Source of the DNA: Fimbriiglobus sp.
GTDB taxonomy: Bacteria; Planctomycetota; Planctomycetia; Gemmatales; Gemmataceae
Length of the DNA stretch: 38,332 bases
Assembly (NCBI GenBank): GCA_025351325.1
Contig: JANXWE010000243.1
Coordinates: 1 to 38,332 of the forward strand
Reading direction: 5' to 3'
A model generated the notes under the pieces. It saw only the letters and a program-made list of their open reading frames with translations. It had not been told where the DNA came from and did no database searches. Position numbers and translations under genes: made by a program. This document shows, piece after piece, positions 1-38,332 of this stretch (positions are counted from its first letter, which is position 1; each line of letters opens with the position of its first letter).

Positions 1-75
1 GCTCAGGTACGCGGCGCGGGCAGCAACATCGACCATGTCGATGGCGGATTGGAACAGGTCGCGGTCGGTCGGCAT
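1..75 (-). CDS. N-terminal fragment of a protein, probably a Ser/Thr protein kinase (cut by window edge)
   Basis: Reading minus from the ATG at 75, the 25 visible codons begin MPTDRDLF and end in an A-A-R-A-A-Y-L stretch. Planctomycete serine/threonine kinases that follow ECF sigma genes often begin with a short helical leader of this kind (LF...A...RAAYL), before the kinase domain. The gene lies 63 bases downstream of the ECF sigma factor stop, the usual arrangement for this sigma-kinase pair. No kinase motif is inside the window, so the identity is inferred from the leader and the neighbour only. Confidence 0.5.
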   Translation of the reverse strand, partial: MPTDRDLFQSAIDMVDVAARAAYLS

Positions 76-138
76 CGGGAATCCTCCGGGCGTGTCCCCA
101 GAATGCGGAATCCGCGCCCGATCCGCGCCAATTATTTT

Positions 139-630
139 TCATTTTTCCGAAAGTCGCTCGAAAAGCCAGGCTTTTGCATAGGCCCAGAGCCGATCCGCAT
201 GGCGCGGGGAGATGCCGAGGAGACGGGCCGATTCATCGCGGGTGCGGCCTGCGAAGTAGCGAAGGTGCACCAGTTCGGCGGCTGCGGGGTCGTCGACGCT
301 GAGGTGGGTCAAGGCATCATCGAGCGCGATGAAATCGACGCGGGCTAGGGCAGGGGCGTCCGAGAATGCGACCGGAAGCTGACCTCCACCGCGTTTGAGA
401 CACAGCGAAGCGCGGGCACGATCCACGAGAATCCTGCGCATCGCCTGTGCTGCGGCATGGAAGTAGTGGCGATCCGATTCCCACAAGGCCTTGCCGTGGA
501 GTTTCAGGTACGCCTCGTGGACGAGGGCCGTGGCCCCGAGCGACCACCCGGCCGGGTCGTCGGCGAGTCGGCGCGCGGCCAGCGCCCGGAGTTCGTCATA
601 CACGGCGTCGATGGGGGTGTCGGGCATCAT
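139..630 (-). CDS. ECF-type RNA polymerase sigma factor (planctomycete-expanded family)
   Basis: A 163-residue sigma factor. The first half (about 1-90) has the sigma region 2-like pattern of this family: AARRLA, then ATALVHEAYLKLHG, then HYFHAAAQAMRRILVDRAR. The C-terminal part (about 100-160) is a helix-turn-helix region 4, with ELVHLRYFAGRTRDESARLL followed by a DRLWAYAKAWLF recognition helix. These are typical of the ECF sub-family abundant in planctomycetes (TIGR02999 type). Two ATG codons sit side by side at 630 and 627; either may start translation. The first lies one base after the rny stop codon, so translation is probably coupled to rny. A kinase-like gene follows. No separate anti-sigma gene is visible; in such systems the kinase is often presumed to control the sigma factor, which is an inference here. 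Confidence 0.9.
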   Translation of the reverse strand: MMPDTPIDAVYDELRALAARRLADDPAGWSLGATALVHEAYLKLHGKALWESDRHYFHAAAQAMRRILVDRARASLCLKRGGGQLPVAFSDAPALARVDFIALDDALTHLSVDDPAAAELVHLRYFAGRTRDESARLLGISPRHADRLWAYAKAWLFERLSEK

Positions 631-631
631 T

Positions 632-2335
632 TCACTTCGCCATTTCCACCATCCGGGTTTCGCGGATCACGGTGACCTTGATTTCACCGGGGTAGTCCAG
701 CTCTTGCTCGATGGCGCGGGCGATGTCGCGGCAAATTTGCAGGGCTTGGTCGTCGGTGGTTTGGTGGGCGTTGGCGATCACGCGGAGTTCGCGGCCGGCT
801 TGGATCGCAAACGCCGCACTGACACCGGGAAAGCCGCAGGCCACGGCTTCGAGCGCTTCCATCCGCTTGACGTACTTTTCCAACGTCTCGCGGCGGGCAC
901 CCGGTCGGCTGGCGCTGATGGCGTCGGCCGAGGCGACGATCACCGTGTACAGGTTGTCGACGGTGATGTCGTCGTGGTGGCCGAGGATGGCGTGGAGCAC
1001 TTCCTTGCTGGTCTCGCCGTAGCGTTTGGCCAGTTCGGCGCCGATTTTCGGGTGGCCGCCTTCCATCTCGTGGTCGGCTGCTTTACCGATGTCGTGGAGC
1101 AACCCGCACCGCCGCGCGAGTTGGGCATTCATCCCCAATTCCGATGCGATCATGCCACTGAGGTGGGCCACTTCCATGCTGTGCAGCAAGACGTTTTGGC
1201 TGTAGCTGGTGCGGAACCGCAGGCGCCCGAGCAGTTGCAAAATTTTGTCGTGCGGGATGGCGATATCGAGTTCGATGGCGGCTTTGCGACCGATTTCCAG
1301 AATCGTCGCGTCCATCTCTTTCTGTGTCTCGGCGACGATTTCTTCGATGCGGGTCGGGTGAATCCGGCCGTCTTGAATCAACTTCGTCAACGAGATGCGG
1401 GCGATCTCGCGGCGGACGTTGTCGAACGCGGAGACGACGACGACACCGGGGGTGTCATCGACAATCACGTCGACACCGGTGGCTTTTTCGAAGGTGCGGA
1501 TGTTGCGTCCTTCGCGGCCGATGATCCGACCTTTCATGTCGTCGCTGGGGATGTCCACGGTGCTGACGGTCGCCTCGGCGGTATGCGCGGAGGCGTAACG
1601 CTGCACGGCGGTGGCGAGGATTTCGCGGGCCTTGCCCTCCGCTTGCTGCTGGTAGCTTTCGTTCGACTTGCGGATGCGGCTGGCCACTTCCTCGGCGAGA
1701 CTTTTTTCGAGGCGACCCATGAGCATCGTTTCGGCTTGCTCGCGGGAGAGTCCCGACAGCCGTTGAAGGGTTTTGGTCTCTTGTTCAATTAAAGTTTCGA
1801 GGTCGACGGTCTTCTTGTCGAACAGATCTTTCTGGTCGGTAGCCTTCTTCACTTGGGTGTCGAGCGTCTTCTTCTTCTCGGTGATTTCTTTTTGTTGACC
1901 GTCGAGAGTGTCTTCGCGTTTTTCGAGGCGGCGTTCGAGATCCTTGAGATCGTTGCGGGTCTTTTCGAATTCGCGGGTGATTTCTTCGCGGCGTTTGAAG
2001 GCGTCGTCCTTCAACTTGAACTCACCCTCTTTGACGATGCGGTCGGCATCGCGGCGGGCTTGCTCGAGCATCTCGCGGTTCTTGACTTCGGTTTGGCGAA
2101 CGAGTTCCTTCGCCTGGACTTCCGCTTGGCGGACGGCTTCTTTCATCTGGGCTTCGGCTTGGCGAATCAGTGCCGGGTCGACGGCGGCGATCCCGGGGGC
2201 CGCGAGCGCGGCGACCTCGGAGACCGGTGGCGGCGCCAAGGGGCGTTGGCGCAGCATATTGCGGAGGGCGAGCACGCCCCCACCGACAATCAGCAAGTTG
2301 GCAAGCACCAACCCACCGAGAACGTAATCATTCAT
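632..2335 (-). CDS. rny: Ribonuclease Y
   Basis: Membrane-anchored endoribonuclease that starts mRNA decay. From the ATG at 2335 the protein has 567 residues. Residues 5-25 form a hydrophobic anchor, residues about 55-240 are a long charged coiled coil, a KH domain follows at about 257-320 ([15 protein letters not shown]), and an HD domain has its signature [12 protein letters not shown] near residue 414. This is the full RNase Y domain order, with a coiled coil of normal or slightly long size. The frame stays open upstream to about 2497, but the 2335 ATG gives the membrane anchor at the N terminus and is preceded by AGGAG at a good distance, so it is preferred. The stop is one base from the ECF sigma start, which suggests a shared transcript. 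Confidence 0.96.
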
Positions 2336-2806
2336 CGGGCCACTCCTTTTGGCGGCCCGTTGCAAATCCATCGTCGAGGCGGCGCGAGCGGGGCGAGCGC
2401 AGCGGGGTCTCACGGTCTCCGGGGTTTGGAAGAGTCCGCACGGGGGCGGGTCAATATCCAGGGTGTCATCCCGCCAGATGGCGGGCCGGGGTCGCAACGG
2501 GCCAGCAAAAACTATTGTTAAGGCGATTCAATCACGGCTGAAACTCAGCCGCACCTGTGGTTCGCCGGTTGCCCACAGACTTCGACAAACCCGATCCATT
2601 CCGTGTCGGGCAGTGGCATTATGGAGACCGGCCGTAGTTCGTGCAACGAAAAAACACCTTCATTTGAATGAACGTTGGCCGTCTGACCATGAATTCGACA
2701 GTTGTCACCGATTCTTCACAGCCCCTTCGCGGTTTCCTCGCTCTTCATTTCTAACCTGTTTTAGTCGGCTCTGGTGAGTCGAGCTTTTACTTCCGGGAGT
2801 CCTGCC
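2336..2806. other. Intergenic region between divergent rny and DUF1559 genes
   Basis: About 470 bases without a convincing gene. It must hold the promoters of both divergent units, but I cannot place them with confidence. A short perfect inverted repeat, TTCATT-TG-AATGAA, lies at 2659-2672 and could be an operator or chance. The start of the DUF1559 gene is preceded by GGGAG. The open frames crossing this stretch look like chance frames of GC-rich DNA. Confidence 0.5.
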
Positions 2807-3910
2807 ATGAACCGTTCGGTCCGACGATCCGCGTTCACACTGATCGAGCTTTTGGTCGTCATTGCGATCATTGCGATCTTGATCGGATTGCTGTTGCCCG
2901 CCGTTCAAAAAGTTCGCGAGGCCGCCGCCCGCATGCAGTGCAGCAACAACCTCAAGCAGATTGGTTTGGGGTTCCACAACCACGAGAGTGCGTACCAGTA
3001 CTTCCCGACGGGTGGCATTGATGGCGATCCGAAGGCGATCACCACGGGCGGAACACCGAACCCGTCTGGGTACAATTACGGCGAAGCACCAGGCCAGTAC
3101 GAAGGTTCGACATGCTGTCGAGCAGCCACCCGGAGTGGCTGGAACTGGATGTATCAAATCCTGCCCTACATCGAGCAAGACAACGTCCACCGTCTGGGTC
3201 GCGATGATCCACCCTTCTGGCCGAACGTGCTGAACAACGGTGGCGAAGATGACGTCGCCAGGCAGTTGATCAAGATTTATTACTGCCCAAGCCGACGGTC
3301 ACCGACTGCTTACGGCACGGGTCTGTTTGGTCGGTCGGACTACGCCGGTTCAGCCGGGTACTACCAAGGTGAAATGCATGAAGGATTCGGCGACATCCCC
3401 GATCCGCCCATCGGGATGACCCCACGCCGGAACGAACGCACCCTCGAAAACTTCGGTGATTTCGGTGGCCGCAAGGGGATGCTGGTTTGGCCGGGCCAAG
3501 GTGCGCGTCGTCGGATTGCCGACGTGACCGATGGTCTATCGAACACGATCATGGTGGCCGAGAAAGCACTCCCGAAGACTCGGCAAGGGTTGGATGGTGG
3601 CGATAACGAACGCTGGCAGAATAGCGGTTGGGATGAAGATAACATCCGCTACCATTTCCCGCCAAAGGGCGACCTCGACCCGACGATGGTGGTGACGGGC
3701 CTGCCGAATCCGCTCGACCCAGGCCGTGCGGTCGTCCCAGCGAATCAGAACGTATGGCGGCGTTACTTCGGCTCGGCCCACACCGGTGGGTTGAACGCGG
3801 TCTACGGCGACGGTTCGGTTCACTTCATCCGGTTCGGCGTTGACCCGCTGACTTTCATGCGGGCGGTTGTCGCCGATGACGGCCAAGCTTTCGATGCCAG
3901 CCAATTGTGA
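2807..3910 (+). CDS. DUF1559 pseudopilin-like protein with prepilin N terminus and H-X9-DG C terminus
   Basis: A 367-residue protein beginning [18 protein letters not shown], the classic type IV prepilin/type II secretion pseudopilin methylation site, followed by a hydrophobic helix and the conserved [18 protein letters not shown] segment of DUF1559. Near the C terminus is [20 protein letters not shown], the H-X9-DG motif of this family. The body is beta-rich with paired cysteines (around STCCR). DUF1559 proteins are massively amplified in planctomycetes and are thought to be processed by a prepilin peptidase and exposed at the cell surface; their exact job is unknown. The ATG at 2807 is preferred over an upstream GTG because it places the charged leader directly before the cleavage site and has GGGAG upstream. 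A small lipoprotein gene follows after 20 bases. Confidence 0.95.
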
Positions 3911-3930
3911 TTTGTCCAGGAGTTTTTACG

Positions 3931-4122
3931 ATGCGTCGAGTGATCCTGTCCGTGCTGTTGGTGGCCGTGGTCTTTGCCACGGGATGCAGTGGTAGCAACA
4001 AGACCGAGCTGAACGACCGGCCGATGACCGAGGAAGAGAAAGCGAAAATGAAAGCGGAAGACTCTCAGACGGAGCATGAAGAGAGTCAGGGAAAAATCAA
4101 AGGCGGCAGGAAAGCCAAGTGA
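3931..4122 (+). CDS. Small lipoprotein downstream of the DUF1559 gene
   Basis: A 63-residue protein. It begins MRRVILSVLLVAVVFATGC, a signal peptide ending in a lipobox-like A-T-G-C, so the mature protein would be a lipid-anchored peptide of about 44 residues. The rest is very hydrophilic, rich in Lys, Glu and Ser, and ends in a basic GGRKAK tail. The start at 3931 is supported by CAGGAG eight bases upstream. Small lipoproteins of this kind commonly follow DUF1559 genes in planctomycetes, and the 20-base spacing here suggests co-transcription. No function is known. A hairpin terminator follows at 4140-4177. Confidence 0.82.
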   Translation: MRRVILSVLLVAVVFATGCSGSNKTELNDRPMTEEEKAKMKAEDSQTEHEESQGKIKGGRKAK

Positions 4123-4139
4123 CCGATGGAGTTCAACGA

Positions 4140-4177
4140 ACAGCCGGATACCTGAGGGGGGATTCCGTCTGTTTTTT
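4140..4177 (+). terminator. Intrinsic terminator after the DUF1559/lipoprotein unit
   Basis: ACAGCCGGA at 4140-4148 pairs with TCCGTCTGT at 4164-4172 with one mismatch, with a 15-base loop, and the right arm runs straight into a T tract ending at 4177. It lies 17 bases after the lipoprotein stop and 23 bases before the next lipoprotein start. Confidence 0.65.
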
Positions 4178-4200
4178 CATACCTTCACTGCGAGAGCGTC

Positions 4201-4791
4201 ATGTTCCGTTACTTATTCTTATTTGCGGTGACCGCCGCTGCCGGTTGCAGTCCGTCCATTTCAAAAACGGACAGTGACCCCGTTTTGCCAGTTCAGCCTT
4301 CGGGCACCAAAACGGAATTTGTCGAGTACGTGCGTTGGGCCAAATTCAAACCGGGCACCACGATGGTGAAGAGAACCATCACCGAAGAAAAAGGGAACCC
4401 CTCGAAAACAATCGAGGTGACGATGAGTAAACTTTTAGAACTGACTGCCGATCACGTTGTCATTGAAACACAGCTGACGGGGACTCGATTCGACGGTGTC
4501 AAGATGGACACACTGCCGGTGACCCAGAAGATCACGCGGTACTTTTACTTGCAAGAGAACGCAAAAGTTGACAAGTTGGACAAGACGAAAATAGAAACGG
4601 TGACCGTGGCCGGGAAGAGCTACCAAGCGTCCGTTACCAGTGGGAAAGATCGTAACGAGGCTGGCGAAGTGACGTCGACGGTTTGGTCGAGTGATGAAGT
4701 GCCGGGTGGCTTGCTCAAGTCGGAAACCTTGATCCAAGCCACCGGCAAATTGATGACCATTGAATTGATCGAACTCAAACCGGCCGAGTGA
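4201..4791 (+). CDS. Hypothetical lipoprotein
   Basis: A 196-residue protein with an N-terminal signal MFRYLFLFAVTAAAGC, in which A-A-G-C is a good lipobox. The mature part has mixed beta-strand character with repeated charged segments (WAKFKPGTTMVKRTITEE; YLQENAKVDKLDKTKIETV) and reads like a small beta-barrel or sandwich domain. I do not recognise a named family. It follows the terminator at 4140-4177, so it may have its own promoter or be expressed by read-through. It converges on rtcB with only three bases between the two stop codons. Cell-envelope localisation is inferred from the lipobox. Confidence 0.8.
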   Translation: MFRYLFLFAVTAAAGCSPSISKTDSDPVLPVQPSGTKTEFVEYVRWAKFKPGTTMVKRTITEEKGNPSKTIEVTMSKLLELTADHVVIETQLTGTRFDGVKMDTLPVTQKITRYFYLQENAKVDKLDKTKIETVTVAGKSYQASVTSGKDRNEAGEVTSTVWSSDEVPGGLLKSETLIQATGKLMTIELIELKPAE

Positions 4792-4794
4792 CCG

Positions 4795-6258
4795 TCATCC
4801 TTTGATCACCCCGATGGGCCGCATCCGGGCTACCTTTTTGCTCAGTCCCGCGTCGTGGACGACCTCCACGACGTGGTCGACGTTCTTGTACGCCTTCGGT
4901 TGCTCTTCGGCCAAGCCTTGCCGGCTGCTCGACATCGCAATCACACCGCGGGCCTCCAACTCTTTGTCGATGCGCCGACCGACGGCATCCTTCACCGCGG
5001 CCGTGCGGCTCATGGCCCGACCGGCCCCGTGGCAAGTCGTTCCGAAGGTGCGTGCCATGCTCCCCGGCTGACCAACGAGCACCCACGACGCCCGGCCCAT
5101 GTCGCCGGGAATGATCACCGGTTGCCCCGTCGCTTGGAATGCCGATGGTAATTCCGGATGCCCCGCCGGGAAGGCTCGCGTGGCCCCTTTGCGGTGCACC
5201 CAAACTTTTTTGAGCTTCCCCTCGACGAGGTGCTCTTCGAGCTTGGCGATGTTATGGGCCACATCGTAAAGCAAGTCCATGCCGAGATCGGTCCACGGGC
5301 GACCGAAGACACCGGCGAACACTTCGCGGGTTTGCTGCATGAGCAGTTGCCGGTTGGTGAAGCCGAAGTTCGCGGCGGCCCGCATCGCGGCGATGTATTT
5401 TTTCCCTTCCGGTGAATCGGCAGGAGCACAAGCCAACTGGCGATCCGGCAGCACGATGCCGTACTTACCCGGCGCATCGCGGAACGCGGCCAGCGCGTCG
5501 TCGCACACTTGGTAACCAAGTCCACGCGATCCCGAGTGGATCATCACGCAGACTTGGTTCAATTCTAATCCGAACGCGGCTGCGACCTCGGCATCGCACA
5601 CTTGATCGACGACTTGCACTTCGAGAAAGTGGTTGCCGCTGCCGAGCGTGCCGCACTGATCGCTGCCACGCTTCACGGCGTGATCGCTGACTTGCTCCGG
5701 ATCGCCACCATCAATGTGTCCGTTGGCCTCGGTGTGGAGCAAATCTTGCGGAACTCCGAGATCGCGATCCACGGCAAAGCGAACCCCTTCGCCCATGAGC
5801 TTGCGCGTCTCTTTCGGATCGAACTTGTACTTCCCGCTGCGACCGACCCCGGCGGGGACGCTGTAGAACAGCGCCTTGATGAGTTCACGCAGGTGCGGTT
5901 TGACGTCGTCGAGGAAGAGGTTCGTCTTCACCAAACGCACGCCGCAGTTGATGTCGTAACCGACACCACCCGGGGAAATCACTCCACCCTCGGACGGATC
6001 GGTCGCGCAGACGCCACCGATGCAGAACCCGTAGCCCCAGTGGATGTCCGGCATGGCGAAGCTACCGACTTGGATGCCGGGAAGGGTGGCCACGTTCGCC
6101 ACTTGGTCGAGCGATTGATCGTGGCGGATCGTCTCCATCAACCGCTCGTTGGCGAAGATGAGTCCGTCGACGCGCATATCGGGTCGGTACGATTTCGGGA
6201 TCCGATAGCAGCACGGGTCGACCTGTTCGAGCGGCCCGTTGAAAATACCTTTGGCCAT
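4795..6258 (-). CDS. rtcB: RNA-splicing ligase RtcB
   Basis: GTP- and Mn-dependent RNA ligase joining 2',3'-cyclic phosphate (or 3'-phosphate) ends to 5'-OH ends. The 487-residue protein keeps the full active site: D102 and C105 (GVGYDINCGVRL), H210 (LGSGNHFLEVQ), H241 (MIHSGSRGLG), H335 (YDVAHNIAK) and the guanylylated histidine H410 in TTCHGAGR. Length is normal for the bacterial family. The ATG at 6258 (MAKGIFNG) follows GAGGTGATC; an in-frame GTG lies two codons upstream. It is downstream of archease, its known activating partner, and of a DUF1028 gene in the same direction. A long inverted repeat lies between archease and this gene and may influence read-through or mRNA stability. A role in RNA repair or tRNA ligation is inferred from the family. 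Confidence 0.97.
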   Translation of the reverse strand: MAKGIFNGPLEQVDPCCYRIPKSYRPDMRVDGLIFANERLMETIRHDQSLDQVANVATLPGIQVGSFAMPDIHWGYGFCIGGVCATDPSEGGVISPGGVGYDINCGVRLVKTNLFLDDVKPHLRELIKALFYSVPAGVGRSGKYKFDPKETRKLMGEGVRFAVDRDLGVPQDLLHTEANGHIDGGDPEQVSDHAVKRGSDQCGTLGSGNHFLEVQVVDQVCDAEVAAAFGLELNQVCVMIHSGSRGLGYQVCDDALAAFRDAPGKYGIVLPDRQLACAPADSPEGKKYIAAMRAAANFGFTNRQLLMQQTREVFAGVFGRPWTDLGMDLLYDVAHNIAKLEEHLVEGKLKKVWVHRKGATRAFPAGHPELPSAFQATGQPVIIPGDMGRASWVLVGQPGSMARTFGTTCHGAGRAMSRTAAVKDAVGRRIDKELEARGVIAMSSSRQGLAEEQPKAYKNVDHVVEVVHDAGLSKKVARMRPIGVIKG

Positions 6259-6270
6259 GATCACCTCGAA

Positions 6271-6359
6271 TTAGCCGCGAGACGGAGTCAAGCGCGGTCT
6301 GAGTTCCTCAATAAGTATTGGGCGTTTGCAAGCCGCGCTCGACTCCGTCTCGCGGCTAA
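6271..6359. repeat. 27-bp inverted repeat with 35-bp spacer (REP-like) between archease and rtcB
   Basis: Left arm 6271-6297 begins TTAGCCGCGAGACGGAGTC and right arm 6333-6359 ends GACTCCGTCTCGCGGCTAA. The arms are complementary over 27 positions with one mismatch. The spacer 6298-6332 is not obviously structured. The archease stop codon is inside the right arm. The transcript could fold into a very stable hairpin; there is no T tract, so it is not a standard terminator. A mobile repetitive extragenic palindrome is my inference. Confidence 0.85.
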
Positions 6360-6766
6360 ATGTCGACGATCACTTCGGCGAGGAACCCGCCGGCCGATTC
6401 CTCGAGCAACAGTCCGTGGTAGGTGATCGCCTTCACTTCTCGACTGAGCAGATGCCGGAGCGGGTCGAAAGGTTCACCCCAAATCGCGGCGGTCAATCCG
6501 GCAGGTGTCACGGTCACATCGAATCGGCACCAGAGCATCCGCGCTTCGTCGGAGCGGGTCAGCAATTCGCGGAGCCAGTCAAACAACAGGTATTCGCGGT
6601 CGGTGCCAGCAACGGCGACGGTTTGCGATTCCACGGCGAGAACCGACTTCGGATCGTCGACCATCGACGCGAGCAAGCATTCCCCCGCCTCGGCGAACAG
6701 AGTGTTCAGGTCGGCCGTCCGGATGCGCAAACCCAGGTCGGCGGTGTGGTCGAAGAGTTCGTGCAT
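6356..6766 (-). CDS. Archease (RtcB cofactor)
   Basis: A 136-residue protein that speeds RtcB guanylylation and turnover. It begins MHELFDHTADLGLRI, the archease signature with the acidic metal-site residues, and ends in EVIVDI, the usual C-terminal beta strand with its conserved aspartate. Length fits the family. The ATG at 6766 overlaps the TGA of the upstream DUF1028 gene (TGATG), so translation is probably coupled. The stop falls in the inverted repeat that precedes rtcB. The pairing of archease and rtcB is common across bacteria and archaea. Confidence 0.94.
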   Translation of the reverse strand: MHELFDHTADLGLRIRTADLNTLFAEAGECLLASMVDDPKSVLAVESQTVAVAGTDREYLLFDWLRELLTRSDEARMLWCRFDVTVTPAGLTAAIWGEPFDPLRHLLSREVKAITYHGLLLEESAGGFLAEVIVDI

Positions 6767-7509
6767 CAGTCTTTCTTTTCTTCGGGCTTGCGGATCTGTT
6801 TGGCCAAGATGCGGGCGAGTTCGGTCAACGGTTTCTCATGGTCGTCGACGCGGAAATCGACGAAGCGATCATTCAACCCCGCGTAACCACCCTTCGGCTT
6901 CACGATGAAGATCGCCGCCGATTGCTTCCCGCGTTTATCGCCACCAGCTTTGTCACCAGCGTCCATCGCGGCCATCAGGCGCCAAGCGAGCGGCCCTTTC
7001 GACTCCTCGAACACTTTGGCCATATCGGCAACGACCGCTTCGCCGGCCAAAAGGTTCCCTTGGCAGCTGTAATTCTTCCCGGTCTTCCCGCCCGCCCACG
7101 CTTGGCACTTCTTGCCCGTGTAACTCTCCCCGTTCCCGTCTTTGTCGACGATGCCCACCTGGCGATTGTCCCGTCCGTCGTCGCCTGCGATCAACGCTTT
7201 CATCGTCGCCTCGGCGGATTTTCCGCCGCCGAGCAGCTCCAACCCTTTCGGGCCGAAGGTGGTGTTGGCGAAACTCTGGGTCGCCACGGCACCGACATCC
7301 GCTTTCGCCCACGGCACCACCGCCCCGACCGCGAGGAACTTGGACGCGACAGCCACGCCATGTTCCTTGGTATCTGGATCGAAGGCAACAATCGAGAACG
7401 TCGTGCACGGTTCCGTACCGGCGGGCACGGGATCGGACGCGGGGATGAATGCCGCGCCGATCAACGCAACCACAATCGACACGAACGGAGGCAGCCGGCG
7501 GAGGTTCAT
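6766..7509 (-). CDS. DUF1028 family protein (Ntn-hydrolase-like), with signal peptide
   Basis: A 247-residue protein. Residues 1-30 look like a secretion signal. From about residue 35 it has CTTFSIVAFDPDTKEHGVAV, the DUF1028 opening; in family members lacking a leader this segment sits at the N terminus, and a Thr/Cys there is a candidate Ntn-type nucleophile. Further family blocks are VGAVVPWAKADVGAVATQSF and the GNLLAGEAVV segment. Its biochemical function is unknown. The start is supported by GGGAGCTAACC before the ATG. It is translationally coupled to archease and probably co-transcribed with rtcB, although a likely exported protein leading an RNA-ligase operon makes no obvious functional sense. 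Confidence 0.88.
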   Translation of the reverse strand: MNLRRLPPFVSIVVALIGAAFIPASDPVPAGTEPCTTFSIVAFDPDTKEHGVAVASKFLAVGAVVPWAKADVGAVATQSFANTTFGPKGLELLGGGKSAEATMKALIAGDDGRDNRQVGIVDKDGNGESYTGKKCQAWAGGKTGKNYSCQGNLLAGEAVVADMAKVFEESKGPLAWRLMAAMDAGDKAGGDKRGKQSAAIFIVKPKGGYAGLNDRFVDFRVDDHEKPLTELARILAKQIRKPEEKKD

Positions 7510-7529
7510 GGTTAGCTCCCGAATGAAAT

Positions 7530-7566
7530 TGGAAACGAAACAACCCGCGAGTTTATCGCGGGTTGT
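7530..7566 (-). terminator. Intrinsic terminator of the glutathione peroxidase gene
   Basis: An 11-bp perfect stem (7540-7550 with 7556-7566, five-base loop GTTTA), followed in the minus direction by the T-rich TTTCGTTTCC. It lies 26 bases beyond the stop of the glutathione peroxidase-like gene and just before the DUF1028 start, separating the two transcription units. Confidence 0.8.
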
Positions 7567-7591
7567 GTGTGTGAAGCAAGCGTTTTGTCGG

Positions 7592-8173
7592 TTACTTGGC
7601 GTCGAGTTCGGCTTTGATCGCTTTGGTCAGTTCGTCCGAATCCGGGGCGACACCCGACTTGAACTTGCCGACGACTTCGCCCTTTTTGTTGATGAGAAAC
7701 TTCTCAAAGTTCCAACCGATTTCCCCGGCGAACTTCGGATTCGTATCTTTCGACGTCAGGAAAGTGTAAAGCGGGGACTTGTCGTCGCCCTTGACTGACA
7801 CCTTGGCCAGCATCGGGAACGTCACGCTATATTTGGAACTACAAAACTCGACGATCTCTTCGTTCGTGCCCGGCTCTTGCGAACCGAAATTATTCGCCGG
7901 CACGCCGACGATGACGAAGCCATCTTTTTCGTACTTCTTGTAAATCGCTTGCAGGCCGGTGTACTGCTTGGTGTAGCCGCACTGGCTGGCGACATTCACG
8001 AACAGTACGACTTTGCCTTTGTACTTCGACAGATCGACTTCTTTGCCGTCGATGCCGGACACTTTGAAATCGAGTGGGCTGGTCACTTTCGGATCTCCTT
8101 TGGGTTTGTCTTCGGCGTTGCAAGCGGCACTCGCGAACACCATCGCCACGGCGACCAACAGTAATGCTTTCAT
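7592..8173 (-). CDS. Exported glutathione peroxidase-like protein
   Basis: Thiol peroxidase of the glutathione peroxidase family, probably reducing hydroperoxides with thioredoxin-like donors, as most bacterial Cys-type members do. The 193-residue protein has a signal peptide (MKALLLVAVAMVFASAAC; signal peptidase I or lipoprotein processing both possible), then the active-site C65 in NVASQCGYT, Q99 in NNFGSQEPG, and W154-N155 in WNFEKFL. The catalytic tetrad is complete and uses Cys, not selenocysteine. The ATG at 8173 is chosen because it starts the signal peptide and follows TGGAG; the frame extends eight codons upstream. The gene lies 68 bases after the RND pump and may share its transcript. 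It ends in a strong terminator. Confidence 0.94.
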   Translation of the reverse strand: MKALLLVAVAMVFASAACNAEDKPKGDPKVTSPLDFKVSGIDGKEVDLSKYKGKVVLFVNVASQCGYTKQYTGLQAIYKKYEKDGFVIVGVPANNFGSQEPGTNEEIVEFCSSKYSVTFPMLAKVSVKGDDKSPLYTFLTSKDTNPKFAGEIGWNFEKFLINKKGEVVGKFKSGVAPDSDELTKAIKAELDAK

Positions 8174-8241
8174 CGTCGACTCCAGAGTAACAAACAATTC
8201 CTAGCCGAGTACCTATGTTACAGACCACTCTGCGAAGCGGA

Positions 8242-11200
8242 TTATTCAATTCCACTACTCGGTTCCACTGGCCGGCCGAACTTTGCGTAGAGCGGTGGCA
8301 ACAAAAACAAATTCAACAATGTTGACGTCACCAGGCCACCCAAGATCACCACGGCCAACGGATACTCGATCTCATGGCCCGGTTTGTTCCCGGCCACCAC
8401 CAGCGGTAACAACGCCAACCCGGTGGCGAGTGCTGTCATCAAGATTGGGCAGAGGCGTTCCTCGGCGGCTCGCAGTACCAGCTTCAAACCGAACGGTTCG
8501 TGTTCGTCCGTTTCGAGGTGACGGAAGTGGCTCACCATCATGATGCCATTGCGGGCGGCAATGCCGAGCACGGTGACGAAACCGACGAGCGACCCGAGCG
8601 ACAGTACGCCCCCCGTACAGAGCACGGCGACCACGCCACCGATGAGAGCGAACGGGATCGTGAACGCCACCAGAAGCGTCGGCCGCCACGATTGGAAATC
8701 GACGTACAGCAGCAGCACGATGCCGACGAGCGACAGCAAAGCGAGCAAATATAGCTTGTGGGTCGAGTCTTGGCGGGCCTTGAACTCACCGAGGAACTCC
8801 GGGTGGTACTCGCGGTCGAACGGCACCTCCCGAACTTTCTCTTCGACTTCGCGGGCCACGGAACCGAGGTCGCGGTCTTTGACGTTGCAGGTGATGTCGA
8901 GTCGGCGCGAGGCGTTCTCGCGTTTGATCTCGTTCGCCGCCGGGACGATCTCGACGTGGGCGACGTCGCCCAAACGCACCTGCGTGCCCGAAGGGGAGTC
9001 GATGGGCAGCGCCCGTACCGCGGCGATGTCGGCCCGGACACTCGGCACGCCCCAGACCACCACGTCGAATTTCTTCGCCCCTTCGAACACCTCGCCGACC
9101 TTCTGACCCTTCAACAGGGTGGTCGATGCGCGGCGAACATGGCCGGCCGTCACGCCGTAGCGCTCGGCCGCTTCGGGCCTCAGTCGCACTTCGAGTTGGG
9201 CCACATTCACCTGCGGTTCGACCTTCAAATTGGTCACGCCCGGCACGGTCTGCATCAGCGCTTCAATCTCCTTGGCCTTGGCCCGGAGCACGACTTGATC
9301 CGGCCCGAAGAGCCGGACGACGATGGTGGCGCTCGAACCCGTCAGCACCTCCTTGATGCGTTCGCGCAGGAATGTCAGCACGTCACGGTAGAGGCCGGGA
9401 TAAGCGTAGACCACGGCTTCGATCTTCTGGATGGCCTTCTTGTAATCGGTATCCGGGTTGATGCTGATCCAGAGTTCGGTGAAGTTCGGACCGACCGGTT
9501 CATCAGCCACTTCGGCCCGGCCGATGTGCGAACCGAAGTTGAGCACGATCTGCTGGCCTTCGTCGTCTCTCAAGTCGCGCAGCTCCCGACTGGCTTCGAT
9601 GGTGACCCGGCTCATCGCCTCGATCGATGTGCCCGGTTTCTCCACGAAGTGCATTAGGAAATCGGTCTCTTGGAAGTTCGGCAAGAACTCTTGGCCGAGC
9701 TTCGTGGTCGCGGCAGCCGTCGTACCGAACGCCAGTAACAGGAACATGAGGCAGAGGTACGGACGAGCCATCAAAGCCGGGAGCAATGGGCGGTACAATT
9801 TCTTGAGGAACTCCGTCAACGGTGGCTCGCGATGGCTCCGCGTTCGGCCCGTGAGCAGCATGTACGACAGTGCCGGCGTCACCGTGAGGGCCACGAACAA
9901 CGAGGCCATGATGGCGATGACGTACGCCAATGCCAGCGGTCGGAAGAACGCTCCCGCAAGACCGTCGAGGAAGAAGACGGGAATGAAGACCAACACGACA
10001 ATCAGCGAGGCATAGACCACGGCCGAGCGCACTTCGAGGGAGGCTTCGAGGACGATGCGGAAGGCCGATTTTCTTTCGGAGACCTCACCCCCCGGCCCCC
10101 TCTCCGAAGCGGAGAGGGGGAGATTTTGTCGCAATCGGCGGGCAATGTTCTCCACGTCGATGATGGCGTCGTCGACGACTTCACCGAGGGCGATCACCAA
10201 CCCGGCCAGCACCATCGTGTTAATCGTTGAACCCGAGTAAGCGAAGACCATGATCGCGGCGACCAGCGACAACGGGATCGCCGTGAGGCTGATGACTGCG
10301 GTGCGCCAATCGAACAGGAACACCAGCAGAATCAGCACGACGAGGCCGCAGCCGACTCCAAGGGCCCGTGTGAGGTTATCGATGGCCCGCTCGATGAACG
10401 TCGCCGGACGGAAGATGGTCGGGTCGATCTCAACGTCTTTCAGACCCGGCTTCAGGGACTCGATGGCCGCATCCACCTGTTTGGTGAGTTCCAGCGTGTT
10501 CGCCTGCGGCTGCTTCTCGACGATCAACAGCAGGCCAAGGCCATCGTTGATGATGGCATCACCGATCGGTGGCGGTGAGCCAATACGGACGTCGGCGATG
10601 TCGCCGATACGCACCGGGGCACCGCCTTTGAAGTCGACGATGGTGCGGGCGAGGTCGCTCGGTTCGCGGATCGGCGACAGATGTTTGATGGCGATCCGCT
10701 GGTTCCCCGTATCCACCACACCCCCGGCGTCGAGCGCGGCTGCGTCCGCCGTGGCCTTGGTAATCGCGTCGAGCGTGATGTTGTTGGCACGGAGGTAATC
10801 GGGATCGACGAGCACTTGGAACTGTTTGTCGCGCTGGCCCCAGATGGCGACGTTGGCGACGCCGGGCACCGACATGAGCTTCGGGCGGATTGTCCAAAGG
10901 GCCAACACCGTGAGGTCGCGCTGCGACAGCGTCTTCGACGACACGCCGATTTTCATCACCCGGCTGGTGGACGACAGCGGCTGCAAAATCACCGGTGGGC
11001 GGGCGACGATCGGGAGCTTCGGCGTCTCGGCGGCGACCCGTTCTTGCACCATCTGGCGGACGCGTCCCGGCTCGGCACCGTCTTCCAAAATCAACACCAC
11101 CTGCGAGAGGCCCAACACCGATTTCGAACGCACTGTCTTGACACTCGGAATACCGTTGAGGGCGTTTTCCAGTGGCATCGTCACGAGGCTTTCGACCTCT

Positions 11201-11376
11201 TCCGCCGAGAGTCCGGGTGCTTCTGTTTGGATTTCCACCTGGGCTGGGGCGAACTCCGGGAATACGTCAAGCGGGGCCTTGCGAACCGAGCGCAGCCCGA
11301 CGACCATCAGCACGGCACAGAGTGCCAGCACGACGACCCGCAACCGAACCGAGGTGGATATCAGCGACGAGAGCAT
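8242..11376 (-). CDS. RND efflux pump, heavy-metal (CusA/CzcA) type inner-membrane subunit
   Basis: Proton-driven inner-membrane pump of 1044 residues. The first transmembrane helix is at about 11-30, followed by [20 protein letters not shown], the HME-RND opening. Transmembrane helix 4 carries the acidic [12 protein letters not shown] relay motif, and the second half repeats the topology ([33 protein letters not shown]). Length is close to the family norm. The ATG at 11376 follows AAGGA. It is last in an outer-membrane factor-adaptor-pump cluster. The substrate is not evident; I see no methionine-rich metal relay, so copper/silver should not be assumed. One oddity: about 18 extra residues ([20 protein letters not shown]) after helix 4 are encoded by a palindromic insert at 10096-10120. 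Confidence 0.95.
10096..10120. repeat. Palindromic element inserted in frame in the RND pump gene
   Basis: CCCCCTCTCCG (10096-10106) and CGGAGAGGGGG (10110-10120) form a perfect 11-bp stem with an AAG loop, inside a GC-rich tract beginning about 10082 (ACCTCACCCCCCGG). It resembles the dispersed C-tract palindromes found between genes in many GC-rich bacteria. Here it is inside a coding frame and is translated as Ser-, Glu- and Gly-rich sequence. Recognition as a dispersed repeat is from general pattern, not from a genome count. Confidence 0.7.
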
Positions 11377-11404
11377 CGGTGTTCCTTAGCACTGGCCAGT
11401 TCGC

Positions 11405-11470
11405 AGTGGTCAGTGGCTATTTAGCAAAGAGTTTTGTGGAGTTTTCTGGCTTCAGCGTTTTCTGACCACT
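11405..11470. repeat. Short inverted repeat in the adaptor-pump gap
   Basis: AGTGGTCAG at 11405-11413 is complementary to CTGACCACT at 11462-11470, and the left side contains two CAGTGG copies in tandem. The 104-base gap between adaptor and pump genes is larger than other spacings in this operon, so this may be a small inserted repeat. It could also be an mRNA stem. No function is shown. Confidence 0.5.
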
Positions 11471-11480
11471 ACTCACGGCT

Positions 11481-12737
11481 CTACTTTGAATAACCCGTTT
11501 CCGTACCGAACAGTTCCACCGACCCACCCGTGATGAGGATCGCGGCCGGTTTGAGTGCCCCGTCTTGAAGTACAGCTTTGTCGCCCACAACATACTGCAC
11601 GACAACCCGTCGGCGGACGTAGGTGTGTTCGATTGTCTGTTCATAAACCCAGGTTCCACCGAGCGTGTCGTGGATCAATGCTGCCGAGGGCACCGTCAAA
11701 CTTTCCACTTCACCCCGGATGGGAATGGTCGCACCGACGCGGTGGCCGGGGCTGTACTTTGTGCTGGTGTTATCGAGTTGGTAGAAGACATCGACGGTAC
11801 CCGCCAGGGCATTGGCCGACGGCGGTGCGACCACGGGCTTCGCTTCGAGAAGCTCTTCTTTCGAGCGCCGCGAGAGGTTGCCAATGCGGGCGGACTGCGC
11901 CAAATCCAGATCAGGGAGATCGCCGACATAGACGGGAACTCGCACCCAGACTGCACGGGTATCGACGACCTCGAACAACACGGCACCGGCGGGGACGTGC
12001 TGACCGGCGACGACAGAAAGGTTTCGCAGAAAGCCTTTTTCGGGACTGGTTAAGAAGATGGGGGTTGTCGTGCCTGAATCGGATTCGCCGATGACACGCT
12101 TCAAGAGGCTCACCCGTTTCACGGCGGCATCGTGGGTCTTCACCAAGCCATCGTAAATCACGCGGGCATCATCGACCATCCTTTGGCTAGCGATTTTGTC
12201 GACGAGTTGCATTGAGAGACGATCCAACGTGATCTTGGCACCATCGAGATCGATTTTCGCTTTCTCTTCGACTCCCTCGGCATCGACGCTGTTCTGAGCC
12301 AGCGTTGCGCGGCCTTCGGGCGTCAGCAGTGGGAGTAACTGGAGAACGGGTTGGCCTAACTCGACCGTCTGCCCGGCTTTGGGAATTGCTTTTTCAGTCG
12401 AAGGCTCTTTGATCAAACCGCTGACCGGTGCTGACACGATGATCGTTTGTCCGGGGGGAATCATCACGTCGCCGCCGTAGAAGCGGTTGCGGCCCATCTT
12501 CTCGCGTTTGACGGTACCGCGTGCCAGCCCGAGTTTCTTCTCGGCGTCGGCCGAGAGAATGACTGTGTTGAATTGGTCTTCCTTGGCCGGCTTGGGAACG
12601 GTCGCTTCGGTTTTGGGGGGTGTGAGTTTCAACACTTCGATGGGCGAACCGAAGAGTAACCAGACGATTCCCAAGGCGAATCCGCCGACGAACACGGCGG
12701 CGGCCACACCCGTCAATACGCCGCTGCGATAATTCAT
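11481..12737 (-). CDS. Efflux RND periplasmic adaptor (CusB/CzcB-like membrane fusion protein)
   Basis: Bridges the inner-membrane pump and the outer-membrane factor. The 418-residue protein has an N-terminal membrane anchor (residues about 8-30, VAAAVFVGGFALGIVWLLF), a split lipoyl-like/barrel-sandwich region (PPGQTIIVSAPVSGLI; later SPEKGFLRNLSVVAGQHVPAG), an alpha-helical hairpin of about 150-215 between them, and beta-barrel and membrane-proximal domains toward the end (GATIPIRGEVESLTVPSAAL; GGTWVYEQ). This is the standard adaptor order. It begins nine bases after the outer-membrane factor stop, and the pump follows after 104 bases. No HxxH or Met-rich metal-binding segment is seen at the N terminus. 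Confidence 0.93.
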   Translation of the reverse strand: MNYRSGVLTGVAAAVFVGGFALGIVWLLFGSPIEVLKLTPPKTEATVPKPAKEDQFNTVILSADAEKKLGLARGTVKREKMGRNRFYGGDVMIPPGQTIIVSAPVSGLIKEPSTEKAIPKAGQTVELGQPVLQLLPLLTPEGRATLAQNSVDAEGVEEKAKIDLDGAKITLDRLSMQLVDKIASQRMVDDARVIYDGLVKTHDAAVKRVSLLKRVIGESDSGTTTPIFLTSPEKGFLRNLSVVAGQHVPAGAVLFEVVDTRAVWVRVPVYVGDLPDLDLAQSARIGNLSRRSKEELLEAKPVVAPPSANALAGTVDVFYQLDNTSTKYSPGHRVGATIPIRGEVESLTVPSAALIHDTLGGTWVYEQTIEHTYVRRRVVVQYVVGDKAVLQDGALKPAAILITGGSVELFGTETGYSK

Positions 12738-12746
12738 GGAGCCATC

Positions 12747-14057
12747 TCAAGGAGTCAGTCGGCGGCCCACGCTCCGTTCTAGCTCCACCCAAGCCCGGCG
12801 TTGATCGGCCTTCAGCAACGCTTCTCGGCCGAGGGTATCGATCAACTGGCGGCTGGCTTCGAGTGCGATCAGGAGCGGAACGTTTCCATCTTCATAGGCT
12901 TTTTGCGAGCGGCGAATAGAAGCGTCGACTTCGGGCCGGATGGTTTGACGCAGGATCTCCAGTTCCGCCGTGTTCTGCCGGTAGCGGGTGTGGGCCAACC
13001 GAACGTCGAGCACGATCTGATTGCAGACGCTCTGCCGGCGCCGCGACATCAACTCGAGATCGGCTTCCGCGCGATCAATCAACCCTTGGTTGCGGTTGAA
13101 GATCGGCAGCGTGATGCGGAACGCCGGGCCGAATTCGTGCCCGGTATTGCGGCCGCTGGTGGCGTCGAGAATCCCGAGTACACGCACCCAGCCAATCTTG
13201 GCGATGCGCAACCGTTCGGCCGCCGCGTCGGTCGCCACTTGGGCCGCAACGGCATCGGGCCGGGTCTTCACCGCTTCGTCGACCAACGCTTCCAAATCCG
13301 GTTCCACGACGGCAAGCGCGATCGGTGGCAGAACGGGCAACGCTCCGGCGATTCCGGCCAAGCCCGTCAAATTCTTCAACCGTTCTTCGGCCAGGGTCAC
13401 ATCGAAACCGATCCGCGTCCGATCCTGTTTGGCTTGGAGCGAGTCGATTTTCGCAGTCACCAATTCTTGTTCACTGGCGGTGCCGGTCTTCAATAGCTTC
13501 TCGGCGACTTTGGCGATGTTCCCACGGAGTTCTTGCGATTGTTCCGCCACCGAAACGCGTTCTTTGGCGAGTTGTAAATCGACGAACGCCGTCCGAGTGT
13601 CGCGGATCAAGTCGAGTGCGGCTTGCGTGAGCCGTTCGGCGGCGCGGGCATTTTCCTTTTCAGCAGCGCGGACACGGATCGGCCGGAGCCAGAGAGCTTC
13701 GAGCGGGAAGTCGACCAGATATTTTAGCGGCTTATCGGTGACACCGAAGTAGTAGACGATTTCCGGATTCGGCAGCAGCCCGGCTTGGACGAGATCGGCC
13801 CGAGTCAGTTTGAGTTCGACGAGCAGCTCTTGGAACGCCGGGTTGTTCCACAACGCCAACAACACGAGCTGTTCTTCCGAGAGCGGCTGCCCCTGTTGCA
13901 ACCCCGGTGGCAAAATCAACTGCGACGAAACGCTACCCGAACCGACGGTGTAACCTGTGCGCTGTTCCAGGTTCGCGGAGACGCTATCACAATTCCGTGC
14001 CGCCGGAGTCGCGCAACCGGCAGAGAAAATCAACAGGATAAGAACGGCGCGAATCAT
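12747..14057 (-). CDS. TolC-family outer-membrane efflux lipoprotein (CusC/CzcC-like)
   Basis: Outer-membrane channel of the tripartite pump. From the ATG at 14057 the protein has 436 residues and starts MIRAVLILLIFSAGCATPAA with a good S-A-G-C lipobox, as in CusC-type factors. The body shows the two helical repeats of the TolC family: LSEEQLVLLALWNNPAFQEL opens the first and VEPDLEALVDEAVKTRPDAV the second, with the QAGLLPNPEI strand motif. The frame stays open to a GTG at 14093, but the lipobox favours the later ATG although no clear ribosome site precedes it. First gene of the efflux operon; its promoter should lie in the 225-base divergent gap with the oxidoreductase gene. Confidence 0.92.
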   Translation of the reverse strand: MIRAVLILLIFSAGCATPAARNCDSVSANLEQRTGYTVGSGSVSSQLILPPGLQQGQPLSEEQLVLLALWNNPAFQELLVELKLTRADLVQAGLLPNPEIVYYFGVTDKPLKYLVDFPLEALWLRPIRVRAAEKENARAAERLTQAALDLIRDTRTAFVDLQLAKERVSVAEQSQELRGNIAKVAEKLLKTGTASEQELVTAKIDSLQAKQDRTRIGFDVTLAEERLKNLTGLAGIAGALPVLPPIALAVVEPDLEALVDEAVKTRPDAVAAQVATDAAAERLRIAKIGWVRVLGILDATSGRNTGHEFGPAFRITLPIFNRNQGLIDRAEADLELMSRRRQSVCNQIVLDVRLAHTRYRQNTAELEILRQTIRPEVDASIRRSQKAYEDGNVPLLIALEASRQLIDTLGREALLKADQRRAWVELERSVGRRLTP

Positions 14058-14282
14058 GTATTCGGTATCGACCGAGTAGCGAATGGACTTCACCGAATGA
14101 AACGAATGCGCTGGATTGATAATTTGTACACCCAGTTTTCTCTCAGGTATTCTTAAAGAATTGGGTCACTACAACAGAGTTGCCTTGGCGGATGGACTGA
14201 CTCTCATAGCTCTCAAGACATCCGAGTTCAGTCGGGTCTCTGGATTGATGACTAAAAATTGGCAAATCGAGGATACCTCACC

Positions 14283-15308
14283 ATGGTTCGCATCGGCATC
14301 GTCGGAATCGGGTTCATGGGTCGCATCCACTACCTCGCTTCACAAAAGTTGGCGGGTGGCCGAGTCACGGCCATTTGCAGCCGCGACCCCAAGAAGCTGG
14401 CCGGGGATTGGAGTGGTACACGAGGCAATTTTGGGCCGCAACCGGGGCAAGTCGATCTGGCCGGAGTCACTGCATATGATTCGCTCGACACGGTGCTAGC
14501 CGATCCGAGTATCGACCTCATCGACATCTGCAACACCACGACGCACCACCCGGACACGGCGATCCGCGCGCTGAACGCCGGGAAACATGTCCTTGTGGAA
14601 AAGGCTATCGCGCTACTTCCGGAACAAGCCGACGAGATGCTGGCCGCGGCGAACCGAACCGGCAAATTGTTGATGGTGGCCCATGTGCTCCCCTTCTTTC
14701 CGGAGTTTCGGTACGCGGCCGAAGTCGTCCGCAACGGTACTTTTGGCAAACTGCTCGGCGCTCACTTCACCCGCGTGATCGCGAAGCCGGATTGGTCGGC
14801 CGAGATCGGCGAAGTCAGCGCCACCGGTGGCCCAGCGGTCGATTTGCACATCCACGATACCCATTTCATCGGACTTCTGGCAGGTGTGCCCAAATCGCTC
14901 TTTTCCGTCGGTTGCGAAGAAAACGGCTCGGTGGATTACCTCAGCACGTCGTACCTTTATGGCCCCGGTGGCCCTGCCATCACATGCAGCAGTGGTGCAG
15001 TCGCGATGCCCGGCCGGCCGTTCGTCCATGGCTTCGAGATCTACCTGGAACGAGCGACGCTCTCGCACAGTTCCGCCGGCAATTTGCCACTGACCGTGTT
15101 CCCCAAAAAGGGAGTTGCATTCCAACCCGAACTCGCCGGCGGCGGTGATCCGTTAGCCGCCTTCACGAGCGAATTGCAAGCGGCCATCGACGGCGTGCGA
15201 ACCAACATCGAACCCGGTTGGCTCAGTGGTCAATTGGCTCGGGATGCGTTGATGCTTTGTTACAAAGAGTGCGAATCGGTGCGGACGGGCCGAATCGTGA
15301 TGTGTTAA
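14283..15308 (+). CDS. Gfo/Idh/MocA-family NAD(P)-dependent oxidoreductase
   Basis: A 341-residue dehydrogenase of the glucose-fructose/inositol type. The N-terminal Rossmann domain shows VRIGIVGIGFMGRIH, the G-x-G-x-x-G fingerprint. The nucleotide-edge motif HVLVEKAI replaces the common EKP with EKA, keeping the lysine thought to be catalytic. The C-terminal alpha/beta domain has GGPAVDLHIHDTHFI, the conserved His/Asp pair of the family. The substrate, probably a sugar or cyclitol, cannot be told from sequence. The ATG at 14283 follows GAGGATACC; a start in the same frame eight codons upstream is less likely. It is divergent from the efflux operon and stands alone. Confidence 0.93.
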   Translation: MVRIGIVGIGFMGRIHYLASQKLAGGRVTAICSRDPKKLAGDWSGTRGNFGPQPGQVDLAGVTAYDSLDTVLADPSIDLIDICNTTTHHPDTAIRALNAGKHVLVEKAIALLPEQADEMLAAANRTGKLLMVAHVLPFFPEFRYAAEVVRNGTFGKLLGAHFTRVIAKPDWSAEIGEVSATGGPAVDLHIHDTHFIGLLAGVPKSLFSVGCEENGSVDYLSTSYLYGPGGPAITCSSGAVAMPGRPFVHGFEIYLERATLSHSSAGNLPLTVFPKKGVAFQPELAGGGDPLAAFTSELQAAIDGVRTNIEPGWLSGQLARDALMLCYKECESVRTGRIVMC

Positions 15309-15455
15309 CTACCCAGATTCGCCATCTTCCGTAACCGGTAAAGTCGTTGCCACCCGGACGACTGTTAAGATCGGGACAATACTTAAACTCGCGTCGATGG
15401 GGCAGTTTGGTCGATCTCCGGGGTATGCCGAAATGACGGCCCCTGGAGAATTGCG

Positions 15456-16211
15456 ATGTCGAACCGGATTCCGCTTTCACTTGGCCTGCTTTTGCTCGGG
15501 GCAATCCTTTCCAGTGGGTGTACCACCTGCCAGCATACGGCGTTCGCCGAGAGCTTGAAGCCTGTGGAACAGGTACGGGTGCTCGCCCCGGCTCGGGCCA
15601 AAGTCTACGCATTTTTCATGAACGGGGCCGACATTCTCGAACTCAACGGCTTCTCGGAACTCCAACACGAGTTGACCTGCGCCGGCTTCCCAAAAATCTA
15701 TTACGCCCAGCGGGCCGACCGTGAATGGTACCGCGAAGAATTGCACCGACTGCACCGCGATGATCCGGACGCCCGCTTCCTATTGGTGAGCTACGGCTCG
15801 GCGGCCGATCAAATTCAAGAATTGGCGTGCCAAGTGACGCAGGAGCAAATTCCGCTCGACGCCGTGGTCTACATCGATCCCATCGGTGTGAAGGGCGACC
15901 TGACGCAGAACGTGCCCTACCGCGCGGTGATTTTGAAGTCGCACCACTGGCGCGCCGCCCCGCGATTGAAGGCAGCTGAAACCGTGACGGTGAACAACAT
16001 CGGGCACATCAGTTTGCCGAAGCACCCCGCGACCGTGCAAGCGATTGTGAGCTTGATGACCGAATCGGCGCTCAAGGTGCCACTCCCGGACAACACCGTG
16101 AATTGCTTGCCGATCCTGAATCAGGCCCGTCCTATTCCCCGGCCGGCCGACCCGAAAGTGATTGCGGCCCCACCTCCCGGTTGGGAGTTTCTCTGTCCGA
16201 ACATGCGGTGA
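15456..16211 (+). CDS. Hypothetical lipoprotein, possibly hydrolase-like
   Basis: A 251-residue protein with an N-terminal signal (LGLLLLGAILSSGCTTC) ending in an S-S-G-C lipobox. The mature part contains KVYAFFMNGADIL, a segment RFLLVSYGSAADQIQELAC and later AVVYIDPIG. The hydrophobic-strand-then-G-x-S pattern and order resemble an alpha/beta-hydrolase-like fold, but I cannot find a complete triad, so this is weak. The C-terminal end is proline-rich (PIPRPADPKVIAAPPPGWEF). The start is supported by TGGAGAATTGCG. The gene is followed by truD after 53 bases. Likely a cell-envelope protein of unknown role. Confidence 0.8.
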   Translation: MSNRIPLSLGLLLLGAILSSGCTTCQHTAFAESLKPVEQVRVLAPARAKVYAFFMNGADILELNGFSELQHELTCAGFPKIYYAQRADREWYREELHRLHRDDPDARFLLVSYGSAADQIQELACQVTQEQIPLDAVVYIDPIGVKGDLTQNVPYRAVILKSHHWRAAPRLKAAETVTVNNIGHISLPKHPATVQAIVSLMTESALKVPLPDNTVNCLPILNQARPIPRPADPKVIAAPPPGWEFLCPNMR

Positions 16212-16264
16212 GTCACGGCCGGGGCACTGTTCTTACCGTCGGGTAGTTTCAATATCTTACCTTC

Positions 16265-17428
16265 ATGAAGCTCAAACAAAGTCCCGGTGATTTCCTGGTC
16301 GAAGAACTGACCGATGTGAGGCCGGGTAACGGCGGTAGTTTCGCGTTCTACCGGCTGGACAAGACTGGCTGGACGACACCGGACGCCCTTCAAATCATCG
16401 GGCGGCGGTGGAACATTCCCTGGCAGCGGCTCAACTACGGCGGCATGAAAGACCGCCACGCGACCACCGTGCAATACATCACGATTTTCGGCGGGCCACG
16501 CCGTGATCTCGAACAAGAACGCATCCACCTGACGTTCTTGGGACAAGTCGCGGAGCCGTATTCCTCACGAGAAATCAAGGCGAACCGTTTCACGATTGCG
16601 GTGCGTTCCCTCAGCCCGGACGACGAAGCCCGGATCGCAACTTCGGCCGGGGAAGTGGAACGGGCCGGCTACCCGAATTACTTCGACGACCAGCGCTTCG
16701 GCTCGGTGACACCCGATGGTCAGTTCGTCGCCCGCAAAATGATTCTCGGCCAATTCGAAGACGCGCTCAAGCAAGCGATCGCCGGGGAATACGAGTTCGA
16801 CAAGGCCCCCGCCAAAAAGGAGAAGCAGGCGTTGCTCGACCATTGGGGCGACTGGCCAGCCTGTCGGGCCAAACTGGAACGGGGCCATGCTCGAAGCCTT
16901 GTTTGTTATCTCGCGGACCACCCGACCGACTTCAAAGGAGCCGTGGCCCGGCTGCGACCGGAGTTGCAGGGGCTGTACCTGTCGGCGTACCAGAGCGACA
17001 TTTGGAATCGGACATTGGCGAAGTGGCTCCAAGCGCACTTCGCCGCCGAATCGCTCGGCAGCATCCAACTGCACCGCGGGCCGTTACCAGTGCCCACGCT
17101 GTCGAGCCCTGATTGGGAAAGCTTGATTTTGCCGCTACCCTCGGCACGGTTGAAGCCCGAAGCGGACGCCCCCTGGCTGCCACAACTCGAAGAGGTGCTG
17201 GCCGAGGAGGGGTTGACGCTGGCCCAGATGAAAATCAAAGGGATGGACAGACCCTATTTTTCCAAGGGGGAACGGCTGGCCTGCGTCCGCCCGACCGGCT
17301 GGAGTTGCAACGGCGATACAGACGATCTGAATCGCGGCAGGCGGAAGTTAACGCTTCGCTTCGAGTTGCCGCGCGGCAGTTACGCCACGATGCTGGTGAA
17401 GCGGATCACTTCTTTGGAGCTTCCGTGA
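16265..17428 (+). CDS. truD: tRNA pseudouridine(13) synthase TruD
   Basis: Isomerises uridine 13 of certain tRNAs (and some mRNA uridines) to pseudouridine. The 387-residue protein has the TruD catalytic block NYGGMKDRHATTVQYI with catalytic D63, the start MKLKQSPGDFLVEE, and the NYFDDQRFGS motif of the TruD core; a long insertion-like TRUD domain fills residues about 150-300. Length and order fit the family. The ATG at 16265 has no evident Shine-Dalgarno sequence. The end overlaps the convergent ceramidase-like gene by 23 bases, so the two transcripts are antisense at their 3' ends. Confidence 0.94.
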   Translation: MKLKQSPGDFLVEELTDVRPGNGGSFAFYRLDKTGWTTPDALQIIGRRWNIPWQRLNYGGMKDRHATTVQYITIFGGPRRDLEQERIHLTFLGQVAEPYSSREIKANRFTIAVRSLSPDDEARIATSAGEVERAGYPNYFDDQRFGSVTPDGQFVARKMILGQFEDALKQAIAGEYEFDKAPAKKEKQALLDHWGDWPACRAKLERGHARSLVCYLADHPTDFKGAVARLRPELQGLYLSAYQSDIWNRTLAKWLQAHFAAESLGSIQLHRGPLPVPTLSSPDWESLILPLPSARLKPEADAPWLPQLEEVLAEEGLTLAQMKIKGMDRPYFSKGERLACVRPTGWSCNGDTDDLNRGRRKLTLRFELPRGSYATMLVKRITSLELP

Positions 17429-18812
17429 GTTTGCGGAAGGTGTCGCAAATCACCATCGCCGTGTCAGGCCCACAACTGTTGACTTCGCCGTACTGGCTGC
17501 TTTTCAACTTGTAACAGTACGGTTTTTCGGCGTCCCACTGTCTCTTTGGGATGAAGTACCCGAGTTCGTCGTTGGCTAGCCCGAGGATCATTTTGAACTT
17601 CCCCTTGAGAGGGGAGTAGAGGGCCGGTTCGATGGGCGCATCGGGGAAGTCGGCCCCGGCATCGGGTGGATCTTGCACCTTGCCGAGGACGAGTTCCGGG
17701 TAGATTTCACCCGGCACCGCTGCGATGTCCAGTTCGCCGAGTTTGAGGTACGACACTTCGGTTTTCACCCCAACCGGTTTGGTCACGTCGACGGTTTCTT
17801 TCCAATCTTTCGGGGTGGTACTGTCCGTCCAAACGTACATCGGGCGGTTGAGCACCCCCGCTGTCTTGGCGAGTTTGTAAAGTCCGTTTTCGACCGGGAC
17901 GAGGATAGTTTGCACTCGCAAATCGAACGGGACGAGCGTGGCGTCTACGGACGCTGTTAACGCCTTTTCAGCGACTTGTCCGAGAGCGTGTCCAAATGCT
18001 TCGGCCTTCTCGAACGTGCCATCGTTGAGGTTTTCGCCCTTGGTATTTTTCAACGGGACTTTCAGGCTGGTCATCAATCCGCCGACGGTTCCAGTGAAGT
18101 AGGCGACGGGGCAATCATGCTTCTTTTTCAGGTGACTCGCAGCGTAACCAACAAAATCTGCGGTGATCTCGCGGTTCTTATCGTCGAGCGTTTCCGGATG
18201 GCAATTCCACTGGATCAACACGCCCAGTGGCTTGGCGGATTTTGCGCTGTTCAATGCGTCGAACCGGATCGCCACGAGTTCGTCGTGCTTGACCACCGGC
18301 AAGCGATTGTCGGTGATCAGTTCCGGGGCGTGGGCCGAACCGATTTTCGCCGTCGCGGGTACCATCGCTTTGGTCGCCGTACCGACGAGCTTGATGACCG
18401 TCTGCTCGATCCGCTTGACGTACTCTGCATCGACGCCGCTTTGAAATGGGCTGGCCCCCCAGAGTCCGACGGTGTCAGGCCCTTCATGGTTGTGGGTGCT
18501 CGACACGATCAGATGGTCGACCCCCTTCAATTCTTTGCGGATATTCTCGACCTGGGGCAGGAAGAACCCGACGAGATCGACCGCGACGAGCGCCAGCGTT
18601 TTGGTGCCGTCGGTCAGCACAACAGCGCGGGCCATGATGGGGTCGTGAATCTTCGTGGCAGTTCGGTTCGTGCCGAATCCCGCCATGTAAACAGGCTTTT
18701 TTCCGAGCGTCGGTGAGATATCCGCTTCCGCGAAGCCGACCGCAAGTTGTGGCTCAGCGGCTTGGAGGGAAGAACTGCTGAGCAAAAGTAGCATGCAGAC
18801 GAGACGTTTCAT
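17406..18812 (-). CDS. Neutral/alkaline ceramidase N-terminal-domain-like exported protein
   Basis: A 468-residue protein with a signal peptide (MKRLVCMLLLLSSSSLQAAE) and the ceramidase-type N-terminal domain: VGFAEADISPTLG, then VVLTDGTKTLALVAVDLVG, then the zinc-site motif VSSTHNHEGPD (H107, H109) and IQWNCHPE. The G-D-x-S-P block that holds the nucleophilic serine in true neutral ceramidases is not seen; the equivalent place reads FTGTVGGLMTS. It probably binds zinc but may have another amide- or ester-cleaving role. Planctomycetes carry many such genes. The ATG lies three bases after the stop of the TIM-barrel gene, so translation is likely coupled. It overlaps truD at the 3' ends. Confidence 0.85.
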   Translation of the reverse strand: MKRLVCMLLLLSSSSLQAAEPQLAVGFAEADISPTLGKKPVYMAGFGTNRTATKIHDPIMARAVVLTDGTKTLALVAVDLVGFFLPQVENIRKELKGVDHLIVSSTHNHEGPDTVGLWGASPFQSGVDAEYVKRIEQTVIKLVGTATKAMVPATAKIGSAHAPELITDNRLPVVKHDELVAIRFDALNSAKSAKPLGVLIQWNCHPETLDDKNREITADFVGYAASHLKKKHDCPVAYFTGTVGGLMTSLKVPLKNTKGENLNDGTFEKAEAFGHALGQVAEKALTASVDATLVPFDLRVQTILVPVENGLYKLAKTAGVLNRPMYVWTDSTTPKDWKETVDVTKPVGVKTEVSYLKLGELDIAAVPGEIYPELVLGKVQDPPDAGADFPDAPIEPALYSPLKGKFKMILGLANDELGYFIPKRQWDAEKPYCYKLKSSQYGEVNSCGPDTAMVICDTFRKLTEAPKK

Positions 18813-18815
18813 GGG

Positions 18816-19643
18816 CTATCTTTGTTGGGGTTCCGCTTCGCATTCTCGCAAGTAGCGGATGCTTTCGCTGGCAATCGTTTCGGGATCGGGGGAATAGTCG
18901 AAGACTTCGACCGAGACCCAACCGTGGTAATTCGTATCGTGCAGTGCTTTCAGGATCGGTTTGAAGTCGATGGTGCCAAAGCCTGGGCCGCGTAAATTTT
19001 CGTCGTTGGCGTGGAAGTGATACGTGTGGCTGGCGTTGGCCGCGATCACCGTAGGTCGCGGCTCAGTTTCGGCCGCCATGGCCTTCACATCCAAATGCAA
19101 TTTTACATTCGGGTGTGCCAGTCGGTCGATGATTCGCACGGCATCGGCGGCCGTGATCAAGAAGTCCGTTTCTTTCCGTGTCAGTGGTTCGAGGCAGAGC
19201 TTCACACCGGTCTGTTCGAGGACGGGTAGCAGATCTGCCAAGCATTGCACCGCGAAATCTTCCGCCTGCTGATAGCTGAAACCGTTGGGAATCTTGCGTT
19301 GGGCTGGGGAGCCGAGCACGAGAATGTCGCCGCCGAAGTCGGCAGCGGCGCGGGCGAGTTCACTGAGGTAGTTCGTTGTATGCTTCCGCACGGCTTCATC
19401 CGGGCTAGTGAGTTGGAAGCCGGTGGTCTTGGCGAGCAACCAGTGCAACCCGAGGATTTGCACACCGGCCACCTCGGCTTGCGTTCGCAATTCGCGTCGG
19501 CGTGTTGCCGACACATCGGTGATCAATGGGGCCAGCGTGAACGGCGCGATTTCGAGTCCGGAGTAGCCGAGTTCGGCGACGAACGCGCAGGTGCGGGCGT
19601 GTTCCCAGCCCTCGAAGGTTTCGTTGCAGATGGCATAGCGCAT
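18816..19643 (-). CDS. Sugar phosphate isomerase/epimerase-like TIM-barrel protein
   Basis: Xylose-isomerase-like/AP-endonuclease-2-type TIM barrel of 275 residues, beginning MRYAICNETFEGW. The metal-ligand set is present: E in LCLEPLTRKE, D in KLHLDVKA, H in YHFHAND and E in SVEVFDYS. Such proteins isomerise or epimerise ketoses and related sugars; the substrate is unknown. The ATG at 19643 lies eight bases after the HtrA-like stop; an in-frame TTG at 19655 overlaps that stop and is an alternative start. It is sandwiched between the protease-like and the ceramidase-like gene in one probable operon led by hemE. Confidence 0.9.
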   Translation of the reverse strand: MRYAICNETFEGWEHARTCAFVAELGYSGLEIAPFTLAPLITDVSATRRRELRTQAEVAGVQILGLHWLLAKTTGFQLTSPDEAVRKHTTNYLSELARAAADFGGDILVLGSPAQRKIPNGFSYQQAEDFAVQCLADLLPVLEQTGVKLCLEPLTRKETDFLITAADAVRIIDRLAHPNVKLHLDVKAMAAETEPRPTVIAANASHTYHFHANDENLRGPGFGTIDFKPILKALHDTNYHGWVSVEVFDYSPDPETIASESIRYLRECEAEPQQR

Positions 19644-19651
19644 GGGGTGCT

Positions 19652-21196
19652 TCAAGGCAGTTGGATCGTCGTGGTCTTGCCGGCCTCGACCGGATCGGCG
19701 AGCGTGAGTTTCACCTGGTTTTTGCCCAGGGCCAGTCGGTAAAATTCAGCGGGCGATCTCACCGGGGTGTCGTTCACATGGGTGATGATCCAACCCGCAG
19801 TCGCTTCCCCCGCCTCCTTAAATTTCTTCTCGGCGATGCTTCCCGTTCCGAGATCTTTGATCGACACTCCGACCGGTGAAACGGTTCTCGGAGCATTTTG
19901 CATGTTGAACAGTCCAATGAGCTGGAGGCTGGAATAGTCGGCTCGTAAGCCGAACACATTCGGCCCGGGATTCGACGCCATCGAAGCGAGTGGGTTGGCC
20001 ATCTTCGCCAAGGTCACCACCGCTTTCATCGGCTTGCCGTTCTGCCGAAACTCAATGGTCACATCGGTTCCGGCCAGCGCCGCCCCGACGTAGAGGAGCA
20101 GATCGTCGGTATCCTTCAAAACGTTGCCGTCGATGGACTTCAGCACGTCGCCGACGCGGATTCCACTGTCGGAGGCCGGGCAACCCGGGGTGATGCTGTA
20201 AACTTCGACACCGCCGCCAAATACCGACCGCGGGGCAACGCCGAGAAATCCGTAATCGACTTCGAGTCCGTTCTTGAGGACGTTGACAATCCGGCGGTAG
20301 TTGGCGTCGAAGGGGATCGCGTAACCCCCGCTCGCTTCCGAGCCTTGCACGGCGGCGACTGCCGAGCCCAGTCCGATGGCGTCCCCATCGAGATTGAGCA
20401 GTATCGATCCGCTCGAACCGAGTGTCAATCGGGCATCGGTCTGGAGCAAACTACCGTAGGTGTGCAGGGGCTTAGTTCGGAGTTCCTCGCGCTGCGGTGC
20501 GACGCCGGAACGCCTGCGGACGTTGCTGAGAATTCCCCACGATGCACTCGGCATCCCATCGAGGAACCCGGTTGCCAAGGGGTGCCCCAGCGCGATCACC
20601 CAGGAGCCGCGCTTGAGGTTCGCTTTTTTGCCGTCGGGTGAATCGACCAACTGAACCGCTGCGATTTTCGCTTCGATCATGCCAGACGGTGTTTGAAGCA
20701 ATCGCAGCACCGCGAGATCGCTGCGGGTGTCGGACGCGTGGATGTCGGCGTAGCATCCTTCGCCGTTGGAGCAGCGGACAAAAATCTTCGTGGCCCCGTC
20801 GATGAGGTGCTGCGTAGTGAGGATAAGTCCTTTCGACACGTCGACAATCAAGCCCGAACCGAAAGTGTTGTCCGCGACATTTTCCGGTTTACTCAAATCG
20901 AGTTTGTCCGTCGGCGGAGGCAAGGCTGGCCCGAATCGCTGAAACGGTGGCTCTTTAATCTCATAACTTCCGAGCTTGCCCGGCGCTTTCGGATCGAGCT
21001 TAGCACCGGGGTACCGCTGATGGCTGACCACGATGGCCACCACAGACGGCGAAGCGTCCTCGATCACCTTTTGCATTTGCTCTTCGACTGTTTTCGCCGA
21101 GCCGCGTGTTGGCTCCGCCCCTTGGATCGGGTTCGCCACGACGATGACTAGCAAACAGAACAGGACGCGCACGGTGGTGTTCCACTTCGGGGCCAA
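19652..21196 (-). CDS. HtrA/DegP-like serine protease with PDZ domains
   Basis: Exported trypsin-like protease, probably for envelope quality control. The 514-residue version from a TTG at 21196 begins MAPKWNTTVRVLFCLLVIV and has a signal peptide; a GTG at 21172 inside it would also give a good signal, so the start is uncertain and no strong Shine-Dalgarno is seen. The triad is H130 (ILTTQHLIDG), D160 (DTRSDLAVLRL) and S262. The usual NPGNSGGP reads TLGSSGSI, with the serine kept but neighbours changed. PDZ-like domains follow at about 310-400 (GDVLKSIDGNVLKDTDD) and 430-514 (WIITHVNDTPVRSPAEFYRL). It starts 16 bases after hemE. Confidence 0.88.
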   Translation of the reverse strand: MAPKWNTTVRVLFCLLVIVVANPIQGAEPTRGSAKTVEEQMQKVIEDASPSVVAIVVSHQRYPGAKLDPKAPGKLGSYEIKEPPFQRFGPALPPPTDKLDLSKPENVADNTFGSGLIVDVSKGLILTTQHLIDGATKIFVRCSNGEGCYADIHASDTRSDLAVLRLLQTPSGMIEAKIAAVQLVDSPDGKKANLKRGSWVIALGHPLATGFLDGMPSASWGILSNVRRRSGVAPQREELRTKPLHTYGSLLQTDARLTLGSSGSILLNLDGDAIGLGSAVAAVQGSEASGGYAIPFDANYRRIVNVLKNGLEVDYGFLGVAPRSVFGGGVEVYSITPGCPASDSGIRVGDVLKSIDGNVLKDTDDLLLYVGAALAGTDVTIEFRQNGKPMKAVVTLAKMANPLASMASNPGPNVFGLRADYSSLQLIGLFNMQNAPRTVSPVGVSIKDLGTGSIAEKKFKEAGEATAGWIITHVNDTPVRSPAEFYRLALGKNQVKLTLADPVEAGKTTTIQLP

Positions 21197-21212
21197 TCGG
21201 GTTATGAAGAAA

Positions 21213-22226
21213 TCATACCTCTTTCACGGCGCGAATGTACGCCTCGAAATTCTCCACGGGCGTTTCTTTCCCGACGCCGTGGTTGAGGTTCACAATGTGC
21301 CGTTGACCGCCGGTGGCCCGCAAGCAAGCCCGCGTCGCCTCGGTCACGTCTTTCGGTGTACCCAGCCGCATGACTTCTTCCGAGACATTTCCTTGAAACA
21401 CGAGATGTGGATACTGCGCTTGCGCCTCGGCGAGGTCGTGCTGCAACCCGAGGCTGATGACATCGGCGCCCGACTGCGCCATCGAATCCAAGTACGGGCA
21501 CTCCTTCACGAACAAGATGCGTGGCACGCCGGTCACGGCCTGCAAAATGTGCGAGTGATGCGGCTGGGCCCAGCGGGCGTACTCGGGGGGCGTCAGCAAC
21601 CCGGCCCACGAATCGAATAGCTGATAGACGTCGGCCCCTTCGTTCACCAGGGTGCGCAGGAACCCGACGGTTGCATTCGAGAGACGTTCGAGCAACCCGT
21701 CCCACACCACCGGTTGATCGGCGGCGAACCGGCGCGTCGCGTCCATATTTTTACCCGTGCCAATGCAGTACGTGGCCACCGTAAACGGCGAACCGGCAAA
21801 GACGATGACGGGCAAATCGCCCGCGAGCAGTTCCTTGACGCGCTTCAGCAGTTTGCGGATGTGATCGTAGCTCTCCGGCGTCGGCTCCGGGTTTAACCGC
21901 GTCAGTTCCGCCATGCTATGGATCGGTCGATCCGGCTGTGGCCCGAGGCCGGGCTTGAGTTCGAACGGCAAACCCATCGCCAGTGGCAACGTGGTGATGT
22001 CGTAAAAGAGGATAATCGCATCGACTCCGAAGCGGCGCGGGCAGAGCGACGCCTGGGCCGACTTCTCGACATCAGCAGAAAAGGCGAAAAACTCGGCCCC
22101 ATCGCGGACGCGGCGAAATTCGGGATCCCAGCGACCGGCTTGCCGCATGGCCCAGACCGGAGCGCGTTCGACGCGTTCCCCACGGGCCGCACGGACTAAT
22201 AAATGATCGGAACGGTCTGCGGGCAT
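21213..22226 (-). CDS. hemE: Uroporphyrinogen decarboxylase
   Basis: Converts uroporphyrinogen III to coproporphyrinogen III in haem synthesis. The 337-residue protein has the opening RAPVWAMRQAGRWDPEF (usual form MRQAGRYLPEY), the DAIILFYDITT aspartate segment, the substrate-site FAGSPFTVATYCIG tyrosine, and NLNHGVGKETPVENF. All key residues I can place are present. Length fits the family with the start at 22226. An in-frame ATG at 22292 would add 22 residues and has only a close AGAGG. The open frame continues far upstream but only as antisense of the LURP-one gene. It heads a minus-strand cluster with the protease-like gene, though no other haem gene is in the window. Confidence 0.94.
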   Translation of the reverse strand: MPADRSDHLLVRAARGERVERAPVWAMRQAGRWDPEFRRVRDGAEFFAFSADVEKSAQASLCPRRFGVDAIILFYDITTLPLAMGLPFELKPGLGPQPDRPIHSMAELTRLNPEPTPESYDHIRKLLKRVKELLAGDLPVIVFAGSPFTVATYCIGTGKNMDATRRFAADQPVVWDGLLERLSNATVGFLRTLVNEGADVYQLFDSWAGLLTPPEYARWAQPHHSHILQAVTGVPRILFVKECPYLDSMAQSGADVISLGLQHDLAEAQAQYPHLVFQGNVSEEVMRLGTPKDVTEATRACLRATGGQRHIVNLNHGVGKETPVENFEAYIRAVKEV

Positions 22227-22352
22227 GATCGTCTCGTCCGGTGACGGCGGGCCATCGTGTAAAGGTGATATTCTAGGATTCTTCCGTGTCATTGCCTCTG
22301 GGAACGAGTAAACTTCCGACACGCCCGCTTCGAAATCTTCCGAGGATCGTCC

Positions 22353-22973
22353 ATGCTGAGCGCCGACAAATTCGCCGTAAAAGAACAGGTCAAGTTCCTC
22401 AAGAACCACAAGACCTACGACATCTTCGATCCGGAAACGAAAAAACAAATCGGCACCGCCGAAGAGAACATCAGCGGCCTCGTCAAAGCACTGCGCTGGG
22501 TGATCGACGCGAAATTCATGTCGACCAAGATCGAAGTCCGCGAATTCGACGACCAAGCACTCGTCTTCACGATCCGCCGCGGGGCCTACTTCTTCAGATC
22601 CCGCGTCGAAGTGATCGACAGCAACGGCGACTTGGTCGGCTACTTCAAAAGCAAGCTCTTCTCGTTCAGCGGCGGCTTCCACGTCTACGACAAAGACGAC
22701 AAGCATTTCGCCGATGTGAAAGGCAACTTCACCGGGTTCAAGTACCGCGTGCTGACGCCCGATCACAAAGTCGAACTCGGCAAAGTGAGCAAAGAGTGGG
22801 GCGGGATGATGAAAGAGCTGTTCACCTCCGCCGATTCGTACATGGTCGACGTGGCCGACGATTTGAAAGAACAGCCGATCGCAAAAATGTTGGTTCTGGC
22901 AGCCTGCTTGGCGACAGATATGATCTTCAAGAGCGAACAAAAAGGTGGGGGCGGCATCACCCTCGGAGACTGA
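22353..22973 (+). CDS. LURP-one-related/scramblase-like protein
   Basis: A 206-residue protein with the 12-strand barrel pattern of the LURP-one/phospholipid-scramblase-like superfamily: YDIFDPETKKQIGTAEE, LVFTIRRGAYFFRSRVEVID, then GYFKSKLFSFSGGFHVYD and KGNFTGFKYRV. A C-terminal hydrophobic stretch (IAKMLVLAACLATDMIF) matches the buried or membrane helix of this fold. Bacterial members have no established function; lipid binding is inferred from the superfamily only. The ATG at 22353 is preceded by GAGGATCGTCC. It is two bases upstream of the M24 peptidase gene and divergent from hemE. Confidence 0.88.
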   Translation: MLSADKFAVKEQVKFLKNHKTYDIFDPETKKQIGTAEENISGLVKALRWVIDAKFMSTKIEVREFDDQALVFTIRRGAYFFRSRVEVIDSNGDLVGYFKSKLFSFSGGFHVYDKDDKHFADVKGNFTGFKYRVLTPDHKVELGKVSKEWGGMMKELFTSADSYMVDVADDLKEQPIAKMLVLAACLATDMIFKSEQKGGGGITLGD

Positions 22974-22975
22974 CC

Positions 22976-24004
22976 ATGTTGACGGACGAAGGATGTCGCG
23001 GACGTGTCGCCCGCTTACTGGAGCGGATGAAACCAACTGCAATCATTTTACTGACCGACCCCATCCATTTGCGTTACTTCGCCAATGCCTATTGGGATCC
23101 GTTCAGTCTGGGGGCCGACTTCGGCGGCGCGCTGCTGATTCAGCCCGATGGTCGCACAACGTTGCAGTACGATTCCCGTTCCCCGAAGTCGGTGTACGCG
23201 GCCTTCGCCGACGAGAAGCAAATTTCGAAGTGGTACGACGGCTTAACGCCGGGGCAGGGGAGCCGAAGGGTTCAAATGACCCCGACTGTTGGTATCGACA
23301 CGATCATCGTGGAGATGCGGCGGACAAAAGATGCGGACGAACTCGCTTTACTCCGGCATTGCATGCGGGTCACGGAAATTGGCCAAGCCTGGGCGCGGGC
23401 CAACGTGCAACCGGGAATGACCGAACTCGACGTTTACGCAGGTATCCTCGCGGCATGCACCAAAGCGGCTGGTCACCCGATGATCGTCTACGGGGATTTC
23501 GCGGTGTCGCCCGGCTCCGCCAAACGTGGTGGCATGGCTACAAATCACGTGATACAACCCGGCGAAACCCTGATCCTCGATTTTTCGGTGGTCATCCAAG
23601 GGTACCGCAGCGACTTCACCAACACGCTCGTGGTCGGGGCGGAACCAACTCCCGAACAACAGCAACTGTTCGATTGGTGCGTGCAATCGATGACGGCCGG
23701 CGAAGCCGAATTGAAGGCCGGGGCTGCCTGCCAAACTGTTTACGATGCCGTGCGCGGTGTGTTTGAAAAGGCCGATGTCGCCGACAAGTTCCCCCATCAT
23801 GCGGGCCATGGCTTGGGCCTCTCGCATCCGGAAGCCCCGTTCTTCGTCCGGCATTCCACCGAAACCTTGGTTGCTGGGGATGTGGTGACTCTCGAACCGG
23901 GACTCTATGTCGACGGGGTGGGCGGTATCCGCATCGAACACAATTACGCGATCACGGCGACGGGGTACGAACGACTGAGCCAACACACAATCGCGTTGCG
24001 GTAA
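22976..24004 (+). CDS. M24-family aminopeptidase (Xaa-Pro peptidase-like)
   Basis: Dimetal peptidase of the pita-bread fold, 342 residues. It has a short creatinase-type N-terminal domain (about 1-105) and a catalytic domain with all five ligands: D202 and D213 (LDFSVVIQGYRSDFTNT), H278 (HAGHGLGLSHPEAP), E307 (VTLEPGLYV) and E321 (IRIEHNYAI). It probably removes N-terminal residues before proline, but M24 members also include creatinase-like enzymes, so the substrate is open. The ATG lies two bases after the LURP-one stop and follows GGAG. Its stop is six bases from the convergent AtuA-like gene. Confidence 0.93.
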   Translation: MLTDEGCRGRVARLLERMKPTAIILLTDPIHLRYFANAYWDPFSLGADFGGALLIQPDGRTTLQYDSRSPKSVYAAFADEKQISKWYDGLTPGQGSRRVQMTPTVGIDTIIVEMRRTKDADELALLRHCMRVTEIGQAWARANVQPGMTELDVYAGILAACTKAAGHPMIVYGDFAVSPGSAKRGGMATNHVIQPGETLILDFSVVIQGYRSDFTNTLVVGAEPTPEQQQLFDWCVQSMTAGEAELKAGAACQTVYDAVRGVFEKADVADKFPHHAGHGLGLSHPEAPFFVRHSTETLVAGDVVTLEPGLYVDGVGGIRIEHNYAITATGYERLSQHTIALR

Positions 24005-24010
24005 GTCAGT

Positions 24011-25348
24011 TCAACACAACAGCTCCACCACGGGGTGCACCGCACTTTTCGCGATCAACGCCGGCCAGTAGGCGAACACCTCGCGCACCACCGGCCGGCC
24101 GGTGGTGTAGCCCGTCGTGCCGGCGAACCCGGAGGTGACCAGCGGGGCGAACTCTTTGGTGAAGCGCTCCACCTTTTTTTTGTCGGGGTCTCGCACGCTC
24201 ACCCGGAGCACCGCTTCGGGTGGATCGAATCTGCCGAGCACTCCCGGTACGCAGTCCCCGCTGCCGAGGGCTTCGATGTTGGAATGCTCGAAAGTACAAC
24301 CTGTTAATCGGAGTCGTTCGAGCAAGATTTCGCCGCTCCGTCGTGCTTTGCTCGCCGCCTTCGGCCCGGGGATCACGAGCATCCCCGAGGCCGCAAACCC
24401 ATCTCGGTAGGCCACGGAAACTTTGTAGGTATCCGTGGCCGGCCTTCCCTTCGAACCATGACATTCGACGACGTTTTCTGCGGTCTGCGCGAACGTGGGC
24501 GTCGTAAAATCGGCGACGACATCGGGGGTGAAGTAGCGTGCCGGGTCGGCCACTTCGTACAAGAGTTGCTCGGCTACCGTTTCCAAATTCACACGGCCGC
24601 CACTTCCCGGCGGTTTGGTCAAAGTGAAACTCCCGTCGTCGGCAATCTCGGCGATGGGGTAGCCGACCGTTTCGAGGTGCGTCGAAGCGTCGGCGTTCAT
24701 CCAAAGTCCACCGGTCGCCTGGGCACCGCATTCGATGAGGTGCCCGGCCACGGTACCGGCGCAGAGTCGATTCCAGTCGTTTTGGGGCCAACCGAACTCG
24801 TGTAAACAAGGCCCGACCGTGAGACAAGCATCGGCGACGCGGCCGGTGATCACGATGTTTGTTCCGAGACCCAACGCCTCCGCGATCGGCGCGGAACCGA
24901 GGTACGCGTTCGCACTGACAACCCGCTGTCGCAAACTGGCCAACGGTGCCCCGCTGTCGAGGTGATTCAGCGGGTGCCCCCCAGCAAGCAATTCATCAAG
25001 GTTTGGCATCAAGTCGTCACCACACACGATGCCGATGCGGGCATTCGGAACGATCTTTCGAGCCGCGAGCGCACAAGCACGCGGATTCATCCCCCCGGCA
25101 TTCGTGATGATTTTTAAGTTGGGTTGCGACTCGAGCGTCGGGACGAGTCGCGTGAGCACATCCAAAAAGTCGGTGGCATAGCCGGCGTCGGGATTGCGTT
25201 GACGAAGCAGGGCTAAAATCGACATCGTCAATTCGGCCAAATATTCGAGCGTCAAATAGTCGAGCCTGCCTTGCTGAGCCAAGCGGATGGGGGCATCGAG
25301 ATTATCGCCCCAGAAGCCGCAGCCGTTGCCGATCCGGATTCGCTTCAT
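24011..25348 (-). CDS. AtuA-like (DUF1446) family protein
   Basis: A 445-residue protein of the acyclic terpene utilisation AtuA family. The start MKRIRIGNGCGFWGDN is the family opening, followed by YLTLEYLAELTMSIL, the KIITNAGGMNPRACA motif and GRVADACLTVGPCLHEF. AtuA is linked to citronellol/leucine-type acyclic isoprenoid breakdown, but the family is broader and the reaction here is unknown. No other gene of that pathway (AtuC/F-type carboxylase, acyl-CoA enzymes) is in the window. The ATG at 25348 is favoured by family length over the next in-frame start upstream. It is divergent from the aminotransferase-like gene. Confidence 0.88.
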   Translation of the reverse strand: MKRIRIGNGCGFWGDNLDAPIRLAQQGRLDYLTLEYLAELTMSILALLRQRNPDAGYATDFLDVLTRLVPTLESQPNLKIITNAGGMNPRACALAARKIVPNARIGIVCGDDLMPNLDELLAGGHPLNHLDSGAPLASLRQRVVSANAYLGSAPIAEALGLGTNIVITGRVADACLTVGPCLHEFGWPQNDWNRLCAGTVAGHLIECGAQATGGLWMNADASTHLETVGYPIAEIADDGSFTLTKPPGSGGRVNLETVAEQLLYEVADPARYFTPDVVADFTTPTFAQTAENVVECHGSKGRPATDTYKVSVAYRDGFAASGMLVIPGPKAASKARRSGEILLERLRLTGCTFEHSNIEALGSGDCVPGVLGRFDPPEAVLRVSVRDPDKKKVERFTKEFAPLVTSGFAGTTGYTTGRPVVREVFAYWPALIAKSAVHPVVELLC

Positions 25349-25478
25349 GGCGGACGGTCTCACAGGGATGGGTCAGTGAGAATTCTATTCGTTCGTGCAT
25401 TCGCGAAGTCGCACTTTACAAGCTGTGCCAAAATCGGACACAATATGGAAAACTTCATCGCGTTCGGTATCGCTGGCA

Positions 25479-25485
25479 AGGAGGC
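25479..25485 (+). promoter_or_regulatory. Perfect Shine-Dalgarno site that fixes a TTG start
   Basis: AAGGAGG at 25479-25485 lies six bases before the TTG at 25491. The downstream gene has no ATG at this spacing. This is the strongest ribosome site in the window and justifies the unusual start codon. Confidence 0.75.
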
Positions 25486-25490
25486 CCGGC

Positions 25491-26813
25491 TTGGCACTTC
25501 CCTTTTGGCTCAAGAAAGCCTGTATCCGGACGGGAATCGCCCGATTCACGCCCCTCGCCAAGCGCCTCACCGGCGGTGAGCCACGCTTTGCCCGCTATGT
25601 GTCGGATCGCGTCCTGGCGGCTCCGCTGAATGAACTTCTCGATCCCGCGACCGCTCCGCAGTCGTCCGGTTCCGATTTGGTGAACCTGAACCTCGCCGCA
25701 CCGGAATTCGAACTCCCGCCGATGCTCCGGCCGTCCCGAGACGCAACGACCGAAGATGCCTTCGGTACCGAGGAGCTGCGAAAAATCATCGCGGAACACG
25801 AACGCCGCGATGGGCGCACCGTCGACCCGCTCGAGCAGATTCTGATCACGCATGGTGCCCGCGGAGCGTACGCATCGGTACTCGATGCGTTCGTGAATCC
25901 CGGCGACCGTGTGGTGCTGTTCGACCCCTGTTCGCCCCTCTTCCACCTCGGAGCCAAATCGCGTCGTGCGGCACTTCGCTGGGTGCCCACTTGGAGCGAA
26001 GACGGCCGCGCACGATTTCTGAGCGCCGGACTCACCAAAGCGATGCGCGGTGCGATGCTGCTCGTCTTGGCCCAACCTGCCAACCCCACCGGCGGACGAT
26101 TCTCGACCGAAGACTTGGAAGAAATCGCTTGGCTCGCCAACCGGAACGACGTCTTGGTCTGTGTCGATGAATCGTTCGCTCGGTTCCAGTTCGATCCGGC
26201 ACCGCCGAAATTGTCCACACTTCCGGGCATGGAATCGCGGACGATTTCGATCAATTCCATGACCGCCGGCTACGGCTTAGGCTCCCTTCGAGTCGGCTGG
26301 CTCAGTGGGCACCGGCAGCTCGTCCGCACGGCGGCACTCTGTGCAAACTTGAATGCGCCGACTGTTTCGCCGATCTGCCAACACGCTGCCGCAACGGTGC
26401 TGAAACGGGATCGTGCCGCGTTTGCACCGATGCTCCAGCAAGTCCGTGACCGCCGGCAATACACTTTTGATCGCCTCAAAGGCTTGGGGTTGGAGCCGAC
26501 GTGGCCGGCCGCCGGCGTCACGATGTGGGTGTCGGTAGCAAGTCTTGGAATTGACGGCCGCACATTCGCGCAAAAGTTGCTGCGCGATCATCGAGTGCTA
26601 GTGGGGCCGGGGTGTGCGTATGGCCCCTCGGGAGCGAGTTTTGTTCGCATCAGCTATGCCGTCGAAGAAGGCCGCCTGCGTGAGGGGCTGAGCCGATTGG
26701 GACGATTTGTCGCGGAGTCGAAAAATCCGATTTCGACCGTCGTCACCGCGCGGGTGACGACGGGAGAACCGGCATTGGTAACGGAAACCGAGCCGAGTTT
26801 CAGCCGGGTTTAA
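25491..26813 (+). CDS. Aminotransferase class I/II-fold protein lacking the PLP lysine
   Basis: A 440-residue protein of the aspartate-aminotransferase fold. It keeps the phosphate-side ITHGARGAYA, the N198 motif AQPANPTGG, D226 in VCVDESF, and an arginine in SFVRISYA. The lysine that holds PLP in S-x-x-K-x-x-GLxxxRVG is absent: the segment is SINSMTAGYGLGSLRVGW, with A259 where K is expected, and no lysine nearby. The tyrosine after D226 is also changed to F229. It may bind PLP loosely, bind another ligand, or be a regulatory pseudo-enzyme. Translation starts at TTG, supported by AAGGAGG. The stop overlaps that of the convergent STN-domain gene. Confidence 0.88.
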   Translation: MALPFWLKKACIRTGIARFTPLAKRLTGGEPRFARYVSDRVLAAPLNELLDPATAPQSSGSDLVNLNLAAPEFELPPMLRPSRDATTEDAFGTEELRKIIAEHERRDGRTVDPLEQILITHGARGAYASVLDAFVNPGDRVVLFDPCSPLFHLGAKSRRAALRWVPTWSEDGRARFLSAGLTKAMRGAMLLVLAQPANPTGGRFSTEDLEEIAWLANRNDVLVCVDESFARFQFDPAPPKLSTLPGMESRTISINSMTAGYGLGSLRVGWLSGHRQLVRTAALCANLNAPTVSPICQHAAATVLKRDRAAFAPMLQQVRDRRQYTFDRLKGLGLEPTWPAAGVTMWVSVASLGIDGRTFAQKLLRDHRVLVGPGCAYGPSGASFVRISYAVEEGRLREGLSRLGRFVAESKNPISTVVTARVTTGEPALVTETEPSFSRV

Positions 26814-28105
26814 CGGCCTCGCAAGCTCTTGCTGAGATCGGAATGGACTTCGGACGGTGCCCGCACGATAATCGACATACTGGGATAGTGGAAGGTGATC
26901 GTCGCGGGGCCGCTTTTATTCTTCCAAATCATCGGGTCGATGGAACCGCTGATCGCCTCGATCATCATTTGGGCGTTCGCCTGGGTCTGCTCGAAGTCGA
27001 GGTACGGCCCCCAAGTCACGGCACCGTTGAATGGCCCACCGACTTGGACCAAGTCGCGGATTTCGTAGGAGCGTGTCACCATATTTTCCTTGGCTTTTGC
27101 CACTGACACCACCTGCAAGACTTTGTCCTTAATGATAAAGGTCAATCCTTGCGATTGGAGCATCGCCCGCAATCCGGTGCGAACGCTCACGTTGCCGGGC
27201 ACATCCACCGGCTTGCGGAGGTCGATGGCCAAGTCATCCAACGAAGTTTTGTCGAGGTAGATTTTCGTGTCGATCATAGTCGAAAGGCTCTGCAGCGACT
27301 CTTCGAACGGCGCGCTCTTGATGCCACCGTTGATCGGCTTTTCCAGCGCTTCGAGAATCTTTTTTTCCTCGGGGCCGACCAGCGGCAGTTCAAGTCGCCG
27401 CCGACGATCCATCTTTTCTTTCCAGCCCTTCGGGTACTCGATATCGCCGATGACTGGCATCGCGGAAATGGCGATATCGTTTTGCATAACTAGGAACCGA
27501 CGCCCCTGCTCATCAGACAAATACTTTGATTCTTCGAGGGCCAACGCGGTTCCACCCTGCGATTTGAGGGCGAACACGGACGGGTTGTTCGGGTATTTCA
27601 GAGTGATCTGGGCAATCTTTAGCTGAGCCTCTTTCGCCTTCTTCGCTTCGAAATCTTTCGCGATCCCTTGAACGGCATCATGGATTTCTTTTGCTTCTTG
27701 TGCGGCCAATGCCAAGGCTTTCTTATTTTCGTCTTTTTTGATCGCAATTTTCGGATCGAGCGGTGCAGCAGCCGAAGTTTTGTCGTATTTCAGGATCGCC
27801 GTGCTGACGAGCGTGCTCAATTCGTCCCGCTTCGACGCCGAAAGGTCGCTGCGCAAGTCGAGGTTGAGCTTGACCAGTTTGAGATTCTGCGCGGCCTGGG
27901 ACGCACTGACTTTCGTGGCATCGTCGATGGCTGTTTTGACAGCCGACGCGGCTTGCTGCTCATTGGAACGCTGGAGCGCTCTGGCCCGTTCGATCAGATC
28001 GTTAGAAGCCGGAGCTTGAGCAAAGGCGCACCGCGTGCCTGTGCCGAGGATGACGCCACCGGCCAGAACTGCAAGGCCTAACCGCATCGTTTTGAACTGG
28101 TGCAT
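26810..28105 (-). CDS. Exported STN/secretin-N-like domain protein
   Basis: A 431-residue protein with a signal peptide (LGLAVLAGGVILGTG...CAFAQA). Residues about 35-180 are helical and rich in Ala, Lys and Glu. The C-terminal half has an STN-like domain: SLSTMIDTKIYLDKTSLDDL, then VSVRTGLRAMLQSQGLTFII, then KDKVLQVVSV and VTRSYEIRDLV, the layout of the short secretin/TonB N-domain used in planctomycete exported proteins. I do not see a secretin pore domain, so it is not a GspD itself. The ATG at 28105 follows AGGGGA. The last base pairs overlap the aminotransferase-like stop. Role unknown; a periplasmic binding or scaffold job is inferred. Confidence 0.82.
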   Translation of the reverse strand: MHQFKTMRLGLAVLAGGVILGTGTRCAFAQAPASNDLIERARALQRSNEQQAASAVKTAIDDATKVSASQAAQNLKLVKLNLDLRSDLSASKRDELSTLVSTAILKYDKTSAAAPLDPKIAIKKDENKKALALAAQEAKEIHDAVQGIAKDFEAKKAKEAQLKIAQITLKYPNNPSVFALKSQGGTALALEESKYLSDEQGRRFLVMQNDIAISAMPVIGDIEYPKGWKEKMDRRRRLELPLVGPEEKKILEALEKPINGGIKSAPFEESLQSLSTMIDTKIYLDKTSLDDLAIDLRKPVDVPGNVSVRTGLRAMLQSQGLTFIIKDKVLQVVSVAKAKENMVTRSYEIRDLVQVGGPFNGAVTWGPYLDFEQTQANAQMMIEAISGSIDPMIWKNKSGPATITFHYPSMSIIVRAPSEVHSDLSKSLRGR

Positions 28106-28280
28106 CGATCGATTCCCCTGCGAACGAAAACCCTGTTTGAGACTTCAACGTAACCGAGCCGGCGAACGTTTGCGAACAAATCCCGGAAGTCGCCGTGCGA
28201 AACCCCGGCTCGCAATTGACGCCGATCGCTACACTAGTTACAGACGATTCATCCGCTACGACCAGTCGTTTGGGCTTATT

Positions 28281-28979
28281 ATGCGTCGGCGATTATTTCT
28301 AAGAGCCGTTCTGCTGATGGTGACGCTGTTCGTCGTCTTGCTTGGAATCGTCGGTTTACTACTGAAACAAGAGCCTGAGTTCTACGTTCGAGAGAATGCC
28401 AACATCACCCGCGCGGAGGATTCCGCACAGGCGGGGAAAGTCGTCACACGGTTGAACGAACTGCAAGACGATATGCGTTCGAGTCAAAAAGGGGACTGGG
28501 GGGCGAGCTTTCCAGCTGAGGATCTCAACGCGTTCTTCCGCGAGCGTGAAAATAACCTTGCCTCGGAGGCGATCCTACGCGACTTGCCCGATCAACGGGT
28601 CGCCATCGAGGATGATCGGCTTCGGATCGCCATCCGCAAAGGAAGCGGATTTTTCAGCACCGTCGTCGAAGTCGAAGTTCGGTTGTGGCTCGTCAAGGAT
28701 CAGTCGAATCTCATGGCGTTGGAAATCGTCGGCTTTCGAGCCGGGGCACTGCCACTCCCCAAGAACTGGATCTTGGACGAAATCTCGACGGCTGCACGTC
28801 GGCAGAATGCCGATGTGAATTGGTACCGAAATGGCACTAATCCGGTGGCGATTTGCAGGCTTTATTCCAACCAAAGCCGCCCGGAAACCCAGATCACGAA
28901 CTTCCGTATCGGCGATTCGACCATTTCCATCGGCGGCCGTCACACCGGGTCATCGGGCCAGCCACCACTCGCTAAGTAG
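28281..28979 (+). CDS. Hypothetical membrane-anchored protein
   Basis: A 232-residue protein. MRRRLFLRAVLLMVTLFVVLLG is a basic leader with one membrane helix and no clear cleavage site, so it is probably a signal anchor with a periplasmic body. The next segment (EPEFYVRENANIT, then LQDDMRSSQKGDWGASFPAEDLNAFFRE) looks like a conserved planctomycete envelope protein pattern that I cannot tie to a named family. The rest has alternating strands (VVEVEVRLWLVKDQSNLMALEIVGF). Start chosen because it opens the hydrophobic leader; no strong ribosome site. The stop overlaps the next minus-strand gene by eight bases. Confidence 0.75.
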   Translation: MRRRLFLRAVLLMVTLFVVLLGIVGLLLKQEPEFYVRENANITRAEDSAQAGKVVTRLNELQDDMRSSQKGDWGASFPAEDLNAFFRERENNLASEAILRDLPDQRVAIEDDRLRIAIRKGSGFFSTVVEVEVRLWLVKDQSNLMALEIVGFRAGALPLPKNWILDEISTAARRQNADVNWYRNGTNPVAICRLYSNQSRPETQITNFRIGDSTISIGGRHTGSSGQPPLAK

Positions 28980-29307
28980 CTCGCTGAAACGTCCAGTTTC
29001 CGAGGGTGTCCTGTTGCCAAGCAAACAAGCCGACCAGTTTTCGACCGGAAAAGTATGCAGTTCGGAGATGCTCACACCATTCGTATTCGCCGCAGTCCCA
29101 GCGTTTCACACTCCCACGAGCACCCGATACGACGCCCTCGTAATCGAGGTAATGTCGGCGATGGGGAGAATTGGGGTAAATAATCGACGGCGTTTCGGGA
29201 GAAAAGTGCGCCGGTAGCCTCCAAGCTTGGAGGACAGCACCGGCTTCCAGAAACAGATCCAGATGGGGCCCGGGCCAATCGTGTTCCAGGACGACGAACC
29301 GTGGCAC
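28972..29307 (-). CDS. Stand-alone LigD 3'-phosphoesterase-like domain protein
   Basis: A 111-residue protein matching the N-terminal 3'-phosphoesterase domain of bacterial NHEJ ligase LigD. RFVVLEHDWPGPHLDLFLE aligns with the HD...HYDLRLE motif: H9, H15 and D17 are kept, but the next Arg is F19. SPHRRHYLDYEG matches the second His/Tyr motif (H49, Y53), and GSVKRWDCG matches the IWDxG block. No ligase, polymerase or Ku gene is in the window. The start is GTG at 29307, with GAAGAG at the end of the upstream Cys-rich gene acting as likely ribosome site. Loss of the Arg may weaken or change the phosphoesterase activity; function unproven. Confidence 0.8.
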   Translation of the reverse strand: MPRFVVLEHDWPGPHLDLFLEAGAVLQAWRLPAHFSPETPSIIYPNSPHRRHYLDYEGVVSGARGSVKRWDCGEYEWCEHLRTAYFSGRKLVGLFAWQQDTLGNWTFQRAT

Positions 29308-29313
29308 GGGGAT

Positions 29314-29592
29314 TTACTCTTCGGAACAGCAAGTACGACCGGCTGGTTTCGCAGGTGTCGTCGAAATCAACGAGATCGGACCGGTGCAGGCGGCGAGGCA
29401 CTCATTCGGCTCGTCTGCGGAGCAGGTCGCTGCTTGGGCACCGCAACAACTGCGGCATTCCGTGGCACTTTCAGACGCGGCACCACGTGTCTGCGAGCAG
29501 CACGGCGAACTGGAATCGGGCATGGCGATGTAAATTCCGGCTCCTGCGACTGCAATGGCCGCCACAACCCCAACGATCACTTTTGCGAACAT
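29314..29592 (-). CDS. Small Cys-rich exported or membrane-anchored protein
   Basis: A 92-residue protein. Residues about 5-22 (VIVGVVAAIAVAGAGIYIAM) form a signal or anchor; the rest is Ala/Ser/Thr-rich with ten cysteines, three as CC pairs (PCCSQ, RSCCG, RTCCSEE). It is not a known zinc finger or ferredoxin pattern. The periplasmic cysteines could form disulfides or bind metal. The ATG at 29592 follows CGGAG. The LigD-phosphoesterase-like gene starts seven bases after its stop, so they are probably co-transcribed. I do not recognise a family. Confidence 0.75.
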   Translation of the reverse strand: MFAKVIVGVVAAIAVAGAGIYIAMPDSSSPCCSQTRGAASESATECRSCCGAQAATCSADEPNECLAACTGPISLISTTPAKPAGRTCCSEE

Positions 29593-29690
29593 GTCAATTA
29601 CTCCGGATTATGAAAAGTTACTGTACACCACAACAACACTTTAAGCGATTTGTCACTAGCGAGTCGAGGGGAAATTTGTCAATCGCAGAT

Positions 29691-31193
29691 TTATTTTTCG
29701 TCAGATTCGGCAATCGTCACCTCAAAGCGGACACGTTCACCGCTCAGCGGATGGGTGAAGGCCAAGCTTTGGGAGTGCTTTGAACCCGAGAGTGCCTCGT
29801 TTCGGGTCTGGAAAACTTGCTCCGCCTCACCGCTTTCTATCTGCGATTGAATCAGTTGGGCAAACTCGGCTTTGCGGCCAAACACCACCAACCCGGTGCA
29901 ATCCGCTGATAGTCGAAATGCCGGACGGGGCTTTTGCGGTGCGTACACGACCCGTAAAATTTCTTGCAAGGTATTCCGGTTGAACAGGCCTTCAGGAGTC
30001 GTCGGCAGCGGCGCCGGCTTGTCGACGACGATGATCGCTTCGTCCTCGTACAAGATCCGAATATGCGCATTGACGTCAGGTTCCAGCGGCAACGGTCGGC
30101 GGTGATACCAACGCTCACCCGCCTCGACGATTCGATCAGCCGATGATGGCTGGTGCCCGGCATCGAGAACATTCCCGAGAGCATATTCGCTGACCCAGTC
30201 GAACTCGGTCTCCCCGAGAATCTCCTGTAAAAATCCGCGCAGTGTGCGGCCAGCGTGATCAGCCGGCACTTGCAACGGGCGGAAGTTCTCGCCGGGCACA
30301 CTTCCCGGTAAGGGCGTCGTGACACGCAGCAGCAAGGCCCGATGTTGTGCGAGTTCTACGGCCCGAATCTCTTCGCGGGATCGGTAACAATGGTGGCACG
30401 ACACACATTCGACAAAACGCGGGTCGAGCAGCTGTTCGGCCGTGAGTGCGGCTTGGCAAACGAAGCAAAGTGTGTGCGGTGATTCTCCCAGATTCGATTC
30501 GAGGCCAACGCGCTTGTCGAATATGAAACAGTCCCCGTTGTAATGCTCTCCCCCACATTCTTCGAAATACTTCAAAATGCCGCCGTCGAGCTGAAACACT
30601 TGCTCGAACCCCTCGCGTTGCAAATACGGCCCGGCCTTTTCGCAGCGGATGCCACCCGTGCAGAACATCACAATCGGTTGCGTCTTCAGCGCCGCGGGCA
30701 GCTTCTCGGCACCCTTCGGAAAGTCCCGGAAATGGTCGATGCCAATTGCCACGGCGTTTTGAAAAGTGCCGAGTTTCACTTCGAAATTGTTACGGGTATC
30801 GAGCAGCGTGATTGGCCGACCTTCGTCGAGCCATTGTTTCAACTCGCGCGGCGAAAGTTTGGGTGACGGCCGCTCGGCCGGGTCGATCCCTTCGACCCCA
30901 AATGCGATGATCTCGTTCTTGATCTTCACCAGCATTCGTGTGAATGGCTGCTCGTCACTCTCGCTGAATTTCGGATCCAACCCGTTCAGCCCTGGCACCA
31001 ATCGGAGTTCCGCGAGCAGCCGCTCGATTTCCGGCTTGGCCCCGGCTACAAAGAGGTTGATCCCTTCCTGGCTCAGCAAGATCGTCCCGAGAAGTTTCCA
31101 CTCGCGGCACTGCGAAATCAAACGCTCACGGAGCGTCACCAACTCTTGCAAGTGCGCGAAGCGGTAGGCGGCAATGTTGGTCACGGCGGGCAT
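29691..31193 (-). CDS. Fusion of TrhO tRNA U34 hydroxylase with a degenerate RluA-like domain
   Basis: A 500-residue protein. Residues about 1-280 are TrhO/YceA, which makes 5-hydroxyuridine at tRNA position 34 using a rhodanese-like domain: LLSQEGINLFVAG, then LLDTRNNFEVKLGTF, the active-site C178 in VMFCTGGIRCEKAG, and a CFVCQ...CVSCHHC cluster. Residues about 310-365 resemble an S4 RNA-binding unit, and 378-500 an RluA-type pseudouridine synthase (ILYEDEAIIVVDKPAPLP). In that domain the HRLD motif reads FRLS: the catalytic aspartate is S429. The core after about 465 is also shortened. A stand-alone TrhO is usual; here the tail may serve tRNA binding. Start at ATG 31193 lacks a strong ribosome site. 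Confidence 0.88.
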   Translation of the reverse strand: MPAVTNIAAYRFAHLQELVTLRERLISQCREWKLLGTILLSQEGINLFVAGAKPEIERLLAELRLVPGLNGLDPKFSESDEQPFTRMLVKIKNEIIAFGVEGIDPAERPSPKLSPRELKQWLDEGRPITLLDTRNNFEVKLGTFQNAVAIGIDHFRDFPKGAEKLPAALKTQPIVMFCTGGIRCEKAGPYLQREGFEQVFQLDGGILKYFEECGGEHYNGDCFIFDKRVGLESNLGESPHTLCFVCQAALTAEQLLDPRFVECVSCHHCYRSREEIRAVELAQHRALLLRVTTPLPGSVPGENFRPLQVPADHAGRTLRGFLQEILGETEFDWVSEYALGNVLDAGHQPSSADRIVEAGERWYHRRPLPLEPDVNAHIRILYEDEAIIVVDKPAPLPTTPEGLFNRNTLQEILRVVYAPQKPRPAFRLSADCTGLVVFGRKAEFAQLIQSQIESGEAEQVFQTRNEALSGSKHSQSLAFTHPLSGERVRFEVTIAESDEK

Positions 31194-31538
31194 GGCGTCG
31201 GATGGTCTCAGTCTGCGGAATCATTGAACTTTCAAATTTTATGGAATTCTTTTGGGTTTTGCACTGGTAATTACTTCGAGGCTCGCATATGCTTCGCTCA
31301 TGGGTGGAGATGTTCCGCCCGAGACGACGAACGTGACTGTTTTCGCTCTTACACATCTTGGTGCCGTTGCCGGGTTAATTTCCTGTCTCACACGCCACCC
31401 CGATCTTGTTTGATCCTTTCCCAGTCCGGCGACGAGCCGCATGCTTGCTTCCGTGTTTGTTTTGTCTGACCGAAGGGCAACTTGCCGATCGGTTCATGGT
31501 TCTAGGTGCGGCCGGCATCCGGTCGCAGAAGGTGCTTC
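31194..31538. other. Intergenic region between divergent TrhO fusion and RRM genes
   Basis: About 345 bases with no convincing gene. It should hold promoters for both directions and a long 5' leader for the RRM gene. A T/A-rich part at about 31220-31260 could be promoter DNA. A stem just before the RRM ribosome site is listed separately. Confidence 0.5.
31508..31526 (+). promoter_or_regulatory. Hairpin directly upstream of the RRM gene ribosome site
   Basis: GCGGCCGG (31508-31515) and CCGGTCGC (31519-31526) form an 8-bp stem with one G-U pair and a CAT loop. The ribosome site AGAAGG begins right after it, and the GTG start is at 31539. It may affect translation, for example with temperature or protein binding; this is an inference. 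Confidence 0.4.
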
Positions 31539-31904
31539 GTGAGCAAGAAGTTGTATGTGGGGAACTTGGCCTTCGGAACGACATCCGAAGACCTCCAGGC
31601 ACTGTTCGGGGCTCATGGCCCTGTGACCAGTGCCCAAATTGTGATGGATCGAGACACGGGTCGCTCCCGCGGATTCGCATTCGTCGAAATGGCCAGCGGG
31701 GCCGAAGCGGCAATTCAAGCCGTCAACAACGCCGAATACCAAGGCCGTCGCCTCACGGTGAACGAGGCCAAGCCGCGTGAAGAACGCCCTCGCGGGGGCG
31801 GTGGTGGTGGAGGCGGCTACGGTGGTGGTAGCAGTGGCGGAGGCGGCGGTGGTTATGGTGGCGGAGGAGGCGGTGGAGGCGGTGGCGGTGGTCGCCGCTA
31901 CTAA
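31539..31904 (+). CDS. RNA-binding RRM protein with Gly-rich tail
   Basis: A 121-residue single RRM protein. RNP2 is KLYVGNLAF and RNP1 is SRGFAFVEM, both canonical. After about residue 85 comes a tail of Gly repeats with Tyr, Ser and Arg ([18 protein letters not shown]...RRY), as in cyanobacterial and other bacterial cold-inducible RRM proteins; such tails favour weak RNA and self-association. The GTG start with GAAGG upstream is chosen because it puts [10 protein letters not shown] at the N terminus. A strong terminator follows. It is probably cytoplasmic and involved in RNA metabolism or cold response; this role is by family only. Confidence 0.92.
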
Positions 31905-31932
31905 CTGTCGAACCTGATCAAGCAATTCAACG

Positions 31933-31970
31933 ACGGGCCGACCTTTTTAGGTCGGCCCGTTTCATTTTTT
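31933..31970 (+). terminator. Intrinsic terminator of the RRM gene
   Basis: ACGGGCCGACC (31933-31943) and GGTCGGCCCGT (31950-31960) form a perfect 11-bp stem with loop TTTTTA, followed by TTCATTTTTT. It is 28 bases after the RRM stop and ends the single-gene transcript. Confidence 0.9.
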
Positions 31971-32066
31971 CCACTCCGATTTCTCTCCAAAATCCCCCTC
32001 GCATCCAACACGCGGTGGGACTACACTTCCTCAAAATCAGTCATCGCCAAAAATTTAGGAACGAGC

Positions 32067-32375
32067 ATGGCCCGATCCATCGTGTGCCCCAAGTGTCAAT
32101 CAGCCGTCACGTTCCCCACAGATGTTGACAGCGTCAACTGCGCCAAATGCGGAGTCACGCTGAAGCGCAAAGCAAGAGTTGCCCCCACGGAAGCTGAGTC
32201 ACAACCGGTGTTGGCCAAGAAAAAGAAGAAAAAGAAAAAGAAGATTGCGTCCGGCATGCGTGGGCCGACACTTTTGATTCTCCTCGGGGGCGTTTCGATC
32301 TTCCTGTTGGGAATTGGCTACCTCATTTACAGTGTCCTGCCCGATGCTGCTCCGACTAAACAAAAACGGATCTGA
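32067..32375 (+). CDS. Zinc-ribbon/membrane protein, likely the 5' part of a frameshifted propeller gene
   Basis: A 102-residue frame. MARSIVCPKCQSAVTFPTD and VNCAKCGVTLKR give two C-x2-C pairs of a zinc ribbon, followed by a nine-lysine run and a membrane helix (GPTLLILLGGVSIFLLGIGYLIY). The positive run before the helix suggests the ribbon is cytoplasmic. Planctomycetes often have ribbon-helix-propeller proteins, and the next frame (32344-35103) overlaps this one by 32 bases and starts with no leader. One base removed near AACAAAAACGG at about 32357-32367 would join the two in one frame. I therefore treat it as probably one gene of about 1,000 residues. The start follows AGGAACGAGC. Confidence 0.8.
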   Translation: MARSIVCPKCQSAVTFPTDVDSVNCAKCGVTLKRKARVAPTEAESQPVLAKKKKKKKKKIASGMRGPTLLILLGGVSIFLLGIGYLIYSVLPDAAPTKQKRI

Positions 32376-35103
32376 CCCGTCTGTTGTCGTCTCAACACCC
32401 ATTCCGCAAGGCCCGCTTCCAGTGCCGTGGCTCGCGAAGATCGACCCCCCGGCCTCCACAGATTTCCCAGCGTCTGGCTTCATCGGCCTTGAAAAGACGT
32501 ACCAACAGATTGATCAATCCCATTTTGGGGGACGGCACATTGTCCATCTCACCGGTGAGACCGGTCAGTTAGGCATGACTCCGAGGATTCGAGATATCCA
32601 CAGCGGCAAAGTGGTTGGGGATCTCCCAATGAATTACGGAACTTTTCCCGTGAGCGTTGATGGTAAACGTGTCGCGGCTGTTTTGGCCGTGCCACCGCCG
32701 CTAGGCTCGCCAAAGAATACTCCGAACACCGCTGAAATTGCAATTGTCGAAATCGAAGGTCTCAAAACGTTGCGGAAGCTCCCCGTCTACCCCGGCATGA
32801 TGTGGCGTGACTTCGGCAAAAATCCTGATCTACTGTACATGGGTATGAGTGGGCCAAACGGTTGGAGCGTCATGGTCGCCGATTTGAAACCCGAAATCCC
32901 CGTCGTGCGATCCGTTCCCCTGAGTCGCCGGCAAGGGCGGACGGGCGGTCACGTCGCAGTCAGTCCGAATCGTTCCTACATGGCGTACTGCTGCGAACGA
33001 CACGTGGAAGTGTTTGATACGACCACGAACACTTCGGCCGGAATCGTGGAGGTATCGGGCCAAGTCGGACGCTGTGTGTTCTCCGCCGACGGCAAAGAGT
33101 TATTGGTGATCTCCACGTTGTCGTCGGACGGTCGCCCGGTGGCTGCCAGTGAAACGATCCCGTTCCAGTGGACGACTTTTTCGATGACCGATGGCCGCGA
33201 ATTGCGCAAAGTCGAAGGAACGGCGAATCTGAATTTTGACGGCGGCAAACTCAGTGCCGGGCCGGATGCCGAATCGGTGATTCAGAACCTCAACTTGTAC
33301 GACATCCGTTTCGGTGCTCAGTACGGCACCATCCACAAACGCCTGATCGGGTGGCTCGACGCCGAACGGATCATCATCCACGATGCCGAAACCTTTCAGT
33401 TGAAGGTCACCAAGTTCGATCCAGCCAAGCTCGAGGCGGGCCACGCCGAACTGCGTCGACTCCTGGGAGAACGGCCGCCGACCACGACGCCCGACACCAA
33501 GGATCTCCAACTCGTCTCGATTGACAAACCGGTTTGGAGTGTGCCGGTGGAAGCCGTGCCGAAACGGGCGGACGATGCGTACACGTCGTCTCCTACCACT
33601 CCCAATTCTGGCAGTGAATACCTTTACCCTCGTGCCGATGCCGTGGCTTGGTCAGCCATCGGCTTACAAAAAGAAACCGTGCCGCGCCTGCGATACTCGA
33701 TGAATTGGAAAAAGATTACTGCCAGCGGTGACCAAGGGAAGCCCATCGAATTGTGGCCATGCGCACTCGAACCAGGCGATGTTCCCACCCAATTTGGATT
33801 GGGTTGGTTGAAAGTCGATCAGACGGCGGCGTGCGATAAGGTCGCACTCCGCGATCCGAAAAACCTCGGACGCATCGACATCTGGGACGACGCCGGAAAA
33901 CGGCTCACCGGATTCCCCGTCGCAGAGAGTGGAGCGGAAGTCTCCTGGCTCGCCTGGGCCAAAGGCGACCGTTTGTTGACGCTGGCCGATGGCAAACTCA
34001 CCGGCTGGGAGGGCCCCAAAGCCAAGGCCCTGTTCCGCACCAACAGCACGTATACCAGCGTATTCTTGGCGCCGACGCGGAAATGGATCGCCTGTGTCGC
34101 CGACAAACAAATCGACTTTATCGAAACCGAATCCGGCAAGTTGCTCGGTCGCGTGGCTCCGCCTAGCTCTGCCGGAGACTGGCCCGCGCTCGGGATCTCG
34201 CAAGACGGTCAACGGTTCTTCGCTGCTCGATCAAAGTCCGCTGCCAATGCCCAATCGGGGGCACCGGCGCAGTTCGAATACGTCACGTGGGATCTGCGAA
34301 CCGGCGAACAAGGTGGGGCCAACACGGCCTACGGAGTTTGCAAAATGCGACCCGGCACCGTGATCCACGAATGGAACCCCAAACAATGGCTCATCGGCAA
34401 CGATATTCTCGATCACGATTGCAACACCACCACCCTGACACTCACCTTGCCCACGGATGCCGACACATTCCCGATGGCTTACTTCGGGGATCGTCTCTGG
34501 TTCCCGGTTGCGGGTAGACAGAACGTAGGTACTGGACGTTCCGCAACGATGCTGACAAGTAAACGAATCCCGGCAGACATGGTGAACCCACCGACAATCA
34601 AACCTGCCGATATTGTGTTCCGACCCGGCACCAAGGTCAAAGTCACGGCGAACATGGGCAATGACGACCGGAACACCGTCGTGAAGGGGAGATATGAGGC
34701 CGCGCTCCGCAGCGAAGGTTTTGCCATCGGCGACGGTGGTTGGACAGTGGAAATCAATGGGAGCTCAATCGACACTGGCGACAAAATTACGTTTGCGGTC
34801 GGGTCGGAAGTTTCTGTGCCATCCGCCAATGGAAGTGCCCGACTCATCTCCCCGGACGGCACAATCGTGGGCCTGACTTCGTTCGGTGGCACGTTCGGTC
34901 GCACCCGCAGCAAGTACTACATCAGCACTGGCTCGGGCGGTACATCGACCCAATACAATTTCGGCGGGCGCAATCCTAAAGCGGCCATGCTCGAGGAAGC
35001 GTGGGAAGATGCCATGATCAGCTTCACTCCCAAATTCCCGCACATTTTGGCGAACATCGAAGGCAAGCTCACCGAGCTGCCCATCGCAGTGGGGGTGAAG
35101 TAG
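32344..35103 (+). CDS. WD40-like/beta-propeller protein, likely the 3' part of the same gene
   Basis: A 919-residue frame from the ATG at 32344. Repeated blade-like segments are visible, for example GHVAVSPNRSYMAYCCERHV, CVFSADGKELLVIS and LAWAKGDRLLTLADGKLTGW, in several sets. The last 150 residues form an extra beta-rich region (FRPGTKVKVTANMG; GDKITFAVGSEVSV). There is no signal peptide or strong ribosome site before 32344, and the start sits inside the zinc-ribbon frame, which fits a frameshift. If joined, the membrane helix would tether the propeller outside the cytoplasm. Alone it would be cytoplasmic. Function unknown; protein-protein contact is the usual role of such propellers. Confidence 0.75.
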   Translation: MLLRLNKNGSDPSVVVSTPIPQGPLPVPWLAKIDPPASTDFPASGFIGLEKTYQQIDQSHFGGRHIVHLTGETGQLGMTPRIRDIHSGKVVGDLPMNYGTFPVSVDGKRVAAVLAVPPPLGSPKNTPNTAEIAIVEIEGLKTLRKLPVYPGMMWRDFGKNPDLLYMGMSGPNGWSVMVADLKPEIPVVRSVPLSRRQGRTGGHVAVSPNRSYMAYCCERHVEVFDTTTNTSAGIVEVSGQVGRCVFSADGKELLVISTLSSDGRPVAASETIPFQWTTFSMTDGRELRKVEGTANLNFDGGKLSAGPDAESVIQNLNLYDIRFGAQYGTIHKRLIGWLDAERIIIHDAETFQLKVTKFDPAKLEAGHAELRRLLGERPPTTTPDTKDLQLVSIDKPVWSVPVEAVPKRADDAYTSSPTTPNSGSEYLYPRADAVAWSAIGLQKETVPRLRYSMNWKKITASGDQGKPIELWPCALEPGDVPTQFGLGWLKVDQTAACDKVALRDPKNLGRIDIWDDAGKRLTGFPVAESGAEVSWLAWAKGDRLLTLADGKLTGWEGPKAKALFRTNSTYTSVFLAPTRKWIACVADKQIDFIETESGKLLGRVAPPSSAGDWPALGISQDGQRFFAARSKSAANAQSGAPAQFEYVTWDLRTGEQGGANTAYGVCKMRPGTVIHEWNPKQWLIGNDILDHDCNTTTLTLTLPTDADTFPMAYFGDRLWFPVAGRQNVGTGRSATMLTSKRIPADMVNPPTIKPADIVFRPGTKVKVTANMGNDDRNTVVKGRYEAALRSEGFAIGDGGWTVEINGSSIDTGDKITFAVGSEVSVPSANGSARLISPDGTIVGLTSFGGTFGRTRSKYYISTGSGGTSTQYNFGGRNPKAAMLEEAWEDAMISFTPKFPHILANIEGKLTELPIAVGVK

Positions 35104-35682
35104 CCGTTCCGGAATATTTGAATCGGTGCGTCTCGAAGCTGGCGTCTTGTTTCGGCCCGCACGGCCGTCTAGAATTCGATTGCCTCTGCGGTGTTCGTGA
35201 CGAGCGTTTGTCTTTTGGTGAACCTACAAAAACCGTCCGAGTGGCCTTCTCAAAACACCTGCGGCCTGCAAGCCCATCCCGACTCGCAAGAGCCGGATTG
35301 TAGTGGGATCCAGCAATCGGGTGTGAGGTCACCTCTTCAATGGCGGGTTCCCGAAGGTTGTCTCGGACGGCACAGGTGGAGGTATTTTTTATTTTGTGGA
35401 ACGATTCTTCTCCGGAGATTCACACTCGCCCTAGTTCGCGCCCCTGTAACGCTTTCCGTCGTTGCATCGATCCCGAAGTCGTGTTAATTTTTTGCAACAG
35501 CGACCCTTGACGATCCCGAATTAGGACAGCCAGATGACCAAAAACTGCATGATTTTCAGGCACAATCGTTAGAATTGGATTGACAGCGACTTGTCGGTAA
35601 GTTGTCCTTGTATGATCCTAAGCGATCGCTAATCTATGGCCGAGCGAGCAACCCAAATCGTGAACGCATCGGAGCCAATGGG
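35104..35682. other. Non-coding or decayed stretch downstream of the propeller gene
   Basis: About 580 bases with several short frames but none with a good start, ribosome site or recognisable motif. No repeat or tRNA-like fold stands out. A TTGACA at about 35579 and TATGAT at about 35611 are too far apart to be a clear promoter pair. Confidence 0.4.
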
Positions 35683-36010
35683 ATGACGGAACCGATCCAC
35701 CAAGATCGTCTCGACGACATGTCTCCTTGTTCCACTCGCACTGCTGAGCTGTTCTGCCGCAGCGTGCTGTACTGGCTTTCTCGTTGCACCACTCTTCAGA
35801 AATAATCGACTACCGCAGGATTGGGCAGTCTGCCTGATTACTGCGAACGGAACCACCACGGTCACTGGCCGACTCGATCTCACGCTGCGCAAGATGTGCG
35901 GCACGCAAGGATGCTCAACCCATCCGTCGGCAACGCTTTCGCCGATCGGTCGGGATGAGTTCGAGTCAATTGTGCCAGTCGTGGGGCCGAGACAGGGATG
36001 TCACCGGCCG
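35683..36010 (+). pseudogene. Possible frameshifted small lipoprotein gene
   Basis: An ATG at 35683 is preceded by GGAG eight bases upstream. In its own frame it makes only a 40-residue peptide of no known type. If one base (A35686) is skipped, the frame from 35687 reads M-RNRSTKIVSTTCLLVPLA, continuing into a hydrophobic segment with LLSC, a basic-then-hydrophobic leader typical of a lipoprotein. The frame stays open about 168 codons, past a strong terminator at 36011-36050 and into metH, so the natural stop also seems lost. No family is recognised in the downstream part (TVTGRLDLTLRKMCGTQGC). It could be chance open frame in GC-rich DNA. Confidence 0.3.
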
Positions 36011-36050
36011 GCCGACCCGCTTCATGGATGGAGCGGGTCGGCTCTTTTTA
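36011..36050 (+). terminator. Intrinsic terminator upstream of metH
   Basis: GCCGACCCGCT (36011-36021) and AGCGGGTCGGC (36032-36042) form a perfect 11-bp stem with a ten-base loop, followed by TCTTTTTA. It implies a transcript ending here that must start upstream, in the stretch with no intact gene. Confidence 0.85.
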
Positions 36051-36147
36051 TGCGCCGTCGAATTCGGTCGTTCGTTTCCGTCGACTCGATCTCCTATCCT
36101 AATCAGTACTGTCGAACTGCGGATTTTGAACTTCGAGCGATGTTGCC

Positions 36148-38332
36148 ATGCCCAAGGATTTTCTCACTCTGGCCCGCGAACGCGTTTTGATTCTCGACGG
36201 CGGTATGGGAACCAGCCTGCACCGCTACAAACCGACCGACGCCGATTGGGGCTTCTCCCCCAATGGTAAGTCGCTGCTGAACTTGTCCGACTCGTTGGTG
36301 TATACCCACCCCGAATGGATTCGAGACATTCACCGCGGTTTCTTCGAAGCGGGCTGCGACGGCATCGAAACGAATACGTTCAATGCCACACAGATCGTCC
36401 TCGACGAATTCGGCATGGGCGACAAGCTCGAAGAAATCAACCGCTTGAACATTCGCCTCGCTCGGGGAGTCGCGCAGGATTATTCGACTTCGGATCGACC
36501 ACGGTTCGTCATCGGCTCCGTCGGGCCGGGCACGAAAATGCCTTCGCTCACCGATCCGTCCATCTACGCCGATTTCGACAAACTGGCTGAAGCGTACCGC
36601 CGGCAACTCCAGATCATGATCGAAGAGCGTGTCGATGTCATCTTGATCGAGACCTGCTTCGACGTGCTCCAAGCGAAGTGCATCGCCATCACCGCCATCG
36701 AAGAGTTGAAACGTGCCGGGGTGCGGCTGCCCCTCATGGTGCAGCTCACGATCATCGACCAGAACAAGAAGATGCTGCCGGGCACTGACATCCCGGCCGC
36801 GCTGGTGGCATTGAACCCCATCGACGAGATCGACGTCATCGGTATGAACTGCGGTGTCGGCCCCGACTTGATGCTCGACGACATTCGCCACCTCAGCCGG
36901 CACTGCTCGAAGTTGCTCAGTGCGTTGCCGAATGCCGGGATGCCCCAAACGCGCGGTGACGAAACCTACTTTCCACTCGATCCCGCCGGGTTAGCCAATT
37001 GGCTCGAACGGTTCGTGGTCGAGTTCGGCGTGAACATCATCGGTGGCTGCTGCGGCACCACCAAAGAGCATCTCGCGGCGGTCGTCGCGCAACTGAATGG
37101 GAAGAAGCGGGCCACCCGGAAGCCGACCTACTTGGCGGCCGTGTCGAGTTTGCAAAGTTCGCAAGATCTCTACGTCGATCAGCGACCGTTGTTGGTGGGC
37201 GAGCGCACCAACACGAACGGCTCGCGGAAGTTCAAGCAGCTTCTCGAAAAGGACGACTGGCACGGCTTGGTCGAAATGGCCAAAGAGCAAGAACGCGAAG
37301 GCGTCCACATCCTCGATGTTTGCGTCGATTACGTCGGCCGCGACGGTGTTCGCGACATCAAAGAAGTCGTCAAGCGTTACAACGAAGTCGTCACCGTTCC
37401 GTTGATGCTCGACAGCACGGAACTGCCCGTCATCGAAGCGGCACTCAAGCTGTGCAGCGGTAAGACGATCATCAATTCGATCAACTTGGAAGATGGCCGC
37501 AAAACGCTCGACCCGAAGACGATCCTCGCCAAGAAATACGGTGCGGCCCTGGTGGCACTCACCATCGATGAAGTCGGTCAAGCAGACACGGCACAGTGGA
37601 AGTTCGATGTGGCTAAACGCATCTACGACATCGTCGTGGATGAGTACAAGATCCCGCCATCCGACTTGATGTTCGATCCGCTAGTCTTCCCCGTCTCCAC
37701 GGGGCAGGAACAAACGCGCAAGAGTGCTATCGCCACCTTCGACGCCATCCGGCTGATCAAGAAGAACTTGCCGGGTGCACTCACGCACATCGGCTTAAGC
37801 AATTGCAGCTTCGGGCTGGCACCGTACACCCGCCAAGTGCTGAACTCCGTCTACCTGCACTACGCCCTCGAAGCAGGTTGCGATTCGGCGATCCTGCACG
37901 CGGCCAAGATCATGCCGCTGGCAAGTATCGATGCTGTCGGGATGGAGTTGTCACGCCGCTTGTTGTTCGATGAACGTGTCTTCGACGACGCGGGCAACTG
38001 CATCGAAGATCCTCTGCAAATGATCATCGAGCATTACGCCGACAAGAAGACCGTGTCGAAAAAAGGGCAGTCGCTCGGCGACACGGTCGAAGAACGGTTG
38101 CGGCAAGCGGTCATCCAAGGGCGACGCGAGTCGCTGTACGTCGACCTGGACTTGGCCCGCGAAAAATACACGCCGATCGAGATCATCAACCGGGTGCTAC
38201 TCGAAGGGATGAAAGTCGTCGGCGAACTCTTCGGCAGCGGGCAAATGCAACTGCCGTTCGTGCTCCAATCGGCCGAGGTGATGAAGGCCTCCGTGGCTTA
38301 CCTCGAAAAATTCATGGAGAAAGTCGAAGGGG
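36148..38332 (+). CDS. metH: Cobalamin-dependent methionine synthase, 5' part (cut by window edge)
   Basis: Methyl transfer from 5-methyltetrahydrofolate via cobalamin to homocysteine. The visible 728 codons begin MPKDFLTLARERVLILDGGM. The homocysteine-binding zinc barrel (about 1-320) shows ETNTFNATQ, GMNCGVGPD and IIGGCCGTTKEH, with the zinc cysteines. The pterin-binding barrel follows (LLVGERTNTNGSRKF; LDVCVDYVGRD; PLMLDSTE). The cap region of the B12 domain begins near residue 640 (EIINRVLLEGMKVVGELFG, then LPFVLQSAEVMKAS). The B12-binding and activation domains would lie beyond the window. The start at 36148 has only a weak ribosome site. I see no cobalamin or SAM riboswitch in the 97 bases between it and the terminator. 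Confidence 0.95.
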   Translation, partial: MPKDFLTLARERVLILDGGMGTSLHRYKPTDADWGFSPNGKSLLNLSDSLVYTHPEWIRDIHRGFFEAGCDGIETNTFNATQIVLDEFGMGDKLEEINRLNIRLARGVAQDYSTSDRPRFVIGSVGPGTKMPSLTDPSIYADFDKLAEAYRRQLQIMIEERVDVILIETCFDVLQAKCIAITAIEELKRAGVRLPLMVQLTIIDQNKKMLPGTDIPAALVALNPIDEIDVIGMNCGVGPDLMLDDIRHLSRHCSKLLSALPNAGMPQTRGDETYFPLDPAGLANWLERFVVEFGVNIIGGCCGTTKEHLAAVVAQLNGKKRATRKPTYLAAVSSLQSSQDLYVDQRPLLVGERTNTNGSRKFKQLLEKDDWHGLVEMAKEQEREGVHILDVCVDYVGRDGVRDIKEVVKRYNEVVTVPLMLDSTELPVIEAALKLCSGKTIINSINLEDGRKTLDPKTILAKKYGAALVALTIDEVGQADTAQWKFDVAKRIYDIVVDEYKIPPSDLMFDPLVFPVSTGQEQTRKSAIATFDAIRLIKKNLPGALTHIGLSNCSFGLAPYTRQVLNSVYLHYALEAGCDSAILHAAKIMPLASIDAVGMELSRRLLFDERVFDDAGNCIEDPLQMIIEHYADKKTVSKKGQSLGDTVEERLRQAVIQGRRESLYVDLDLAREKYTPIEIINRVLLEGMKVVGELFGSGQMQLPFVLQSAEVMKASVAYLEKFMEKVEG

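Follow-up and report, generated by a model that had tools for sequence, protein, structure and literature searches.

The window, by which we mean the whole 38,332-nucleotide stretch of the Fimbriiglobus sp. contig that was analysed, carries on its minus strand a gene (positions 29691 to 31193) that joins a TrhO-like hydroxylase to an S4-like and a degenerate RluA domain in a single protein of 500 amino acids plus stop. The reading frame is supported by Pfam and NCBIfam matches and by an ortholog, L006, found in the same locus order in another genome. It runs from ATG to stop without an internal stop codon, and the plus strand over the same region is full of stops. Given that there is one open frame and that the same in-frame fusion occurs in dozens of relatives, two separately translated genes with a missed stop between them are excluded. 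A small open reading frame encoding a LigD_N (3'-phosphoesterase-like) protein adjoins the fusion gene on the minus strand (28975 to 29307) and is 65% identical to an open reading frame at the equivalent position in G002, the genome that carries L006.

The N-terminal half of the protein, TrhO-like over residues 1-240, contains the UPF0176_N (acylphosphatase-like) domain of TrhO at residues 5-95 (30909 to 31181; 80.7 bits in Pfam), with K90 and K92 aligned at the sites of E. coli K112 and R114, and a rhodanese domain at residues 114-210 (30564 to 30854; 41.8 bits) whose catalytic loop reads CTGGIRC (C178-C184). The preliminary description, which had recognised a complete TrhO with C178 as its cysteine, was thus correct on this point. 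A four-cysteine, zinc-ribbon-like segment follows at residues 243-270 (C243, C246, C266 and C269; 30384 to 30467), and its cysteines, which may bind metal, are invariant in all fusions of two alignments. Residues 300-370 (30084 to 30296) form an S4-like domain, identified by a match to the RluA-subfamily model TIGR00005 that starts at residue 316 and by a match to the RluD fold.

Residues 371-464 (29802 to 30083) align with the N-terminal half of the RluA catalytic domain, and residues 474-500 (FTHPLSGERVRFEV; 29694 to 29774) align with its C-terminal strands and are modelled as such by AlphaFold. In the domain search PseudoU_synth_2 (PF00849) matches residues 387-458 with only 19.3 bits, below the cut-off of 26.8, and TIGR00005 matches partially over residues 316-458 with 58 bits against a cut-off of 192.7. 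The protein is colinear with dozens of fusions up to residue 464, after which approximately 100 residues, including the GRTNQIR motif, are deleted relative to intact homologues of about 595-610 amino acids. In addition, FRLS (F426-S429) stands in place of HRLD. Both the loss of the catalytic aspartate at S429 and the missing centre of the domain had been noticed in the preliminary description, and both are borne out. The window protein therefore shares with the RluA-family pseudouridine synthases RluA, RluC, RluD and TruC an S4-like domain, the opening half of the catalytic fold that comes after it, and the closing strands of that fold; unlike them, it lacks the catalytic aspartate, GRTNQIR and approximately 100 residues.

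The same architecture is found well beyond this gene, in dozens of Planctomycetota and Verrucomicrobiota genomes. The TrhO-S4-RluA fusion is present in 13 of the 60 genomes of a first kinship sample (source genome counted), in 19 of 95 genomes of the family, and in many more of the phylum. By record title the carriers are Verrucomicrobiota and, among the Planctomycetota, Isosphaeraceae, Gemmataceae, Pirellulaceae and Brocadiaceae-labelled bins. The window gene belongs to this family, having both halves in one frame and a clade-specific RluA domain. The first reading of the DNA knew of no described fusion of this kind; likewise, we found no description of TrhO or UPF0176 joined to an RluA-type enzyme in the open-access literature searched, and as far as that literature shows the fusion has been undescribed so far.

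Intact fusions carry HRLD (HRID in one) and GRT[NH]QIR. In an alignment of 47 fusions, an aspartate occupies the column of S429 in all 45 members other than the window protein and L006, and the G, R, T, Q, I and R of GRTNQIR are invariant in the same 45. Eighteen further copies from the phylum sample include 17 with HRLD, one of which has GRPNQIR. PseudoU_synth_2 scores 92-97 bits in those intact copies that were searched; the score falls to 48.6 bits in L006 and to 19.3 bits in the window protein. As judged from these alignments, all fusions keep the catalytic aspartate and, one variant aside, GRTNQIR, with the exception of the window gene, its same-genus ortholog and one further copy, L173. 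The intact family thus appears to have two active sites, probably catalysing rhodanese-type hydroxylation of U34 and RluA-type isomerisation of a uridine. Besides an intact fusion, two genomes (G004, with L051, and G100, with L050) encode another TrhO that stands alone and belongs to a different clade.

In a tree built from the RluA domains of sixteen sampled fusions together with E. coli RluA, RluC, RluD and TruC and six of the source genome's other paralogues, the fusion domains group in one clade (support 100/99) and all the others fall outside it. BLAST searches with the RluA half of four intact copies placed E. coli RluA closest or nearly closest in three, and the tree gives the fusion domains a clade of their own, so they cannot be assigned to RluA, RluC, RluD or TruC. 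The fused N-terminal halves likewise all lie in one clade (96/94), with unfused proteins nested among them; the window N-terminal half is inside this clade, within a set of 17 fused members (100/97). The unfused members come from an Opitutae group, Bythopirellula, a Spartobacteria bin and one further bin; the nested TrhO-like proteins are L074, L075, L076, L077 and L079 (Opitutae/Verrucomicrobiota), L122 (Bythopirellula), L080 and L073. L071, which is cut by a contig end, was not counted. These proteins stop soon after the rhodanese or cysteine-rich part, and neither an RluA remnant nor an RluA gene was found just downstream of them, the contig of L073 ending about 100 bases after its stop codon. 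The simplest reading of the trees would be a single fusion event, after which the RluA half was lost several times.

Given the mixture of phyla in these trees, horizontal transfer is likely to have taken part in the history of the family. A few of the fusion records carry the label Pseudomonadota; they include Rhizobiales bacterium TNE-4, which is not labelled as a MAG. The copies L057 (labelled Proteobacteria) and L063 (TNE-4) are closely related and nested among Planctomycetota and Verrucomicrobiota copies, and a horizontal origin is likely for both.

The ortholog in G002, an independent assembly from the same genus, retains HRLD and has lost GRTNQIR together with approximately 65 residues; because it keeps the one motif without the other, it represents an intermediate state. 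The two loci share their gene order, with an RRM-protein gene, the fusion, the LigD_N-like gene and two further genes. The fusion gene is absent from two further genomes of the genus; G003 still has the pair of genes that follows the LigD_N-like gene, and the fusion does not occur within the 20 kb covered there. Together, the window protein and L006 break the near-invariant positions H399, R403, T432 and K459 and the GRTNQIR block of the pseudouridine synthase half, and they keep the invariant positions of the N-terminal half except A161 (glycine in both) and V224 (isoleucine in the window protein). Seven intact RluA-family genes lie elsewhere in the source genome. None of the six that were compared in full joins the fusion clade, and a stand-alone substitute for the lost domain was accordingly rejected among them.

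These observations suggest a stepwise history. A TrhO-S4-RluA fusion of single origin would have been the ancestor of the window gene. Within the genus, GRTNQIR and part of the sheet would have been lost first, the state seen in G002, and the catalytic aspartate and more of the centre would have gone in a second step, leading to the window gene. The TrhO half would have stayed complete, making ho5U34 alongside a candidate TrhP of the U32-peptidase type, and the remnant, consisting of the S4 domain, half of the pseudouridine synthase domain and the last strands, cannot isomerise uridine and would most likely persist as a constrained vestige or structural appendage. We consider it likely, with good though not full confidence, that the window gene is such a descendant of the fusion, with its pseudouridine synthase half inactivated stepwise and its TrhO half most likely working.

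A second degenerate copy is L173, in genome G453 of the same class and a different family. It is a 626-amino-acid open reading frame with a full-length pseudouridine synthase domain in which HPPD, EHPHSIR and VTAR replace HRLD, GRTNQIR and YLAR. By its sequence, L173 is an independent case of a degenerate pseudouridine synthase active site.

Speaking against pure decay, the remnant has not evolved neutrally. Between the window gene and L006, dN/dS is 0.13 for residues 1-240 and 0.16 for residues 301-464 (Nei-Gojobori), values that are rough because dS is near saturation (pS of 0.61 and 0.69, respectively). A neutral segment would show dN near dS, which indicates that constraint has acted over most of the divergence between the two genes. 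Moreover, the remnant has an open frame of 200 codons and retains its last strands, so that it may have some function. On the window branch, the retained pseudouridine synthase part evolves at 2.0 times the rate expected relative to the N-terminal half on a fixed tree, the highest of 39 tips, but other tips nearly match it at 1.9 and 1.8, which weakens this rate as a sign of decay; the S4 part of the window protein stands at 1.2.

The preliminary description had proposed that the pseudouridine synthase fold was kept as a non-catalytic module that binds tRNA for U34 hydroxylation. The fusion, the loss of the aspartate and the central deletion on which this idea drew are all real in this gene. 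As an account of the fusion itself, however, it does not hold, since homologues of the same architecture retain GRTNQIR and HRLD, the latter being what the description had named as its refutation, and the serine whose conservation at the aspartate site would have supported it occurs in the window gene only and is absent even from L006. If there is a non-catalytic role, it would be confined to this genus and the lineage of L173. In this narrower form, the S4 domain and the half pseudouridine synthase domain would have been retained by selection for RNA binding or docking, so as to help the TrhO half to reach U34. The low dN/dS of residues 301-464 agrees with such a role, as do the open frame and the C-terminal strands kept in two species, the AlphaFold pLDDT of about 85-96 over most of the remnant (although the alignment contained intact homologues and may have biased the model), and the full length of L173 despite the loss of all three of its signatures. 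Against it, S429 is unique to the window gene, the nested lineages without an RluA half indicate that the TrhO half does not need one, the retained pseudouridine synthase part is accelerated on the window branch, and the S4 part is only 49% identical even within the genus. Residues 300-500 carry a net charge of -9, which also argues against RNA docking, although the charge of intact copies varies between -11 and +6. We regard a selected docking module as a possibility, though a rather doubtful one.

Structural models bear on the same question. AlphaFold2 models built from a 24-sequence alignment reached a mean pLDDT of 86 (window protein) and 88 (the intact copy L053). The window model lacks the two inner strands and the GRTNQIR helix that L053 has at approximately residues 502-535. 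In Foldseek comparisons, the intact model matches RluA (2i82) with a TM-score of 0.85 of the target and also matches RluD, as against 0.34-0.38 for the window model. These models and rates fit a C-terminal remnant that is part-folded, non-catalytic and weakly constrained. It may have a non-catalytic role in RNA binding, but it is no less likely to be a vestige still under residual constraint.

The TrhO half is complete. In E. coli TrhO, mutants show that C200, T201, G203 and R205 are essential and that K112 and R114 are needed for activity (PMC6599085). The aligned residues of the window protein are C178, T179, G181, R183 and K90, and R114 is replaced by K92, a change shared by the four further TrhO-like proteins in the alignment with E. 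coli TrhO; by alignment, every residue known to be essential is kept or conservatively replaced. The window protein resembles TrhO (YceA/UPF0176, the oxygen-dependent tRNA U34 hydroxylase) in its UPF0176_N domain, rhodanese domain, cysteine-rich C-terminal segment, CTGGIRC loop and basic strand residues, and differs from it in its additional 200 residues (S4 and degenerate RluA domain) and in an N-terminal half that lies in a PRK05320-like branch. TrhO makes ho5U34 with O2 and is redundant with TrhP (PMC6599085); the source genome also encodes a U32-peptidase protein, a candidate for TrhP or a relative of it. A profile search of the genome gave no match to PF01596 (TrmR-type) and only partial matches to the CmoB family.

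The chemistry of this subclade is itself not certain, since the sulfurtransferase model PRK05320 is the best NCBIfam match of the N-terminal half (311.7 bits, just under its own cut-off of 331) and the intact fusions L011 and L017 exceed that cut-off. The half could accordingly be a PRK05320-type sulfur carrier or transferase, and the fusion could have coupled sulfur chemistry, not U34 hydroxylation, to pseudouridylation. The window protein nonetheless passes the cut-off of the TrhO model PRK00142 (NF001133; 235.6 bits against 170), the solved structures nearest to it are the Legionella UPF0176 protein 4f67 and tRNA-bound B. subtilis TrhO, 9j5o, the essential TrhO residues are kept or conservatively replaced, and the PRK05320 name is an annotation rather than a tested function. 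We hold the sulfur reading to be improbable, and the TrhO half is most likely still the working, ho5U34-making enzyme. An assembly or consensus error, by which the deletion and FRLS would be MAG artefacts of a 382-contig draft assembly, is scarcely credible, since the motif codons (TTT CGA CTA TCA, against CAC CGG CTC GAC in L006) require several base changes for both H to F (CAC to TTT) and D to S (GAC to TCA), which makes a sequencing slip unlikely, the frame is intact and the independent same-genus assembly is shortened in the same region.

E. coli RluA modifies U32 of tRNA and position 746 of 23S rRNA. Given that the intact RluA halves are near E. coli RluA by BLAST, a second target in the anticodon loop is attractive, although the tree does not place them with RluA; the sets of tRNAs recognised by E. 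coli RluA and TrhO differ, which calls for caution. One conjecture, which we think unlikely, is that the intact fusion hydroxylates U34 and isomerises a nearby uridine such as U32 in the same tRNAs and in one binding event, and that its pseudouridine synthase half has repeatedly been either turned into a non-catalytic tRNA-binding module, in this genus and independently in L173, or shed. A covalent link between TrhO and a second tRNA-modification enzyme has a precedent in the TrhO-TrmR fusion of Phytophthora and Phaeodactylum (Sakai et al. 2019, PMC6599085), in which TrhO is paired not with a pseudouridine synthase but with TrmR, a methyltransferase of the same base.

Interest lies more in the intact family than in the window gene, which taken by itself is a decayed copy of lesser importance. 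That this family, in two or more phyla, joins a hydroxylase of wobble U34 covalently to a pseudouridine synthase hints directly at a coupling of the two modifications. One could look for the substrate of the RluA half among whatever changes together with the TrhO targets, and this genus and L173 provide natural loss-of-activity cases that may separate catalysis from RNA binding.
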